From Rhizobiaceae bacterium (GTDB lineage Bacteria > Pseudomonadota > Alphaproteobacteria > Rhizobiales > Rhizobiaceae), in contig JAEPNK010000003.1 of assembly GCA_017643495.1 (NCBI GenBank), positions 1-64,000 on the forward strand: DNA of 64,000 nucleotides, in the 5' to 3' direction. The notes below the pieces were generated by a model. It was not told where the DNA came from, did not search any database, and saw only the letters and a program-made list of their open reading frames with translations. How positions within the stretch are numbered: position 1 is the stretch's first letter; every line of letters starts with the position of its first letter. Below, piece by piece: positions 1-64,000 of this stretch. Position numbers and translations under genes: made by a program.

Positions 1-535
1 ATATGAAGGGTTAATACAGGTCGTATGTCTTTTAGTCAGCCACGCTGATTATCTGACTTGTGTTATATGAAGGGTTAATTCCCATCTGAACCCAAAATAG
101 TTTGTTCTGTTACAGTGGGCAGTAATTCACAGCGAGCCAAAGAAAATTGTTCTCTGTAAAATGGGAAGGTAACTGTTAGATTAGCTATGGAAAGGTCAAG
201 GTAGTCAGAATTTGTCCATCAAATATGTACTATATGCAGCTTTAATTCCCCCGAGATTTTCCCAAAAAATCTGTGACCCCAAAATACACTCCAGTCTACT
301 CCAGGTTTCCCCATAGGGGGGTAAGGTGTTGCGTAGGCTTTAGGTGCACGTACGGCCTTCTGAGAAGCTCTCAGGATACAGTTGCGGGAGCTCTGTCGGT
401 TATCTTGAGGGTTCTTTGGGGTGGTAGACCAAACGGTAGACCAAACACGCCCCTTCACAACCAGCATCAAACCTGTAAACTGTTGATATCGTTGGATGTG
501 ATAGGTCGCTTGAGGCCTGGGATAGGAACCGAACC
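1..535. other. Gene-poor left flank with short repeats
   Basis: No convincing gene is visible here; the open frames are short and resemble nothing I recognise. A 15-bp direct repeat (ATATGAAGGGTTAAT) lies at 1-15 and 65-79. A tandem 12-bp repeat (GGTAGACCAAAC twice) lies at 423-446, and its core recurs inside both arms of the 93-bp inverted repeat. The bases just before the inverted repeat (about 516-535) weakly resemble the T-arm of a tRNA, so this may be a decayed attachment half-site. Confidence 0.5.
423..446. repeat. Tandem 12-bp repeat, candidate recombinase arm site
   Basis: GGTAGACCAAAC occurs twice head to tail. The core GGTAGACCA recurs at 619-627 and, inverted, at 4611-4619, directly before the recombinase start codon. 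The four copies around one small mobile cassette suggest arm-type binding sites of the cassette recombinase. That role is inferred. Confidence 0.4.
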
Positions 536-628
536 CCGTGTGGGGGCACCACTTTTCCCAAATCCCCTCAGGTTAACCCCATGATTTTCAATGGTTTTCT
601 ATTGGAGCACATGCGGAGGGTAGACCAT
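536..628 (+). repeat. Left arm of 93-bp inverted repeat (IR-L)
   Basis: This arm is the reverse complement of 4610-4702 with a single mismatch. It begins with the last 16 nt of the tRNA-Thr gene including the CCA end, and runs to the AT of the recombinase start codon. It then breaks off into the tail of the AlbA_2 gene cassette. Inverted orientation is unusual, because tyrosine-recombinase islands normally leave direct repeats. Confidence 0.9.
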
Positions 629-647
629 CTTCCTGAAAGTTACCGCA

Positions 648-1442
648 TTATCCCGAGTTCAATTGATTTTCTAAACGGTTTTTAACTAACCCTTCAATAG
701 CTCTGGCCTTTATCTGGGCACTGCCATTTCCATTCCTGAGATAAACTAGCTCGTCATCTAGGTTTCTGGGGTGACGGCAGACAGTGAGAGCATGACGCCT
801 AGGTCTAACAACAACTACACAGACAGTGACATCTCCAACGGTCACAAGCCGCCAACTTACATGCCCGATACAACTTCTGTAATCATGGATGTAGTGTTCT
901 AGCCTATTTGCAAAGTAGAGCTCCCAATCGTCTAGCGTTTTAGAATTGCCCGGGAGATAACCAAGTTCACACTCTAAACCACACGGTTCTGCATCGTCAT
1001 TAACCCCGACAAGTAGCGTTCCGCCGTCAGCATTTAAAAAAGCGCAAACTGTTTTTATACATTCAAAAACAATCTCTTGTGACACAAGGTGTTCGCGGGA
1101 TATTTGAGGGTTATCGACAAGTTGTTTCTTAAGATGCAAACTTTCTTTGAATTCGACCGATTGGCATTCTCCGCGACCTAATGCTTCGTCAAGAGCAGTC
1201 TCGAAACTCTCGGGTTGGCGCTTGCGAGCAATATAGCGGATTTCATCTAGTTCCCCTTCTAGTATTGGAGGGGTCATCTCAAGACCACATTCTTCGAGCT
1301 TTTTCTCTATTTCTTGACAAGCAGTGATCAAGCCCAACTCCTCAAACTCTGGAAACTTGCGAATTTCCTCAATGGTAATTTCTACACCAAACTGAAAGGC
1401 ATGAGCTACGAGGCCGAGGAGATTGGGTTCAGCAGTTTGCAT
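648..1442 (-). CDS. AlbA_2 (Schlafen-like) putative ATP-binding protein
   Basis: This 264-residue protein has an N-terminal helical region of about 90 residues that I do not recognise. An AlbA_2/Schlafen-type domain covers about residues 92-230, with the typical pattern SVEFKESL (95-102), CAFLNADGGTLLVGVNDD (133-150) and a later V-x-P segment. AlbA_2 domains are found in putative transcriptional regulators and in several phage-defence and restriction-linked genes; biochemical roles differ. The gene starts one base after the DUF262 nuclease gene ends, so the two are almost certainly co-transcribed and probably work together. It ends 19 bp from the left inverted-repeat arm. Domain assignment is fairly sure; a defence role is inferred. 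Confidence 0.75.
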   Translation of the reverse strand: MQTAEPNLLGLVAHAFQFGVEITIEEIRKFPEFEELGLITACQEIEKKLEECGLEMTPPILEGELDEIRYIARKRQPESFETALDEALGRGECQSVEFKESLHLKKQLVDNPQISREHLVSQEIVFECIKTVCAFLNADGGTLLVGVNDDAEPCGLECELGYLPGNSKTLDDWELYFANRLEHYIHDYRSCIGHVSWRLVTVGDVTVCVVVVRPRRHALTVCRHPRNLDDELVYLRNGNGSAQIKARAIEGLVKNRLENQLNSG

Positions 1443-1443
1443 T

Positions 1444-3375
1444 TTATCGAAGGCTAGTTAATTCAAGGAGATGGTCCGCAATCATTGAGGCTCGATGGTT
1501 CCAAAAAGCCTCAACCGAGGCGAGGCCTGAAGTGTTAAGTAAGTCAAATCCATGTCGATCAATATATGACTTTGAGAAACTCGCGGCAGCCTTGCCTTTA
1601 TACCTTACTGCTTTTTCAATAAAGAATGTTGATGGGCTCCTGGATTTCCATTCATTATTGAGCTTTCGTGAGATAGGCATCAGATTAGCGATGCTATCTA
1701 CATAGTTTTTATCACCAGTGTCCTTCCCGAGTATTTCGCGGTGCTCTCCAGATGCATTATCCCGACACCATTTTTTTGGATAAATGTGGTGTAACTCGAC
1801 TACTTTCTCTTCCGACCCTGACAATTGGTTGCCCATAAAATCTTCTTCGGATGAAGCTATCATTGGTAGCATGAGAGCCGATTGAAGAGCACCTCCGGGT
1901 CGTCCGTTTTGTAGTATCTCCTCGAGGTCTTCTTTACTTCGCACATCCGTGGGTTTGATCTCTCTATTGATTTCTTCTTCACAGTATTCGAGCCATTCTT
2001 CCACTGTCTGGAAGTTTCCCTTCGAACCCAGAAGTGTCTTCAAGAGGATCATGTCCGTGCCCATCTGCGACAAGAAACCCTGATCGTACCGAGATGCTAG
2101 AGCATTTCTCCAGAAAAAAGCTCGGTACAGTTTATTCAGGTCTGCTATGGACCAGCTTCCGTGGGTGTTCTCGGGATCAAATCTCTTGTGCCACCTGAGA
2201 CCAACGTAAATTCCTGCTGATATAGGGTAGGGCGATTGACTGTATCCAAATGTTCCTCCGGCAACTGTTTCTTGAAAATCTCCTATAAACTGTGAAAATT
2301 CTGCGGTATTTTCGATGACTTTTAACCAGTGTTCAACTGGAGTTGCCAACAAGTCGGATGACTTAACAGTTGTAATTTTTCGTGTTCGTGAAGACCCAGC
2401 AATCCTGCGCGGCTCAGGTTTTGTAGGTAGGTCTGAAAGAGCAACGAAGCAAGCAGTCACTAGCTGTGCAATAAGCTCCGGTCTTTTTCTTGGCAATGCC
2501 CATCCCAATGCACCATCAATTTCAGCTAAGTCATCCATCCATTCTCTTAGGTGAACTTCGTCGTTAGTATCGCGAAGTAACCAGGAGTTTATCAAGTCAA
2601 CTGTTGATACTTTCATCCCCGTCAAGTTCAGTGTTTCAAAGATTTCGCAGATTTGCCCCAGATCGTATCGTTGCGGAACTATACAGGCGCCGAGTTTGGT
2701 CTCGGTAATGCCCTCAAAGGCTTTTTGAAGAATGCCATCTCTTCGTTCGATTTCTTCCGCTGAGGGGTAATCACCATCGGGATAGATGGTTTTATCTTTT
2801 AGTTTCTGTATATAGCCATACCACTGTTTAAGTAAGCTTTGTCCAGCTTCAAAACTGGCCAAGGGAAAATATCCTTTTGCAATACAGGCGGGAAGATTTG
2901 ATAACCCTTCTTTTTCTATGGCAGATTTCTTTTTAAAAATTATGCGTTCCAATGGGTCTTTAAGGGATGCATTAAGAAAGTATTTTCCCGCATATTTATT
3001 CCCTCCAAATTTTGGAGAAAATCCAGCGAATGCCATAGCTAAGGCTGTGCTTCTCTGCCGCCCATCAAGTATAGCCATTGTTTGTGAAGGGTTCGCATGT
3101 GGATCACCAAACTCTCTCACCACTCTCTGTCGCTGTTGAACATCCCAATCGTCTATAGCGAGAGGTTCGAGATCGATATGAGACTGAGACGGTTGTTCCC
3201 AAAGAGTAACCATTCCTATTGGATAACCGTCAATAACAGACGTAGCTAGTCCAGCTACCGCCGAAGGGTCCCAAACAAATTCTCGTTGGAAGCGCGGAAT
3301 TTTCCATCTTCGTTCTTTTAGGTTTTCCAATACTTCTGAAATCGAAAGCTCCGAAATTCTAATACCTGAGGACAT
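1444..3375 (-). CDS. DUF262-DUF1524 (GmrSD/SspE-like) HNH nuclease
   Basis: This 643-residue protein has an N-terminal DUF262 domain with PRFQREFVW (27-35) and the NTPase-like signature DGRQR (104-108). The C-terminal DUF1524 HNH-type nuclease domain starts near 525, with ELHHIYPKKW and IANLMPISRKLNNEWKSRSP. In GmrSD type IV restriction enzymes and in SspE these domains use NTP hydrolysis to gate cleavage of modified or phosphorothioate-marked foreign DNA. No ssp, dnd or partner modification genes are in view, so the target is unknown. It sits between the recombinase and the AlbA_2 gene, all on one strand with short gaps. The family call is strong; the specificity is not known. Confidence 0.85.
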   Translation of the reverse strand: MSSGIRISELSISEVLENLKERRWKIPRFQREFVWDPSAVAGLATSVIDGYPIGMVTLWEQPSQSHIDLEPLAIDDWDVQQRQRVVREFGDPHANPSQTMAILDGRQRSTALAMAFAGFSPKFGGNKYAGKYFLNASLKDPLERIIFKKKSAIEKEGLSNLPACIAKGYFPLASFEAGQSLLKQWYGYIQKLKDKTIYPDGDYPSAEEIERRDGILQKAFEGITETKLGACIVPQRYDLGQICEIFETLNLTGMKVSTVDLINSWLLRDTNDEVHLREWMDDLAEIDGALGWALPRKRPELIAQLVTACFVALSDLPTKPEPRRIAGSSRTRKITTVKSSDLLATPVEHWLKVIENTAEFSQFIGDFQETVAGGTFGYSQSPYPISAGIYVGLRWHKRFDPENTHGSWSIADLNKLYRAFFWRNALASRYDQGFLSQMGTDMILLKTLLGSKGNFQTVEEWLEYCEEEINREIKPTDVRSKEDLEEILQNGRPGGALQSALMLPMIASSEEDFMGNQLSGSEEKVVELHHIYPKKWCRDNASGEHREILGKDTGDKNYVDSIANLMPISRKLNNEWKSRSPSTFFIEKAVRYKGKAAASFSKSYIDRHGFDLLNTSGLASVEAFWNHRASMIADHLLELTSLR

Positions 3376-3432
3376 TTTCTAACCTTCTATTGAAACACAG
3401 TGGACTTGACCTGTGTCTAATCTGCATCCTAC

Positions 3433-4611
3433 TCAAACATCAATTGCTGTGTGAAGCCATTTTGATAGGATGCTAAGAGGATAACCGGCGCCGTAAGTTT
3501 CGCCAACTCCTTGAACAGACCAGCCTCCAATCCGATCAATGATGTCTGGCGGACACTCAACCGCCCTTAACCTATCCCTCATGCTGTGCCGAAAAGAATG
3601 CACTACACAACCTTTTGGGACCCTCGGTGTAAGCCACTTGTTAAGTGCGGCACTTGCTGTATTGGCTTTGCAACCGTCATTGTTACAGTACTTGGGAAAC
3701 AAGAAGCGGCTCTTAGTGCCCCCGGTGGCTCTGTCGGCAGCCCATAGGGCCACTCCTACCAGAGGAACGACACGTTCGCTGCCGCTGGTCTTCAAGCGTC
3801 TCCAAGGATGTGGTTTTAGCAAGATATGAGGATGTTTTGCTTGGAGTTTGATGTCCGAAGAAGTCAGACCAGCAGCTTCACTCAGACGCATACCTGTGTC
3901 GCTAATGAGTGCTATCAGCCATCGCGCCTCATCATCGATTTCACGACATTCGCATTGTATCTTTCTAATGTACTCAAGAGGTAAGGGTAGACGTTTATTC
4001 GGAAGGGAAGCTTGTGGCTCCCCGAGATAGATACCTGTAAAGACATTGATGTCAGGAAGGCCGTGCTCTTGTGTTGTGAAGTTCACCAGCGCTCGGAGCA
4101 CATTGAAGTTCCTTTTGATACTTGCAGCGGCAAGACCTCTCTCAGCCAAGACATCCCGGAGTTGGTTGATCTCTAGTCTGCTGTAGGCATTGATTGGTTT
4201 ATCACCCAGTAGATCAGTCATGTACCGGACAGCCCGATCTACTCCCTGGATGAAGGTCTTGGGGCGTCCTCTGTTTTTGGCTTTAAGATAGAGTTCCTTT
4301 GCTTCAGCCATTGGAGGAGCATCGGTTGTAGTTGGAGGGATGCTACCTGGTGCCACTAGTCCTTGTTTGTCCACTAAGAACTTCTTAAAGGGAGCGCTTG
4401 ATGATCTCCACCTAAGTACAATCCAGTCTTCATCTAGCTTGGATTTGAGCGATGATGCTCTTGCGACGGCTGCCTGGTGTGACCTTGTACGCAACGAAAT
4501 GACAATTCTGGTGAGATTGTAGTGGCTCTTAAGGTCTTCAGGGATCCTTCGTGAGAAGTAATAGATGCCTCGTTTGGTGAATATGTAAGAGGCTGATTTG
4601 GTGTACCGCAT
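3433..4611 (-). CDS. Tyrosine recombinase of the small cassette
   Basis: This 392-residue phage-type integrase has a short DUF6538-like N-terminus (KRGIYYFSRRIPEDL), a core-binding region, and a catalytic domain with Arg in DTGMRLSEA, HSFRHSMRDRL for the H-x-x-R box, GGWS in place of the usual GH, and a Tyr near YGAGY. The start codon coincides with the inner end of the right inverted-repeat arm, and the Shine-Dalgarno GGAGG lies inside that arm seven bases upstream. Before the prophage inserted, this gene lay just downstream of tRNA-Thr, the usual place for an island integrase, and could have been transcribed from it. Confidence 0.9.
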   Translation of the reverse strand: MRYTKSASYIFTKRGIYYFSRRIPEDLKSHYNLTRIVISLRTRSHQAAVARASSLKSKLDEDWIVLRWRSSSAPFKKFLVDKQGLVAPGSIPPTTTDAPPMAEAKELYLKAKNRGRPKTFIQGVDRAVRYMTDLLGDKPINAYSRLEINQLRDVLAERGLAAASIKRNFNVLRALVNFTTQEHGLPDINVFTGIYLGEPQASLPNKRLPLPLEYIRKIQCECREIDDEARWLIALISDTGMRLSEAAGLTSSDIKLQAKHPHILLKPHPWRRLKTSGSERVVPLVGVALWAADRATGGTKSRFLFPKYCNNDGCKANTASAALNKWLTPRVPKGCVVHSFRHSMRDRLRAVECPPDIIDRIGGWSVQGVGETYGAGYPLSILSKWLHTAIDV

Positions 4612-4702
4612 GGTCTACCCTCCGCATGTGCTCCAATAGAAAACCATTGAAAATCATGGGGTTAACCTGAGGGGATTTGGGAAGAGTGGTGCCCCCACAC
4701 GG
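4610..4702 (-). repeat. Right arm of 93-bp inverted repeat (IR-R)
   Basis: This is the inverted partner of 536-628, matching 92 of 93 bases. It contains the recombinase ribosome-binding site at its inner end and the last 16 nt of tRNA-Thr at its outer end. It overlaps the prophage left attachment site by 16 bp (4687-4702). Confidence 0.9.
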
Positions 4703-4733
4703 ACTCGAACCGCGGACCTACTGATTACAAATC
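4687..4733 (-). repeat. Prophage attachment site attL
   Basis: A 47-bp sequence identical to 43850-43896, covering the tRNA-Thr gene from its anticodon loop to the CCA end. Identity stops exactly at 4733/43896. The prophage integrase gene is adjacent to the other copy. Everything between the two copies reads as one phage genome. Confidence 0.95.
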
Positions 4734-4830
4734 TGACAAAGTGCCTTTCTTTTCAATGTCTTGCATATGACATTGCATTTTGTGCGACGAATCCAGCCAT
4801 TTTCGGCGCTTTTACACACATTAAATCACG

Positions 4831-5502
4831 ATGAAGGTTCTGGTCGGCTGTGAATATTCAGGCACGGTCAGGCGGGCCTTTGCCCTGCTCGGGCATGATG
4901 CCTGGTCGTGCGACCTGCTGCCCGCCGAGGACCGTTCCAACAAGCATATTGTCGGCGATGTGCGCGATGTATTGCATCTTGGATGGGACCTGCTTGTGGT
5001 CTGCCATCCGCCATGCACCCGCCTTTGCCGTTCCGGCCGCCGCTGGCTTTCAGGGCCGGGCAAGATGACACCACCCAAAAAGCTGCCAAAAGGCCGGACA
5101 TGGGAAAGCATGAAGCGCGAGTTTGACGAGGCCGTGAACCTGTTTCTGGCCTGCTGGAATGCGCCGGTTGAGCATGTGGCAATAGAAAACCCCGAAATGC
5201 ATGATCTGGCGCGCGACCGCATGCCGGAAATTCCAAAACCGCAAATGGTTCAGCCGTTCTGGTTCGGCCATCCGGAATACAAGGCGACCGGCTGGTATCG
5301 CAAGAACCTGCCCGAATTGAAGGAAACCAACCGCCTGCCCGAGCCGGAGCGCGACAGCAAGGAATGGAAGGCATGGAACCGGGTATGGCGCATGCCGCCC
5401 AACGAAAATCGCGGTCACGAGCGCAGCCGATTTTTCCCCGGCATGGCCGATGCACTGGCCGTTCAATGGAGTGAACACGTCATGGAAAGGAAAGCAGCAT
5501 GA
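4831..5502 (+). CDS. Phage C5-cytosine methyltransferase-like protein
   Basis: This 223-residue protein starts with VGCEYSGTVRRAF, a variant of the SAM-binding motif I, followed by a CDLLP acidic segment. It has the catalytic PPC of C5-methyltransferases (CHPPCTRLC, about residue 60) and an ENP motif (VAIENPEM) matching the ENV box. Similar compact proteins are common in alphaproteobacterial phages and are called DNA cytosine methyltransferases. It is shorter than classical C5 enzymes, with no obvious separate target-recognition domain. It is the first gene inside attL and opens a rightward operon whose next gene overlaps its stop codon. A protective role against host restriction is inferred. 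Confidence 0.7.
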   Translation: MKVLVGCEYSGTVRRAFALLGHDAWSCDLLPAEDRSNKHIVGDVRDVLHLGWDLLVVCHPPCTRLCRSGRRWLSGPGKMTPPKKLPKGRTWESMKREFDEAVNLFLACWNAPVEHVAIENPEMHDLARDRMPEIPKPQMVQPFWFGHPEYKATGWYRKNLPELKETNRLPEPERDSKEWKAWNRVWRMPPNENRGHERSRFFPGMADALAVQWSEHVMERKAA

Positions 5503-5849
5503 CTAACGAAACAGACAACAACCCGCCATTTGTCATTGTCAACCAGCATCAGGACTGGTGGAAGCCGTATATCCGGGCGGATGCCTATCCGGACATTGTC
5601 GACAAGATCGACAACGTCATGAGGCGTGAAAATACGCCCCAAACCTGCGCGGAAGCAGACCGGCAAACCAAAGAGCGGTTCAAGCGCGGCGATGTGGTCC
5701 AGCTGAAAGGTGGTGGCCTGCGAATGACAGTCGCCATGATTTGCATCGAAGATGTCACCTGTCAGTGGTTCGACGGCACCAAGCTGGATGAACACGACTT
5801 TCACTGCGACGTGTTGCGTCTCGTCGGCCCTGATGAACTTCCGTTCTGA
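5499..5849 (+). CDS. DUF2158 (YodC-like) protein
   Basis: This 116-residue protein has an N-terminal part without known similarity. A C-terminal DUF2158/YodC-type domain covers about 60-110, with FKRGDVVQLKGGG, MTV and CQWFDGTKL. Members are small proteins of unknown function that often occur in phages and beside mobile genes. The start codon overlaps the stop of the methyltransferase-like gene (ATGA), so translation is likely coupled. Confidence 0.7.
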   Translation: MTNETDNNPPFVIVNQHQDWWKPYIRADAYPDIVDKIDNVMRRENTPQTCAEADRQTKERFKRGDVVQLKGGGLRMTVAMICIEDVTCQWFDGTKLDEHDFHCDVLRLVGPDELPF

Positions 5850-5882
5850 CGGGTCTCAACAAAACAGTGAAAGGATAGCAGC

Positions 5883-6749
5883 ATGAGCAGGCCACGAGGA
5901 TTTATTGCAGACTGGTCACCAAAGCCAGCAACAGCAGACTTGATCGAAAGTGTCCAATTAATTCTCGACGCAAATCGAGACATCGCACCTCTAACCTTGC
6001 GCCAGATTTTTTACATGCTGGTATCTGGTTATCACTACGAAAAAACAGAGAAGGCATACAAACGTCTTTGTGAAACGATGAACAAGGCCAGGCGGGCAAG
6101 ATGGGTGAGCATGGACGAAATTCGCGACGATGGATTACGCCGCGAAGACCCTGATGGATGGCAAGACGAGGCCACCATCATTGACACGTTTAAAAGCTAC
6201 GCTGATCGGTTTCGCCTTAACCGTCAGCAAAACCAGCCGTGTCAGTTAATTGTGTGGTGTGAAGCTGGTGGCATGCTGCCGCAACTTGCCCGGTATTGTC
6301 AGGATTTTGGTGTTTCGGTTCTTTCATCAGGGGGGTTTGACAGCGTCACAACAAAACACAATTTCGCTAAGGAAGCAGCCGCACACGACTTGGTGAATAT
6401 TCTGCATATTGGTGATCACGACCCTTCTGGAGTGCACATGTACTCCAGCCTCGACGAAGACCTGCAAGCATTCATTGCGTACTATGGCGGAGATATATCA
6501 GTAGACCGGATCGCGGTCACACCAGAACAGGTTGAAGAAATGCGGTTACCAACCGCCCCGGCAAAATCAACAGATCGCCGCGCTTTTTCTGGCCGCACTA
6601 CGCAAGCGGAAGCAATACCGCCAAGGCGGTTGCGCGACATAGTTACTGCGGCGATCGAAGCTCGGATGGAAATGGATACCTACGAGGAAACATTACGAGC
6701 CGAAGACCAAATTCGGGCATCACTGTCCGAGAGACTGGCACGACTATAA
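5883..6749 (+). CDS. Spo11/TopoVI-A-like TOPRIM protein
   Basis: This 288-residue protein has two features of the Spo11/topoisomerase VI A group. The first is an N-terminal LTLRQIFYML box (37-46) whose Tyr44 sits where TopoVI-A has its catalytic tyrosine (R-x-I-Y/F-Y). The second is a TOPRIM domain with the acidic strand IVWCEAGG (Glu127) and the D-x-D motif GDHDPSG (Asp178, Asp180). No TopoVI-B or Wadjet (JetABC) partner is nearby. Relatives with the LTLRQIFY box are scattered in phages and plasmids without a known role. Codon use is more AT-rich than the preceding methyltransferase gene, which suggests separate acquisition. The catalytic comparison is by motif only. Confidence 0.6.
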   Translation: MSRPRGFIADWSPKPATADLIESVQLILDANRDIAPLTLRQIFYMLVSGYHYEKTEKAYKRLCETMNKARRARWVSMDEIRDDGLRREDPDGWQDEATIIDTFKSYADRFRLNRQQNQPCQLIVWCEAGGMLPQLARYCQDFGVSVLSSGGFDSVTTKHNFAKEAAAHDLVNILHIGDHDPSGVHMYSSLDEDLQAFIAYYGGDISVDRIAVTPEQVEEMRLPTAPAKSTDRRAFSGRTTQAEAIPPRRLRDIVTAAIEARMEMDTYEETLRAEDQIRASLSERLARL

Positions 6750-6765
6750 GAAAGACGACTGAACA

Positions 6766-7056
6766 ATGAACACCGCAACCCGCATCAATATCAACACGGA
6801 AGAAATTGTTTGCCCGCGCTGCAGCGAGCCGATTCCGTTTGAAATGAGTGACGCCATCCCCTGGGTATACTCTTGGTTGACCAGAGACCGGGAGGGCTAT
6901 GTGACAGACCTTTCTTTTGTCACCAAAAGCCCCCCTTTTTCTTGCCCTTCCTGCAATGTCTTGCTGATTGGCAGAAAGGATGTGGATGGCCTTCCTGCAT
7001 GGCTGTTTACCTGCAGGACCGAACAGGATTTGCGATACCAGTCGGGAGATTACTAA
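6766..7056 (+). CDS. Small zinc-ribbon-like phage protein
   Basis: This 96-residue protein has two CPxC knuckles (CPRC near 17, CPSC near 60), consistent with a zinc ribbon. I do not recognise a family. It is the fourth gene of the rightward accessory operon. Confidence 0.5.
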   Translation: MNTATRININTEEIVCPRCSEPIPFEMSDAIPWVYSWLTRDREGYVTDLSFVTKSPPFSCPSCNVLLIGRKDVDGLPAWLFTCRTEQDLRYQSGDY

Positions 7057-7065
7057 TGAGGACAG

Positions 7066-7377
7066 ATGTCGGAGTACAGCGGCATGATTGAGATACTGAC
7101 TAATGTGCTGACGATCGCGGCCTTGATATTCGTTGTAGTGGCACCGTCAGTGCCAATGATGATCTACGTCGCTGGCCATCAGAAGCGAATGGAAGAACTA
7201 GAAGAAAATCTCCGTTTGCGGCGGAAGGAGTACCAAAAAAGAAAAGTTGAAAGCGAGAAGTTCATCGCTGAAAGCAAGAAACGTACCGCAGAACTTCAGC
7301 AGCATTTGGCAGAACTTAGGCGGCACAGGAATAGAACCCTCGGCGGCCACCCCACGAACAAGGGAGAGAGTGAGTGA
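7066..7377 (+). CDS. Membrane-anchored coiled-coil protein
   Basis: This 103-residue protein has one transmembrane helix near residues 10-34 and then a charged, heptad-like coiled coil (about 40-90). Its family is unknown. The stop codon overlaps the start of the next gene. An anchored coiled coil could serve superinfection exclusion, but nothing proves that. Confidence 0.5.
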   Translation: MSEYSGMIEILTNVLTIAALIFVVVAPSVPMMIYVAGHQKRMEELEENLRLRRKEYQKRKVESEKFIAESKKRTAELQQHLAELRRHRNRTLGGHPTNKGESE

Positions 7378-7670
7378 AAAAGCTTCAACCAGAAGATTTT
7401 GCAAACACAACATTTGATGAAGCTAATCGACTAAGAAGATTGATGCTGAACCGCTATAACTGCAATACAGCAATAGTGGATGAACAATCAGCGGTTTTTC
7501 TTCTTACCGAAAAAGCATGGAGAGATATTATCTCAAGTGCTGATTATGCATTCGCCATAGACATGCATCGAAAAAGGCTTTTTGGAATTCCGATCCGTGT
7601 AACCCATGACGACGAGCCGGACACGCCGCGAATTCAATTGCTCATGGAGCCGCAACTTTCGCCACGATAA
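7374..7670 (+). CDS. Hypothetical protein at the end of the accessory operon
   Basis: This 98-residue protein begins with GTG, which overlaps the previous stop (GTGA). It is not recognised and has no membrane segment. It is followed by a convergent intergenic gap with a hairpin. Confidence 0.45.
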   Translation: MKKLQPEDFANTTFDEANRLRRLMLNRYNCNTAIVDEQSAVFLLTEKAWRDIISSADYAFAIDMHRKRLFGIPIRVTHDDEPDTPRIQLLMEPQLSPR

Positions 7671-7712
7671 ACCATGCAGGAATGTATTCCTGACATGACG
7701 GGAAAGGCAAAC

Positions 7713-7745
7713 AAAAAAAGCCCCGGAAGCTTTCGCAACCGGGGC
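7713..7745 (-). terminator. Rho-independent terminator of the leftward late operon
   Basis: GCCCCGG and CCGGGGC form a perfect 7-bp stem around a 12-nt loop, with a run of seven A on the plus strand that becomes a U-run in leftward transcripts. It lies 46 bp past the Acb2-like gene and between convergent operons. Confidence 0.8.
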
Positions 7746-7790
7746 AGTTGGACAACCGGACACGCATGACGCCCGGTCGGGGATACGTTC

Positions 7791-8027
7791 TTAAAGCGCC
7801 TTGGTCTGCGCCTTCACAGCCCACATGGCCGCTTCTTCAATATGTGTCATTGCCAGTGCTTTCAGTCGAAACCGTTCTTTCGCCAGCCCGCCTTCTTCCT
7901 CGCCGAGTTCAATTTCATCGACAAGGTCAATCAGATCAGCTGCAGCCCGCTTCAGACGCCCCACCTTGTCATCGGAAGACGGGTTGAAGTCGATGCCGAC
8001 ACGAAACTCACCTTTGGTTTTTGACAT
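7791..8027 (-). CDS. Acb2/Tad1-type hairpin protein (candidate anti-CBASS)
   Basis: This 78-residue protein is built as a helical hairpin: FNPSSDDKVGRLKRAAADLI, an acidic turn, then a second helix ending in THIEEAAMWAVKAQTK. The pattern FNPS...K..AA.LIDL...ALA.T..E.AAMWAVKA matches what I recall of the Acb2/Tad1 hairpin family of small phage proteins. Characterised members bind and sequester cyclic nucleotide signals of CBASS or Thoeris immunity. It is the last gene of the leftward late operon, just before a terminator. The assignment rests on pattern memory; related hairpin proteins without sponge activity may exist. Confidence 0.55.
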   Translation of the reverse strand: MSKTKGEFRVGIDFNPSSDDKVGRLKRAAADLIDLVDEIELGEEEGGLAKERFRLKALAMTHIEEAAMWAVKAQTKAL

Positions 8028-8073
8028 TTGTTTTCCTTTCTGTGCAATCGCAGGCCAACCCTGCGAATTCGGT

Positions 8074-8760
8074 TCACTCTGCCGGTTCTATGTTCACGGG
8101 GATTTTCGGTGCGTTCTCCACATACACCCGCGTGTATTCGTTTTCCTCGGTCTCGGGGCGGTCGGGCTGGCAATGGTGATACTCGATGCGTGTCACGTAG
8201 AAAGACAGGCCCGGCAAGACGGATGGCGGCGGGCGAAAATCCGGCATCAGGGTGGCTTCCCGTTCATCATCCAGGTTCACCGGCTTGAAGTTCACATACT
8301 GCAGGTAGAAGGTCTGCCCGAAATGGTTGATCAGTTTCGGCTGGATGGACTTCACTTCACAAGCCGCGCCAAACGTGCTGCGAAGCGCTTCCATGCGAAC
8401 CATGCAAACCGCGTTGATCCTGCACACGCCCATCTGGCGCGCGCTGCCGGGCTTGTATTCGGTGATGACGGGCGGCGGCGTCAGGTCTTCAATTGAAAGT
8501 TCCATGCTCGCGATGCGCTGGCCAAGCAGGTTCTGGTTTTGCTCAAGGCGGGCCACGTCTGCTGTCAGGCTTTCTTCCAGCTGCAGCACCCGCGCTTCCA
8601 GCCGGTTGACCGGTGCCGTGACGGTGGCATAGGCAATGCCGAGAAAGCCAAAAAATGCCATGCCGAATTTCCAGATCAGCGACCAGATTTTGTCGACATG
8701 GCCGGAAACACGCCCGGCCTGTTCAACACTTTCCCACACGTCTTTGTTTGCCTCGCCCAT
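8074..8760 (-). CDS. Phage membrane protein with coiled coil, lysis region
   Basis: This 228-residue protein has one transmembrane segment (about 26-50: IWSLIWKFGMAFFGFLGIAY), then a coiled coil (about 52-92), then a globular domain with four cysteines. Its position directly downstream of the lysin-holin gene suggests a lysis or membrane role. It lacks a lipobox and does not look like a classical Rz pair. Its function is unknown. Confidence 0.5.
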   Translation of the reverse strand: MGEANKDVWESVEQAGRVSGHVDKIWSLIWKFGMAFFGFLGIAYATVTAPVNRLEARVLQLEESLTADVARLEQNQNLLGQRIASMELSIEDLTPPPVITEYKPGSARQMGVCRINAVCMVRMEALRSTFGAACEVKSIQPKLINHFGQTFYLQYVNFKPVNLDDEREATLMPDFRPPPSVLPGLSFYVTRIEYHHCQPDRPETEENEYTRVYVENAPKIPVNIEPAE

Positions 8761-8791
8761 GCATCCACCACACTAGCTGTATTCCGGTTCG

Positions 8792-9091
8792 CTACCTGGC
8801 TTTCACCACGCCGGTAATCGGTTCTTCGCGCCGCCATGTGCGATAGATCGACCAGGCGAGGAAACCACCGGTAATCAGCTCACGCGCGCCGTTGACCATC
8901 ATTTCGATTGCATCGCGGAAAGACGGGTCACCACCCGGCACGACAACCGTGTCCACGTTGGGCGGATTGGCGATCAGGTCGACCAGCAATTCGCCACCCG
9001 GCACAAGCTGCGTGAAGACTGCACCGATAATGCCAAGAAACGTGCCTGACTTGATCAGCGGCTTGCCACCGCTCAATGATGCTTTGCTCAT
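8792..9091 (-). CDS. Nested in-frame holin-like protein (internal start)
   Basis: An ATG inside the lysin gene (its Met487) is preceded by AAAGGAGGT with five bases between it and the start, the strongest Shine-Dalgarno in this operon. The 99-residue product has hydrophobic segments near 16-37 and 64-82 with a charged tail, as in small class II holins. No stop codon separates it from the lysin, so it should be made both as a domain of the lysin and as a free protein. Independent translation is inferred from the ribosome-binding site. Confidence 0.55.
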   Translation of the reverse strand: MSKASLSGGKPLIKSGTFLGIIGAVFTQLVPGGELLVDLIANPPNVDTVVVPGGDPSFRDAIEMMVNGARELITGGFLAWSIYRTWRREEPITGVVKAR

Positions 9092-10549
9092 GGATACCTC
9101 CTTTGGAGCGTTGAAATTGAAACTGCCTTGCGGCAACCGGCGCAGCTCGTGCGCCATTGCATAGGCGGCCATCCCGACAAGTCGGCGGATATGTCCGTCA
9201 ACATCGGGATACGCCCGTGCCAAAACCGCATCCAGATCGCCCATTTCGGGCACAGGAGCGTCAGGAAGCGGGTGCGGCGTCTGTGGTGCCGGAACCGGTT
9301 TCTGCGCGTCAGGCGGCAATTCTGGCCGTTCTGCAGGGGTTGGAACCGGCACGGTCGAGCCGTCTCGATCCCACACCTGTTTGTCCGGGTTCTTTTCGGG
9401 GATTGGCTCGCGGATGATTTCGCCCGGCTGGCGCGCGTCGATCTTCGCCTGCCAGCGCGCTGCAGCCGCTTTCAGCCGCCCGTCATAATTGTGTATGCCC
9501 TGTTTCGGTCCGTTGTAGCCAAGGGCAAATTTCGTCCACTGGCCGTTGCGAAGCGCGTCCAGCAGACCGGCACCCTTGATGAAGCCGAGCATGCCTTCAA
9601 GCTGGTTCGCTTCCGACTGCCTGAAATGCATCACCATGTCGGTTGCCGATGCATAGCCACACAGTTCGGCGTTCTCGCCCAGCACCTGGCCAAGCCCCCA
9701 ACTGCAGGCCCGCGCGGTCAGCTCGATTGCCGCTGGCAAACCCGCCGGATGATGTTTTGCAATCAGCGCCACCACTTCATCGGTTCGCGGGTACGGATTG
9801 TCCGGGTATGCGCCGGGCCGCCAGTCAGGGTAAGCATGGCCGTGCTGTTTCAGAAGGTCGCGCACTTGCAGGTTTGCGCCGGTTTGCAGGTTCCGCCAAA
9901 TCACATGCGGTTCAAAGAGGTGGCGCAATGCGCCGCTCGTCTCGCTGCCACGGCCTGCGGCCTCAATCTCGATCACGGCCCGCAAATGCGCTTCGGGAAC
10001 ATCAAACCAGCCAGCGTAGTCAACAACCTGCCGATCTTTCAGCGGGTTGAATTGCCCCATGTAGAAAGGCCGGGCATCATGGGCCGGTCGGGCCAGCGCC
10101 AGCAGTTCGGCTTCCACCAGCTCGTGCAGCTGTTCGGCGTCGTCCACCGTGGTGTGCGTGGTGCCGGGAATTTCCAGCCTGTCCGTGACATTCGCCCCCT
10201 TGACGTGGAACCGCCCGCCTGTGGCGGCCTTCACGGAAATGACACGCTCCACACTGGCTGGCAGTTCAAGGCCGGGGAGCCAGCTGTCAACGGCGATGGC
10301 CAGATCAATTCGCTTGCCAAAATGGCGCGCAACGCTGATCGCTGCCGAGGCCCCAGCGCTGTGGCAAATCATGACAATGGGGCCGGTTGCAGTCTCCAGC
10401 TTGTCAATTGCCCGGTACGCATGCACCAGGTCGTAAACGCCGACTTGCCAGCCATGTGCATCCTGCATGCGCGTGGCAAGTTTCAGAATGCCTTCCGACC
10501 AGGGCAGCGGGATTTCGATCCCTCGAAAACCTATGAGTGTTCCGCTCAT
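8792..10549 (-). CDS. Esterase-muramidase endolysin fused to a holin-like domain
   Basis: The chosen ATG gives 585 residues. The frame stays open 180 bases further upstream, but that would overlap the tailspike gene. Residues 1-160 look like an alpha/beta-hydrolase, with nucleophile motif CHSAG (Ser64) and a late His near 132. Residues about 180-350 match an N-acetylmuramidase domain (VIEIEAAGRG, SWGLGQVLG, GYNGP), with Glu194 or Glu196 as catalytic candidates. A proline-rich linker (about 380-435) leads to a C-terminal 99-residue holin-like part with two hydrophobic segments. The combination in one chain is unusual. A strong internal ribosome-binding site may also yield the last part alone. 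Confidence 0.75.
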   Translation of the reverse strand: MSGTLIGFRGIEIPLPWSEGILKLATRMQDAHGWQVGVYDLVHAYRAIDKLETATGPIVMICHSAGASAAISVARHFGKRIDLAIAVDSWLPGLELPASVERVISVKAATGGRFHVKGANVTDRLEIPGTTHTTVDDAEQLHELVEAELLALARPAHDARPFYMGQFNPLKDRQVVDYAGWFDVPEAHLRAVIEIEAAGRGSETSGALRHLFEPHVIWRNLQTGANLQVRDLLKQHGHAYPDWRPGAYPDNPYPRTDEVVALIAKHHPAGLPAAIELTARACSWGLGQVLGENAELCGYASATDMVMHFRQSEANQLEGMLGFIKGAGLLDALRNGQWTKFALGYNGPKQGIHNYDGRLKAAAARWQAKIDARQPGEIIREPIPEKNPDKQVWDRDGSTVPVPTPAERPELPPDAQKPVPAPQTPHPLPDAPVPEMGDLDAVLARAYPDVDGHIRRLVGMAAYAMAHELRRLPQGSFNFNAPKEVSMSKASLSGGKPLIKSGTFLGIIGAVFTQLVPGGELLVDLIANPPNVDTVVVPGGDPSFRDAIEMMVNGARELITGGFLAWSIYRTWRREEPITGVVKAR

Positions 10550-10598
10550 GCCGGAAGGTCCAATCTTTTGAAGGTGGTTGTACCAAGCGTCATCTCTT

Positions 10599-13211
10599 TT
10601 AATCCCGCCAGCCGGTATAGACGTTCGCTTGGGTCGCACCGGCAGGTAGCGTAATGCCCGTGGCGTCACCGATATAAAGGCCAGTGATTGCTTGGCACAA
10701 ACTGAAATCCCACACAGGCAACGAGGCACTGCCGCTAATACGACCGCCGTTCAGGTTTGTGCCAAATTGGCTCGTTCCCGATGCAGCAACTGCGCCAAAC
10801 TGCGTGGCACCGGAGAACGGTGTCTCAAAAGTGATGTTTGAGGCAGTCAGATTTCGGGCGGTGAATATCTGGAGCTGATTGACCGAACCGCCAGCAACCG
10901 TTACGTCTGCAGACTTGGCAGAGTAATCCATTGATAAAAAGCGAACATCCGAAATCTCTACCTTGATGGTGTATGCAGAAATCCCAGATATAAAATTCGC
11001 AGGCGGCACCAACCCTTGTGAAGCGATTGTGCATGCTCGCGTGGCCGCGATATTCGAAAGCTTGATAAGCTTTCGGTCACCGCCATTATTTTGCATATTC
11101 AAAATGTCAATGTAGCACTCAAAACGCCAGTCACCGCTACCGAAAACATTGTTCGCCGAAACAATGGCAGGAGCCACAGGAGCTTGTGCGCTACCCGCTC
11201 TCACGACAATACGCACTGGCTGGATCGAGCCGTTATCCGTTTTGAGCTGTCTAACGGTGAAACCGTCAACAATTACATTGGGAACCGGAGCATTGAAAAT
11301 TGCGGTGCTCGTGGGCATCGCAACACCAACTTCAATGTTAACTGCATAGACCGTGAAATCGTTGAAGGAAGCCCTTGCATTGTTGACGATAATTTCTCCC
11401 CAAAAATATCCGCCGTAATCCACCCTCGTCGAAACAACTGGGCACTCAACAGTCCTGCAGTTTTCTGCAACAATGAAGCCTGTACCCCAGCCATAAACGA
11501 TACCGATGTCATGAAACGTGCAATCGGTTGCCGACACATTGTGCAATCCGTTATGCCCATCAATGCGGTTAACGGTTGAGCGTTGCAGATAAAACCCGGA
11601 AAGATGGTCACTGGCCATGCATCCCCACCCTGGACCAATCGCCGAAACATTATCCATTCGGACTTCAGCGCATTTTCGGAAATGATAAACATAGCTTCCG
11701 TCTGCGGATTGAAGCTGAGGTGGCGCTATCACATTTGTGAAACTGAGATTTGAGCACCCGTAGCAATCTATCAACCTGTTTACGCTTGCTACTTGACTTT
11801 CTCCGACTGAGGGAACAGCGCAAAAATTCCGTACATCAACCATATTTCTTTCAATGCGCAAAACCGTTGCATTGTTAAAGGAATTAATATCGTGATTGAT
11901 GTTTTCGATTGTAATCAAGCCAGTTTCAGGCATCGCCCGATACTCTGCATAGACTGATGTTACAGACGACATATCCACCGGCAAAGGATGCACCGATCTG
12001 CCATCATAGCCAATTGCCGCTGAATATCTGAATGGAACAGTTGTCAGTGTATCTCGCGAAACAATGCTTACTTGATCACTGTTATCGCTGAAATAAACGT
12101 AACCCGGACCGTCAAAATAGTCCGCAGTGTAGTTGTAAGAACCAATAGCAAGATTGCTTCCTGTTACCGCCTGAGTTCCAGTTACCAGCGGCGTTGCGCT
12201 GTCACTTACAATAAACATTTTTGTAATAGTGCCGAAAGCAGGTGATACGACTATTCCATCTCGCGCCTTTATCACTGCATTGGCGAAATCTACGCTTGTG
12301 CTGATTTGAATTTCAGCATCTGCGTCGATGTAGACAATGTCCGTTCCTGCGTAGCTTACATTGCGTTTGGTGGCATTTGCATATTCATGCATGGCCCGTA
12401 TGATTGCAGTATCGTCTGCCAGTCCCGTATTGTTCGTACCGAAATGGGCAGGTGTGACATCAAAGGCAGGAGACCACCGTTCACCGTTAGCAGTTTGAAG
12501 CGCTGTGCCTTGCGAGTCCTTGAAAAAAAGGCAAAGTTGACCGTTTTGGCTGTAGTAACCAATTGTGATGGTAACCGCGGGAGGGCTGGCAAGCAGAGCA
12601 GCGTCTCTGTTCAAGTAAATTGTTCCAAATCCAGCAGCCGCTTCCGCCGCAATTTTGGCTTCTTCTGCGGCAATTTTGGCGGCTACTGCGATCTCCGCAC
12701 TACCGGCAATTTCGTTTAATTGAAACAGGGTCACCGCGTCCTGGTCATCGACCCCATTGCCAAGACCAACAATCCGCTTCCCCTGCGCGTCGAATGCCAG
12801 GCTGTCAGGCTGCAACTGCACTTGATCGTCCAGGTCCCGCCGCACTTCCTGCATGATCGTGGCAATACGGTCGAATTCTCGCTCAAGAGCAACGGAATTG
12901 ATGGTGCCGCCCTGTGTAACCGATCCGGTCCGCTCGTGTAGCCGCTTCGAACTGATCGCAACCTTGTCGCCGGCCGCGCGCGCTGTATCCAGCGTGACAC
13001 TCGCAGTGTCATAAACATCGTCAGCAGTTTTTGAAGAATTCCAGCCCGCATCAAGCTTCTGCCAGTTGCCACCGGCAGGCTGCAGCCACACTTCAAGATC
13101 AGCCAGGTCCCATATCTTGAAAGGAGTTGGTCCGAAAACAGTCTGGCTGGCTGAAGCCGTGTAAATCTCGGTTTCCCGCTTGTCGCGCGCGATCGGGTAT
13201 GGATTGGTCAT
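10599..13211 (-). CDS. Tailspike / tail fibre
   Basis: This 870-residue protein has an N-terminus (about 1-160) resembling the T7 gp17 virion-binding part, which attaches the fibre to the tail, followed by an Ala-rich helical stretch (about 180-200). The rest has the look of a right-handed beta-helix tailspike, beginning with the HFGTNNTGLADDTAII segment typical of pectate-lyase-like folds. It would bind or cut surface polysaccharide. The middle and C-terminal coding sequence is clearly more AT-rich than the N-terminal part and the neighbours, consistent with swapping of the receptor-binding portion. Confidence 0.75.
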   Translation of the reverse strand: MTNPYPIARDKRETEIYTASASQTVFGPTPFKIWDLADLEVWLQPAGGNWQKLDAGWNSSKTADDVYDTASVTLDTARAAGDKVAISSKRLHERTGSVTQGGTINSVALEREFDRIATIMQEVRRDLDDQVQLQPDSLAFDAQGKRIVGLGNGVDDQDAVTLFQLNEIAGSAEIAVAAKIAAEEAKIAAEAAAGFGTIYLNRDAALLASPPAVTITIGYYSQNGQLCLFFKDSQGTALQTANGERWSPAFDVTPAHFGTNNTGLADDTAIIRAMHEYANATKRNVSYAGTDIVYIDADAEIQISTSVDFANAVIKARDGIVVSPAFGTITKMFIVSDSATPLVTGTQAVTGSNLAIGSYNYTADYFDGPGYVYFSDNSDQVSIVSRDTLTTVPFRYSAAIGYDGRSVHPLPVDMSSVTSVYAEYRAMPETGLITIENINHDINSFNNATVLRIERNMVDVRNFCAVPSVGESQVASVNRLIDCYGCSNLSFTNVIAPPQLQSADGSYVYHFRKCAEVRMDNVSAIGPGWGCMASDHLSGFYLQRSTVNRIDGHNGLHNVSATDCTFHDIGIVYGWGTGFIVAENCRTVECPVVSTRVDYGGYFWGEIIVNNARASFNDFTVYAVNIEVGVAMPTSTAIFNAPVPNVIVDGFTVRQLKTDNGSIQPVRIVVRAGSAQAPVAPAIVSANNVFGSGDWRFECYIDILNMQNNGGDRKLIKLSNIAATRACTIASQGLVPPANFISGISAYTIKVEISDVRFLSMDYSAKSADVTVAGGSVNQLQIFTARNLTASNITFETPFSGATQFGAVAASGTSQFGTNLNGGRISGSASLPVWDFSLCQAITGLYIGDATGITLPAGATQANVYTGWRD

Positions 13212-13261
13212 GGCGGCATCCGTTTGTCGAATGCTGCCATTGTCGCCGGTCTGGCATGGCG

Positions 13262-15841
13262 TTAATTGCCGAAACCGCGCAGGTTTTCAGTTGCCGGGCC
13301 GAAATCAATGCCCCTGCTTGGCTCTGCTTTGCCGGGTTCCCAGAAATAGGGCTGCTTTCGGGCCTTCGCCGCAAAGCTTTGATGTGCTTTCGGATCGGCC
13401 AGATATTGAAGATTGTCGAGAAACAGCCGGCGATAGGCAAGCCGGGTTGCCGGGTGGCTGGAAAGAACCGGCGTATTTCGGCCAAAATAGTTGGTTACCT
13501 GCCTGCCTGCATTGAAAGCTTCGTCCTTTTCGGTGGCAGGATCATCATCGAAATCGCCACGCACCAAACGAAAAGCATTTGCCACAGTCAGGTCAAGCGT
13601 ATCTGCGATCAAAGCCACACCAGGGCCGGGGATGGTTTCGGTAAAACTGCCACCAAAACGGTTCTCGGTGCGTTCGACGAAGTCCGCAAACAACCCGCCG
13701 CCACCGCCCTTGATGAACGCCTTCGCCCAAAATGCCTGATCCATGGGCACCGGGTCTTTGCCGTCAAGAACCGCCTTGATCTGTTCGTAAATTGCCGCCC
13801 CCACCATTAGTGAGGTCGACATGGCGGCAAAATAGGTCGCCCCCTTGGCCACCTGCCCCGGCTTTGACCGGGCCAACATCGAGACGGCATAGGTCGCCTC
13901 CATCTGCCTTGCGGTAAAGCTCATTCCGAATCCCAGAAATTGCGAACCGAATTGCATGGCTTCACCGGCAATCGTTCCCCGTTCCGTCTGGCCGGTCAGA
14001 AAACTTTTCACGCGCGGGTCACCGGAAGGCACAGACCGTTCGTTCCACTGGTTGATCAGTTCGGCATAGGTTTCCGCCAGTTGCCGGTCACCGGTCTTGT
14101 CCAGCACACTCCCGGGGTCCAGAAAACCTGCATCGTCAACCGCCGTCCGCATCTTGTGCCAGCCGGCTGCATCAATTCCGAAACTGCCAAGGGCGTTCTG
14201 CATCCGCTGGTCGAGGGCTTTCCAGTCCGTACCCTGTTCTGCAAGCTTGCCGAGCTCCGCATGCCATGTTGCCGCTTCCAACCGCTTTCTGGCTGCCGTC
14301 ATGGGCTTCAGCCCGTTGATGGTCAGCGCCCGGTCAACAAGGTATTTCGACCACTCATGACCGAACATCTGGTCAACAAACCGTGCTTCCTGGTGCATCG
14401 TGTGCAGGTAGTCGTCCCAGATGATTGCCCGCTTCGCCGCATCGCGCTTGCCGGTCCCGGTATTGATGTCCCGCGCCATCTGCAGCAACATGGAATTGGC
14501 CGTGCTCATGACAGGCAGCCCGGCAAGATAGCGCGCGCTGGCAGAAATGAACGGATCGGTTGCACCGGCAAGGATACCGGTTGCCCCCAGATAGGCAGAG
14601 CTGGCTATGTTCCGGGCATCGGCTGCCAACTTTGCGGGCCTTCCCCATACGGTCGGTTGCCCGCGCAGGCGTTGCCAGAGTGCATCAATGCGGTATTCTG
14701 CGCCCTGCCCGGCATCCAGTCCGACCATTGAATACACCTGGTCGGAAACACCGGATTGCGCCTTGCCGATTTCCTTTCGCACAACCTGCTTCATCCACTC
14801 GATCGTGCCTTCCGGATTCGGGCCGAATTGCTCCAGCGCTGCAATGTCGCTGGCCATCATGTTCACATGGTTGAAAATGTTCGAGATAACATCGCTTTCA
14901 CCGAATTTCCGGTTATAGGCAAGCCATGCATCGGCATCGCGGAATTGCAGAAACCTTGCGTCCTGGTACTTGTTGGAAATCGAACCGCTGCCAAACTTTC
15001 TTGCCTGCGGGTTGTGGTGCGCCCAGCCGTCAGAGGTAATCGATTCCCAGCTGTAATCAAGCGCATCATCGAGACCGGCCGCCCCCACTGCATCACCCGT
15101 GCGGGGATCCGTCATCAGGTCCGGATTGACCAGCGGCCGTATGAAATCCTTCCACTTCTCGCGCGCTTTCAGCTTGTCCTTGTCGAGCTTCAGCATCTTG
15201 CGCCGGTTGTGCGTGTGGTTCAGGTCAAAGCCCTCGCGCTTCGGCATGTTGCCACCCGCCCGGTTGAACCGTTGCCGCATGCCTTCCCGGACGTTCTCAA
15301 CCGCGGTTGCAAACGCAGCCACGGCCGGGTTGTTGACATTCTGGCCATCCAGTGCACGCACAAGGTTTTCAAGGTCAACCTTGTTGGTCTGTCTTGCCAG
15401 CACTTTCGACTTGCGGAAATGATGCATGACTTCCGCAAGGTCACGGTGTGCCATCGCCTGTATGGCCGATGTTCGCCCTTCAAGCGAGCGCACCCCCTTC
15501 AAGCCATAATTGGAAAGCAGGGAAAGGGCCGCATCAAGCGGATCGGCTGTGACACGCTTGCCAATCCCGGAACGGTTTTGTGCATTCGGATTGTTGGTCA
15601 GGACGGGCAGCAGGTCCCGCCGCACCTTTTCTGCAAGCAGCGCATTGGCCGCATCCCGCGCCGCCTTTGCCCGCAACTCCTTTGAAACTTCAGCCTTGGC
15701 CGCGGCGGTTGCTTCCGCCTCGCTCATGGTTTTTCGCTTCTTTTGGAAACGCTCGTTGAAATAGGCCAGCAATTCTTCAGCCTGGCGGCCGTTAAGCGCC
15801 CCCTGCTCCACTGCACTGGCAAGACATTCTTTCAGGTTCAT
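13262..15841 (-). CDS. Large internal virion protein (third of three)
   Basis: This 859-residue protein starts at an ATG overlapping the previous stop (ATGA). The N-terminal 110 residues are highly charged and helical. Hydrophobic or glycine-rich stretches occur in the C-terminal half, such as VAKGATYFAAMSTSLMVGAA. Together with the two preceding large genes it occupies the place of T7 gp14-gp16, the core proteins ejected to form a DNA channel. I see no lysozyme motif. The role is assigned by order and size. Confidence 0.55.
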   Translation of the reverse strand: MNLKECLASAVEQGALNGRQAEELLAYFNERFQKKRKTMSEAEATAAAKAEVSKELRAKAARDAANALLAEKVRRDLLPVLTNNPNAQNRSGIGKRVTADPLDAALSLLSNYGLKGVRSLEGRTSAIQAMAHRDLAEVMHHFRKSKVLARQTNKVDLENLVRALDGQNVNNPAVAAFATAVENVREGMRQRFNRAGGNMPKREGFDLNHTHNRRKMLKLDKDKLKAREKWKDFIRPLVNPDLMTDPRTGDAVGAAGLDDALDYSWESITSDGWAHHNPQARKFGSGSISNKYQDARFLQFRDADAWLAYNRKFGESDVISNIFNHVNMMASDIAALEQFGPNPEGTIEWMKQVVRKEIGKAQSGVSDQVYSMVGLDAGQGAEYRIDALWQRLRGQPTVWGRPAKLAADARNIASSAYLGATGILAGATDPFISASARYLAGLPVMSTANSMLLQMARDINTGTGKRDAAKRAIIWDDYLHTMHQEARFVDQMFGHEWSKYLVDRALTINGLKPMTAARKRLEAATWHAELGKLAEQGTDWKALDQRMQNALGSFGIDAAGWHKMRTAVDDAGFLDPGSVLDKTGDRQLAETYAELINQWNERSVPSGDPRVKSFLTGQTERGTIAGEAMQFGSQFLGFGMSFTARQMEATYAVSMLARSKPGQVAKGATYFAAMSTSLMVGAAIYEQIKAVLDGKDPVPMDQAFWAKAFIKGGGGGLFADFVERTENRFGGSFTETIPGPGVALIADTLDLTVANAFRLVRGDFDDDPATEKDEAFNAGRQVTNYFGRNTPVLSSHPATRLAYRRLFLDNLQYLADPKAHQSFAAKARKQPYFWEPGKAEPSRGIDFGPATENLRGFGN

Positions 15842-17484
15842 ATCCGGCAAGCCTCCAGCACGTCTGCCTTGGTCACACCCGCATTCGCTTCCTCAACAGC
15901 CGCCTTCGCCGTCAGCTGGCGGGGGTTCCCGTTGTCGTCAAAAAGCGTGATCAGGTTGGCAGCATCGGTTTCGTCCATGTCCTCAAGATCGGGAACCAGC
16001 CTTTGCGCATCCGCAAGGCTCGCCTGCAATTCCGGCTCAAGCTCACCATAATTGACTGGCACGTCACCCTCACCGGTCGCGGCAGGCTTTCCCCGGCCAG
16101 GCAATGGATCAGGGGCAAGCGCCTCCCCGGCCAGCGGATCGGCTGTTTGGGAGTAATTGTCGGCATGACGCGATTGCGCGTGATCGATCGCGGCAGCGAC
16201 CGGGTCCACTTCATCGCCCAGATCATAGAGACGGATATAATCATCCGTGGTCAGGCTGCCCCGCTGCAGTTCGAGGTCGGCCATTTCCCGTTCAAGGATT
16301 TCGGGCGGCAGGTTGTTGTCCGGATCGTCCGCATAGCGCAAGGCGCTTTGTGAAAGGGACACCCTGGCCTTGTCTGCATTTTCGGGCAGCACAAAGGTTG
16401 AACCCGCATTCTGCAGATAGTCATTGTCAACAAGGTCCCGTTCAAAACCGGCCGCGATTGTTTCCGTTTCAAACGGGGTCAGCTCGCGGTCAAGAAAGGT
16501 GGAAAGCTCGCTTTCAAGCAAAGCCTGGTCTCGCGGCTCCAGCGTGTCATTGAAAGCACGCTCCAGAACGGACACACCTTCGTCAGTCAGCTTTTTGTTG
16601 TTGTTCGCCCTGGCAATGGCCCGGATGGCCTCCCCTGCAGTTTGCGCACCACCCCCAAGGGCACCGCCAAACAGCGCCGCAATACCGACATTGCGCAAGC
16701 CCTCTTCAAAACCGTATTCCAGCCCGGCCCGCCGCCTCAAATCCTGTGATTTGAGCTGCAAGGGAACCTCGATGGCCCCGCTTATCGCGGCATTGGCCGC
16801 CGTTGTCCGGGCCACCCTTGCAGCAATGGTACGGCCGGCACCGGCACCACCCCCCAGAAAGACCGTTGCAATCTGGAAGGGATCGCGCGCCATCCCGGCA
16901 AATGCGCCGGCAAGACCGGTCACACCTTTCTGGAAGGCATTCAGATCGCTTTCCGCATAAACGCGGTCGCGCTGCCTTTCCGCATCGGCCGTGATTTTCA
17001 AAGCCGATTCGGCGAGCGTCCGGCCACCATCGGTAATGGCATCCGCAAACTCGGGATATTGTTCTGCCAGCTCGCCAATCCGTTCCTCGAACTCACGCTT
17101 CTGCACGGCTTGAGCCCGTGCCGCATTGCCGGCCGGTTTTCCGAACACGTTCAGGACGGGGTCCTTGCGCGGGTCGATATTGGAAGCATCAAGCGGATTG
17201 GCCAGGTCAACACCTGTCATCCTGCGCACCGCCTCAATCCTGTTCTGGTATGCCTTGTAGCTTGCTTCCCGTTCAGCCGTCAGGTTGTCGACGTAAACCT
17301 GCACATTCGTCTCGGCTTCAAGAAGTGTCCGGAACTTGGGCAGGTTGCGCCGCAACGCCACCGCTGCAGCTGATAGGCCGGTCTGTTCGTTACCCTGCTC
17401 GTCGATTTCCCGGCCGGTAGGTTGCCGGACAGGCTCATAAAAGCTTTCCCGGAATTTCGGATCATCGAGAAACATTATTTCCAT
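15838..17484 (-). CDS. Internal virion protein (second of three)
   Basis: This 548-residue protein is rich in Ala, Glu and Arg. It has a central glycine/alanine-rich hydrophobic region (about 195-300: VTGLAGAFAGMARDPF, AALFGGALGGGAQTAGEA) between helical charged parts. This is a plausible membrane-inserting segment for an ejection protein. A second in-frame ATG three codons in overlaps the previous gene's stop and is an equally good start. The role is assigned from position. Confidence 0.5.
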   Translation of the reverse strand: MEIMFLDDPKFRESFYEPVRQPTGREIDEQGNEQTGLSAAAVALRRNLPKFRTLLEAETNVQVYVDNLTAEREASYKAYQNRIEAVRRMTGVDLANPLDASNIDPRKDPVLNVFGKPAGNAARAQAVQKREFEERIGELAEQYPEFADAITDGGRTLAESALKITADAERQRDRVYAESDLNAFQKGVTGLAGAFAGMARDPFQIATVFLGGGAGAGRTIAARVARTTAANAAISGAIEVPLQLKSQDLRRRAGLEYGFEEGLRNVGIAALFGGALGGGAQTAGEAIRAIARANNNKKLTDEGVSVLERAFNDTLEPRDQALLESELSTFLDRELTPFETETIAAGFERDLVDNDYLQNAGSTFVLPENADKARVSLSQSALRYADDPDNNLPPEILEREMADLELQRGSLTTDDYIRLYDLGDEVDPVAAAIDHAQSRHADNYSQTADPLAGEALAPDPLPGRGKPAATGEGDVPVNYGELEPELQASLADAQRLVPDLEDMDETDAANLITLFDDNGNPRQLTAKAAVEEANAGVTKADVLEACRI

Positions 17485-19685
17485 GCCCCCGGAACACGTG
17501 CGCCAAGCCGCTCGCGCATCGCCTCGATATCCAGTACATAGGGCTTGCCGTCTTCACCGCGTATCCATTGCGGATTGTCGCCGGAAGGATCACCTGCAGC
17601 AAAGGCGTAACCACCCTTGACGGCAACCGGTTTGGCGTCGTGAAAATCAGCAGCCGAATAAAATGTCCCGTCAGGCAAGGTTGGCAAGATCGCCTGTGCC
17701 GCCAGATCATCATCCGTAATTGAACCGATCACCTCTTCAAACAGGTCGGTTCGCATGGTTGGCGGCACAACAACCTTGTGGGAAACATCATCGGCAAACC
17801 AGAAATTGCGCTGGATGTGGTGAATCCCGCCATATTGTTTCCCGGCAACAACATTTGCCCCGGCTGCATCCTGCAATGCCTGCTCATAGACCGGCCTTGC
17901 CGCATCGCCATCCTTCGGATCAATGCCCATATCATGCAGCCTCGCACGGGCAATATTGGCAGCTGCCCGGCGGGCAAGGTCGCCATCGCCCTGTTGAACA
18001 CTGAAAGCGTCACCGTATACCTCCCGCGCAACTGCGGTTTCCTGCTTTCTGGCCAGGCGCAATCGCGCCCGCCCGTCCGGAAGCTTCGAACTTCCACGGA
18101 TCGCATCAATGGCGGATTGCCTTGTACCACCGGCCAGCAACACCTTGCCGGCTTCTGCAACCTTGGGCGCAGATTTTCCGAGCTCCGAAAGCGCCTTTTC
18201 CCGGTATTCACCGGAACCGGCAAGCAGACCCGCTGCAACATCGATGCCCAGGGCCGGATCGTTCTCGATTCTGGAATTGATGAATGAGACCTCCCCGGGC
18301 AGGAACATGCGCGGTTCAACTCCCCAATAATCTGCCGCTGTTTCAGCCGAAACGGTCCGTTTTTTCCAGAATTGCGCATAATCTTCCAGGCTTGTTTCTG
18401 CAGTGATTGACAAACTGGTTGGCTGCTCGATGACGCCACGCGCTGCGGCCGCTGCAATGGGACTTTCCACCACTTCCTTGCGGATTGCCTCAACCGTTTT
18501 TTCCGCCCATCTGGCAAGGTCCAGATCATCGGGATCACCAGTTTCCCGCGCACGCTCCAGCAATTGCCTTGCCGTTTCCGAATTCTCCCCAAGGGTGGAA
18601 CTGGAAAACTTTTCAGCCAGACCGAGCTTGGAGCGGACACCGGCCAGAAGCCGGTCACTGTCCGGCGAACGCCTTGCCGTATCAAGAAGCTCCGAAATCT
18701 CGCTTCCCTTTGGTCTGAACCCGGAAGCAATGCGCCCGGCAATGTCATCCGTTTCCTTCACGGTTGCACTTGTTGCCTGCCTGCCCTTTGTTGCAATCTG
18801 GCGGGAACGGGCGGCAAGCTTGCTGTCAATCATTTCATAGGATGCGGCATCGACATGATCCAGCTTGCCTTCCGTGAAGTCCGACCGCAATGATGCCCGG
18901 TAATCTTCCACCTCCTGGACCGTGCCAAGCAGCTCTGCCTGGCGGGTATAAAAACCGGTAGCAACCTCCCTTCGCTTCATCTGGCGTTTGGTTTCGGCCT
19001 GCACCGGCGTCATGCGCCCGGCTGCAACTGCCCGGTCCAGCTCCTTCTCGTACTGGCCAAGCGTATCGGAGACAAGCGCCTCCCCCGCAGGGCTTTCCGG
19101 ATCCACGGTAAGCAATGTTTGGCTGGTCACAGTATCCAGATTATTCAGCCGCGCCAGCATGGCTGCCTGCTCTTCCTGGTCGCGTTTTCGCTGATGCGCA
19201 TCAGCCGCCGATTTCCGGTAAGCGGTGGACAACCGGACAAATCCCTGCTCAAAGTCTCCGGCTATTTCCGCATAGACATGCTTTCCCTCATACTCGGTTT
19301 TCAGTGCCGAAAAGGACTGGTTGAGTTGAACAGGGTCCGTCCTGTGTTGCTCATACAATTGCTGCATGTCGGTGCGCAGGTCACTTTCAAGTTTCTGCAT
19401 ATAGGCCCGTTCACCGGCCGCATCGTATGCCTGGCCGCGAATGCTGTTGCTGCGGGTCGGACGAAAGCCTTCACTTGCCCCTTCAATCCGCCCTTGCCGT
19501 GTGCCTTCATTGCGGGCTGCATTGTCCGCCATGCCGGATGCCTGTCCTGAAAGCGCATCAAACCGGGCCGCAAGGGACCGCTCGACTTCGCCCCGGTCAC
19601 GTGCAACACCCAGAAGGCCGTCCGGCAGCAACCGTGGAAGCTGCAAACGCCTGTAGGAAACTGTCTGCTTTTTCTTGTTTGCCAT
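17475..19685 (-). CDS. Internal virion protein (first of three large)
   Basis: This 736-residue, mostly alpha-helical, charged protein with long coiled-coil stretches has no enzyme motif that I can see. It follows the small gp14-like gene by two bases. By position it corresponds to T7 gp15-like core proteins. Specific family unrecognised. Confidence 0.5.
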   Translation of the reverse strand: MANKKKQTVSYRRLQLPRLLPDGLLGVARDRGEVERSLAARFDALSGQASGMADNAARNEGTRQGRIEGASEGFRPTRSNSIRGQAYDAAGERAYMQKLESDLRTDMQQLYEQHRTDPVQLNQSFSALKTEYEGKHVYAEIAGDFEQGFVRLSTAYRKSAADAHQRKRDQEEQAAMLARLNNLDTVTSQTLLTVDPESPAGEALVSDTLGQYEKELDRAVAAGRMTPVQAETKRQMKRREVATGFYTRQAELLGTVQEVEDYRASLRSDFTEGKLDHVDAASYEMIDSKLAARSRQIATKGRQATSATVKETDDIAGRIASGFRPKGSEISELLDTARRSPDSDRLLAGVRSKLGLAEKFSSSTLGENSETARQLLERARETGDPDDLDLARWAEKTVEAIRKEVVESPIAAAAARGVIEQPTSLSITAETSLEDYAQFWKKRTVSAETAADYWGVEPRMFLPGEVSFINSRIENDPALGIDVAAGLLAGSGEYREKALSELGKSAPKVAEAGKVLLAGGTRQSAIDAIRGSSKLPDGRARLRLARKQETAVAREVYGDAFSVQQGDGDLARRAAANIARARLHDMGIDPKDGDAARPVYEQALQDAAGANVVAGKQYGGIHHIQRNFWFADDVSHKVVVPPTMRTDLFEEVIGSITDDDLAAQAILPTLPDGTFYSAADFHDAKPVAVKGGYAFAAGDPSGDNPQWIRGEDGKPYVLDIEAMRERLGARVPGAWK

Positions 19686-19687
19686 GC

Positions 19688-20227
19688 CTAGCCCCGGTTG
19701 ATGACGGACCCGCCAAATTGTAGTGCCTTGGTAAAGGCTTTCAGCCCGCTGCCACGTTTCACCTTCCGGGCCTGTGAACGATAGCCGGAAGCCCGTTCGT
19801 TCAACCGGGAAATGCGGCTTGTCCTTGTGGCATTGTCAGCGGAAAGCGATGTATCCAGCTCGCGATAGACTTCCTTGCGCGCCTGCGTTGGAGAACCGAA
19901 AGTCAGGTCCTGGCCACCGGCCGCGAAAGCAACCGCGGTTTCACCAGCAATCTGTTGCGCTTCAGCCCGCAGGGATGATCGCCGCTCGATACCGCGCAGG
20001 TTTTCCTGAACCACTTCTTCTTCCGCATCGAGCGCCTGCAGCTGCAGGGCTTCCGCTTGCTGGTTGTCAGCCTCCAAGCCGCTGATGATGCTCAACAGCG
20101 ATGCCCCGCCCTGCAGTAACGTAAACAGGCCGGAACCCGCCGTTGCCACGCCCCCTGCTGCAGCGCCAGCCGCAGCCGAGCCGCCGCCCGCCATCACGGA
20201 TGTAAACATAGTTGCCAGTTCAGCCAT
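19688..20227 (-). CDS. Small internal virion / ejection protein (gp14-like)
   Basis: This 179-residue protein starts with a Gly/Ala-rich hydrophobic segment (about 10-50), followed by charged helices and a basic C-terminus. Size, composition and its place directly after tail tubular protein B match the small membrane-entering core protein of T7-like phages. Its start overlaps the preceding stop. Confidence 0.55.
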   Translation of the reverse strand: MAELATMFTSVMAGGGSAAAGAAAGGVATAGSGLFTLLQGGASLLSIISGLEADNQQAEALQLQALDAEEEVVQENLRGIERRSSLRAEAQQIAGETAVAFAAGGQDLTFGSPTQARKEVYRELDTSLSADNATRTSRISRLNERASGYRSQARKVKRGSGLKAFTKALQFGGSVINRG

Positions 20228-22665
20228 CAGAGTTTTGCCTCCACAACCAGGTCCCGGACTTCAAGAAAGCCCGGCTTTGTCTGGGTAATTACAAGGGTGG
20301 TATCAACCATCATGCCACCAAGGCCGGTTACCTCCCGAACGCCATTCCACATCGGCGCAACGCCGGCCACATCACCCGCCTTGACAAGTGGTATGTCGCG
20401 CGGCGTTTCACCATTGGCACCGATCGCGATACTGGATGTATCCTTCAGCTTGCCCCGGAACGTGTGAATCCGGCCCGGCCGGCGCACAATCTGGTCATTC
20501 GGCAACAAACGGACAAACGGCATCGGCTCGACATGGGGCGCTTTCCACCACCCGATGCGGCAATCGGTATAGGCAAACTCCAGATCGATTTGCCCGTTCG
20601 TGACCGTGTGTTCTCCAAGGCTCAACCCGTCCGCCACAACCCACACTTTCATGCCTTCATAACTGGCAGGCACAGTCAGCATACCCGCCAGGTCGGTCGG
20701 GCCGGCACTGGTTTCCCCGTGCAACAATACGGTTCTGTCCCACACTTCATGGCTGATAAAATCGCCATTCGCGTCTTGGCGCTTCACGGCCACATGGACG
20801 GTTTCTTGCCGGTCGACACAGACTGCCTTGGTATCGCCCGGCGTTTCCCAGACCGAAAACGCATTGATGTTCTGGCTTTTCATGACCATCAGTTGCAGCA
20901 ATTCGCCATTGTCCCGCAGGTAGTACAGCCGGTGTGCGGAAATCTGGTCATCGGGCTTTTTCCGCGCAGACCGGATTATTCCCTTGAAGATATGATCCGC
21001 AAAGGTGGAGGCCGGGTCGGATTCGTAGGATGTACGGACATCGTCATATGATGCCACGTAAAGCACATTGCCATCCTCATTGACATAAAACAGCAAGCCT
21101 TCAACATCCTGGGGCCTGGCAACGGCAGAAGAACCGAATTCACTCGCATTGACAAAGTTCAGCGGCTTGTTGCGGTTGATTTCCCGGTCATTGGCAAAAT
21201 ACTCCCCCTGATCAGTAAAAATCAGCAGATAGCGGGAATAGACGATATGACGGATCGTTTCCTGGCTGTCGACGCGGATCGCCCGGAAAAAGGGCGCATC
21301 GTCCGCCTGTTGCTCGATATCAAGGTTGAAATACTCACCGTTTTCCGAAAAGAGCATGCCGGCAGGACGGGACTTTAACGCACCGTAGATAAGCCTGTCC
21401 TGTGCCAGTTCAACAGTTCCCGGCCAGCCCCGGTCATCGGATATGGCGGGTTCACCGATCGTTTCCCCCACCGTTGTGTGCGCAGCCAGCGCGCTTGCCT
21501 CGGAAGTGTTGACGATCTGGCTGGCAAACTCGTATTCGGTTCCGGAATTGCCACCCCCGAACGTGATGACAAACTGTCTTGTTCCGGCAGCGGCCTGGTT
21601 GGTAATGCTGATACCCGTCTTGATGCTCGGCAAGCCCTCTATGGCCGCCTTGATTGCATCGGCAAAATCATCCCATTCGGTCGATGTTGCACTGCCCGGC
21701 GCAACACCAAGGGCGACCCCGCCGGTTTCTTCGCCATTGATGATCACATTCAGGATAAGATCATCGACCGATGCGAAGCGCACGAAAATTGTCCAGACAT
21801 CGTCAACCCGGGTATATTCGCTACCATCCGCATTGCGACCGTAATTGGTCAGGCCGATTTCTTCATAAGGCCAAAGATCGAACCGCCATTCGTGATCAAC
21901 TCCGCCAATCCGGAAAGCGCGCCGGGATTCAACATCTTCATGAAACATGCCGAACGTGTTTCCCTCGCTGTAGAACTTCACCAATGGAAGCTGCCCGGCT
22001 GTGAAGGGGTGGCGAAAACCGCCTTTGTGCAGATTGTCCCGCCAGACATCGCACCAACCGGGCGTCAGCGAAAGGCAAAAGGTTTCAGCCTGCGAAAAGC
22101 TGTAATCCTCGTAAACAATGGCTTCCGGAATTGAACTCGTTTCCGCATGAACGGCAATTGCCGTGGTAGTGCTGAACGGCCCGTCTGCACTGGCAACCAG
22201 TCGCGCACCGGTCGCAAGAATGCTTTGACCGGGAGAAAGCATTGCCACCCGGTTGTTGTCGCCGATTGCCAGTGAGAATTCACTACCGAAATCCGTCCAG
22301 TTTCCGCCTGTTTCAACCTGCACCTTGAAGGTTCCGGTTACATCGGCGTCCACATCGAGCGTATCGATTGAAACGGCATTGATAGCGGTTTCGGCAAATA
22401 CGGCCGTTTCAAGAACCACCGGAAAGACTGAATGGGGCCCGGTTCCTCCGGAATCGGCTGCTGAAACCTGCGCCATCTGGTTTCTGCCACGGCCAATCTG
22501 CCGGCTGCCCGGCAGTTTCCGGAAGCCGGATTGCGGAATCGGTTCAGCCCCCCGCATCCGCCGGCAGGCTGAATAATATTCCCTGATGTCCAGGCGCGGG
22601 TCCAGCAATTCACCAAATTCGCCGGCATTCATGGACGGCCTGAAAATCGCGGTCTTGGCAACCAT
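20227..22665 (-). CDS. Tail tubular protein B (nozzle)
   Basis: This protein of about 812 residues opens with the pattern typical of podovirus nozzle proteins in alphaproteobacterial phages (KTAIFRPSMNAGEFGELLDP, YYSACRRMRG, FRKLPGSR). The beta-rich body fits the T7 gp12-like tail tip through which DNA exits. The ATG used overlaps the stop of tail tubular protein A as TGATG, the usual coupling of these two genes. Confidence 0.75.
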   Translation of the reverse strand: MVAKTAIFRPSMNAGEFGELLDPRLDIREYYSACRRMRGAEPIPQSGFRKLPGSRQIGRGRNQMAQVSAADSGGTGPHSVFPVVLETAVFAETAINAVSIDTLDVDADVTGTFKVQVETGGNWTDFGSEFSLAIGDNNRVAMLSPGQSILATGARLVASADGPFSTTTAIAVHAETSSIPEAIVYEDYSFSQAETFCLSLTPGWCDVWRDNLHKGGFRHPFTAGQLPLVKFYSEGNTFGMFHEDVESRRAFRIGGVDHEWRFDLWPYEEIGLTNYGRNADGSEYTRVDDVWTIFVRFASVDDLILNVIINGEETGGVALGVAPGSATSTEWDDFADAIKAAIEGLPSIKTGISITNQAAAGTRQFVITFGGGNSGTEYEFASQIVNTSEASALAAHTTVGETIGEPAISDDRGWPGTVELAQDRLIYGALKSRPAGMLFSENGEYFNLDIEQQADDAPFFRAIRVDSQETIRHIVYSRYLLIFTDQGEYFANDREINRNKPLNFVNASEFGSSAVARPQDVEGLLFYVNEDGNVLYVASYDDVRTSYESDPASTFADHIFKGIIRSARKKPDDQISAHRLYYLRDNGELLQLMVMKSQNINAFSVWETPGDTKAVCVDRQETVHVAVKRQDANGDFISHEVWDRTVLLHGETSAGPTDLAGMLTVPASYEGMKVWVVADGLSLGEHTVTNGQIDLEFAYTDCRIGWWKAPHVEPMPFVRLLPNDQIVRRPGRIHTFRGKLKDTSSIAIGANGETPRDIPLVKAGDVAGVAPMWNGVREVTGLGGMMVDTTLVITQTKPGFLEVRDLVVEAKL

Positions 22666-23357
22666 CAATACCCCCCGTACCAGGGCCGGGACCGCCGGCC
22701 GCCATAACCGCCCGCCCGGGCATCCAGTAACGGATCACCGGAGCGCAACGGGGAATCAGGTGGATTTTCCGCCAGGTCCTGGGCAAGAAGCCTTCCGAAC
22801 ATGCCTCCCGGCATGGCGCGTTCCCGAGGTGTGCCAAGCGCTTCGGTCAGAAACTTGTCTTCAAGTTCAGTGTCATGGGTTTCCGGCACGGAAAAACGTC
22901 CGGCCAGCAATACGGTAAAGGCTTCGCGCCAGGCAGCCGGCCACAATTCAGGCTCCTTTGCAAACCGCGCGGCAATCCACACATCCTTGCAATGGCTGAA
23001 CAAGCGTTCGCCCTCTATCTCGAAATCGCGGATATTGGCATTTGGATGCTCACTGGAAAGGATTTTCCGGATAGAGCCCATCTTGTTGCCCGGTATGGCA
23101 TGGGCATGGGAATACCCGTTCGGCCAGGGCTTGTGTTCCTCGATGCCGTTGGCCTGCTTGTCTATCAGGGTGCAGCGAACCGTTGCCTTCAGAAAATTCC
23201 ATGTCGTGAAATTGAAGGCTTGCGCAAGCGTCCCCTCGTATATCGTGTTGAGGCGGTGCATGCGCGGATCGTCGCTTTCCAGGTCGGCATTGAGGGTTAT
23301 TGCAAAGCGCCCGAGCGCATCAGCAATGATTTTGGCCTTGTCAATCTGGTCAACCAT
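22665..23357 (-). CDS. Tail tubular protein A (adaptor, gp11-like)
   Basis: This 230-residue protein has the layout of T7 gp11-type adaptors that join the portal to the nozzle: an N-terminal helix, LNTIYEGTLAQAFNFTTWNF, then PWPNGYSHAHAIP and a helical C-terminal half (WIAARFAKEPELWPAAWREAF). It is translationally coupled to the nozzle gene. The C-terminus is Gly/Tyr/Arg-rich. Confidence 0.75.
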   Translation of the reverse strand: MVDQIDKAKIIADALGRFAITLNADLESDDPRMHRLNTIYEGTLAQAFNFTTWNFLKATVRCTLIDKQANGIEEHKPWPNGYSHAHAIPGNKMGSIRKILSSEHPNANIRDFEIEGERLFSHCKDVWIAARFAKEPELWPAAWREAFTVLLAGRFSVPETHDTELEDKFLTEALGTPRERAMPGGMFGRLLAQDLAENPPDSPLRSGDPLLDARAGGYGGRRSRPWYGGY

Positions 23358-23374
23358 GTCCGCGCATGCCCTTG

Positions 23375-23656
23375 TTATGAACCGGAAGCGCCGGTTTCTG
23401 CAGATGCGGTCACATCCCCACTGGCCGGAACGGTATCGATCCTGACGAGCAGAACATCCGCAGTGCCACCAATAACGGCGGAAACGATAACCACGTCTCC
23501 CGGCGTGAGCTGGTCACGGGCATCATTGAAAAACCCGTCTGCAATCACTGTCGCGACTGCATCGCTTGTTGCCAGGAAAAACAGGCTTACCTGTGTGTTG
23601 GTACCGGCAAGCGGTGAAGTACCGATCCGCACCAATGAACGTTTGTTGAGTGCCAT
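23375..23656 (-). CDS. Small virion-associated protein
   Basis: This 93-residue protein is rich in Ala, Val, Thr and Ser, with beta-strand-like segments. It lies between the major capsid protein and tail tubular protein A. A head decoration or neck protein would fit that place, but I do not recognise a family. Confidence 0.45.
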   Translation of the reverse strand: MALNKRSLVRIGTSPLAGTNTQVSLFFLATSDAVATVIADGFFNDARDQLTPGDVVIVSAVIGGTADVLLVRIDTVPASGDVTASAETGASGS

Positions 23657-23684
23657 GATGATTTTACCTTCATGTTGTTGGAAT

Positions 23685-23709
23685 ACCCGGGCCGCTCATC
23701 GCCCCGGGT
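23685..23709 (-). terminator. Hairpin after the capsid gene
   Basis: ACCCGGG and CCCGGGT form a perfect 7-bp stem with an 11-nt loop in the gap just downstream of the capsid stop. There is no U-run, so it may be a partial terminator or an mRNA-stabilising hairpin that raises capsid levels. Confidence 0.4.
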
Positions 23710-23726
23710 CTTGCTGCATTGATCGC

Positions 23727-24635
23727 CTATGCAGGCAGTGTCAGATCAGCTTCAGCAATGGTTTTGAGCTGCAGGCGCCGCACACCTTCCGGCAGGATGC
23801 CGACTGCGGCACCACCCATGCCGACCTTGCCAAGCCAGGGCGAACCTTCCTTTTCATGTATCCTGTTGAAGTCAGGAGCCATTTCATCCCAATTGGTTTC
23901 AACACCAATCGCATCACTCGCCCACATGTAGGTGAAATAATCCGTGGCACCGTCCTTGATAGACACACCGGACGCGTTAACGAAATATTCGTCAGGAAGG
24001 GTAAAATAAATGATGCCGCGATGGTTCTTGACCTGCATGTCACTCATCTGGTTCATCGGCAGGTCCTCCGGGCCAACCCATTGCGAATTGGAAAACTGCT
24101 TGTAAAGCATGAGTTGTTCCATCGCCATTTCCGGTACCGGACAGAAGATATTGTATTGTCCGTTATCGCCCTGCCCGCGAATGCCGGCCTTGTTGGCAAT
24201 GAAAAATTGCGGAGTGGTTGCCTGCGTGGCACCCCCTACCTTCTTTACAGCTGTCACACTTGAAGCAAAAAGCGCCGTTGCATCCCATTGGATCATGTCT
24301 TCCTTGCGGTTGATGGCAAAGGCCAGTTCCTCGGCACGGGTCTGCGTTTCGGAAGGCCCGAGTTTGGAGAGGTCTGGTGTGTAAATCCAGCTCGAAGCCT
24401 CATAGTCCCGCATGTCCACTGAAACCTTGTCACGGTTGGGGTTCATCGGCTTGACGTCCTGGATGGCTCCAGTCAGTTCGTATGCCTCACCGCGACCCGC
24501 AATCGGAAAGATAACCTTGGCTTCATTCACATCACCCCGCCGGGTTGTCCCGGCAAGGCGTTTTCCGCGCGCCTGCCTGATATGCGTAACCTTGGTTTTC
24601 ATCTTTTCTGAAAACCAGTTTGGAGAGTTAGTCAT
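23727..24635 (-). CDS. Major capsid protein
   Basis: This 302-residue protein follows the scaffold gene and resembles capsid proteins of T7-like and related podoviruses. It has a basic N-terminus, a DVKPMNPNRDKVSVDMRDYE segment and an extended middle. The good Shine-Dalgarno (AGAGGA) and flanking non-coding gaps on both sides are usual for the most expressed virion gene. The call is from order plus pattern. Confidence 0.75.
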   Translation of the reverse strand: MTNSPNWFSEKMKTKVTHIRQARGKRLAGTTRRGDVNEAKVIFPIAGRGEAYELTGAIQDVKPMNPNRDKVSVDMRDYEASSWIYTPDLSKLGPSETQTRAEELAFAINRKEDMIQWDATALFASSVTAVKKVGGATQATTPQFFIANKAGIRGQGDNGQYNIFCPVPEMAMEQLMLYKQFSNSQWVGPEDLPMNQMSDMQVKNHRGIIYFTLPDEYFVNASGVSIKDGATDYFTYMWASDAIGVETNWDEMAPDFNRIHEKEGSPWLGKVGMGGAAVGILPEGVRRLQLKTIAEADLTLPA

Positions 24636-24792
24636 GGCTCAATTCCTCTGTTGTTTGAGCGTTGCGTTCAAACTGTCTTGAGGCCGATAGAGCCGTCCGT
24701 TCCGTCCGATCTATTCAATGGGAAGTTCAGGACAGGTCGCACTCCAGTCAGTACATCCGGATCATAGGCACGGCTTGAAGAGCGTTAATTGC

Positions 24793-25689
24793 CTAGTCAG
24801 GCAGGTCCTTCCACATGGCATCCGTGGCAGCCCGGAATTTCGGATCGTATTTCGGACTTGATGGATCGTTTCGGGGGTCCTGCTCACGGCTGGAAAGTTC
24901 CTGACGAACATCGCCGCCGCCACCAGAACCACCAAACAACGGTTGCGGGCGCGTGTCTGCCATTTTGCGAACAAGTTCGATCACCTGATGACCCATCGCA
25001 CGGTCGCCCAGCGTGTCCTGCATGTATTCAGCCATTTCCGCAGAAATGCCTTTCATTGGCCCTACCTTAGCCAGCCAGTCAAAATTGTCCTGCATGCGGG
25101 AATTGATGGCTTGCGACTGTTCGTCCGGCGACAGGTATTGCGATTCTGCAGGTAGCAACGCCTGACGCTCTGCCTTCACGTCAACCACATCACCCAGGAT
25201 ACCGGCTTCAACCCATTCCGAGACAACATCTGTCACAAACCCGGCAAATGCATCCTTTGACAAGCCGTGCTTGAGGGCAGCGGCCTGCGTTGTGGCAAAA
25301 ACCGGATCGGTTTCAAGATTCGAAAGGTAAGGCTTGATATTGTCCGGCATTTCACCAAGCACATATTCAGCCGCTTCCTTGACAGTCTCTTTTTTTCCTT
25401 CCTTCGTCCGGTAACCGTTGATGGTCTTGGCCATCTTGTCGATGGTTTCCTCATTCGTGCTGCCGAACATGGTTTCCGGAATACCGTCTACACGATAAGG
25501 TTGCACACCCCCGTCACCTGCTTTCCCCCCGTCATTAGCTTTGCCCCCGGCATCAGCCTTGCCACCTGTATCTTGGGCTGTCCCTTGCGACTGTCCCTCG
25601 CCGCCTTTGTTTTCACCACCGTCACCGCCACCACTGCCCGCACCTTCTGCATTGCGGACAGGTAGATACTTGTTCAAAAGGCCGTTCAT
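24793..25689 (-). CDS. Capsid scaffolding protein
   Basis: The chosen ATG has GAAGAGGAAA upstream and avoids overlap with the next gene; 298 residues. The protein has a Gly/Asp/Lys-rich low-complexity N-terminal third (repeated GGKA(D/N)-type units), then acidic helices. This is the composition of podovirus scaffolds, and it lies directly upstream of the capsid gene. Scaffolds guide procapsid assembly and then leave. Confidence 0.7.
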   Translation of the reverse strand: MNGLLNKYLPVRNAEGAGSGGGDGGENKGGEGQSQGTAQDTGGKADAGGKANDGGKAGDGGVQPYRVDGIPETMFGSTNEETIDKMAKTINGYRTKEGKKETVKEAAEYVLGEMPDNIKPYLSNLETDPVFATTQAAALKHGLSKDAFAGFVTDVVSEWVEAGILGDVVDVKAERQALLPAESQYLSPDEQSQAINSRMQDNFDWLAKVGPMKGISAEMAEYMQDTLGDRAMGHQVIELVRKMADTRPQPLFGGSGGGGDVRQELSSREQDPRNDPSSPKYDPKFRAATDAMWKDLPD

Positions 25690-25705
25690 GCTGTTTTCCT
25701 CTTCA

Positions 25706-26089
25706 TCATTTGCCTGTTTGTTTTTCAGAAAGCGCCAGTCGCTGCCCCTCATTGACGGCACCGGCAATCATCATGAAAATTGAATTGCGTTCCTTGACGC
25801 GCGCCATTGCGAGCGCCTCCGCCTCGATGGATGCAAGCGCACCTGTCTCAAGCCGGCGGACCGTGATGTCACACAGAAATTCAAGGACCGCGCGACCCTG
25901 CTCGGATTGCGACAGGCCGTAAAGGTATTTGGCAACGGTCGGGCTGACAGACGATGCCTTTCCCGGATCCGCAAGGCTCATGATATTTGACGCCTGATCA
26001 AGGTCGGGACCTGCAGCATTTGACCGGGAAAGCAGGTCATCGACCGACAAGGTGGTTTTGGGAGGCAGCAGCGGTTTTGTATCCATCAT
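25706..26089 (-). CDS. Hypothetical protein between portal and scaffold
   Basis: This 127-residue protein is helical, with a C-terminal alanine-rich helix pair. The start overlaps the portal stop (ATGA). I do not recognise a family. Position suggests a head assembly factor. Confidence 0.45.
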   Translation of the reverse strand: MMDTKPLLPPKTTLSVDDLLSRSNAAGPDLDQASNIMSLADPGKASSVSPTVAKYLYGLSQSEQGRAVLEFLCDITVRRLETGALASIEAEALAMARVKERNSIFMMIAGAVNEGQRLALSEKQTGK

Positions 26090-27678
26090 GCAATGGCCCC
26101 CTGTGCTTGTTGGTCTTGCGGTATTTTCGCCGCTTCAAGTGCATATTCCGCGGCAGTGGCAACAGCAATCTGCTGTTGTTTTTGCTGGCGGATGGACTGG
26201 CGTTCCTCATTACTCGGTGCCAGACGGTGATCGATATCAAGAACCTTGCGCGCATCGGCCAGAACTTCATCAGCCTTGATGTGCTCGTCTGAATTTTGCG
26301 GACCGGCAATTGCGGTTACCATGTCAAAATAGGTCACCGAGGCTTCCAGCTTTCTGGCGTCCAGCGCTTGCTGCATTGGTGAACGGACCTTTGTCGTCAC
26401 CAGCAATTCGTTCAGCTGCACAGGTGACTGGATATAACCCTGCTCGTAGAGGATTTCTGTTGCCCGTGGTGCAAGCACCGGCATGCTTTCCCGGCTCAAA
26501 CGGCCAAAGGCACCGATGTTTGCATCGGCCCGGTCCTGAAGACTTGCGACGATCTGCGAAGCGCTGGGCGGCGTAAGTCCTTTTTGTTCCAGCCGGTTGT
26601 CAAGCAACAGCCCCTTGATATCATCACGCATGCCGTCAATCACGACACGCGCAATGTTGAAATTCGCTGTAGCGGGATCAAGGCGCTGCACATCCGGGCC
26701 AAACTGCCCACCGGTTGACATCATGGGCCAGAATTCACCAGGCCCCATGTGGGCCGTGTCCGGATTGAATGTGCCGCCAGTACGGTAACCCCATATGCCA
26801 AGCAGTTGTACGGCAGCCGAACGCAATGCCAGCTCCTGCGCCTTGTTCAGCGTCATGATGGTCGGCATGCCAAGCAGGATAGGCCCCCGGCCATAAGGTT
26901 CCCCCGGGCCACGGAAATAACGCATCACGGCAATCGGTTGCGTCCGGGTACGGGCCTCAATGATGAATTCCGTGCAATATTTTTCTGTATAGGCAACCCA
27001 TATCCAGCCGTGTGCGGTTTTCCAGAAGTCCTGGTATATTTCGAGCTCGTCATTGGGCTTGGACTTCAATTGCTCCATGAACGCATCGGAGAAGCGCCCG
27101 GTATCGCGAAAACCGTAATGGATTTCTTCAATGGTCAGCCTTTGCTTCCAGCTGATATAGGTCAGCCTGCCCCACAGGTCGCCCTTGCAGGCAAGGTTTT
27201 CAAAGGGAACATTGGCAAAGAACAAGGGTTGGTGCTTGTCACCATGCACCGGCATAATGGCACCGGTTCCGATGCCAAGGTCCATGCATGCCTCATTGGC
27301 GGAAGTATCAAAATCACCGGACTGAAAAAACGGATCAACGCGGTTGGCAATGCCCTGGTATTCTTTTTCGAGCACGATCAGCTCGCGCGCCTTGAGCTCG
27401 TTTTGCAACAGGGGGCCGGCCTCATATGTAAACTTTGAGCTGGCCGCGGGAAACAGGTCTTTCTGGAGATTGCCGGCAAAGTACATCGCCCCCATTGGAG
27501 CGGTCATGTCAGTCAGCTTGTCGATATCGAAAGTTGATGTCTTGCCAACATTCTGCCTGTGCGGCAGTGCGTAATCATAGGCATTCTGGATATACCGGTT
27601 CCAGTGGTTCCTTGTCTCCCAGACTGCCTTTGCCTTCACAAGCTGCCGGGCAACTGGCGTACCTTCATCGCTCGCCAT
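26086..27678 (-). CDS. Portal (head-tail connector) protein
   Basis: This 530-residue protein matches T7 gp8-like portals. It has an N-terminal helical stem part, YALPHRQNV, a YFRGPGEPYGRGPILLGMP segment typical of this family, and a long helical C-terminus with Gln-rich end. The portal forms the ring through which the terminase packs DNA. Neighbours (terminases before, scaffold and capsid after) agree. Confidence 0.85.
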   Translation of the reverse strand: MASDEGTPVARQLVKAKAVWETRNHWNRYIQNAYDYALPHRQNVGKTSTFDIDKLTDMTAPMGAMYFAGNLQKDLFPAASSKFTYEAGPLLQNELKARELIVLEKEYQGIANRVDPFFQSGDFDTSANEACMDLGIGTGAIMPVHGDKHQPLFFANVPFENLACKGDLWGRLTYISWKQRLTIEEIHYGFRDTGRFSDAFMEQLKSKPNDELEIYQDFWKTAHGWIWVAYTEKYCTEFIIEARTRTQPIAVMRYFRGPGEPYGRGPILLGMPTIMTLNKAQELALRSAAVQLLGIWGYRTGGTFNPDTAHMGPGEFWPMMSTGGQFGPDVQRLDPATANFNIARVVIDGMRDDIKGLLLDNRLEQKGLTPPSASQIVASLQDRADANIGAFGRLSRESMPVLAPRATEILYEQGYIQSPVQLNELLVTTKVRSPMQQALDARKLEASVTYFDMVTAIAGPQNSDEHIKADEVLADARKVLDIDHRLAPSNEERQSIRQQKQQQIAVATAAEYALEAAKIPQDQQAQGAIA

Positions 27679-27684
27679 GCCGGG

Positions 27685-27897
27685 TTATCCGAGAGTGCTT
27701 GCGGATTCGATGAAAAGGCGACGCCCTTTCTTGACCTTCCTGCTGCCGGTTTTCCGGGCTTCATCTGCCTGCAGGTCGGATGCGACACGGTCATTTGAAA
27801 TTTGTCGCTCTGCCCTCGCCTTGGCTGCGGAATCTGCAGCACTGTTGTCTCGCCCGCCCGAAAAAAGCCCCGTCAACTGCTGTGCAACCTTACCCAT
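27685..27897 (-). CDS. Small basic phage protein
   Basis: This 70-residue charged protein has a basic C-terminal half (RKTGSRKVKKGRR). It overlaps the end of the upstream gene by eight bases and precedes the portal gene by six. Small genes at this place are common in podovirus head operons. Function unknown. Confidence 0.4.
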   Translation of the reverse strand: MGKVAQQLTGLFSGGRDNSAADSAAKARAERQISNDRVASDLQADEARKTGSRKVKKGRRLFIESASTLG

Positions 27898-28291
27898 GAT
27901 AGTTCATCCTCAACCGTTTTCCGGTATTTTCACCGGCCTGAAAGCCCAATATTTTTGCCATTCGTTCGCCGGGTGAACCCGGATGCACGATGCAAAAAAT
28001 GCTGCTGCCCGTATCCTTGACCAGTTTTCGCAACGTTAATTGCCCGATGCGGACCAGTTTGAGCATTTGACCGGAAGCTTCAGGGGCGAAGAGCGAGCAC
28101 ATTTCAAAGGTTTCATTGTCCACCGGGTAAAACACCAGCGCACAAACCGGCGCAGATGCCGGGCCGGCCTCAATGCTGATCGAGCGCCGCCACTGCGCCG
28201 CAACCAGCTTGACTGACATCGAATTGCTGTAGCCATCCTTTGCCGCAAGTATCTGCAGGTTCATCAACAGCGCTGGCGACCGCAGTTCCAT
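27890..28291 (-). CDS. GNAT-like phage protein
   Basis: This 133-residue protein has a C-terminal part (LVRIGQLTLRKLV, IVHPGSPGERMAKILGFQ) resembling the acceptor and P-G/GF portions of GNAT acetyltransferases. T7 gp13 and similar virion-operon proteins are GNAT-like too. The acetyl-CoA P-loop is poorly conserved, so activity is doubtful. The start follows the terminase stop directly. Confidence 0.4.
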   Translation of the reverse strand: MELRSPALLMNLQILAAKDGYSNSMSVKLVAAQWRRSISIEAGPASAPVCALVFYPVDNETFEMCSLFAPEASGQMLKLVRIGQLTLRKLVKDTGSSIFCIVHPGSPGERMAKILGFQAGENTGKRLRMNYHG

Positions 28292-30007
28292 TCAAACATC
28301 CCATATCGATTTTCTGGGTTTGGCAGCCGCTTTCGCGCGGGTCAGCGAGACAATGTTACGACCGCGCACAATGCCCGCAGCTGATTGCGCAACCGCATTA
28401 CCGTGATATCCGTAAAACAGGTACTGCCAGGCATCATGGATGTGAGAATATTCGTTTTTCTCGACAACCACGTCATTGGTCCCGCTTTCAGATGATTTTT
28501 TGGTGAGGTGATATTGGGAGACGAAACCCCGCAATGTCATTTTCAGCCGCGGATCACAGATCAGGCCCGGCGTGTTCACGTCAACATCACGCAACTGCAT
28601 TTCAACCGACTGGATTCGGGAAGCCGGATCATTGCTCAAGGTCGGCATGATCATGATACCAAGCGCATTGCCGACTGTTTGCATGAACGACATTTCACCG
28701 TTCTGGACATCAGCACCATAAAAGTTCGCCGGATCGCCCCATGCATTGGCAACCGGATATCCGGGAAAGTCCTGCAGCAAGACCCGGTTGATCATTTCGG
28801 CAAAACGGATTGCACCTGTTATCGGCACCGTTGTGATTTCCCGCAACAATCGCGCCTGGCCGGTCGGCAATATCTGGCCAATGCCACATGCAGGCGAACC
28901 ACCGCCGTCAATCCCCAGCAACAATGGCACTCCGGGTACCGGTTCCAGCGGGGAATCTGCCTTGTGTTTCTGGATGCTGAAGCTGCCGGCATAGACCGGC
29001 GTTCCCTTGTCAGCGCGCGCGGCATACTGGCCATGCACATTTCGCAGACTGTCAGGATGCTTGGGACCACCAAACGCCTCTTCATCTTCAGCATAGGCGG
29101 CGCGGGTCTTGCCGATCCTGTTTTCAGCCTCCGCTGACAGTCCGGAAGGTTGCTGGAAAAAATTGTATCCCGGCCATTGCCCGGGGTTTTCGATATGCCT
29201 TTCATACGTCCAGTTGGCTTCATCCGGCGGGTTGTAATCACCCATCACAATGCGCGGAACCTTGATCGCCTCAACACCGGTATCGGGATCCGTTTCCGTA
29301 CCCAGACGTTCCGCCTCCCAGGGCTGGATTTCGGCCCTTGGTGGATAACGCGCTGTCCGGCCATACATTCTGCCGGGCGCTGCAGGATCGATCAGGTCAC
29401 ATTCGTTCAGCCATCCGGCCGTGATCTCGTAACCCTTGAAAAAACTGTCCAGATTGTTGGTGCCGATCGCACCGAATTCCATGTCCAGGATAATCGGTAT
29501 CTTCGCATCAACCCACGTGCCACGCGGCCCCGGAACCTTCCGGATCGTGTCCCATTCCAGACCATGCAAAACGGGCCTGTCGATACCGCCTGTGTAGTTC
29601 TTGTTCACGGGTTGCCGCGTGAAAGGCCCGTGTTTCGGGAAAAATTCATGCCAGGATGAAAGCGCCGTCTTGGCCAGTTCCCGATAGGTGTCACGGATCG
29701 CCGCGACCCGGGCATGGACGACACCGTGCGGATATTTCGGGCTGCTGTCCCTGCAAACCGCAAAATCCACCGCGGCATGCCGGACTATCTTGAACACGGT
29801 GCCGACCGTCTTGCCACTGCCCCACGGGCCCATGATGAAATCGAAAGGCCCCTTGGATTCGATATAGGCAGCACACACCGGGCCCGGCGGCGTAAAATCG
29901 TAAATCCGGAATTTGCCTTCGCGGCGGACATGATCCTGGTCAGACAAGCGCAATTCCCCTGAAACCCGGTCCCGGCCGGGGTGATAAAACCCGGTCCCGC
30001 GACCCAT
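28292..30007 (-). CDS. Terminase large subunit
   Basis: This is the DNA-packaging motor. The chosen ATG gives 571 residues; the frame is open to 30211, but the extra stretch is Pro-rich and lacks family features. Walker A is GPWGSGKT (60-67). The acidic Walker B-like end is in ITAGWLNECDL. The nuclease domain shows LLLGIDGGG, AWGDPAN and SHIHDAWQY, the three acidic clusters of RNase H-fold terminases. Small subunit gene precedes it. Confidence 0.85.
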   Translation of the reverse strand: MGRGTGFYHPGRDRVSGELRLSDQDHVRREGKFRIYDFTPPGPVCAAYIESKGPFDFIMGPWGSGKTVGTVFKIVRHAAVDFAVCRDSSPKYPHGVVHARVAAIRDTYRELAKTALSSWHEFFPKHGPFTRQPVNKNYTGGIDRPVLHGLEWDTIRKVPGPRGTWVDAKIPIILDMEFGAIGTNNLDSFFKGYEITAGWLNECDLIDPAAPGRMYGRTARYPPRAEIQPWEAERLGTETDPDTGVEAIKVPRIVMGDYNPPDEANWTYERHIENPGQWPGYNFFQQPSGLSAEAENRIGKTRAAYAEDEEAFGGPKHPDSLRNVHGQYAARADKGTPVYAGSFSIQKHKADSPLEPVPGVPLLLGIDGGGSPACGIGQILPTGQARLLREITTVPITGAIRFAEMINRVLLQDFPGYPVANAWGDPANFYGADVQNGEMSFMQTVGNALGIMIMPTLSNDPASRIQSVEMQLRDVDVNTPGLICDPRLKMTLRGFVSQYHLTKKSSESGTNDVVVEKNEYSHIHDAWQYLFYGYHGNAVAQSAAGIVRGRNIVSLTRAKAAAKPRKSIWDV

Positions 30008-30264
30008 GCCTTCAAGATAAATTTCAGCCGGGCGGGTTAACTGGTCAAAACAGGTCGTGTGTGTGAGAGCCCCCGGAGAGGGCGGGGGGCGGGGTGTGCG
30101 ATTTTTGAAAGTGGCAATGGCTGGCTTGCGGCTGGATGAATGCCCCGGGGTGGGGTCCGCCGCATGCCACGAAAACGCGCAAGGATACTCAAAACCGTGC
30201 TGCAAAATCATGGCCTGATGATTTTCAATCAGCCGACAAAATGGAATTTACTTATAAAATTCAG

Positions 30265-31059
30265 TTATTTATCTGTTTTGTGCAACGGCTCTTTATCCTG
30301 TTGCACTGTTTCGCCTTCGATAAAGTCTTGATTTTGCTCAATAAAGCCATCGGGTGGCAAACCTGCACTCATGGAACCTGAATGGTTGTTCTGTTGCACG
30401 TTCAACGTGCCGATATTCATGACTGGCCTGACCTGCTCGGGCGGCGCTTCATCCCCTGACTTCTTCGCATGCCAATATGGCAGTTGGTCACGCGCAACGG
30501 CCATTTGCAGTTTCAGCACTTCCAGCGGATCGTCTGGCAATTGTTCAAACAGCACATCGATATGTCGTTTGGGTACGCCATGCTTCTTCAACGCCTTTTG
30601 GTCCATCTTCCGCATCGCTTTGATCTGGGCGATGGTGAAGCCTTCCCGCTCAAGATACTCGGTGGTCAGCTGCCGCCGCCAGGCGCCGACTTTGCGCGTC
30701 AGTTCCAGGGTGTCCATGTTGTAGATGGCCGCTCCTGCCTGCAATGGCGTGTTATAGCCGCGTTGCATGAGGAATTGCAGCAGGTCGGTATCTTTCTTGT
30801 TCTTTGATCCGGGTGGCCTCCCCCGTTCCCGCTTGGCAACAGTCTTGTTTTCCGCCGGTTCCAGTGGCAACGGCAACGCGCCATCGGGATCAGGCATGAA
30901 CAAATCAGGCTCGATGGCGTCAGGATCGGTGGCCGGTTCTGTCCCGGGCGCGGTTCCGGCTCGATCGGTGGCAGCTGCTGTCCGTTCGGGATCGGCTGGC
31001 GTTTCAATTTCGCCTGCGTGTGTGCCAGTCCAGGCTGGTAATTTGTCGTTGTCACTCAT
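30265..31059 (-). CDS. Terminase small subunit (putative)
   Basis: This 264-residue protein sits immediately before the large subunit. It has an acidic Pro-rich N-terminus, then an AT-hook-like basic segment (RGRPPGSKNKK, about 79-89), then helices that could carry DNA binding (QRGYNTPLQAGAAIYNMDTL). The C-terminal part is polar. Recognition of the packaging site would be its role. Assignment is by position and DNA-binding features. Confidence 0.55.
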   Translation of the reverse strand: MSDNDKLPAWTGTHAGEIETPADPERTAAATDRAGTAPGTEPATDPDAIEPDLFMPDPDGALPLPLEPAENKTVAKRERGRPPGSKNKKDTDLLQFLMQRGYNTPLQAGAAIYNMDTLELTRKVGAWRRQLTTEYLEREGFTIAQIKAMRKMDQKALKKHGVPKRHIDVLFEQLPDDPLEVLKLQMAVARDQLPYWHAKKSGDEAPPEQVRPVMNIGTLNVQQNNHSGSMSAGLPPDGFIEQNQDFIEGETVQQDKEPLHKTDK

Positions 31060-31113
31060 GCCATTGATTATATTCGAATATTTAATTTGGTCAGCAGACA
31101 GGCGAAATTTTCC

Positions 31114-31372
31114 GGTTACTGCAAACGATCAACCTGCTACCAAAAGTAACCGCGAAGTAACCGGAAAAACGCAATAAATACATACACATAAGATTAATGT
31201 TACTTGGTTACTTGGTTACTATTGTTACGCGCACTCGCGCGCGCGCGTACGCATGTGCATGTATCCTGTACCGGCCCAAATTCAGTAACCAAGTAACCAT
31301 TTCCTGTAAATCGTTGATTTTATGTTGTTATTTCGGTTACTTGCCGGTTACTTCAAGGTTACTCAAGTAACT
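31114..31372. repeat. Iteron cluster GGTTACT/AGTAACC
   Basis: Thirteen copies (one degenerate, one ending AGTAACT) occur in both orientations, at 31114, 31145, 31156, 31199, 31206, 31214, 31224, 31284, 31292, 31335, 31346, 31357 and 31366. Spacing of 11 bp in several places puts copies on one helix face. Such arrays bind replication initiators, terminases or regulators. Confidence 0.75.
31236..31264. repeat. 29-nt alternating purine-pyrimidine tract
   Basis: The stretch alternates strictly pyrimidine-purine, mostly CG then TACGCATGTG. Such DNA can adopt Z-form or melt easily under negative supercoiling. It lies in the middle of the iteron cluster. Confidence 0.6.
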
Positions 31373-31555
31373 GGAGCCCAGGAGGCTTTCCCTGCACCCG
31401 AAATTTCATTCAGACTATCCCGGGTTCATGTCTGTTAAGTGCTTGCGCGAGTTTTCTTCGATTTCACAACATAACAGGTGTTGCGCAAGCGCCATTTGTT
31501 TCAAAACTGGCATGGGCAAGGGTTAATTGCTCAAGCAAACCGGGCATGGGAAAGC

Positions 31556-31590
31556 AAAAAAAAGGCCATGAAATTCATGGCCCTTGTTTT
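31556..31590 (-). terminator. Terminator of the ardC transcript (possibly bidirectional)
   Basis: GGCCATG and CATGGCC pair around a 5-nt loop. There are eight A before and a T-rich run after on the plus strand, so it can stop transcription from both sides. It lies 17 bp past the ardC stop codon. Confidence 0.8.
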
Positions 31591-31606
31591 CAATTGTGTG
31601 ACTAGA

Positions 31607-32467
31607 TTATGCGACTAGTTTTTCATCTTCAACAGCAGAACATTCCATGATGTAGTCTGCTGCGCGTTGCGCTGCAGCGGCTGCCTTGAAAATAAATTTC
31701 TTGTCATCCTTAAGGTGCTTGATCCAATGTTTCAAATAGGCTGCTGACTGCTCAAAGTCGGGCAGTGCACCAATCTCCGCACTGACAAAGCATGAACCGA
31801 TTTCTGCAATCAATTCCTCAAATGCATAATCTTTGGTTCCTTTGAATACTTTACCAAAGCGATCGAGGCGGTGGGTGGCACCCGTCCAGTGCGTTAGTTC
31901 ATGCGCAAGCGTTCCGTAGTAAGCTTGCGGACAGGCGAACGTTTCAATGGCCGGCATTGTGATAACATCGGTTGCCGGTGTGTAGAAGGCGGCAAGGCCG
32001 GTTTGTCTCTTACAACCGGTCGAGTTGAAAAACCGTTCAAAATCAGCAATCGGTCGCGCGCCCTGATCGATCGGCCGTGCATAGAATTTTTCTGGTAGAT
32101 CAGCGATCTGATCAGCATTGAAAACACGGTATTGCTTGAGGAACGGTATGCGTTCAATTTCTTCCGTCTCTTCGTTCTCTTTTTCCAGTGTGTTGTAATA
32201 AACAATCCCTGTTGATTTTTCGCCTTTCCGGACCTGTCCGCCAAATTCCTGTGCCTGTTTGTATGTGAACCAGTAGTCGGATGAATAACCCGCTTTATCG
32301 GAAGCCAACCAAAGCAACAAAACGTTGATGCCTCTGTAAGCTTGACCAGTAGAACGAAGGGGATAACCGGTAGCGCCAGACTTCCAGGGCTTGTGCCAAG
32401 GCGCTGTGCTTGTTTCCAGCGCTTCAATGATTCGATCTGTTACTTCGGTTTGAATGTCTTTTTTCAT
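31607..32467 (-). CDS. ardC: ArdC-type antirestriction protein
   Basis: The ATG with GGAAAAG upstream gives 286 residues; an upstream in-frame start lies before the promoter and is not used. The N-terminal ArdC/DUF1738 domain (about 4-120, APWHKPW, YRGINVLLLW) binds single-stranded DNA in ArdC of plasmid pSA. The C-terminal zincin-like metallopeptidase domain carries HELTHWTG (His189, Glu190, His193). ArdC protects incoming DNA from host restriction. It is transcribed from its own strong promoter with an overlapping palindrome and ends at a terminator, so it is an independent unit. Confidence 0.85.
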   Translation of the reverse strand: MKKDIQTEVTDRIIEALETSTAPWHKPWKSGATGYPLRSTGQAYRGINVLLLWLASDKAGYSSDYWFTYKQAQEFGGQVRKGEKSTGIVYYNTLEKENEETEEIERIPFLKQYRVFNADQIADLPEKFYARPIDQGARPIADFERFFNSTGCKRQTGLAAFYTPATDVITMPAIETFACPQAYYGTLAHELTHWTGATHRLDRFGKVFKGTKDYAFEELIAEIGSCFVSAEIGALPDFEQSAAYLKHWIKHLKDDKKFIFKAAAAAQRAADYIMECSAVEDEKLVA

Positions 32468-32514
32468 TGTCTTTTCCGTTATGTTGTGGGCTCCAGTGCC
32501 CTGTTGACAACATG

Positions 32515-32544
32515 ATAATAGGGCCATTGGCCCTATTCTGTCAA
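32515..32544 (-). promoter_or_regulatory. ardC promoter with overlapping operator palindrome
   Basis: On the minus strand, TTGACA (32544-32539) and TATTAT (32520-32515) are separated by 18 bp. Between them lies a perfect palindrome with arms AATAGGGCC and GGCCCTATT around three bases (32517-32537). A repressor bound there would block RNA polymerase, so ardC is probably tightly controlled and switched on at infection. Confidence 0.75.
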
Positions 32545-32565
32545 GCCTATCACAGAAAAAAAGAC

Positions 32566-32588
32566 AAAAAAAAACCGCTAAGAGCGGT
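32566..32588 (-). terminator. Terminator overlapping the end of the HTH gene
   Basis: ACCGCT and AGCGGT pair around three bases, with nine A on the plus strand giving the U-run. The stem overlaps the last codons and stop of the HTH gene at 32578, a compact arrangement. Confidence 0.8.
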
Positions 32589-32793
32589 CTTTGAGTTTAA
32601 GTTCACCAGATTGAAGCCATCGTAAAACTTGGCATGCAATTGGGTTAGGGTTTCTGGCAGTAGATGATCCCGGGCTTGCCTCAAAACGCCTTATAGTTCT
32701 GTCGTCAATATCCAGTATTTTGGCTAGTTGACGCATCGTCAAACCGAGGCTTTGTCGTGCTTCGCGGAATTCGCTGGGTGTCATGGCTGGCAT
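32578..32793 (-). CDS. Small helix-turn-helix (XRE-like) regulator
   Basis: The chosen ATG (71 residues) has AGGAAAGG six bases upstream, better than the one six codons before. The helix-turn-helix is at FREARQSLGLTMRQLAKILDIDDRTIRRFEAS. It lies between the helicase gene and ardC and may be the protein that binds the ardC palindrome, though that is only proximity. Confidence 0.75.
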   Translation of the reverse strand: MPAMTPSEFREARQSLGLTMRQLAKILDIDDRTIRRFEASPGSSTARNPNPIACQVLRWLQSGELKLKDRS

Positions 32794-32842
32794 AGCTTCC
32801 CTTTCCTGCATGCTGCGAAGTTTTGTTTACTACGCAACCTAA

Positions 32843-34723
32843 TCAATCATCTGAACCTGCCTGCCATTTCTGGAAGGCAGCAAGATCAATCAACACGCAA
32901 TGCTTGGTTGTCAAACCTATTTTGACCTTGAAGCTGTTATTGGTCAGTCCTGGACGATCGCTTACGTTCCTGATGATGAAATCTGATGGGCCTTGCTTCA
33001 AAGCTGAACCCCACACTTCTCCGGCAAATTCCGTGTTTGCGAAAAGCCGGTTCAATTGCTGGTGCGTGTTTGGCACACAAAGCGTGTATCCGTTCGAATC
33101 CGCTAGCTTCCCGCGGTCAAGCAGGCCAAGGCCAGCCAACGAAAGCGATTTACGAACAACATCAATTGCAATGCCCGGATTTTGTTCTGTCGCCTGCAAT
33201 TCACTGATCAAGCCGCCAACAGTCGGCCGCTCTCCGTTCCTGTAAAGCTCGATCGGAGAATCCAGCAGGTATTCAAGGCAACGTTGCCAGTTGGGCAACT
33301 GCTCTTCCCGCTCTGTCTTGGTTGCAGCTGCAATCAACTCACCAACGGCAATAGGATCGGTTGTTGGCAAACCGGCATCTTCCATTGCTTCCGGCCCCAG
33401 AACGAGCTCTGCAGCGGCCAGCAACGTACCGTATGTATCGACTTGACGTTGATTGAAATCGGCTTTGTGAAGCATCTGTTTCCAATCGGGCAACAGGGTT
33501 TCCCGGAAATATTTGTAACCGTCCATCACTTGCCGCAACAACATGCGGCCCTGGTCGGATGAATATACAAATTCGCGGCCAGCCTCACTGGAACTTGCCA
33601 GCTTGCCCAGGTTCAAGATTACCATTCGCGACTTGTCGGCCGTGTTCAGTTGCGGAACGTTGATGGCTGAAAAGAAGAATGAACAACGCACTTCAAAGCT
33701 TGTACCCGTATGATCCGCACCGCCACGGAACATGCTCGAACCGCTGGCCGCGATCCTGGCCAGATCAATAACCGGCTGGCGCTTTGCCATGTTGGCTGAA
33801 GCCTCGAATTCATCAACAATAACGCCCGTCGAATCCTGCTTGATATTCTGATAGATGCCGGCTGCGGTTGTGTCGGCCGTGGCCATCACTGCCGATCCCA
33901 TGACAGCCTCGATAATGCCGTGCAATGTGGACTTCCCAACGCCAGCGCCGCCAGTTGTGAAGATGATCGGCCGCCATTTCAGCGCACCACCCATTAGAGC
34001 GGTTACAAGCCATCCGACGAGCAGAACCGGGTCCAGGTAGTCGCGTTCCCATGACCATGTCTTGAAATCCGCCAGCAGCTGCACGGCCGGGCTTTCCTCA
34101 CGGGCAACGGGCGACATCCAGGGTTTTGTTATTGAAGGTTGTACGGTGTAAAGGCTGCCCTGGTGTTCACCGGGACGGGAATGCAGAAGCTTGCCATCAC
34201 GGACCACATAAAGCTGTTCGCCACCATGCCAGACAAAATTTCCTTCCGCATCAAGCCAGCCGCCGCGGCCGCGATGTTGTTTGGATGGATCAAACAGCCC
34301 CTTGCGGCCAGCTTCCGCAACCAGACATCGATGCATCTTCTGATATTCAAGACCATTGATTTTTGGTGGCAGTTCTTCGCCTGTTTCAGGGTCTTTTTGC
34401 GGTTTTCCGAACCGGGGAAAAGCCCATTCCGGGTAATTCTGATACTTCCCGAAAAGCCGCGTGATCGTGACCGCATCCCCCCTTTCAACCTCGATAAGCT
34501 GGCCGTTTGCGTCTGTCACGTACATCACATTGCCATTCAGGCCATGAACGGATATCGGGCAGTCCGGTGGCAGGCTTTGATAGGGAAAGCCGGTCCATTG
34601 CCCGGGCATCACGCCATCACGCGCCAGGTGACTGGGCGGGTCCGTTATTCGTGCCTGCGCTGCCAGCTCTTCGCGCGCATCGGAAAACATCGAACGAATG
34701 GTTTTTATATGTTTTTTTGTCAT
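32843..34723 (-). CDS. Phage replicative helicase-primase-type ATPase
   Basis: This 626-residue protein has a P-loop ATPase domain with Walker A GGAGVGKST (258-266) and Walker B VIVDEFE (301-307), like DUF927/SF3-type phage helicases. The N-terminal 200 residues contain beta-rich segments without clear primase motifs; the TOPRIM primase is encoded two genes upstream. Together they would open and prime phage DNA for the host polymerase, since no phage polymerase is present. Confidence 0.7.
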   Translation of the reverse strand: MTKKHIKTIRSMFSDAREELAAQARITDPPSHLARDGVMPGQWTGFPYQSLPPDCPISVHGLNGNVMYVTDANGQLIEVERGDAVTITRLFGKYQNYPEWAFPRFGKPQKDPETGEELPPKINGLEYQKMHRCLVAEAGRKGLFDPSKQHRGRGGWLDAEGNFVWHGGEQLYVVRDGKLLHSRPGEHQGSLYTVQPSITKPWMSPVAREESPAVQLLADFKTWSWERDYLDPVLLVGWLVTALMGGALKWRPIIFTTGGAGVGKSTLHGIIEAVMGSAVMATADTTAAGIYQNIKQDSTGVIVDEFEASANMAKRQPVIDLARIAASGSSMFRGGADHTGTSFEVRCSFFFSAINVPQLNTADKSRMVILNLGKLASSSEAGREFVYSSDQGRMLLRQVMDGYKYFRETLLPDWKQMLHKADFNQRQVDTYGTLLAAAELVLGPEAMEDAGLPTTDPIAVGELIAAATKTEREEQLPNWQRCLEYLLDSPIELYRNGERPTVGGLISELQATEQNPGIAIDVVRKSLSLAGLGLLDRGKLADSNGYTLCVPNTHQQLNRLFANTEFAGEVWGSALKQGPSDFIIRNVSDRPGLTNNSFKVKIGLTTKHCVLIDLAAFQKWQAGSDD

Positions 34724-34817
34724 GTGGCGCGCGCATCAGTCCTCTTGCCGGCATGTTCCGGACTTCATTTAAACAATGCACCGGGCAGAATGCTGCCCGG
34801 CACAGGCGTTGGGGTGG

Positions 34818-35552
34818 CTATGCAGCTTCCTTTTCTGCATTCATGGTGTCGAGCCGGCGCAAGCAGGTAACGAACGTTTCATAAGCCATCTGGACCCACA
34901 CCGGCTGGCTCGAGAAGGGTTGCCGCGGTTCCTTGTGAATGCCTTTCAGGCTGGCATGAATGAAAAGCGTCTTTGCTCCCTCTTGCGGGTTTTCCCGAAG
35001 GAACCTTGCCAGTTCATCAAGATGGGATTTCAACTGATCCCTGTCACACTTGACCCCGCATTCTGGCCAGAAATCAGAACCAACTTCTTTATCAGCAAAT
35101 CTGGAAAAAACTTCTGCACAAACCGATGAACAGATATGAGCGCCTATTGCAGGCTCTAGTTCAGCAAACGGGGAATCGCCGGATTTTGGGTTGGCTTCCG
35201 TTTCGTCTTCTTTATGTACCGCTGCCACCGGCGTTTCACTTCCTTTTCCCTCTGTTCCACTTCCTTTATCCTCTTGTTTATCTTCGCTTCCAGCTCGTCC
35301 GCCTGACGCTGTTTGTGCATCAGATAAATCTCTTTCTTGATCCACTTTTCCACCATGTTCGGCTGTATCTTGCGACCCTTCCGCCCCCACCTTCTGGTTC
35401 GCAGTTGCGGATTTTTCAGCGTCACTACTTCCAGACGGTTTTGAAGTACTGGCAGTTGACGTCCTCGCCGCTTTCGTTTCGGTTTGGGAGGCTGCTTCAG
35501 TTTTTTGTTTTGCATCGGCTTTGGCTTCCTCGGTTTGCTTTTTGTTGGTCAT
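34818..35552 (-). CDS. Low-complexity phage protein in the replication block
   Basis: In this 244-residue protein the first 130 residues are a hydrophilic Lys/Glu/Ser/Thr/Ala-rich tail without structure. The last 110 form a compact domain with four Cys and SDFWPECGVKCDRDQ. The start overlaps the primase stop (ATGA). An out-of-frame reading frame of 119 codons lies inside it. Function unknown. Confidence 0.5.
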   Translation of the reverse strand: MTNKKQTEEAKADAKQKTEAASQTETKAARTSTASTSKPSGSSDAEKSATANQKVGAEGSQDTAEHGGKVDQERDLSDAQTASGGRAGSEDKQEDKGSGTEGKGSETPVAAVHKEDETEANPKSGDSPFAELEPAIGAHICSSVCAEVFSRFADKEVGSDFWPECGVKCDRDQLKSHLDELARFLRENPQEGAKTLFIHASLKGIHKEPRQPFSSQPVWVQMAYETFVTCLRRLDTMNAEKEAA

Positions 35553-36703
35553 GCTTGCTGCCTTTCTTCATTGGCGAGATCATTGAAATCATCACCGACC
35601 GGCGAATTGATCACGGTCACCGGTTTTCCGTGTTTCTGAAGACTGTCCAGCGCTTCGTCGAACTGGTCCTGTGCCTGCTTGTTTCCGTCATTGTTGTCCC
35701 GGCAAACGATCACTTCCCCCACACAGGCCATGTCGATCGGCAACTGGCCGAACCCGGCAAGACTGCCGGCAGCCCACACACGGGCCTCGGGTTCCGCTTC
35801 GGCCACCGTCAAACCGGTTTCTATACCTTCCGCCACCGCAATCAGGCCGGGTTCCTGATTGATGAACGGGTTTTTCCCGGAAGGTCCAAGAGACAGGGAA
35901 ATGAAGCCGCCAAGATGAAAACCACGCATCAGTTTGGCGGGTTTTTCAGGGGCTTTGCGCGGCTCCAGCGGATCAAGAAAGGTGCAGTGACAACCGATGA
36001 TCTGCCCGAAAGGATTGCGGATCGCTGCATGCGCGCAAGGGTATGACGGCCCGTCCTGGACTTTCCGCGCATAGCCGTTCTCATGCGTCCATTGCCCCTT
36101 CGTCCAGTATTCGGTCGATGGGCTGAAACGGAACGTCATAGTGTCGAGATTGGCAATCTGGTCGATTGCGATGTTGCGGCCGTAGAGATAGTTCACGAAG
36201 TGCTGTTGCACCGGCATCAGCCTTGATCCTGGCTGTTGGGACCATTCATGCCAGCTCTCCTGTCCGCTCCGGAACAGTTTTAAGCCGCGGTTGAGCTGGC
36301 GCTTGCGTTCCTTCTCGTCCTGTGCGGCCGCCTTTTTCTTTGACTGCTCTGCTTTCTGCCTTGCCTTCTCACGGTCTTGGTCACTCATTGAGGCATAGCC
36401 AAGCCAGTCGAGCGCGATACGATATCCCGCGGCATGGTCCCGCGTTCCGTGGCCGTGCAAATAAGCCATCAGGCCAATGATGTCGCCACCATCACCACTG
36501 CGCCAGTCTTTCCAGCCGCCGGCATCGGCACCGGCCAGGTAAACCTTGAAAGCGGGATCCTTTTTCTCGTCACCGGTAACAGGATTGGTAGATACCCATT
36601 GCCTGCCCATGCGCCGGCCGCGCGGCAGGAATTCGCGGCAAATGTCCTCTACCCGATCCTGCAGCATGACCTTGACAGCCTTGATGTCCGGATTGCGGCC
36701 CAT
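35549..36703 (-). CDS. TOPRIM-domain DNA primase-like protein
   Basis: The ATG overlaps the methyltransferase stop (TAATG) and gives 384 residues. The N-terminal part (DPAFKVYLAG, WKDWRSGDGGDIIGLMAYL) is the region often seen before TOPRIM in phage primases. A charged coiled stretch follows. The TOPRIM part has VAEGIETGLTVAEA and VIVCRDNNDGNKQAQ, giving the Glu and D-x-N/D motifs. It acts in primer synthesis with the helicase. Confidence 0.75.
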   Translation of the reverse strand: MGRNPDIKAVKVMLQDRVEDICREFLPRGRRMGRQWVSTNPVTGDEKKDPAFKVYLAGADAGGWKDWRSGDGGDIIGLMAYLHGHGTRDHAAGYRIALDWLGYASMSDQDREKARQKAEQSKKKAAAQDEKERKRQLNRGLKLFRSGQESWHEWSQQPGSRLMPVQQHFVNYLYGRNIAIDQIANLDTMTFRFSPSTEYWTKGQWTHENGYARKVQDGPSYPCAHAAIRNPFGQIIGCHCTFLDPLEPRKAPEKPAKLMRGFHLGGFISLSLGPSGKNPFINQEPGLIAVAEGIETGLTVAEAEPEARVWAAGSLAGFGQLPIDMACVGEVIVCRDNNDGNKQAQDQFDEALDSLQKHGKPVTVINSPVGDDFNDLANEERQQA

Positions 36704-37419
36704 TATGCCACCGCCTGCAACCGCTGTTGCGCAACGGCGAACCACTCATGCATGATTTCGCACCCGGCAAAGCGTTTTTTTGCTTCCAGCGCGGCAACCC
36801 CGGTTGTTCCGGTTCCCATGAACGGATCAAGCACGGTTTCACCGGCAATATTGGTCATGATCTTGCGCATCACGGCCATTGGCTTCACGGTCGGGTGAAA
36901 CTGTTTTGCACCGGTTGCCGGATCCACAAACGGCACCTTGGCAGGCCGGGCAACCGTTATGTGGCGCGCCTTGTCGGCGAGTTTTCCCTGTGGCTCGTAA
37001 CCGCGGTTCCAGGCATGAATGTAAAACTCGGTATCCGGTACGTAATGCTTGTTTGCCACCGGTTGCGGGTTGTTCTTGTGCATGCTCAACACGCAATGGC
37101 GGTGAAAATGCCGCTTCACCTGTGGCAGAAGGTCGACCAGCTGGTCATTGTGGCAGAACACGATTGCGGAATGCGCATATTCCGAATTGATGATTTCGTC
37201 ATTGAACCCCTTGTGCAGGGACATGCTTGCCACCCGGTCAAGGCCCTTGCGGGCGTTGCGATACTTGCCGCCTCCCCGCACATCAAACTTGTATGGCGGA
37301 TCGAAGCACATGCAATCCGCCTTGCCGAACGCTGAAACCAGCTCGGGAACCAGCTTGTATGCACAACCAAGCAAGGTCATGTTTTTCGGCCAAACGGCCG
37401 ATTCACGTGAATCTCTCAT
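36703..37419 (-). CDS. Beta-class DNA methyltransferase (N6-adenine or N4-cytosine)
   Basis: This 238-residue protein has motif IV DPPY (about 40-43) ahead of the SAM-binding motif I DPFMGTGTTG near the C-terminus, which is the beta-class order. HPTVKP, common in such enzymes, is present. DPPY suits adenine-N6 or cytosine-N4 transfer. No restriction endonuclease is nearby, so it is an orphan enzyme, perhaps protecting phage DNA. It overlaps both neighbours by a few bases. Confidence 0.85.
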   Translation of the reverse strand: MRDSRESAVWPKNMTLLGCAYKLVPELVSAFGKADCMCFDPPYKFDVRGGGKYRNARKGLDRVASMSLHKGFNDEIINSEYAHSAIVFCHNDQLVDLLPQVKRHFHRHCVLSMHKNNPQPVANKHYVPDTEFYIHAWNRGYEPQGKLADKARHITVARPAKVPFVDPATGAKQFHPTVKPMAVMRKIMTNIAGETVLDPFMGTGTTGVAALEAKKRFAGCEIMHEWFAVAQQRLQAVA

Positions 37420-37937
37420 ATCGCAAGTTCTCCCTCTATGCGGGCCAGCAATTGTTCGAATTCCGGGTCATCGCGCCTGTCCTCCACCTTCCGGCAAAGC
37501 TGGCAGACAGCGGGTTTTGAAACACCGATCGCGTTGGCAACCTGTTGCTGGCTGAACCCGAGCGATGTGTGCAGCAGATAGGCAGCCACTTCCCGCACGG
37601 CCGCAGCATCCATCCATTCGCGATTGTTGGTTGCCCTGATTTTCGGCGGGTTGCGCTTGACGACATCGATGTCAATGTCCAGGTCCCGCGCGACAAGTGC
37701 GCAAACCGACAGGTAACAGGCGAAAATCCGCTGACAGAATTGGGGCCCGGACTTTTCCAGTCCCGAAATTTCAGCAATCGCCTGCCGCAAACGGCGCTCA
37801 TAGGGCTGGACAAGTGGCAGACCGTGCTTCAGCCATCGGTCATAGCTCTTGCTCGCGCATTGTGCCGCCCGGACCAGCTTTTCCTTGCTGATGCCCAATT
37901 GCACCCGCTTTGCCTCTATGTCCTCGATCGCCGCCAT
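37416..37937 (-). CDS. DnaA domain IV-like DNA-binding protein
   Basis: In this 173-residue protein, the C-terminal 80 residues carry a helix-turn-helix (AAYLLHTSLGFSQQQVANAI, VSKPAVCQLCRKVEDRRDD). It resembles the DnaA C-terminal domain or small DnaA-like phage proteins. It could bind the origin or regulate replication. The N-terminal half is helical and unrecognised. Confidence 0.5.
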   Translation of the reverse strand: MAAIEDIEAKRVQLGISKEKLVRAAQCASKSYDRWLKHGLPLVQPYERRLRQAIAEISGLEKSGPQFCQRIFACYLSVCALVARDLDIDIDVVKRNPPKIRATNNREWMDAAAVREVAAYLLHTSLGFSQQQVANAIGVSKPAVCQLCRKVEDRRDDPEFEQLLARIEGELAI

Positions 37938-37942
37938 TCCTG

Positions 37943-38749
37943 TTACCGCCCGGCAGCTCCGATCGCAATCGTGCTGCTCGACAGCCCCTTGTTGTAGGAC
38001 GCAACCAGAACGCGGGTCAGGTTCAGGCCGGGTGATCCGCCGCTGATCCGTTTCATGGCCTCTGCATCGGCTGAAAACTGTGTGGGTGACCTGCCCCGCA
38101 AAACACTGACCAGACGGTCCTTGTCCATGCTTTCATTCTGCGAAATGATCCGGGCAAGCGCCTCGATGATGGTGCCTTTCAATGCCATGCGTTCGTTTGG
38201 CCAACCGGCACGGATACTCTCCAACGCCGCCACAACCGCCTCATGCCCGAAATACTGGATTGCCCGGGAAACCGCGGTCACGGCGTGGGTCTTGTTGGGG
38301 GCGGTATCGCCATGCACAGCCGCGACCTGACAACCCGCTTCCTCGACAGCAGCACAGACCGCCATCATCTTTTCGTCCCCGGCTTCCAGCCCTGCGTGAT
38401 ACCGCTCGATCGTGGAAACAGCAGAACGGTTTACATTGACCGCCAGAAAAGCCGCCGCCTCGTCGCGGAAACTTTCGAACCGGTAGACGCTGGCCGGCAC
38501 GGCATCGATCGCAGGATGCAGCTTGGCAGCCTCTGTCCTGTGCTGGCCGTCATAACAGTTGAACCGTCCATCCCCTTTTTCAGCCAGAATGACCGCGCCG
38601 AATTCCGCCCAGGTAAATTTCTTCAGGATTGTTGCGACCTTTACGGGCCGCAGGTCGCGCTGGTAATTCCGATCGACATCGATCAGATCAACATCAATCC
38701 ATTTCAGTTCCGGCTTCGGACCGGGATCAATCAGTTCTTCACTGCTCAT
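37943..38749 (-). CDS. ParB/Srx-type nuclease-domain protein
   Basis: The ATG with AAGGAG seven bases upstream gives 268 residues. The N-terminal domain has VDRNYQRDLRP and the ParB-like YDGQHRTEAA motif, as in phage ParB/DUF6551 proteins. The C-terminal half is helical. Since no ParA is present, a partition role is unlikely. Related proteins may be CTP- or ATP-using switches or DNA-binding factors. Confidence 0.65.
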   Translation of the reverse strand: MSSEELIDPGPKPELKWIDVDLIDVDRNYQRDLRPVKVATILKKFTWAEFGAVILAEKGDGRFNCYDGQHRTEAAKLHPAIDAVPASVYRFESFRDEAAAFLAVNVNRSAVSTIERYHAGLEAGDEKMMAVCAAVEEAGCQVAAVHGDTAPNKTHAVTAVSRAIQYFGHEAVVAALESIRAGWPNERMALKGTIIEALARIISQNESMDKDRLVSVLRGRSPTQFSADAEAMKRISGGSPGLNLTRVLVASYNKGLSSSTIAIGAAGR

Positions 38750-39089
38750 TTGGAACACTCCTTCTCCTGATTTGGTAGCCTTGGCGCCACAATGTCTCGA
38801 TGTGGATATTTGTTTGTTTCAGCTTCCGCCGGATTTTGCAGATCAGGACATCGGCAATTTTTATGTGCGGCTCTTCATTTTCGAGCATCCAGTAAACCGT
38901 TCGCATCAGGTTCTGCCGGCTAACCACCCTTCCGTTTGCTTCCCACAAAGCCGCAAAAAACTCGTTCTCCCGTTCGGAAAGATAGACAACATTCCCGTTG
39001 CTGATCAGAATGCCGCTGGCCTGGTCATAAACTTCAAGCAGTTTCGGCAGCGGTGAAGCGCAGATCGGACAAGGGGCACCGGGGGTCAT
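38739..39089 (-). CDS. OmpR-type winged-helix regulator with Cys pair
   Basis: This 116-residue protein has an N-terminal CPIC pair. It then carries a winged-helix DNA-binding domain of the transcriptional-regulator C-terminal type (ERENEFFAALWEANGRVVSR, IADVLICKIRRKL, TLWRQGYQI), without a receiver domain. Free-standing copies are common in alphaproteobacterial phages. It may control early genes. Confidence 0.65.
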   Translation of the reverse strand: MTPGAPCPICASPLPKLLEVYDQASGILISNGNVVYLSERENEFFAALWEANGRVVSRQNLMRTVYWMLENEEPHIKIADVLICKIRRKLKQTNIHIETLWRQGYQIRRRSVPNEQ

Positions 39090-39391
39090 TGGCTTTCCTT
39101 CACGGTCACATAGACAAGCAGGAAAGCCGCCAGCATGCGCATTGCCCCTTCCGTTTTTTTCACCGCTTCCAGATCCCCGGAAAGCACGGCAACGGCAAGG
39201 CCGACAGCCTCTTCAGGCGTGACGGTCAGTTCCGGCTGCACATCACCCGGATCATGGCCGCCGTGCAGGTCGGCAATTTCACTATCGGAAAGTTTGACAA
39301 CGGAAAGGCTGCCATCCTCATGATCGAGCAGCAGCCGCGATGCCCCGCCCTCTGCCAGTCGGACCTGGTACCGGATGTACCCCTTGCTCAT
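39086..39391 (-). CDS. Hypothetical early protein
   Basis: The ATG overlaps the stop of the 27-codon gene before it (TGATG); 101 residues. The middle is acidic and the C-terminal stretch hydrophobic (MLAAFLLVYVTV), which could be a membrane helix or buried core. Family unknown. Its stop overlaps the winged-helix gene start. Confidence 0.45.
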   Translation of the reverse strand: MSKGYIRYQVRLAEGGASRLLLDHEDGSLSVVKLSDSEIADLHGGHDPGDVQPELTVTPEEAVGLAVAVLSGDLEAVKKTEGAMRMLAAFLLVYVTVKESQ

Positions 39392-39474
39392 CAACCGACA
39401 AACCGCAGGATGCTGACCGCACCCATGAGAAACACAGAAAAGGTCAGTATGCCCAAATGCATGTAGAATTTCAT
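39391..39474 (-). CDS. 27-residue single-span membrane peptide
   Basis: This short gene is coupled on both sides: its ATG overlaps the stop of the cro-like gene, and its TGA overlaps the next start. AAGGAGG lies seven bases before the start. The peptide is one hydrophobic helix (HLGILTFSVFLMGAVSILRF) with a short charged start. Strong signals for such a short frame argue that it is real. Function unknown; a small toxin-like or lysis-regulating peptide is possible. Confidence 0.6.
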   Translation of the reverse strand: MKFYMHLGILTFSVFLMGAVSILRFVG

Positions 39475-39680
39475 TGTGCGGCCTCCTTCTCGCCGATCAG
39501 CTCGTCCAGCGCATCGTCAAATTTTTTCAACGTGCGGATGTTTGACTGGATTTTTCCGGAAACCGCGTCGAACCACGTGCGATGGGCAACGCCCGCTCGT
39601 GTGTAGAGCTGCAGCGCGGATATCTTGTGGTCACGTCTGCGCTGGTTGATTTGTTCGATTGTGTGAATTTGCTGGCCCAT
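39471..39680 (-). CDS. Cro-like small DNA-binding protein
   Basis: This 69-residue protein has a helix-turn-helix pattern (ISALQLYTRAGVAHRTWFDAV). It is divergent from the repressor gene, and the shared operator GCGAATAAATTCGC lies between them. First gene of the leftward early operon, the place of cro in lambda-like switches. Confidence 0.65.
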   Translation of the reverse strand: MGQQIHTIEQINQRRRDHKISALQLYTRAGVAHRTWFDAVSGKIQSNIRTLKKFDDALDELIGEKEAAQ

Positions 39681-39796
39681 GCTTTGACTTTCCGAATCAC
39701 CTTCATTACTTCGTACAATGATGCGAATAAATTCGCATTGTACAAGGGCCGAAGATGTTTTTGAGTTGTGCGTCCCAAAGTTCTACGCCTGTTGTC
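39681..39796. promoter_or_regulatory. Divergent control region of repressor and cro-like gene
   Basis: The 14-bp palindrome GCGAATAAATTCGC at 39723-39736 sits inside a wider imperfect dyad bounded by GTACAATG and CATTGTAC (39713-39742). The same 14-bp palindrome, with one central base changed, lies inside the excisionase promoter, so it is the likely repressor operator. I cannot fix the -35/-10 boxes here. Confidence 0.7.
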
Positions 39797-40396
39797 ATGG
39801 AAGACACGCGCCGCGAACAGCAGGAATGGGTGAATTACCTGACGGAAGCGTTGGGGATGTCCGTGTCCGCTTTGGCCAAGAATTCTTCCATATCGCCATC
39901 AACGCTCAACAAGTTCATGAACAACACGAACGAAAAGTTTTTGTTGTCAGCCAAAACCCTACAGAAACTATCGAACTATAGCGGCGTTCCGGTTCTGCAA
40001 TTACCGGCCAATGGGGGGCGTGGATTCAGGGAACAGGAAGCCATCCCCTTCATCTATGACAGCAGCCGTGATGAACGCCTGCAAATGGCGGTACGAAACA
40101 TGTTGGGGAATTCGCCCAGCCGCACCGCATGGCAGATCAAGTCTTACTCACTGGACCTGGAAGGCATCATGCCGGGCGACATTGTGATTGTGGATCAGGG
40201 CCTGTCTGCCTCAAACGGCAAACAGGTATGCGCACAAATCTATAACAACGCTGTTGGCGCGGCCCAGACAGTCTTCAGGCTACATCGGCAACCCTATCTG
40301 ATGACCCATTCAAGCAAAGAGATAGAAACACCCGTCCTGGTCGATGGCAGCAATGTGAAGATCATGGGCGTGATAGATGGATTACTTCGTCAGTGA
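39797..40396 (+). CDS. Phage repressor (HTH plus LexA-like C-terminal domain)
   Basis: The inner ATG gives 199 residues; an upstream start would run into the operator. The N-terminal helix-turn-helix is at VSALAKNSSISPSTLNKFMN. The C-terminal beta-rich domain with GIMPGDIVIVDQGL resembles the S24/LexA fold. The usual D-S-M-x-P serine is absent (LDLEGIMPGD), so self-cleavage in an SOS response is doubtful and another inducing mechanism may operate. It should keep the prophage silent. Confidence 0.8.
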   Translation: MEDTRREQQEWVNYLTEALGMSVSALAKNSSISPSTLNKFMNNTNEKFLLSAKTLQKLSNYSGVPVLQLPANGGRGFREQEAIPFIYDSSRDERLQMAVRNMLGNSPSRTAWQIKSYSLDLEGIMPGDIVIVDQGLSASNGKQVCAQIYNNAVGAAQTVFRLHRQPYLMTHSSKEIETPVLVDGSNVKIMGVIDGLLRQ

Positions 40397-40701
40397 TCTG
40401 GACTGCTCTTGAATTCTTGCGGTCATCATTTGTGTTTACGGTAGAAAGCTTGGCAACAATTGTTGCAATGCTGACATCCTGGGCCGTTTACCTGGTTTTG
40501 ATTATTGGCCCTTTGTTCCTGGCCGGAAAGTATTGGACTTACCGTGAGAAAGTTTCTCACAAACCAGACTTTCAACCGCTGCCACTCTGGTTGAAAATCG
40601 CTCTGCTCCTGCTTCTCATTCTGTCGCTGCTGGTCGGTCTCGCAGCAATTGAAAAGACAGGCTGGCTGCTCGTCAACGGCCCTGCTTCATCCACTCAATG
40701 A
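40393..40701 (+). CDS. Two-span membrane protein co-expressed with the repressor
   Basis: This 102-residue protein starts with GTG overlapping the repressor stop (GTGA), so it should be made in the lysogen. Hydrophobic helices lie near 14-45 and 66-86, joined by a basic loop. Such genes next to a repressor often serve superinfection exclusion; no sequence family is recognised. Confidence 0.6.
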   Translation: MIWTALEFLRSSFVFTVESLATIVAMLTSWAVYLVLIIGPLFLAGKYWTYREKVSHKPDFQPLPLWLKIALLLLLILSLLVGLAAIEKTGWLLVNGPASSTQ

Positions 40702-40725
40702 ATGTCGCCGCTGCGATCCAGCTTA

Positions 40726-40838
40726 CTTAACAAATGTCCGGACATTGATTTTTCATAATCACACGCATTTTCACTTAACAAATGTCCGGACATGAAGCGA
40801 AGCCGCCAGTTTCTTTCACTTAACAAATGTCCGGACAC
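40726..40838. promoter_or_regulatory. Three copies of a 20-bp operator-like repeat
   Basis: CTTAACAAATGTCCGGACAT occurs at 40726-40745 and 40774-40793, and with its last base changed at 40819-40838. Each includes the palindrome TGTCCGGACA. Spacings are 48 and 45 bp. Copies are in the same orientation in an intergenic region before the excisionase promoter. A second regulator distinct from the GCGAATWAATTCGC repressor is implied. Confidence 0.8.
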
Positions 40839-40940
40839 ACGCGCGCCTCAAACACGCTGTGATTTTCCATTTAAAGTCGAAAAATACGAATTTGTTCGTA
40901 AGTTCATGCAGTGAAAGAGAACTAATTCAGCAAATGGGAA

Positions 40941-40968
40941 TTGACGCGAATTAATTCGCGTATATATT
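40941..40968 (+). promoter_or_regulatory. Excisionase-operon promoter with repressor operator
   Basis: TTGACG (40941-40946) and TATATT (40963-40968) are 16 bp apart. The spacer contains the palindrome CGCGAATTAATTCGCG (40945-40960), the same operator core as at 39723. Repressor binding would cover the promoter. It drives the excisionase-like gene 28 bp downstream. Confidence 0.8.
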
Positions 40969-40995
40969 CGAATCACCCGAAACCGGAGTGATACG

Positions 40996-41334
40996 ATGCA
41001 AGAAGACACGCTACCCAATAGCCTGGTCTCCTCCCTCAAGGCTGAAACCTTGTCCCTGGACGAGGTGGCAAGCGTGATCGGAAGAGCTCCGGAGACCGTT
41101 CGGCGCAATTGTCGCAAGTGGAATGAACGGTTCGGGTTCCCCCTGCCGGTCCGGGGTACGGACTGGCGCTTTCCGGCGGCGGCGCTGCGTCAGTATTTGC
41201 GTTCAGGCGGCGCTGCCCCGGAAGAACGGCGCAAGCCGGTAAACGACAATGCCGGCATCGGGGCGGATGCCCCTGCCGATTACATATCAGAAGCGCGCAA
41301 GGGCCTGCATGCCCGTTATGGCAGCAAGCGATGA
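40996..41334 (+). CDS. Excisionase-like / MerR-type HTH protein
   Basis: This 112-residue protein has a helix-turn-helix at LSLDEVASVIGRAPETVRRN followed by a wing-like WRFPAAALRQYL, the layout of phage Xis/AlpA-type proteins. The C-terminal part is disordered. It is the first gene of the rightward operon ending in integrase. A role in excision or early regulation is inferred. Confidence 0.6.
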   Translation: MQEDTLPNSLVSSLKAETLSLDEVASVIGRAPETVRRNCRKWNERFGFPLPVRGTDWRFPAAALRQYLRSGGAAPEERRKPVNDNAGIGADAPADYISEARKGLHARYGSKR

Positions 41335-41504
41335 CGGCCGCCGGCAAAACAACGCGCCAGAAGCCGGGAACAACCGGCAGGTGGCACCCTGCTCCGCGCA
41401 AGCGCCTCATACACCCCATGCGGCAGGAATTCACAAACCGCCAGCCAGCGCCGGTCACCCTCCCCAAACTCAAATGGCTTGAACGGCAGGAGCAGAAACC
41501 ATGA
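41331..41504 (+). CDS. 57-residue basic protein
   Basis: A short gene coupled to both neighbours by ATGA overlaps. The protein is basic and Pro-rich with a hydrophilic, tail-like character and a LKWLERQEQ end. No family known. Coupling and continuous coding through the gap between two genes support it. Confidence 0.5.
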   Translation: MTAAGKTTRQKPGTTGRWHPAPRKRLIHPMRQEFTNRQPAPVTLPKLKWLERQEQKP

Positions 41505-41719
41505 AGACAGTCAGGTTTATCGTCGAACGTGCAATCTATGACGGGAAGAAGGTTCCACCCGCAAACTGGAATTACTGGCGCATCAGCCGGCAGGGCCAAA
41601 AGGTGCAAATCCTGTCACATCCGGATGACAAGAACGCCCTCTCCATTCACTTGAGTGAAATTGATGACCTCATAGCGGACCTGCAGACCATCAGGAACAC
41701 CGGGGAGAACCGGTCATGA
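41501..41719 (+). CDS. Small hypothetical phage protein
   Basis: This 72-residue protein has a beta-rich first half (FIVERAIYDGKKV, WRISRQGQKVQIL) and a helical end. It overlaps both neighbours by four bases. Not recognised. Confidence 0.45.
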   Translation: MKTVRFIVERAIYDGKKVPPANWNYWRISRQGQKVQILSHPDDKNALSIHLSEIDDLIADLQTIRNTGENRS

Positions 41720-42033
41720 CCCCGACACCACCACTTGCACCCGATGCAAGCCCCCTGCTCGATACGGACTGGCACAAGACGCTGACAGGCTCACAACGCG
41801 AAGCACTAGCCAGCATCATTCGTCACAAGACAGTGCTGATCCGCAACCGCTGGCGCAACCGTGCCCACAATCTCGGTCACCAGACCCATGAAGTGCTGGC
41901 CCGTCACGGCCTTGTCCGCATCGACAGGACATGCACCCCGCACACGCTTTCGGCAACCGGCAAGGGGCGCGATGTCGCCACCCTGCTGAAATGCAAGAGC
42001 CTGCCAAGGCGGGAACTCAAATACACGGTTTGA
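41716..42033 (+). CDS. Small phage protein with possible winged helix
   Basis: This 105-residue protein includes ALASIIRHKTVLIRNRWRNR, a helical segment, then VLARHGLVRID and LSATGKGRDVATLLK, which fits a small winged-helix fold. No family name. It is part of the excisionase-integrase operon. Confidence 0.45.
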   Translation: MTPTPPLAPDASPLLDTDWHKTLTGSQREALASIIRHKTVLIRNRWRNRAHNLGHQTHEVLARHGLVRIDRTCTPHTLSATGKGRDVATLLKCKSLPRRELKYTV

Positions 42034-42137
42034 AGCTGCAACCGCATCTGCAGTTTCAACAGGCGTGGCCGGCACAGTGAGCAATGCCGGTCACGCACCT
42101 TTCAATCGACCGCCAGTAACCGCGTAAGGGAAACACC

Positions 42138-43418
42138 ATGCCGAAGATCCTTTATATCGAAGAAAACCCGGATCCACGTACCGGCCAGCCAAGGCCGCGG
42201 TTTGCCCCGTCAGCCGCGCTTTACAGGCTTGGTTACCGCCGCAAGAACCTCAAGCACGATGATGGCCGCTGGTTCACAATGGGCGAAGCGCGCGAGTGGT
42301 CCGATAAAATTGGCAGGGAAGCGAAATCCCTCAAGGTTTTGCAGAAGGCCGGTCTGGTCGATGCCACCGGGAAGAAGCGCAAAAAGGCAGTCTACACCCT
42401 GGGCAACCTGTTCGAGGATTGGCAAAACCCGAAACTGAATCCCCGCTTTGGCAGCCAGACCCTTGTCGAGGGCAGGAAAAGCCAGAAGCCGCTGGCCCCG
42501 CGCACCATCCGCTTTTACCGGCAGAATGCCCGCGTCATCGAGGACGAGTGCATCGATGCATGGGCCAGCCCTGCAGATGCGTTCGACAAGACGATTACTT
42601 ACGGCATGTATGAGGAAATCTGGATCAGCCGGGGATTGCCGGTCGCCAATGCCGCGATGCGCACCCTGCAGGGCGCGTTCAAATGGGGCATCAAGCGCGG
42701 CAAGGTCCGGCTGGCGGTCAACCCGTGCAGCGAACTTGGCCTTGAAGGCGTCAAACCACGGGTCCGGGTCGGCACGATTGACGAAATCCTCACGCTGGTT
42801 GCCTGCGCAGACGCAATGGGCCTACCGGAAATCGGAGACATGATCATTCTCGCGGTCTGGACCGGCCAGCGACAGGAAGACCGCCTGCAGCTGCAGCACA
42901 AGGGCTTCATCGATGGCCGGACATACTTCCGCCAGAACAAGACAGGCAAGCTGGTATCCGTGAAGAACGCACCGGCCCTGACGGAACGGCTGGAAGCAGC
43001 GGCCGCCCGGCGAAAGCTTTACAGCATCATTTCACCATGGGTGATTCTGAACGAAAAGGACTGGCAGCCCTTCAAGGCGCGTCTTTACACCCGCCGCTTT
43101 GAAAGCGTCCGCAAACTGGCATCGACCGGGAAGGTCCGTTTTCTTGGCCAGGAATACACCTATGCAAAACCGATCGAAACGGTTGCCACCCTGACAGACC
43201 AGGACTTGAGGGATACGGCCGTGACATGGCTGGCCCGCGCGAAAAACGACTTCATAGCAATTTGCAGCATCACCGGCCACGAACTTGAAAGCGCCACGCG
43301 GATTCTGCGCCACTATCTCGAACTGAACGAGGAAATCAGCGATGGCGCCATCGAGAAGATGGTCAGCTGGTACGAGGAAAGCATCCAGCAGAAAGGACAA
43401 ACGGATGACGGATCATGA
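42138..43418 (+). CDS. int: Prophage tyrosine integrase
   Basis: This 426-residue enzyme has catalytic motifs WTGQRQED (first Arg), DLRDTAVTWLARA (Arg of the H-x-x-R box, with the usual His replaced), ITGHELES (second His region) and a terminal Tyr in RHYLEL. It integrates the phage at the tRNA-Thr 3' half; attR begins 432 bp downstream. The protein differs clearly from the left cassette's recombinase although both use the same tRNA. Confidence 0.9.
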   Translation: MPKILYIEENPDPRTGQPRPRFAPSAALYRLGYRRKNLKHDDGRWFTMGEAREWSDKIGREAKSLKVLQKAGLVDATGKKRKKAVYTLGNLFEDWQNPKLNPRFGSQTLVEGRKSQKPLAPRTIRFYRQNARVIEDECIDAWASPADAFDKTITYGMYEEIWISRGLPVANAAMRTLQGAFKWGIKRGKVRLAVNPCSELGLEGVKPRVRVGTIDEILTLVACADAMGLPEIGDMIILAVWTGQRQEDRLQLQHKGFIDGRTYFRQNKTGKLVSVKNAPALTERLEAAAARRKLYSIISPWVILNEKDWQPFKARLYTRRFESVRKLASTGKVRFLGQEYTYAKPIETVATLTDQDLRDTAVTWLARAKNDFIAICSITGHELESATRILRHYLELNEEISDGAIEKMVSWYEESIQQKGQTDDGS

Positions 43419-43728
43419 GAACAAGACCGAAGGGCAAGCCCTTGCACAGAAACTGCCAGACAGCGCCAAGCTGGCAATCGCGAATGAAGCGATCAGGCGC
43501 GGAACGGACGCATTCAGTGATGTTTTAAGCAATAGCGGCCTCACCTATTTTGAGGCAGCGCGGGCCACCGGCAATCTTGTAGCCTCTCTCTGCCTGACGA
43601 TAACACAAGGTGACCGAGAAGCGGCCATAAAGCTGCTCGAAGGGGCAACGCTACCCTCCGCATTGATTGCCATTCATAACCGCAAGGCAGTCAAATGCTC
43701 AAAAAAGGACCCGGAGAAAATGCAATGA
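43405..43728 (+). CDS. Small hypothetical protein after integrase
   Basis: This 107-residue helical protein starts 14 bases before the integrase stop. Mostly small residues, no membrane segment. Its 3' end lies just before the likely integrase arm sites. Function unknown. Confidence 0.45.
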   Translation: MTDHENKTEGQALAQKLPDSAKLAIANEAIRRGTDAFSDVLSNSGLTYFEAARATGNLVASLCLTITQGDREAAIKLLEGATLPSALIAIHNRKAVKCSKKDPEKMQ

Positions 43729-43750
43729 GCAGAAAGCCGGAAACACAAAT

Positions 43751-43812
43751 TTCGTTGCACACTTTGACTGTGCAACGAAACAGGCCAAAAACCCGTTGCA
43801 CGAGCGTTGCAC
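43751..43812. repeat. CGTTGCAC repeats, likely integrase arm sites
   Basis: TTCGTTGCACA (43751-43761) and its inverted copy (43769-43779) form an 11-bp hairpin. Two more direct copies of CGTTGCAC lie at 43794 and 43805, 11 bp apart. The cluster is 38 bp from attR, where arm-type sites of tyrosine integrases lie. Function inferred. Confidence 0.6.
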
Positions 43813-43849
43813 AGTTTTTCCAGAAAGTGTCTCAAGTCATTGAAAAATA

Positions 43850-43896
43850 TGGTGCCCCCACACGGACTCGAACCGCGGACCTACTGATTACAAATC
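43850..43896 (-). repeat. Prophage attachment site attR
   Basis: A 47-bp direct repeat of 4687-4733 forming the 3' part of tRNA-Thr. The crossover lies somewhere in this segment, probably near the anticodon loop. Confidence 0.95.
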
Positions 43897-43925
43897 AGTT
43901 GCTCTACCAGCTGAGCTATAGGGGC
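43850..43925 (-). tRNA. tRNA-Thr (UGU anticodon)
   Basis: The complement folds into a 76-nt cloverleaf with a 7-bp acceptor stem (GCCCCTA with TGGGGGC), the anticodon loop TTTGTAA giving anticodon UGU, the T-loop TTCGAGT and an encoded CCA end. The gene is intact: the prophage restores the 3' half on integration. Confidence 0.95.
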
Positions 43926-44098
43926 TGAGGCAGAACCGGATCGTACAGGAATCCATTTGTTGCCTTCGCTGGATGCGTCTTTATTCCCTTTTCATTCCTG
44001 TTGCAACCCATCTTTGCAGGTTGTTTGCACTCTTTGAATATCCGTACCTTTCCCAAGACACACACTTTGCTGATTTGCGGGAATACCCTCAAACATTC

Positions 44099-45022
44099 TC
44101 AATAATACAGCGACACAGCGTGCCGGGCTTCAGCAAAGAAAAGCCATCTTTCCGCGAACAATCCGGCAATCAACCCAAACACAGCCAGTACAAGCAGAAA
44201 CTGGCTGGCTGCACCTGTGGCAAACATCGCCAACAGGCACAGGGCCAGTGGCAGGGCTGCTCCCAGAACAAGTGATATTATCCGAAGTTTGGCAGCATGC
44301 TTGCGACCAATCCTGTGAACCATTTCCTTGGTCAGGTAGTTCTGGCCCGAATGCGGTTTTTCCAGCAGGCGCACTGTTCCAAGGAAGCCGAGGCCGGTTG
44401 CAGTCCCGGTATCGGACCCCATGGCTTCCAGCGTTGCACGCCCGCCATTCTGCCACCAGAGAAGTTTCATCAGCCAGGCACACCCAAGGGCAACAAGCCC
44501 GAGCAAGGGGACAGATAGCCCGGCAAAACTCTGCCAGTGCCCAAATGCACCTGCAAACAAAATCCCGCTGGTCAGCGAGAATGCCAGATAGCAGGCCGGG
44601 GTCATCCAGGTATTCCAGACAGGAACAGTCTTGAGCTGTGCATAAATCATCGATGTCGTGAAAACAGTAGCTGCGGCACCGATTGCAACCAGAATTCCGA
44701 GAGGTGCAATGCGCTCGCCAAAGAACACCCAGAAGAGCGCGTAAAAACCAAACAGAACCAGTGTGATGATTGCACAAACCCCTTCCCTTGAAAGCCACGA
44801 CGAGCGCCATTGCGAAATTGCCCGCCAGGCACGTTCCGGATGACCAAGGTGGAAGGTTGAGGATATCAGCCCCATCACGGCAAGGCCGCCGGCAACCAGA
44901 CATGCCAGAAAAGCACCGGGGCCACTTTCAGGCATCGGCACGCCAAGCCCGATCATTGCCAGAAAGCCGAAACCTGCACCGGATGTGACGGTAAAAAAGA
45001 TGACTGATACTGCGGGATGCAT
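44099..45022 (-). CDS. soeC: Sulfite dehydrogenase membrane anchor SoeC (DmsC family)
   Basis: This 307-residue protein has about eight membrane helices and belongs to the DmsC anchor family (HPAVSVIFFTVTSGAGFGFL, STFHLGHPERAWRAI). It takes electrons from the iron-sulfur subunit to quinone. Position after soeA and soeB, together with xsc and pta in this cluster, favours the sulfite-oxidising SoeABC over DMSO reductase. No substrate-specific residue can be read from the anchor itself. Confidence 0.75.
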   Translation of the reverse strand: MHPAVSVIFFTVTSGAGFGFLAMIGLGVPMPESGPGAFLACLVAGGLAVMGLISSTFHLGHPERAWRAISQWRSSWLSREGVCAIITLVLFGFYALFWVFFGERIAPLGILVAIGAAATVFTTSMIYAQLKTVPVWNTWMTPACYLAFSLTSGILFAGAFGHWQSFAGLSVPLLGLVALGCAWLMKLLWWQNGGRATLEAMGSDTGTATGLGFLGTVRLLEKPHSGQNYLTKEMVHRIGRKHAAKLRIISLVLGAALPLALCLLAMFATGAASQFLLVLAVFGLIAGLFAERWLFFAEARHAVSLYY

Positions 45023-45034
45023 GTCAGGTGAACC

Positions 45035-45778
45035 TCAGAGTTTTTCCAGTGCGCTGTCAAGCCAGCCAAGAAAGCCGCCACTGGCCTTGTCTGCCGGTGC
45101 TGCCTGTTTTGACAATGGTGTGTTTGAATGGGTTTTGGGCCGGGGTGGCAAATACTTGTTCACCGGGCGGGTGCCCTGCTCCGGCATCAGGTCCATGCCG
45201 CCGCGTTCTGCCACGAGTTTTGATACATCTGATTCCGGATCACCCAAATCCCCGAAATGCCGTGCCTGTGCAGGACATGTGCGAACACATGCGGGCACGC
45301 GATCAACCTCGGGAATGTTTTCGTTGTAGATCCGGTCAACGCACAGGGTGCATTTTTTCATGATATTCTCGACCGGGTCCATTTCCCGGGCGCCATACGG
45401 ACAGGCCCAGGCGCACAAGCCACAGCCAATGCACATGCTTTCATCGACCAGAACAATGCCGTCTTCACCGCGCTTGTAGCTTGCCCCGGTCGGACAAACG
45501 GTTACGCATGGCGCATCCTCACAGTGCAGGCAGGACTTCGGGAAATGGACAATCTGGGCAGGTGCGTTGTCCGGCGTAACCTCGAATGTATGAATGCGGT
45601 TGAGCCATGACCCGACAGGATCGGCACCATATGCATCTTCATCGCCAAGCGGCGCACCATATCCGCCTGTATTCCACTCCTTGCAGTTCACAACACAAGC
45701 ATGGCATCCGACACAAGTGTCCAGATCGATGACAAGACCCAGTTTCTTTCCGGTTGTTTCGGTTGGCAAGGAAGTCAT
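45035..45778 (-). CDS. soeB: Sulfite dehydrogenase iron-sulfur subunit SoeB
   Basis: The ATG overlaps the soeA stop (ATGA) and has AAAGGAG upstream; 247 residues. Four cysteine clusters for [4Fe-4S] centres are visible: CVGCHACVVNC, CLHCEDAPCVTVCP, CIGCGLCAWACP, and the CTLC/CVRTCP pair. It carries electrons from the molybdenum subunit to SoeC at the inner membrane. No Tat signal, in line with a cytoplasmic complex. Confidence 0.8.
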   Translation of the reverse strand: MTSLPTETTGKKLGLVIDLDTCVGCHACVVNCKEWNTGGYGAPLGDEDAYGADPVGSWLNRIHTFEVTPDNAPAQIVHFPKSCLHCEDAPCVTVCPTGASYKRGEDGIVLVDESMCIGCGLCAWACPYGAREMDPVENIMKKCTLCVDRIYNENIPEVDRVPACVRTCPAQARHFGDLGDPESDVSKLVAERGGMDLMPEQGTRPVNKYLPPRPKTHSNTPLSKQAAPADKASGGFLGWLDSALEKL

Positions 45779-48639
45779 TTTGTCCACTCCTTTCCGTATT
45801 CGACATTGACCGGAGCTGTTCGGGACTTTTTCTGGCTCTCAAACTGTGGCGCTGTCGGGCCTTCCTGGTCCGGTGCCTTGCGGATCTTGACCTTCAGGTC
45901 AAACCACGCCGCCTGACCTGTGACCGGGTCAGAATTGGACCAGCGCATTCCGTCGCCCTTCGGCGGCAACAATTCGTTGATAAGGTGGTTGAGCAAAAAG
46001 CCCTTTTTTGCTTCCGGAGCATCAGGATCAAGGTTCCATGCCCCCGAACGCTTGCCGATTGCATTCCAGGTCCACATGGTATTGGCATTCACCGCCTTCA
46101 TGCGTTTTACCTGAACCCTAATTTCACCATGATAGGAAGATACGAGGGCCCAATCCCCGTCTTCAAGACCTTCTGCATCGCAAATGTTTGAAGGAACATA
46201 CATGGGGTTTGAACCGTGGATTTGTCTCAACCAGGCATTTTGCGAACCCCATGAATGGTACATGGCAGCCGGGCGCTGGGTCAGTGCGTTGTACGGATAT
46301 TCTTCCTCGGAGATCTGTGTACCTTCGAAAGTCGGATACCAGACCGGCAGCGGGTCAAAGGCATCGATGATCCGTTGCCGGTGAGATTCAGGTGGTTGTG
46401 GTTCGGCTTTTCCTTCCGCACACAACTGGAACTTACGCATGGCTTCGGAATAGAGGTTGAAGACATTCTCCACCGGGCCGTCCTGCAGCCCCATTTCCAC
46501 TGCCCAGTCCTGCCAATGCTGGTTTGCGTGTTTGAAGTATCTCGCATTTTCCGGAATGTGCGCTTCGAAGAAGCCGCCGTTTTCTATATAGGCATCTATT
46601 TGCCGGGGATTTGGAGCGCCACGGCCGTGGCTGTCGCCATTGCCACGCCAACCCGCCAGCGGCCCGACACCGGGCTTGCGCTCATGGTTGGCCATGTAAT
46701 CAGCGTAGTCGGCATACTTTGCCGAACCGTCCTCATTGGTCATGCCCGGCAGGCCGAGCCTTGCACCAAGGTCAAGCAGGACTGACTGGAAGCCACGGAC
46801 ATCTCGGCCATCTGCCTGGGTTGCCGGATCCACAACCGGCCAGCGTATGGAATCGGCCATGACATCGGGTTCGCAAATCGGACGATCGAGAAGTGATATG
46901 CAGTCGTGCCGCTCCAGATAGGTCGTATCCGGCAACACGAGGTCAGCATAGGCCACCATTTCCGAATTATAGGCATCGGCATAGATGATCTTGGGGATCA
47001 CGTATTCGCCATCTTCATCCCTGGCTTCAAGCATCTGCATGACGCCACGCGAGTTCATGGAGGAGTTCCACGACATGTTGGCCATGTACATGAACAGGAC
47101 ATCAACGGGATACGGATCGCGGGCATGGGCATTGGAAATCACCATGTGCATCATGCCGTGAGCCGAAAGCGGGGCATCCCATGAATATGCCCGGTCTATG
47201 CGCTGGGGTGTTACGCCGTCTTCCTGAAACAACAGGTCTTCAGGCCCCCTCGGCATGCCAAGCGGCGGGCCAGCCAGAGGTGTGTTGGCGACCGATCCGC
47301 CATGCGGCTTGGGCTGGGCATGGACGGGACGCGGATAAGGCGGTTTGAAGCGAAAGCCGCCCGGGCAATCAATGGACCCGACAAGTATCTGCAACAAGTG
47401 CAGTGCACGGCAGGTCTGAAAGCCGTTTGAGTGGGCAGAAATTCCGCGCATTGCATGAAATGATACCGGACGGCCGATCATCTTGTCATGCTTTTCGCCC
47501 TTCACGTCCGTCCAGGGCTGCTCGATGACGATTTCCTTCTCAAAGGCAGCTTCGGCAATTTCGTTGGCAAGGCGCCTGATCTGGTCGGCAGGTACGCCGG
47601 TTCTCTCGGTTACATTCTCCGGAGAAAATTCGTCAGAAAGGTATTTGTTCGCCAACAATTCGAATACCGGACGCGCCACCTTGCCACGGGCAAACTTGCA
47701 CTCACCCTTGAGGGCAGGCTTCACCTTTTTGTCCGATGCCTTTTTGGCTTTCATCGTCTTGCGGTCGGCGACCAGAATGTTGCCATCCTTGTCCCGGGCT
47801 ATGAGGCCGTGATCCGCCCCGCCCGGATTGTCAATGACAAGCCAGGGCGCGTTCGTGTAGCGAAGCAGGTAATCGAGATCCACCTTGCCCATTTTCAGAA
47901 GTTCGTGAATCAGGGAAAGAATGAACAGGCCATCAGTACCCGGCGTGATACCGACCCATTCGTCGGCGATGGCGTTGTAGCCGGTACGCACAGGATTGAC
48001 GCCGACAATCTTCTTGCCGCGACGTTTCATCTCCGCGAGGCCAAGCTTGATCGGGTTCGAGTCGTGATCTTCCGCAACACCGAAAATCATGAAGAGTTCG
48101 GATTTTGACCAGTCAGGAGAACCAAATTCCCAGAAAGCACCACCAAATGTGTAAATGCCTCCTGCCGCCATGTTGACGGAGCAGAAGCCGCCATGGGCTG
48201 CAAAGTTTGGCGTTCCGAATTGCTGGGCCCACCAGCCGGTCATGGACTGGCTTTGGTCACGCCCAGTGAAGAAAGCCAGCTTTCGCGGGTCAGTGGAACG
48301 GATTTCTCCCAGCCATTCAGTAGCCAGGGAAAGCGCTTCTTCCCATTCGATCTCCTGGAATTCCCCTTTGCCGCGCGGCCCGACCCGCTTCATCGGCTTC
48401 ATAAGCCTGGCAGGTGAATAATGCTGCATGATTCCCGCAGAACCCTTGGCGCACAAAACCCCGCGGTTTACCGGGTGATCGCGGTTTCCCTCGATATAAC
48501 GAACCTTGGGCTGACCATCCTCACCCTTGCGGATATGGACATTGATGCCGCAGCGGCAGGCGCACATGTAGCAAGTGGTCTTGCGAATCTCATCCGAAAC
48601 ATGTGGTGACCTGTCCAGATCGCGGTCATGCACGCCCAT
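45775..48639 (-). CDS. soeA: Sulfite dehydrogenase molybdopterin subunit SoeA
   Basis: This 954-residue protein of the complex-iron-sulfur molybdoenzyme family has an N-terminal [4Fe-4S] motif CYMCACRC...C (Cys23, 26, 30 and 63) and no Tat signal, so it is cytoplasmic as known for SoeA. It would oxidise sulfite, released by Xsc, to sulfate and pass electrons through SoeB/SoeC to quinone. Linkage to tau and xsc genes supports sulfite, not DMSO, as substrate; related reductases cannot be excluded from motifs alone. Confidence 0.8.
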   Translation of the reverse strand: MGVHDRDLDRSPHVSDEIRKTTCYMCACRCGINVHIRKGEDGQPKVRYIEGNRDHPVNRGVLCAKGSAGIMQHYSPARLMKPMKRVGPRGKGEFQEIEWEEALSLATEWLGEIRSTDPRKLAFFTGRDQSQSMTGWWAQQFGTPNFAAHGGFCSVNMAAGGIYTFGGAFWEFGSPDWSKSELFMIFGVAEDHDSNPIKLGLAEMKRRGKKIVGVNPVRTGYNAIADEWVGITPGTDGLFILSLIHELLKMGKVDLDYLLRYTNAPWLVIDNPGGADHGLIARDKDGNILVADRKTMKAKKASDKKVKPALKGECKFARGKVARPVFELLANKYLSDEFSPENVTERTGVPADQIRRLANEIAEAAFEKEIVIEQPWTDVKGEKHDKMIGRPVSFHAMRGISAHSNGFQTCRALHLLQILVGSIDCPGGFRFKPPYPRPVHAQPKPHGGSVANTPLAGPPLGMPRGPEDLLFQEDGVTPQRIDRAYSWDAPLSAHGMMHMVISNAHARDPYPVDVLFMYMANMSWNSSMNSRGVMQMLEARDEDGEYVIPKIIYADAYNSEMVAYADLVLPDTTYLERHDCISLLDRPICEPDVMADSIRWPVVDPATQADGRDVRGFQSVLLDLGARLGLPGMTNEDGSAKYADYADYMANHERKPGVGPLAGWRGNGDSHGRGAPNPRQIDAYIENGGFFEAHIPENARYFKHANQHWQDWAVEMGLQDGPVENVFNLYSEAMRKFQLCAEGKAEPQPPESHRQRIIDAFDPLPVWYPTFEGTQISEEEYPYNALTQRPAAMYHSWGSQNAWLRQIHGSNPMYVPSNICDAEGLEDGDWALVSSYHGEIRVQVKRMKAVNANTMWTWNAIGKRSGAWNLDPDAPEAKKGFLLNHLINELLPPKGDGMRWSNSDPVTGQAAWFDLKVKIRKAPDQEGPTAPQFESQKKSRTAPVNVEYGKEWTK

Positions 48640-48741
48640 TACGCAACTCCCTGATTTTGCTTTGCCAAGCCATACAGCAAAGAACTATCAGGCGTTGGAC
48701 CCAACGCGCAAATGTTTTGGTACCAACAGTCCCAAAATGGG
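48640..48741 (-). promoter_or_regulatory. soeA upstream region with two TTGG-NN-CCAA sites
   Basis: The palindrome GCGTTGGACCCAACGC (48692-48707, core 48695-48704) and a second core TTGGTACCAA (48717-48726) are exactly 22 bp apart. A pair with the same spacing precedes xsc. These are likely binding sites of TauR or another common regulator. Confidence 0.6.
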
Positions 48742-49947
48742 TTAATCAACCCTTCCGGTTTGCGCCGTTTTCTCACAAATGATTTCAGCGACCAACCGGC
48801 AATCATCAAGGTCGAAAGTGAGAGGGACACGCAGGTCGCATGTTCTGGCAAGCACAGCATCGGTTTTCGGCAGGTGTTGTTGCTCCTCGACATATTGCCA
48901 GGAATCATAACGACTGGTGAAAGCTTTCGGCTCGGCTTCACCGAACCATTTTATCTCAACACCCTCTCGTGCGCATTGGGTTACCAGAGCCTGCATTCTT
49001 TCTGCGGATGCGTTCGGAACCTGAAACTGGATGGAAGAACCGACAAAGGCCTCATGCCGGGGACGTTCCGGTACCAAAAGCTCTTTCGACATGCGAAGGC
49101 CTTGTTCCAAAACCCTGTAGCGCTCATTCCAGCGGGTTATGTTGCTGTCCAGATCCCGAATCTGATACCGCAACAATGCAGCCCGAAGGTTGTCCATGCG
49201 GCCTGACATGTTCGGGGTTTCAAGCCGGACCTTGCGGAAAACCTCTTCCGATGGCGCAGCTCCGTGTCTTTGATAGAGCATGTAGGAGCCGGAATGCACG
49301 ATTGCGCGGGCGGCTACCTCCTCATCGTCGGTGGTCAACAAGCCCCCCTCGCCCGAATTCATGTGTTTGTAGGTCTGGGAAGAAAAACACGCCACTTTCC
49401 CAAAATTTCCGGATCGCGTTCCCTTCCAGCGTGCACCCATTGTGTGTGCACAATCTTCAATGAGCGTAATCCTGTTTTGCCCACAGATATCCAGAATGCG
49501 GTCCATGTCCGCAATATGCCCCCGCATGTGAGAGAGCAACAAAAAGCGGGCATCTGACTGTTCGGCCTTTTCAGCAAGGTCGTTCAGGTCGATTTTCCAG
49601 TCATCCCCCGTCTCTACAAACAAGGGTTTGCCGCCTGCCCCGTGAATGGCTCCCGGAACCGGGGCCAGCGTATAGGCGTTGGTCAAAACCATGTCACCTG
49701 GCACAAGTCCACATGAACGCAAGGCAACCTGCAAGGCATAACCGCCGGACGTACAGGCGAGACAATAACTTGCTCCCTGCCAGCCTGCATATTCCCTTTC
49801 CAGAAGGGCTGCTTCCGCAACCTCGCCCTCAATCGTATTATATCGATGCAATCGCCCGGTTTGCAAGATTTCAACCGCGCGGGTGATCGCCTCTCCGGAG
49901 ACGGGTTCCTGCTGGGTAAAGGATTTTGAGAAGCGTTTGCCTGACAT
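48742..49947 (-). CDS. DegT/DnrJ/EryC1-family PLP aminotransferase
   Basis: This is a fold type I aminotransferase of the DegT family: LIEDCAHTMGA (Asp181) and FSSQTYKHMNSGEGG carry the PLP-binding Asp and Lys. The start is uncertain: frames begin at 49995 (TTG), 49956 and 49947 (ATG), and the last is used here. DegT enzymes usually aminate keto-sugars, but this gene lies in a taurine/sulfite cluster with no sugar genes, directly after the transporter permease. A sulfonate transaminase role is possible but unproven. Confidence 0.7.
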   Translation of the reverse strand: MSGKRFSKSFTQQEPVSGEAITRAVEILQTGRLHRYNTIEGEVAEAALLEREYAGWQGASYCLACTSGGYALQVALRSCGLVPGDMVLTNAYTLAPVPGAIHGAGGKPLFVETGDDWKIDLNDLAEKAEQSDARFLLLSHMRGHIADMDRILDICGQNRITLIEDCAHTMGARWKGTRSGNFGKVACFSSQTYKHMNSGEGGLLTTDDEEVAARAIVHSGSYMLYQRHGAAPSEEVFRKVRLETPNMSGRMDNLRAALLRYQIRDLDSNITRWNERYRVLEQGLRMSKELLVPERPRHEAFVGSSIQFQVPNASAERMQALVTQCAREGVEIKWFGEAEPKAFTSRYDSWQYVEEQQHLPKTDAVLARTCDLRVPLTFDLDDCRLVAEIICEKTAQTGRVD

Positions 49948-50034
49948 CTGCAACATACCGAATGAACTGAACCGGAAACACAGTGCAGTTGCCAATTTGA
50001 AATGTGTTGCCCGTTTCCGGGCAACACAGGATGC

Positions 50035-51378
50035 TTATCCGCGACCCTTCCACGGGATCAGTCTTTTCTCGATCATCCGCATCAGCACCTCAATGCCAAA
50101 CCCGATGATACCGATGATCACGATACCGACAATCACAATGTCAGTAAGCTGGAACTTGGATGCGGCAATAATCATTTTGCCGACGCCCTTCTCGGCAGCC
50201 ACCAGTTCGGCGGCAACCACGGTGCCCCAACAAACCCCCATCGCAACACGGGCACCTGTAAAGATATCCGGCAATGAATTGGGTATGATGACACGTGTAA
50301 GGACCTGTGTCTTGCTTGCCCCAAGACTGTAGGCAGCATGAACCTTGGAGATGTTCACGCCTGACACGCCGGACCGGGCAGCAATTGTCATGATCCACAG
50401 GGCAGCAAGGAACAGAAGTGAAATTTTGCCTTGCTCACCAATACCGAACCAGATGATGACCAGCGGGATAAGCGCAAGCGGTGGAACCGGACGCATGAAC
50501 TCGACAATCGGGTCAAACCAGCCACGCAACCAGCCGGTAAGTCCCATTGCATAACCAAGCGGAATGCCGAACAGGCACCCGAGTCCAAAGCCGATTACAA
50601 CGCGGGCCAGAGACCAGAACACATTCTCCCACAGGCTGACGCCCTGATAGCCGTTGGCATTCAAGTCCAGAAATGTTGCCCAGACCTTTTCAGGAGGCGG
50701 CAGAAACAGGGCTTCCATGGTCATGCCCTGATTTGGACGAACAGAGAAGCTGCCACGCTTGGTGAACAGCACCTCGGCACCTTCAATGTTCACGACATCG
50801 TCGGCTTCAACAGGCTGACCGTTGATTTCAGTGATTGTGTAGCCGTCTTCCTTGCCACCGTCATCATTGTTCTGGGCACGCACAATGGCGGAACGGCGCT
50901 CAAGAATGGTGACGGCATCATCCTTTGCGAAGCCCGGAGAATTATCCTCGACCTCCAGCCGTTCAACTTCCTGGTCCCGGCTGTAAACCCGGAAATAGAC
51001 AGTACCCGTATCCGTCTCGCCCGCTGCATTGCGTGCCATATACTCAAACTGGGAATCCCCGGTAAACGGCCCGGGAAGGCTGAACGGCAAAAGCCTTGAT
51101 TCCGTGGCGATGCCCCACAGGAAAAAAATGGTGAGCACGCCAAGAACCGACGCGATACGATTGGCGACAACGGCACTCTCATCGCCAAAAGTCACGGTTT
51201 TGAGTGAACCGAAGCCCTTGGCTTCCTTGCCCTTGGTCAACAGCCCGTTCAGGAAGGCGAAGAAAGCACTGAACAGGAGGTAAATGGCAAATATGCCCGC
51301 AATGCCAAGGATCATCCAAAAGGAGGTTGTCAGGGCAAAGCCGAACTCGGCCAGAAAATCAGGATTGGTAATAAACAT
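50035..51378 (-). CDS. tauC: Taurine-type ABC permease TauC with long N-terminal insert
   Basis: This 447-residue protein has the normal TauC/SsuC-like permease domain (about 245-447), with the cytoplasmic EAA-type loop AAYSLGASKTQVLTRVIIPN. Before it lie two extra membrane helices (about 16-43 and 72-92) and a soluble stretch (about 105-225) whose DGYTITEINGQPVEADD part looks PDZ-like. Usual TauC is about 270 residues. It forms the channel with the ATPase TauB. Confidence 0.75.
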   Translation of the reverse strand: MFITNPDFLAEFGFALTTSFWMILGIAGIFAIYLLFSAFFAFLNGLLTKGKEAKGFGSLKTVTFGDESAVVANRIASVLGVLTIFFLWGIATESRLLPFSLPGPFTGDSQFEYMARNAAGETDTGTVYFRVYSRDQEVERLEVEDNSPGFAKDDAVTILERRSAIVRAQNNDDGGKEDGYTITEINGQPVEADDVVNIEGAEVLFTKRGSFSVRPNQGMTMEALFLPPPEKVWATFLDLNANGYQGVSLWENVFWSLARVVIGFGLGCLFGIPLGYAMGLTGWLRGWFDPIVEFMRPVPPLALIPLVIIWFGIGEQGKISLLFLAALWIMTIAARSGVSGVNISKVHAAYSLGASKTQVLTRVIIPNSLPDIFTGARVAMGVCWGTVVAAELVAAEKGVGKMIIAASKFQLTDIVIVGIVIIGIIGFGIEVLMRMIEKRLIPWKGRG

Positions 51379-51388
51379 GTCTGTCCCC

Positions 51389-52195
51389 TCAGGCCGCGTT
51401 TTCAGTTCTGCCCATGATTTCCTCTTCCATGTCCCAGATCATGGAGAGAATTTCATCGCGGGTTTTTCCGAAGTCCTTGTGTTTCTTGACTTCACGCAGA
51501 TCGGCACCAACTCCGAGTTCTGCAAATGGCAGATTGTATTCCTTGTGAAGGCGGCCGGGCCTTGGAGCCATTACAATCAGTCGTTCACCGAGAAGCAAGG
51601 CCTCTTCCACCGAGTGCGTGATCAGGATGATGGTCTTGCCGGTTTCCTTCCAGAGTTTCAGCACTAGACCCTGCATCTTTTCGCGTGTCAGCGCATCAAG
51701 GGCGCCCAATGGTTCATCCATCAGAATGACATCGGGTTCATTGGCAAGACACCGTGCCAGGGCGACACGCTGCTGCATGCCACCGGAAAGTTCATAGATC
51801 GCCTTTTCCTTGAAATCCTTCAGTCCCACCACTTCCAGCAAATGGTTGACGATTTCATCGGATTCCCTGGTTGGCATGCCTTTCATGGAAGGCCCAAATG
51901 CAACGTTTTTGCGCACGCTCATCCATTCAAAAAGGGCACCTTTTTGAAAAACCATTCCTCTTTCCGGCCCCGGCCCCTTTACAGGATTGTTGTTCAGGAG
52001 AACCTGCCCGGCAGTGGGTGCCAGAAACCCGGCAATGATGTTCAGCAATGTGGTCTTGCCACAGCCTGACGGGCCCAGGACAGAAACAATTTCACCTTCC
52101 TTGATGTCGAGATTGATATTCTTGAGAGCCTCTACATTGCCCCCGTCGGGTAATTCGAACGTCATCGAGACGTTATCGATCAGCAGTCCGGACAT
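51389..52195 (-). CDS. tauB: Taurine-type ABC transporter ATPase TauB
   Basis: This 268-residue protein has Walker A GPSGCGKTT, signature LSGGMQQRVALARCLA, Walker B VILMDEPLGALD and H-loop ITHSVEEAL, as in the nitrate/sulfonate/taurine importer group. It powers import with TauC and TauA. Eleven bases separate it from tauC. Confidence 0.85.
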   Translation of the reverse strand: MSGLLIDNVSMTFELPDGGNVEALKNINLDIKEGEIVSVLGPSGCGKTTLLNIIAGFLAPTAGQVLLNNNPVKGPGPERGMVFQKGALFEWMSVRKNVAFGPSMKGMPTRESDEIVNHLLEVVGLKDFKEKAIYELSGGMQQRVALARCLANEPDVILMDEPLGALDALTREKMQGLVLKLWKETGKTIILITHSVEEALLLGERLIVMAPRPGRLHKEYNLPFAELGVGADLREVKKHKDFGKTRDEILSMIWDMEEEIMGRTENAA

Positions 52196-52353
52196 GTGGT
52201 AATATTCCCCTCTGTAATAGTGAGGTCAAATCGCTATGGCGCCAGCCATTGCACGCACCTCTGTCGTGCAAACGCCGTTCAGGAAACAAGCGGTTTGTTT
52301 GTTGCCAGCAAGGCCCTGCATGAAGCAGGACCCCGCATACTTGTCTGCAGACC

Positions 52354-53358
52354 TTACATGCCTGCTGCGGCTTCAAGGTAGGTCGTGTTGACCAGCGGCT
52401 TGTAATCAGCCAGAGCCTTGATCTTGCCACCTTCCTCAAGCGATTTTGCATTGTCGGCAAGATATTGTGCCACAAAACCGCCCAGCCATTCATCAGAAAG
52501 CTGTGCTTCAACAGTCGGAAACGCAAAAACGTCAATTACAGCCTGGGTGCCGGCCATATCCATGCCTGCTTCCTTGGCGATTGCTTCCATCATCGGCTCA
52601 GGTTCTTTTGCATACTGGGCATTCATGTCAGCAGTTACCTTGAGGAACTTGGCGAGAAGGTCCGGGTTCTCCTGTCCGAATGAAGTCGGAACGGAGGTCA
52701 CATCGAAAACCTTGCCGACAACCGCTTCCTTTTCAGCGCCTGAAATCAGCACATTGCCGTGCTCTTTCATGGTGCGGAGCGAACCACCCCAGCCACAGGC
52801 CATCGCAAGGTCCGTGTTCGGCTGGGAGAAAGCAGCAGCAGAATCAGACGGCGCCATGTCAACGATTGTCAGGTCTGATTCCGAGATGCCGAAATGCTTC
52901 ATCTGGGCCAGGAAGCCGGAATGCGCGGCAGTTCCGAGAGGAACAGCAACCTTCTTGCCCTTGAGCTCCTCGGCCACATTGCCCTTGTCGATCTCAAGCT
53001 CCGAGCGAACAACACAGTTGTCATTGTCGGAATAGGAAACAGCGATATCAACAACCTGCAAGTCCTGTCCGGCAGCTGTAGCGACAAGGAAAGGGGTTAC
53101 ACCCTGCGAAAAGGCGATATCAACATCACCGGAAGCCATGGCGGCGGACATTGCGGTACCGGTATCAAAAGACACCCAGTTTACCTTCACGCCCAGTTCC
53201 TTTTCATAAATGCCATTTGACTGGGCATACTGGTTGGGTGTCGGCCACTCAAGGAAGTATGCAACGGTCAACTCGTCCAGAGCATTGGCAGGCATTGTCG
53301 CGGCAAGTACCGCAGTGGACGCAGCAAGCGCCGCCACCATCGTTTTCAATGTTTTCAT
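52354..53358 (-). CDS. tauA: Taurine-type substrate-binding protein TauA
   Basis: This 334-residue periplasmic protein has a clear signal peptide (MKTLKTMVAALAASTAVLAA, likely cut after AMPANA). The body matches the TauA/SsuA family (ELTVAYFLEWPTP, GVKVNWVSFDTGTAMSAAMA). It captures taurine or a related sulfonate. Ligand specificity cannot be read from sequence. Confidence 0.8.
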   Translation of the reverse strand: MKTLKTMVAALAASTAVLAATMPANALDELTVAYFLEWPTPNQYAQSNGIYEKELGVKVNWVSFDTGTAMSAAMASGDVDIAFSQGVTPFLVATAAGQDLQVVDIAVSYSDNDNCVVRSELEIDKGNVAEELKGKKVAVPLGTAAHSGFLAQMKHFGISESDLTIVDMAPSDSAAAFSQPNTDLAMACGWGGSLRTMKEHGNVLISGAEKEAVVGKVFDVTSVPTSFGQENPDLLAKFLKVTADMNAQYAKEPEPMMEAIAKEAGMDMAGTQAVIDVFAFPTVEAQLSDEWLGGFVAQYLADNAKSLEEGGKIKALADYKPLVNTTYLEAAAGM

Positions 53359-53460
53359 GTCAGTCTCTCCCTAATGCTGCAGTGTTTGTTTCGGTCCGGA
53401 GATGGCAACACTGCATAACCATCCACGGCAAGACTTGTTGTTTCAGTGTCCCTGCTCATG

Positions 53461-54426
53461 CTAACGGACGCTTGCTGATTGTGCCAGAACACAAAGCAGT
53501 TCAAACATGATCGAAGCTCCGACCCAGGCTGTATTTCCTGACTGGTCGAAAGGAGGCGACACTTCAACCATGTCTGCCCCAACCAGGTTCAATCCGCCAA
53601 GCTGGCGTACATATTGTTGTGCCGTCCAACTGTCGACGCCGCCTATTTCCGGTGTTCCGGTACCTGGAGCAAAGGCAGGGTCAATGAAATCAATATCAAA
53701 GCTTGCATAAGTCGGGGTATCGCCGACTATCTCCCGCGCCTGCTGCATCACATTCTGATGCCCCCGTTCGCGCGCCTCGTCCATGGTAATAATGGTTACT
53801 CCGCGTTCCCTGCCCCATTCCAGGTCCTCAGTACTGTACATGGTGCCGCGAATGCCAATCTGAACCACCTTTTTCGGATCAAGCAAACCTTCCTCAATCG
53901 CGCACCGGAAGGGTGTTCCATGGGTATATTTCGTCTTTCCGAAATACCCGGCATACAAATCCGTATGCGCATCAAAATGGATCATCGCAAACGGTTCTGC
54001 TGCTGAAATGCCGCGCAGCACAGGCAGGCTGACCAGATGATCTCCGCCTACGGACAAGGGTGTTATGCCACTGGTCGCAAGCCCTTTGTAATACTGGGTT
54101 ACCCGGTTAAGCGTATCCTCAAGGTCGGCTGGATTGGGTGATACATCACCAAGATCAGCACAATTGACCAGTTCGAACGGCTTCACAAGTGAAACAGGAT
54201 GCTGGGCACGGATCATTGTGGAGGAATCACGTACCTGGCGGGGACCATGACGGGCGCCGGGCCGGTTCGTTGTACCACCGTCCCACGGAATGCCAACCAA
54301 ACCGATGTTCACTTCACTGAACAATGCATTGTCGCGGGAGATGAATGGAAGCCTCATGAAAGTCGGCACACCCGCAAAACGGGGAAGGTCCAGGCCCGAA
54401 ACTGGTTGGAAATCTGCGTTACTCAA
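53461..54426 (-). CDS. Agmatinase-family ureohydrolase
   Basis: This 321-residue ureohydrolase has the metal-binding motifs GGDHLVSLP, FDAHTDLY and SFDIDFIDPAFAPGTGTPE, all ligands present. Such enzymes release urea from guanidino compounds. It lies upstream of tauA in the same direction, 102 bp apart, and divergent from tauR. That context suggests a guanidino-sulfonate such as taurocyamine (giving taurine plus urea) as substrate. Agmatine or guanidinobutyrate remain possible. Confidence 0.8.
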   Translation of the reverse strand: MSNADFQPVSGLDLPRFAGVPTFMRLPFISRDNALFSEVNIGLVGIPWDGGTTNRPGARHGPRQVRDSSTMIRAQHPVSLVKPFELVNCADLGDVSPNPADLEDTLNRVTQYYKGLATSGITPLSVGGDHLVSLPVLRGISAAEPFAMIHFDAHTDLYAGYFGKTKYTHGTPFRCAIEEGLLDPKKVVQIGIRGTMYSTEDLEWGRERGVTIITMDEARERGHQNVMQQAREIVGDTPTYASFDIDFIDPAFAPGTGTPEIGGVDSWTAQQYVRQLGGLNLVGADMVEVSPPFDQSGNTAWVGASIMFELLCVLAQSASVR

Positions 54427-54719
54427 CTAGCCAAAGCCCCCATTGGTAAGCGCGGAAATTGATGCAGGAAATGAAATGCCGACAACATGCAAACCCCCTG
54501 CCCGGGACAAGGGCTGGGTACTGGATACAACGATGTATATCTCGTGCATAGACGGCAATATTCTTCCCTCCCCGTACAAACCTCCTCCAAGGTTCGTTCC
54601 GCCGAAAACATATTCAGCGATTTAAAGGCTAGAATGATCAGGAAATCTGCAATAGAACCAAAAGTCTCAATGGTTGGTGCCAGTCGTGGCATGTTACCGG
54701 TCCGTGGGAGCTGCAAGCC
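54427..54719. promoter_or_regulatory. Divergent region between ureohydrolase and tauR
   Basis: 293 bp without a gene. A weak copy of the 22-bp spaced motif is present: ATAGAACCAA (54652-54661) and TTGGTGCCAG (54674-54683). This is 36 bp before tauR and could serve autoregulation and the leftward tau operon. I see no clear -35/-10 boxes. Confidence 0.45.
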
Positions 54720-56186
54720 ATGAAAGAAATCCTGTTTGAACTTGACCCGAGCCTGCCCGCCAGCCTGCAGGCACAATTGCGCGAGAAAGTGGTGAACGCG
54801 ATTCTGAGCCGGGCATTGCAACCGGGTGAACGGCTACCCTCCACACGGAGCATGGCACGGCATCTCAACATTGCACGCAATACCGTGACCCTGGCCTATC
54901 AGGCGCTGGCCGATGACGGTTATCTCGTGTCCCATCCAAGGTCGGGTTATATTGTAAACGAGGACGCGCCGGCCAACCCTCTCGGCTTCATGGAGACCGA
55001 ACGGGAGCCAAAAGACAAGATCGAATGGGGACACCGCATTCATCGTGACACGGGCAACATGCGGGTTATCCGCAAACCGCTCAACTGGCGTGAATTCGAA
55101 TTTCCGTTTGTTTACGGTCAGGCCGACTTCAAACTGTTCAGCCATTCAGAATGGCGCGACTGCGCACGACAGGCACTCGGCGCACGGGACTTTGGTGCGC
55201 TGGCTGGTGACTTTGGCTACAGTGATGACCCGATGCTGGTCAATTACATTGCCAGCCACAGCCTCCCACAACGCGGCATATACAAGGTACCCGAACACGT
55301 TCTTGTAACACTGGGCGCACAGAATGCCCTTTATCTGGTTGCGGAACTGATGATCCGTCAGGATACGGTCGTCGGCTTGGAAAACCCGAGTTACCCTGAT
55401 ATCCGGAATATCGTCTCCAAGAGGACAAACCGGATCGAGTATTTTGACGTTGATAATGACGGTTTGATCCTTGATGAGGAGAAGCTTGCCCGCTGCAATC
55501 TTGTTTTTGTCACGCCCAGCCACCAGTGCCCGACCACCGTCACCATGCCGGTTGACCGGCGGAAGAAACTGCTTGAGTTGGCAGAAAAGCATGATTTCAT
55601 CGTGATCGAGGATGATTACGAGTTTGAAATGAACTTTCTTGCACCCCCCTCTCCTGCGCTGAAATCCATGGATGAAAAAGCCAGGGTTGTATATATCGGC
55701 AGTTTTTCGAAGTCGCTTTTTCCGGGGTTGAGGCTTGGGTACCTCGCCGGACCGGATGCACTGATCGAGGAAGCAAGACGACTGCGGCACCTCATGTTTC
55801 GCCACCCCCCCGGTCACAGCCAGCGGACTGCTGCATATTTCATGGCACTGGGTCATTACAGTTCCCAGATGCGGAAACTGAAAAAAACCTTTACTGAACG
55901 CCATGAAACCATGGCCAATGCACTGGCTGCCCACGGGATCATCAACCTGTCACGTTCCGTGTTTGGGGGAACCAGTTTCTGGGTAAGGGGTCCGGAAACA
56001 CTGGATGCCGACAAATTGGGCAAAAGACTTGCAGACCGCAGTGTTCTTATCGAGCCCGGAACACCGTTTTTTGGAGACGAGCCGCCGCCACTAAACTATT
56101 TCCGTATCGCCTATTCCTCCATCGGGCAGGACAAAATCGAGCGGGGCATTGAGATAATCGCCGAAGAGATTGCCAGAATGACATAA
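54720..56186 (+). CDS. tauR: MocR-type regulator TauR
   Basis: In this 488-residue protein, a GntR-type winged helix (about 13-80, PGERLPSTRSMARHLNIARN) is fused to an aminotransferase fold I domain. The PLP Lys331 lies in YIGSFSKSLFPGLRLGYL and the Asp in VIEDDYEFE (Asp298). MocR-type TauR senses taurine as an aldimine with PLP and activates taurine-use genes. It stands between the tau import genes and xsc. Activation of both sides is likely. Confidence 0.85.
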   Translation: MKEILFELDPSLPASLQAQLREKVVNAILSRALQPGERLPSTRSMARHLNIARNTVTLAYQALADDGYLVSHPRSGYIVNEDAPANPLGFMETEREPKDKIEWGHRIHRDTGNMRVIRKPLNWREFEFPFVYGQADFKLFSHSEWRDCARQALGARDFGALAGDFGYSDDPMLVNYIASHSLPQRGIYKVPEHVLVTLGAQNALYLVAELMIRQDTVVGLENPSYPDIRNIVSKRTNRIEYFDVDNDGLILDEEKLARCNLVFVTPSHQCPTTVTMPVDRRKKLLELAEKHDFIVIEDDYEFEMNFLAPPSPALKSMDEKARVVYIGSFSKSLFPGLRLGYLAGPDALIEEARRLRHLMFRHPPGHSQRTAAYFMALGHYSSQMRKLKKTFTERHETMANALAAHGIINLSRSVFGGTSFWVRGPETLDADKLGKRLADRSVLIEPGTPFFGDEPPPLNYFRIAYSSIGQDKIERGIEIIAEEIARMT

Positions 56187-56349
56187 GAAAATGCCTGATA
56201 AATGAGACTCTGCGTCTTGAAACTTGGTCCCAAGTAACCTCATATCTGGACCTATACCTTAAAGCTTTCTGACTTTCTTATAAAAGCCACGCTTAACGCC
56301 TGCAGATTGGCGGACAACGCACTCGAAAACTCTTGAAGGAAGATGCGCC
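56187..56349 (+). promoter_or_regulatory. xsc upstream region with paired regulator sites
   Basis: The palindrome ACTTGGTCCCAAGT (56222-56235, core 56224-56233) is followed exactly 22 bp later by CTGGACCTAT (56246-56255). The latter is like the CTGGAC direct repeat I recall reported for TauR in Rhodobacter. The same paired pattern is upstream of soeA. Confidence 0.6.
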
Positions 56350-58131
56350 ATGAAAATGACGACTGAAGAAGCATTTGTAAAAGTCCTGCAAATGCACGGC
56401 ATTGAACACGCTTTCGGAATTATCGGCTCCGCGATGATGCCGATTTCGGACCTTTTTCCAAAGGCAGGCATCAAGTTCTGGGACTGCGCGCATGAAACAA
56501 GCGGCGGAATGATCGCTGACGGATACACGCGCGCATCCGGCAAAATGTCGATGATGGTTGCCCAGAATGGCCCAGGTATCACCAACTTCGTCACACCGGT
56601 AAAGACAGCATACTGGAACCATACTCCTTTGCTTCTGGTTACTCCCCAGGCTGCCAACAAGACCATTGGCCAGGGCGGTTTCCAGGAAATCGAGCAGATG
56701 AAACTGTTTGAAGACATGGTTTGTTACCAGGAAGAGGTTCGTGATCCTTCCCGTGTTGCCGAAGTCCTGAACCGGGTCATCGAGAAAGCCTGGCGCGGTT
56801 CTGCACCGGCTCAGATCAACGTACCGCGTGACATGTGGACCCAGGTCATCGATATCGAGCTTCCGCAGATTGTCCGGCTTGAGCGCCCACAAGGTGGTGA
56901 GGAAGCCGTCAATCAAGCTGCCAAACTTCTGTCCGAGGCGAAATTTCCGGTCATTCTCAATGGCGCCGGTGTAATTCTGGGCAACGCCATTCCGGCATCC
57001 ATTGACCTTGCTGAAAAGCTCTCGGCACCGGTATGTTCGGGCTACCAGCACAATGACGCATTTCCAGGTTCCCACCCCCTAGGTGTCGGCCCGCTTGGCT
57101 ATAACGGCTCGAAAGCAGCCATGGAACTGATCGAGAAAGCGGATGTGGTCCTTGCCCTCGGTACCCGCCTCAATCCGTTCTCCACCTTGCCTGGCTATGG
57201 TATCGACTACTGGCCGAAAGATGCAAAAATCATTCAGGTAGACATCAATTCTGACCGTATCGGCCTTACCAAGAAAGTCACTGTCGGCATTCAGGGTGAT
57301 GCAAAGCTGGTCGCTGAAAAGCTTTTGGCCAAACTCTCGGACACTGCTGGCGATGCAGGACGCGAAGAGCGTGAAGCACTGATCCACCAGACCAAGTCAA
57401 GCTGGCTTCAGACACTGTCTTCGATGGACCATGAAGATGATGATCCAGGCACCAACTGGAACGAACGCGCCCGTGATCGTGAGCCTGACCGCATGTCTCC
57501 GCGCATGGCATGGCGTGCCATTCAGGCTGCATTGCCGAAGGAAGCCATCATTTCTTCCGACATCGGCAACAACTGTGCGATCGGCAATGCCTATCCAACA
57601 TTTGAACAGGGCCGCAAGTATCTTGCTCCCGGCCTCTTTGGTCCGTGTGGCTATGGTCTGCCAGCCATTCTTGGCGCCAAGATCGCCTGCCCAGACACAC
57701 CCGTTGTCGGCTTTGCCGGTGATGGTGCCTTTGGCATCTCCATGAACGAGTTGACAGCCTGCGGCCGCAATGACTGGCCGGCAATCACCATGGTTGTGTT
57801 CCGCAACTACCAGTGGGGTGCCGAAAAGCGTAACACCACACTCTGGTTTGACGACAATTTCGTCGGCACAGAACTCAATCTCGGTGTTGAATATGCCAAG
57901 GTAGCTGAAGGTTGTGGCCTGAAAGGCGTTCAGGTCCGGTCGATGGATGAGCTTACTTCTGCCTTAGACAAGGCCGTTGAAGCACAGATGAAGAACAATG
58001 AAACCACGTTGATCGAAGTTGTTCTCAACCAGGAGCTGGGCGAACCTTTCCGCCGCGATGCAATGAAAAAGCCTGTTTCCGTAGCGGGAATCGACCCTGC
58101 GGACATGCGTCCACAACAAGGTGCCAACTGA
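56350..58131 (+). CDS. xsc: Sulfoacetaldehyde acetyltransferase Xsc
   Basis: This 593-residue thiamine-diphosphate enzyme has EHAFGIIGSAMMPISDLFP at the N-terminus, the catalytic Glu region CAHETSGGMIADGYTR, and the ThDP-binding GDGAFGISMNELTACGRND with a Mg motif. Xsc turns sulfoacetaldehyde plus phosphate into acetyl phosphate and sulfite. It is followed by Pta, which makes acetyl-CoA, and linked to SoeABC for sulfite oxidation. The full length and motifs make this certain. Confidence 0.95.
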   Translation: MKMTTEEAFVKVLQMHGIEHAFGIIGSAMMPISDLFPKAGIKFWDCAHETSGGMIADGYTRASGKMSMMVAQNGPGITNFVTPVKTAYWNHTPLLLVTPQAANKTIGQGGFQEIEQMKLFEDMVCYQEEVRDPSRVAEVLNRVIEKAWRGSAPAQINVPRDMWTQVIDIELPQIVRLERPQGGEEAVNQAAKLLSEAKFPVILNGAGVILGNAIPASIDLAEKLSAPVCSGYQHNDAFPGSHPLGVGPLGYNGSKAAMELIEKADVVLALGTRLNPFSTLPGYGIDYWPKDAKIIQVDINSDRIGLTKKVTVGIQGDAKLVAEKLLAKLSDTAGDAGREEREALIHQTKSSWLQTLSSMDHEDDDPGTNWNERARDREPDRMSPRMAWRAIQAALPKEAIISSDIGNNCAIGNAYPTFEQGRKYLAPGLFGPCGYGLPAILGAKIACPDTPVVGFAGDGAFGISMNELTACGRNDWPAITMVVFRNYQWGAEKRNTTLWFDDNFVGTELNLGVEYAKVAEGCGLKGVQVRSMDELTSALDKAVEAQMKNNETTLIEVVLNQELGEPFRRDAMKKPVSVAGIDPADMRPQQGAN

Positions 58132-58152
58132 GCGTTTGAGCGCGGTTTTTCA

Positions 58153-58168
58153 AGGCTGATATCAGCCT
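58153..58168. repeat. 16-bp perfect palindrome after xsc
   Basis: AGGCTGATATCAGCCT lies 22 bp after the xsc stop, before the terminator. It could be a binding site or a small hairpin; no other copy was noticed in the window. Confidence 0.5.
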
Positions 58169-58191
58169 GAATCAGTCATCATCAGAACAAG

Positions 58192-58227
58192 GGGCGGGAT
58201 CAGGCATGATTCCGCCCTTCCTCTTTT
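58192..58227 (+). terminator. Terminator after xsc
   Basis: GGGCGGGATCA and TGATTCCGCCC pair over 11 positions (one G-U) around GGCA, followed by a T-rich stretch. It separates xsc from the DUF3309 gene and pta, which therefore need read-through or their own promoter. Confidence 0.75.
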
Positions 58228-58297
58228 CTGCCATGTTCGCAACCAATTCGCCCTTTCCGCATTATGTGTTTGTTCAATATTTCAGGAGGAACCGGCC

Positions 58298-58453
58298 ATG
58301 CTGGGCACAATTCTTATAATCATACTTGTACTGTTATTGCTTGGCGCACTGCCCAGATGGGGCTACAGCAGCGGCTGGGGATATGGTCCGTCAGGCGGCT
58401 TGGGCCTGATTCTGGTAATTGTTCTGATCCTTGTGCTGATGGGTCGAATCTAA
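58298..58453 (+). CDS. DUF3309 membrane microprotein
   Basis: This 51-residue protein is almost entirely two hydrophobic helices joined by LPRWGYSSGWGYGPSGG, the pattern of DUF3309 (MLGTIL...G(L/V)LGLI...LGRI). AGGAGGA lies eight bases before the ATG. Role unknown. Placement between xsc and pta may be accidental. A terminator follows. Confidence 0.8.
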   Translation: MLGTILIIILVLLLLGALPRWGYSSGWGYGPSGGLGLILVIVLILVLMGRI

Positions 58454-58480
58454 GTCACCCGGAACGATCCCCCAAATTGC

Positions 58481-58509
58481 AACCGTCGCTAATGAGCGGC
58501 GGTTTTTTT
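58481..58509 (+). terminator. Terminator after the DUF3309 gene
   Basis: AACCGTCGCT and AGCGGCGGTT form a 10-bp stem with one mismatch and a 4-nt loop, directly followed by seven T. It lies 27 bp after the DUF3309 stop. Confidence 0.85.
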
Positions 58510-58586
58510 ATGTCTGCAGGCTTTTTCTTGGTCGGCATTCAGCCTAGAAACAATCAACCTCCACTATCATCAAAACGGAATCTGAA

Positions 58587-59513
58587 ATGTCTGAAAATCC
58601 CTTTCTTTCCAATCACGAAGCCGTATGTCCGGACAATCTTCTGAAACTGGCCAGGGAGCATTCTCCTGCCCGGACCGCGATTGTCCGTGCCGGGTCGGCA
58701 CTCCCCATGCAGGCAGCCAAGGCAGCGGTGGATGAAGGGATAATGGAACCGGTATTCGTGGGCGAGAAGGACGAGATTGAACGCGAGGCAGAAGCCCTGT
58801 CCTGGGACATTTCCGGTTTCGAAATCGTCGCAACAACAGGGGAAAAGGAAGCCGCAGATGCAGGCGCCCTGCTCGGCAATCGCCGCGAGGTCGACGTCAT
58901 CATGAAAGGCAATCTTCACACGGATGCATTCATGGGCGCGCTTATCCGCAAGGATACTGGTATTCGAACTTCGAACCGGCTGGTGCATGTGTTTTACATT
59001 ACCGACCCTGTTGAACAGCGACCGATGATTGTCAGCGATGCCGCAGTCAATGTCACTCCGGATATGAAAACCCGGCAATCTGCACTGGTTGCTGTTGATG
59101 AACTTGCCCGTCGTACAGGTATCGAGCGACCCAAGATTGCCGTTCTTTCAGCCACGGAATCCGCAATTCCTTCGGTTCCAACCTCGATCCAGGCCGCAGA
59201 ACTGGCCGAGTGGGCAGGCGAAAACGTCCCCACTTCAGATGTACGCGGGCCGCTTGCGCTTGATCTCATTCTTTCTCAAAAATCGGCGGAAACCAAAGGG
59301 CTTGGCGATGATCCGGTGGCAGGAAAGGCTGATGCGATCATCGTGCCCGACCTTGTATCGGGAAATGCAATCTTCAAGGCGCTGGTCTACTTGTCCGGCG
59401 GTTGCGCTGCCGGAATTGTACTTGGCGGAACCATTCCTGTCCTGCTTACAAGTCGCGCAGACCCGGCTGCTGCCCGCCTTGCCAGTGCCGCCCTAGCATC
59501 CATCATGCGCTAG
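58587..59513 (+). CDS. pta: Phosphate acetyltransferase Pta
   Basis: This 308-residue short-form phosphate acetyl/butyryltransferase carries MKGNLHTDAFMGALIRK, VSDAAVNVTPD and the C-terminal LVSGNAIFKALVYLSGG segment. It converts the acetyl phosphate from Xsc to acetyl-CoA. Such short Pta proteins accompany xsc in alphaproteobacteria. A terminator and the microprotein gene lie between the two. Confidence 0.9.
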   Translation: MSENPFLSNHEAVCPDNLLKLAREHSPARTAIVRAGSALPMQAAKAAVDEGIMEPVFVGEKDEIEREAEALSWDISGFEIVATTGEKEAADAGALLGNRREVDVIMKGNLHTDAFMGALIRKDTGIRTSNRLVHVFYITDPVEQRPMIVSDAAVNVTPDMKTRQSALVAVDELARRTGIERPKIAVLSATESAIPSVPTSIQAAELAEWAGENVPTSDVRGPLALDLILSQKSAETKGLGDDPVAGKADAIIVPDLVSGNAIFKALVYLSGGCAAGIVLGGTIPVLLTSRADPAAARLASAALASIMR

Positions 59514-59629
59514 GGTTTCCTGGCAAACAATCAACATGGATCGCGCCTTGTCCGCTTTGAAGTGACGGGTTGCTATCTCACTGCAATACCGTGACAATCC
59601 GGTTCCAAAGAGCAAGCAACGGAACAGAC

Positions 59630-60667
59630 ATGACGCAGAATGACATAGATCCCCACACACTCTCGGAATATCTCGTGGGTCAAGGCATCACACTGGGTAC
59701 AATCAACAAGATTGAAAAGTTTTCGGACGGCCAGTCCAACCCAACCTTCAGGCTTTCCTGTGAAGAAGGCAGTTTCGTCCTGCGTGCCCAGCCGCCGGGC
59801 GAACTTCTGAAATCGGCCCACCAGGTTGACCGCGAGTACCGGGTCATGAATGCCCTTCAGGGAACCGGTGTCCCTGTTCCGCGAATGATCCATCTTGCAG
59901 ATGGCGAGAACCCTCTTGGCAGAAAATTTTTCATCATGGATTATCTGGACGGCCGGATTTTCTGGGACCCTGCGCTTTCGGAACTTGGTGAAAATGCAGA
60001 TGAAGAACGTGGCAAGGTTTATGATGCGATGAATGCAGCACTGGCTGCCCTTCATTCCGTCGACCCTGTAGCCGCCGGACTGGAGGATTTCGGCAGACCG
60101 GGAAACTATTTTGAACGGCAATTGTCCCGGTGGACCAAGCAGTATGTTGCCAGCGAGGTTGACCGCAATGAAGACATTCATTCGCTGATCGGCTGGCTCG
60201 AGCAGAACCCTCCTCCTGATGACGGTCAGGTTTCCCTCGTGCACGGGGACTATCGTCTGGACAACATGATATTCGCAGCTGACAGGCCGGATATTCTGGC
60301 TGTACTGGACTGGGAACTTTCAACGCTCGGCCACCCGGTTGCCGATCTTTCCTACCAATGCATGCAGTGGCGCCTGCCCCATGAAGGCAGCTTTCGCGGG
60401 CTTGGGGCGCTCAATCGCAACGAGCTTGGCATTCCTGACGAACAGGAATATGTGCGCATCTATTGCGAGCGGCGCGGGCTTGGCAAAATCGAAAACTGGC
60501 CGTCTTATGTGGCCTTTTCCTTTTTCCGGCTGGCAGCCATTCTTCAAGGCGTCTACAAGCGTTCACTGGACGGAAATGCCTCCAATCCTGAAAGGGCCCG
60601 GACCTATGGTGCCGCCGTACCCCTGCTGGGACAAATGGCCTTGCAAATGATCCGCGAGGAAAGCTGA
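59630..60667 (+). CDS. APH-type phosphotransferase-like protein
   Basis: The second in-frame ATG gives 345 residues. The kinase-like fold of the aminoglycoside phosphotransferase family is seen in LVHGDYRLDNMIF (catalytic loop with Asp and Asn) and LDWELSTLGHPVADLSY (metal Asp). Closest resemblance is to the group linked with acyl-CoA dehydrogenases (ACAD10/11-like N-domain). Substrate unknown; not an antibiotic-resistance call. Confidence 0.75.
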   Translation: MTQNDIDPHTLSEYLVGQGITLGTINKIEKFSDGQSNPTFRLSCEEGSFVLRAQPPGELLKSAHQVDREYRVMNALQGTGVPVPRMIHLADGENPLGRKFFIMDYLDGRIFWDPALSELGENADEERGKVYDAMNAALAALHSVDPVAAGLEDFGRPGNYFERQLSRWTKQYVASEVDRNEDIHSLIGWLEQNPPPDDGQVSLVHGDYRLDNMIFAADRPDILAVLDWELSTLGHPVADLSYQCMQWRLPHEGSFRGLGALNRNELGIPDEQEYVRIYCERRGLGKIENWPSYVAFSFFRLAAILQGVYKRSLDGNASNPERARTYGAAVPLLGQMALQMIREES

Positions 60668-60720
60668 AACTTTTGGCAGCGGTTCCGCGTTACTGAGGGC
60701 ATGGGAAGAGGGAGATTGCC

Positions 60721-61161
60721 ATGCTTATGCACCGTATCTGGCCGTTTGTAACTGTCTTGTTGTTTGCCGCTTCACTTCTGCTCGGCAACGCACATGCGCA
60801 AACCGTTTCACCCCAAGACACCAATGCCGCCCAGACGGTCATTCGTGACCAGTTGTCTGCTTTCCAGGCAGGTGAACATGAACGCGCTTTCTCCCATGCT
60901 GCACCAAACATACGAACGGTGTTTGAGACATCGGAACGCTTTGTTTCCATGGTCAAAAACGGCTATCCACCCATTTATGATCCGAAGAATTTCAGCTTCG
61001 GGCGCAACCGGATGGCAGATGACACGATATTCCAGGAAGTATTCGTTACCGGGCCAAAGGGGCAACAGTGGCAGGCATTATACACCCTGCAACAGCAGGA
61101 TGACGGTAGCTGGAAAATCACCGGTGTTCACATGAACCCGTCACGGGGAGCAGCAACCTGA
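60721..61161 (+). CDS. Exported DUF4864 protein
   Basis: This 146-residue protein has a cleavable signal peptide (hydrophobic 6-22, cut after NAHA). The mature part matches DUF4864 (VIRDQLSAFQAGEHERAFSHA, GVHMNPSRG), an NTF2-like envelope protein of unknown role. Confidence 0.75.
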   Translation: MLMHRIWPFVTVLLFAASLLLGNAHAQTVSPQDTNAAQTVIRDQLSAFQAGEHERAFSHAAPNIRTVFETSERFVSMVKNGYPPIYDPKNFSFGRNRMADDTIFQEVFVTGPKGQQWQALYTLQQQDDGSWKITGVHMNPSRGAAT

Positions 61162-61174
61162 GCTGTTTCGCTTC

Positions 61175-61840
61175 TCAATCGGCCAGGGTCATTCCCATTT
61201 CCCAGAAGTCCGCTTCAAGACGCGTTGCCTGACGGAACAGTTCCAGCAATTGCGGATACCGTGCTTCTGTCAGCGACCTTTCAGCAAGCCGGTCAAGTAG
61301 TGCACCTGTATCGGTTGCAAGATCTTGATAACCGTCAGATGCATATTCCCGTATCCAAACTGCATAAGGATTGTCATCTGAATTACCATCCGGCAGAGCA
61401 ATCAGCCGCTTGCCGATTTCTGCATAGCCGATCATGCACGGGGATAGCGCGACAAACAGGTCCAACAGGTCACCGGCCTGGCCTGCTTCCAGTACATAAC
61501 GAGTGTAGGCGATTGTAGGCTTCGCCTCGGGCGTGTTTTCAACTTCCTCGGCATTCAACCCCCATTCGGCGCACAATTTGAGATGCAGGTTCATCTCTGT
61601 ATCCAGAATGGCTTTCAACCCTTCCAGGGCGCCGCGCATCTCAGCAAGATTGCGGGCCTTGTACACGGCAAGCGCGTGTGCACGCGCAAACTGGATCAGA
61701 AAAAGGTAATCCTGCACCAGATAGTGCTGAAAACTTTTTTCAGGAAGCGTTCCGTCCCCCATCCCCTCAACAAAGGCGTGATGTGTATAGGCATTCCAGT
61801 CGGCAGAACAGTCTGCCTTCAAGCGATTGAAGAGGTTCAT
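61175..61840 (-). CDS. tenA: TenA-family thiaminase II / aminopyrimidine aminohydrolase
   Basis: This 221-residue all-helical protein shows the TenA pattern, with LSPCMIGYAEIG carrying the catalytic Cys (TenA_C type) and the acidic helix ILDTEMNLH. It salvages pyrimidine pieces of thiamine by hydrolysis. Thiamine supply matters here since Xsc uses ThDP, but genetic linkage is loose. It is opposite in direction to the DUF4864 gene, 13 bp away. Confidence 0.85.
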   Translation of the reverse strand: MNLFNRLKADCSADWNAYTHHAFVEGMGDGTLPEKSFQHYLVQDYLFLIQFARAHALAVYKARNLAEMRGALEGLKAILDTEMNLHLKLCAEWGLNAEEVENTPEAKPTIAYTRYVLEAGQAGDLLDLFVALSPCMIGYAEIGKRLIALPDGNSDDNPYAVWIREYASDGYQDLATDTGALLDRLAERSLTEARYPQLLELFRQATRLEADFWEMGMTLAD

Positions 61841-61864
61841 TATTGATTGCCTGTCAGGTGGGTA

Positions 61865-62272
61865 TCAGGAATTGGCAAGTTCGCGGGCGCGAATCATTTC
61901 CGGGGTCATTTCAGCTGGCGTAAGTTCAACGCTTTCACCACATCCGCAGGCTGAACTCTGGTTCGGATTGTTGAATACAAAACCGGTTCTGAGTTTTGTC
62001 ACCTCAAAGTCCAGTTGGGTGCCGAGCAGGAACAAAACAGCCTGGGGGGCAACATAGACAGTACCTTCGGGCACCGTGACCTTGTCTTCTCCCTTTTGAG
62101 GCTCATCAACAAGATCGACAGTGTATTCCATGCCTGCGCAACCACCATTCTTGACGCCGATGCGAATACCCTTTGCATCGGGATTGGCAGTCATGATTTC
62201 ACCGAGCCGTTCACGCGCGGCTTCTGTCAGCGTTATTACTTCAAATCCGGACACTTCAACATCTCCTTGCAA
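61865..62272 (-). CDS. sufA: A-type iron-sulfur carrier SufA
   Basis: In this 135-residue protein, the cysteines GGCAGMEY and SACGCGES bind the cluster. A-type carriers pass Fe-S clusters from the SufBCD scaffold to targets. It is the last gene of the suf operon here, after sufT. Confidence 0.9.
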   Translation of the reverse strand: MQGDVEVSGFEVITLTEAARERLGEIMTANPDAKGIRIGVKNGGCAGMEYTVDLVDEPQKGEDKVTVPEGTVYVAPQAVLFLLGTQLDFEVTKLRTGFVFNNPNQSSACGCGESVELTPAEMTPEMIRARELANS

Positions 62273-62321
62273 GAGAAAAATTTTCGGGGTCTTGCATGAA
62301 ATACATAAGATCAGCCAGATC

Positions 62322-62726
62322 CTAATACCAGCCTAATGCAATCTGTGCTTCTTCAGACATCCGTTCGGGTGTCCATGGCGGGTCGTAGACCATCTCGACC
62401 TCCACATCCATGATACCCTGTACACCACTTATGGCATCGCGAACCCAACCCGGCATTTCACCGGCAACAGGACACCCGGGTGCTGTCACTGTCATGACGA
62501 CCTTGACCACACGGTTGTCCTCGATATCGACCTTGTAGATAAGGCCAAGTTCATAGATATCTGTTGGAATTTCAGGGTCATAGACCGTTTTCAGTGCAGC
62601 TACGATATCCGTTGTCAGGCGTTCGAGTTCCTCGGGAGGAATCGCGGAATCACTGCCGGTCTTCATTTCAACCGCATTCGGTGCTGACTCGGCAATGTTT
62701 TCAGGTGTGATTGTCGTTTCTTCCAT
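62322..62726 (-). CDS. sufT: SufT, MIP18 (DUF59) family
   Basis: This 134-residue protein has the DUF59 core (VYDPEIPTDIYELGLIYKVD) and the single conserved Cys in TAPGCPVAGEMP. It works in Fe-S cluster maturation. The N-terminal 30 residues are acidic and variable. It follows sufS by five bases. Confidence 0.9.
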   Translation of the reverse strand: MEETTITPENIAESAPNAVEMKTGSDSAIPPEELERLTTDIVAALKTVYDPEIPTDIYELGLIYKVDIEDNRVVKVVMTVTAPGCPVAGEMPGWVRDAISGVQGIMDVEVEMVYDPPWTPERMSEEAQIALGWY

Positions 62727-62731
62727 AATCC

Positions 62732-63952
62732 CTATCCGAAAAAGCTTCGCGCCTTTTCAAGCGCCTCGACCAGCGTGTCGACTTCCTGTTTTGTATTGTA
62801 CATCCCAAATGAGGCACGGCAAGTCGACGTTACACCGTAGCGCTGCATCAGGGGTTGAGCGCAGTGGGTACCTGCCCGAACGGCAACTCCCGAACGGTCA
62901 ACCACCATCGAAACATCGTGGGCATGTATACCCTCCAGTTCAAACGAAATTATGGCACCCTTGTCAGGCGTCGTTCCAAAAATCCGCAAACTGTTGATCT
63001 TCGACAGTTCAGACATTGCGTAATCGCGCAATCCGTTTTCATGGGCCAGTATCATGTCACGGCCCACACTCTCCATATAGTCAATCGCGGCACCGAGTCC
63101 AATGGCCTGGGCGATTGGGGGGGTTCCCGCCTCAAAACGGTGCGGAGGCGCCGCATAAGTCACTTCATCCTCGAATACGTCAAGGATCATCTCCCCGCCG
63201 CCCTTGTAGGGACGCATTGCCTCAAGCATTTCATACTTGCCGTAAAGTGCGCCAATTCCCGAAGGGCCGTAAAGCTTGTGCCCGGTAATGCAATAAAAAT
63301 CGACATCAAGGTCCTGTACATCCACGGGCAGGTGAACAGCACCCTGTGACCCGTCGGCAAGCACCGGAATGCCCCGCTCGTGGGCGATGCGCGTCACGTC
63401 TTTTAACGGAACAATTGTTCCGGTCACATTCGACATGTGTGTAATGGCAACGAGCTTCGTACGGTCAGTCAGTGCGTTCTCGAAATCCGCGATGTCAAAC
63501 CCGCCATCCTCGCCAACCGGCACCCAGACCAGTTTCACGCCCATCCGCTCACGAAGGAAATGCCAGGGAACGATATTGGAATGATGCTCCATTATGGAGA
63601 GGACGATCTCATCACCCTCTTTCAGTTCCTTCATGGCCCAGCCATAGGCAACCAGATTGATTGCCTCGGTTGTGCCCGAAGTGAACACGATCTCGTCTAC
63701 CGATTTGGCATTCAGGAATGAACGAAGCTTTTCCCGTGCTTTTTCATAGGCATCAGTTGCCGCGTTCGACAGAAAATGAAGACCACGATGCACATTCGCA
63801 TACTCATTCTCGTAAGTACGAGAAACGGCATCAATCACCTGTTTGGGTTTTTGTGCCGATGCACCATTGTCCAGGTAAACGAGCGGCTTGCCATGGATCT
63901 CGCGGGAAAGAATCGGAAAATCGGCGCGGATGGCATCGATATCGTAGCTCAT
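62732..63952 (-). CDS. sufS: Cysteine desulfurase SufS
   Basis: This 406-residue PLP enzyme has the Schiff-base Lys in CITGHKLYGPSG, the catalytic Cys in VRAGTHCAQPLM, and MEHHSNIVPW in the active site. It releases sulfur from cysteine for the SufBCD scaffold. The start overlaps the stop of the sufD end (TGATG). Confidence 0.95.
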   Translation of the reverse strand: MSYDIDAIRADFPILSREIHGKPLVYLDNGASAQKPKQVIDAVSRTYENEYANVHRGLHFLSNAATDAYEKAREKLRSFLNAKSVDEIVFTSGTTEAINLVAYGWAMKELKEGDEIVLSIMEHHSNIVPWHFLRERMGVKLVWVPVGEDGGFDIADFENALTDRTKLVAITHMSNVTGTIVPLKDVTRIAHERGIPVLADGSQGAVHLPVDVQDLDVDFYCITGHKLYGPSGIGALYGKYEMLEAMRPYKGGGEMILDVFEDEVTYAAPPHRFEAGTPPIAQAIGLGAAIDYMESVGRDMILAHENGLRDYAMSELSKINSLRIFGTTPDKGAIISFELEGIHAHDVSMVVDRSGVAVRAGTHCAQPLMQRYGVTSTCRASFGMYNTKQEVDTLVEALEKARSFFG

Positions 63953-64000
63953 CAGATGTTCTCATCCAGCCAGCTATCGATAATGCCGGCAAATGCATCC
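63952..64000 (-). CDS. sufD: 3' end of sufD (partial)
   Basis: The last 15 codons and stop (DAFAGIIDSWLDENI) run off the window edge. The ending helix and its overlap with sufS (TGATG) fit SufD, the usual gene before sufS in alphaproteobacteria. Too short for proof. Confidence 0.6.
   Translation of the reverse strand, partial: DAFAGIIDSWLDENI

Follow-up and report, generated by a model that had tools for sequence, protein, structure and literature searches.

The question raised by the beginning of this stretch of DNA (the window, by which we mean all 64,000 nucleotides analysed, from contig JAEPNK010000003.1 of a Rhizobiaceae bacterium) is what kind of element is formed by three genes that lie between two inverted copies of a sequence ending in part of a tRNA gene. 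A sequence-only reading had proposed a cassette comprised of a DUF262-HNH gene, an AlbA_2 gene and a recombinase gene, which might be flipped as a unit. The genes themselves are as claimed and the Pfam families agree, the HNH part being recognised by eye only:

648 to 1442, minus strand: AlbA_2 (Schlafen-type) protein of 264 aa, cargo (PF04326, SLFN_AlbA_2, E 3.9e-13)
1444 to 3375, minus strand: DUF262/GmrSD_N protein of 643 aa, cargo (PF03235, E 5e-24; PADLOC HEC-05)
3433 to 4611, minus strand: int, a DUF6538-type tyrosine recombinase of 392 aa (PF20172 and PF00589)

Residues R242, K274, H338, R341, W364 and Y373 of Int, which we take to be the catalytic residues, are invariant in an alignment with 12 relatives. 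The 93-bp inverted arms said to frame the cassette are likewise real. Positions 536-628 and 4610-4702 are 99% complementary in inverted orientation over 93 nt (blastn 98.9%, E 8e-42), and the sole mismatch (92/93 matching) is at base 554. The outer ends of the arms consist of the last 16 nt of tRNA-Thr and the inner ends reach the start of the recombinase gene (GGAGGGTAGACCAT), the left arm being without the ATG because the copy goes on with C instead of G. The runner-up inverted repeat within positions 1-8000 of the window is just 33 nt long at 79%, and a chance origin of the arms is therefore excluded.

In complete relatives these arms are part of a longer arrangement, which runs tRNA-core-arm-[int, cargo]-arm'-core'-E1'-[second cargo chamber]-E1-core-chromosome; the two chambers are referred to here as A and B, and the cores as core1 to core3, counted from the tRNA. 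When the cores of six loci were compared, attL was found to read tRNA-side-core-arm, the internal site E1-core-arm in inverted orientation, and attR E1-core-chromosome; no tRNA was called at the attL of L055, L068 and L070, and L066, which was also in this comparison, is without an E1 pair. Three cores also line up in G040, and in the window when it is taken together with contig C15 of the source assembly. The int of G040 is 58-59% identical to that of the window and its locus has the order tRNA-Leu, core, arm, int, one unrelated cargo gene, inverted arm, inverted core, E1 and contig end, whilst a second G040 contig opens with an identical E1 and core and then passes into other DNA. The far half, with E1 as a second inverted repeat, is visible in single-contig genomes and in Ruegeria sp. 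TM1040, whose island lies at about 586-599 kb of the megaplasmid NC_008043. Among the 15 loci with at least 10 kb after int, 9 have an inverted pair of E1 type (minimum 150 bp and 90%), the pairs measuring 1028, 468, 394, 320, 304, 291, 383 and 1148 bp at 96.9-100% and, in L078, 150 bp at 93%; it was missing in the other six (L060, L066, L067, L077, L079 and L165).

Direct attL and attR sites with a common core are present in the six loci, in G040 and, via the C15 end, in the window, and excision would therefore be available besides inversion. An int with conserved residues lies beside a tRNA 3' end, as in other integrative islands, the tRNA part in the window being the 47-nt fragment at 4687-4733. 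An island with inverted att sites only was considered and rejected, as a direct attR is present on C15 and in relatives. Judged by its sequence, the left arm of the window forms the inner border of an internal attP that is both complete and inverted (E1, core and arm), and the cassette is probably half of a larger tRNA-targeted island with three att sites, this being the usual design of the recombinase family. The earlier description of a cassette between inverted att repeats was correct in placing inverted att sites beside a tyrosine recombinase, and incomplete in that what it described would be one edge of a three-core island. In these terms the remaining features of the window are as follows:

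1 to 535, plus strand: far-end stretch (E1, possibly with the start of chamber B) of the putative internal inverted attP; 481-535 are repeated beside the core at the C15 end, 411-535 align with the G040 E1, and the contig starts at base 1
423 to 446, plus strand: two 12-bp motifs of arm type (GGTAGACCAAAC) in direct orientation within E1, presumably sites for the integrase, seen in the sequence and conserved in the G040 E1
454 to 481, plus strand: weak promoter-like site in E1, directed at the core, from a promoter scan whose 5 sites against 6.3 expected by shuffling are at or under chance
536 to 628, plus strand: core2 (about 536-553) and the inverted arm, together the inner part of the putative internal inverted attP, from the sequence and the same element in relatives
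4596 to 4607, minus strand: second int-proximal arm-type motif (GGTACACCAAAT), lying within int and missing from the inverted copy, seen in the sequence
4610 to 4702, minus strand: island attL (core1 and arm) at the int start, from the sequence and inverted-repeat comparison
4687 to 4733, minus strand: 47-nt 3' part of tRNA-Thr left by a prophage-like segment, the target of the island, from direct-repeat comparison
43850 to 43925, minus strand: intact tRNA-Thr (tgt), from tRNA calling

Base 1 of the window is base 1 of contig C12, and window positions 481-557 match the final 77 nt of C15 without a difference; beyond them C15 diverges into other DNA that includes a regulator-like gene (named by eye). 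Exact 77-mers are also common to four other pairs of readable contig ends in the source assembly, and the C12/C15 overlap is therefore a branch of the assembly graph; the stretch ending in the core evidently has two continuations, the arm (C12) and other DNA (C15). The attR of the window island would thus be located on C15 by the 77-bp overlap. Its placement rests on this overlap because the readable contigs of the source assembly yielded no chamber B for the window's island and the C15 flank is missing from relatives, the flank gene being found in 1 of 12 genomes of the genus (G000, the source genome) and missing from the 11 others searched.

Between the island and the intact tRNA-Thr lies a 39-kb prophage-like segment (4687-43896), bounded by a 47-nt direct repeat (4687-4733 and 43850-43896) and with phage-family matches for four of five sampled proteins (methyltransferase, topoisomerase, endolysin and tail fibre). 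From the repeat and the phage-family proteins it follows that the island sits in the tRNA part left by this segment. The source genome also holds a remnant of a related element at tRNA-Leu (L006, about 6820-6960 of G000:C10), which retains an arm at 75% and the beginning of an int gene.

Homologous inverted arms in related genomes, the lack of which the sequence-only reading would have counted against itself, were found with other cargo and at other tRNAs. In total 81 int genes were examined, the window included; near-full-length genes were retrieved, and further copies and fragments in one family of 61 genomes were left out. Arms (inverted, at least 30 bp) were counted at the 64 loci with flanks of at least 100 bp before and at least 300 bp after int, and were present in 51 of these and in 25 of the 31 genes with at least 4 kb after int. 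All 58 arms, loci with short flanks included, have a median length of 81 bp and a median identity of 100% (minimum 84.8%), 33 of them being exactly 100%. The arm was missing in 13 of the 64 loci, some of which have only 0.4-1.7 kb after int; L072, L077, L082, L139, L147 and L157 are armless despite at least 4 kb there. None of nine distant tyrosine integrases has an inverted arm in 1.5-kb flanks.

The distribution of int itself is uneven. Searches found it in 8 of 297 genomes of the window's family (E 1e-30), several of the matches being distant, in 12 of 397 genomes of the order and 10 of 385 of the class (both E 1e-40), and in 32 of 61 genomes of one family, which we guess to be SAR116-like, with 1 of 5 and 2 of 20 in two others (E 1e-60). 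Across the phylum 5 of 398 genomes matched, all in the window's class, and one of these is a distant integrase. One plasmid record was found. Viral contigs gave no match with int alignment A1 and three loci with alignment A3, L163 with arms and two without (one of these, L164, has 178 bp after int), and phage records gave two partial int matches at 32%. Among the loci retrieved, L020 (about 4912-5400, G019) has a truncated int of the family right behind tRNA-Phe, and L150 and L153 are tandem islands at one tRNA-Thr, in which the E1 end of the first island is followed by the arm and int of the second.

The internal core follows the tRNA into which each island is inserted. A 12-mer inside the 3' end of the island's own tRNA was sought in inverted orientation downstream of int, where at least 150 bp was present, and was found in 33 of 46 islands compared with 10 of 1986 for the tails of other tRNAs; a core test at a fixed offset, which fails at indels and contig ends, gave 23 of 31. 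The arms behave similarly: with the first 18 nt left out, their identity is 0.984 within islands and 0.73 between nearest relatives, and it is higher within the island in 34 of 36 cases (exceptions L071 and L141), in a comparison that covers 36 of the 58 arm pairs and takes the arm ends from the within-island match, a choice that biases it towards identity within islands. Going by these sequences, core2 must be exchanging sequence with core1 or core3 to some extent, and RecA gene conversion alone could homogenise the repeats. In L069 (1821-17791) the tRNA and attR cores are of Gly type and the internal core matches Arg tails, as though this island had already switched target but its cores had yet to be homogenised; its chamber B carries TRAP-transporter and metabolic genes, which in G977 are located outside the island.

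Several observations concern the far half of the islands. In Ruegeria sp. TM1040 (L084) identical BRO-family genes lie within both E1 copies (16511-17086 and 26855-27430), around a type I restriction system, and in L058 (6903-9004) one E1 copy is split, with a DDE_3 transposase-type gene between the pieces, the other copy being whole. A candidate case of chamber B in two orientations, a 9.5-kb reversed match between L069 and L077, was discarded, as L077 is without chamber B and its matching genes, which are transporter and metabolic genes, are outside its island. Protein matches between chambers B fall mostly in E1, in both orientations, and the others (L153/L143 and L071/L140 opposite, L055/L070 the same) are too weak or ill-bounded.

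The geometry of the cores permits inversion of A, inversion of B and excision. Recombination of core1 with core3 would be ordinary excision. Core2 and its flanks would make up a complete attP (E1-core-arm) in the opposite orientation, and the excised circle would therefore hold two inverted attP sites. Inversion of A (core1 x core2) or of B (core2 x core3) would preserve all att sites, because the arm and E1 are inverted repeats, and Int, perhaps with host gene conversion, may recombine core2 with the other cores and so keep the repeats alike. Inversion of A would also be directional: the internal attP has no counterpart of the second int-proximal arm-type motif, so that Int would carry its gene towards the tRNA and seldom return it. 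The model for this is lambda Int, with which a complete attP recombines with a simpler partner unaided, whilst the reverse reaction needs an excision factor. The int start is spanned by two arm-type motifs 12 bp apart, and it is between or within these motifs that the inverted copy stops. Of 24 islands lined up, 10 have a motif legible by eye, and in 9 of these (the window, L019, L055, L057, L058, L062, L064, L065 and L084) the internal attP is without the second motif; L061 has both motifs in both arms, contrary to the directionality model. Inversion as a programmed step is plausible. Taken furthest, these elements would be a new class of three-att integrative element, with Int-driven programmed inversion (directional in the chromosome) and 2-micron-like amplification on the circle, multiplying exchangeable defence cargo; we offer this full reading tentatively and regard it as doubtful.

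Other explanations of the inverted att copy have to be weighed against this. It is extremely improbable that the window is an assembly chimera: the left arm does lie near the contig start, where exactly 77 bp are common to two contigs, but the two arms are not identical, differing at base 554, and the same arms occur in the single-contig genomes G374, G412, G888 and G1054 and in the complete Ruegeria sp. TM1040 megaplasmid. The earlier concern that the left arm might be an assembly duplication can be dismissed, as the design recurs in single-contig genomes. The sequence-only reading itself saw a reversible phase-variation switch, in which chamber A flips freely and turns the cargo operon on and off. 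Its geometry was right, in that recombination of the inverted arms would invert the segment between them, and such a switch is favoured by inverted att arms that frame the segment beside a recombinase with conserved key residues, and by one flipped locus, L111 (1200-3774), in which E1-core-arm-int is directed away from E1 and tRNA-Arg faces the chamber's other end. However, the distal end of L111 has a 20-nt core and no arm copy, and C12 passes unbroken through both arms of the window. Above all, 52 loci have a called tRNA at the int start, against a single locus, L111, in which it faces the opposite end, and both orientations are thus not common; this 52:1 bias (p about 1e-14 at equal odds, a figure which is overstated as the loci are related) rules out free on/off switching as the default. 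Free flipping of the cassette is not supported, and a switch of this kind is very unlikely.

Amplification in the manner of the yeast 2-micron, in which Int would invert between two attP copies on a replicating circle and thereby produce multimers and a gain in copy number, would account for the inverted copy in another way. The 2-micron layout is that of two inverted copies with the recombinase gene abutting the repeat, and the circle proposed here would likewise hold two inverted recombination sites inside longer inverted repeats. A PrimPol/DUF5906 helicase-type gene is present in one chamber B (L071), but no replication gene was recognised among the sampled genes of other chambers B, and we consider this explanation unlikely. 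Quite unlikely, too, is a passive structure, in which the inverted att copy would be a single ancient duplication that is kept identical by RecA gene conversion and is useless to the element. With 291-1148 bp, the E1 pairs have sufficient length for homologous recombination, and islands that have lost the arm or chamber B persist (L077 and L141); against this, arms of ~80 bp are near 100% identical in islands on different tRNAs, the internal core changes with the target, and the design has been kept across many genera while the cargo changes.

Returning to the three-site island, an anti-phage role of the DUF262/AlbA_2 cargo is plausible by analogy. GmrSD, HEC-05/06 (PADLOC) and the solved DUF262 protein 7p9k have in common with the window protein an N-terminal DUF262 domain and, by eye, an HNH-like C-terminus (in the window protein no Pfam hit was found there at 0.001), but here the DUF262 protein is paired with an AlbA_2 protein. 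The DUF262 protein has a DGRQR motif (DGQQR-type) at residue 104 and its HEC-05 matches lie mainly in residues 9-118. The pair was found again without the recombinase, the window AlbA_2 protein being 45% identical to the partner of the second DUF262 gene. One relative of the DUF262 gene was found in the genome collection; in the class draw of 385 genomes only G000, the source genome, matched, and there was none in the plasmids searched. Several other islands carry defence-type cargo, and in L061 (428-4015) chamber A has PP2C, kinase and vWA genes, a possible defence trio. DUF262 and AlbA_2 together form a two-gene candidate defence pair that is open to testing.

On the sequences compared here, the island appears to belong to a class of mobile element that has attracted little attention, and not to be an isolated switch. 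Its design is common (int matched in 32 of the 61 genomes in one family), and the extent of such islands is easy to misjudge: an island resembles a small cassette, as in the window and G040, because draft assemblies can break inside E1 and leave chamber B and attR on other contigs. If inversion belongs to its life cycle, the element would be the bacterial equivalent of the Flp/2-micron system and would offer a novel means of keeping defence cargo mobile. In yeast, the 2-micron has two inverted sites for Flp within longer inverted repeats, the recombinase gene abutting one of them, and two unique regions; here, in contrast, the element is integrated at tRNA genes, and inversion and amplification are only hypothetical. 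Islander-type tRNA-targeted tyrosine-integrase islands share with it the integrase beside the tRNA 3' end, direct attL/attR and exchangeable cargo, but here a third, complete and inverted attP would divide the island in two, giving chambers that are each bounded by inverted repeats. No description of a three-site island with an inverted internal attP was found in the open-licence literature searched. Tandem SGI1 arrays (PMC2297512) likewise have an internal attP in the integrated array, but there it lies between tandem copies and its recombination excises, whereas here it is inverted and within one island. The strand-biased circularizing integrative elements, RIT and Tn554-like elements also combine tyrosine recombinases with inverted terminal repeats (PMC10214605), but their recombinase genes number two or three and their terminal repeats are short and imperfect, in contrast to the one recombinase and the internal att-containing inverted repeat found here. 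Finally, in the PinQ/e14 invertible segment (PMC12529663), recombinase-driven inversion is tied to resistance against phage T2; there a serine recombinase creates a new tail-protein fusion and the segment is not an att-flanked defence island, unlike the element proposed here.
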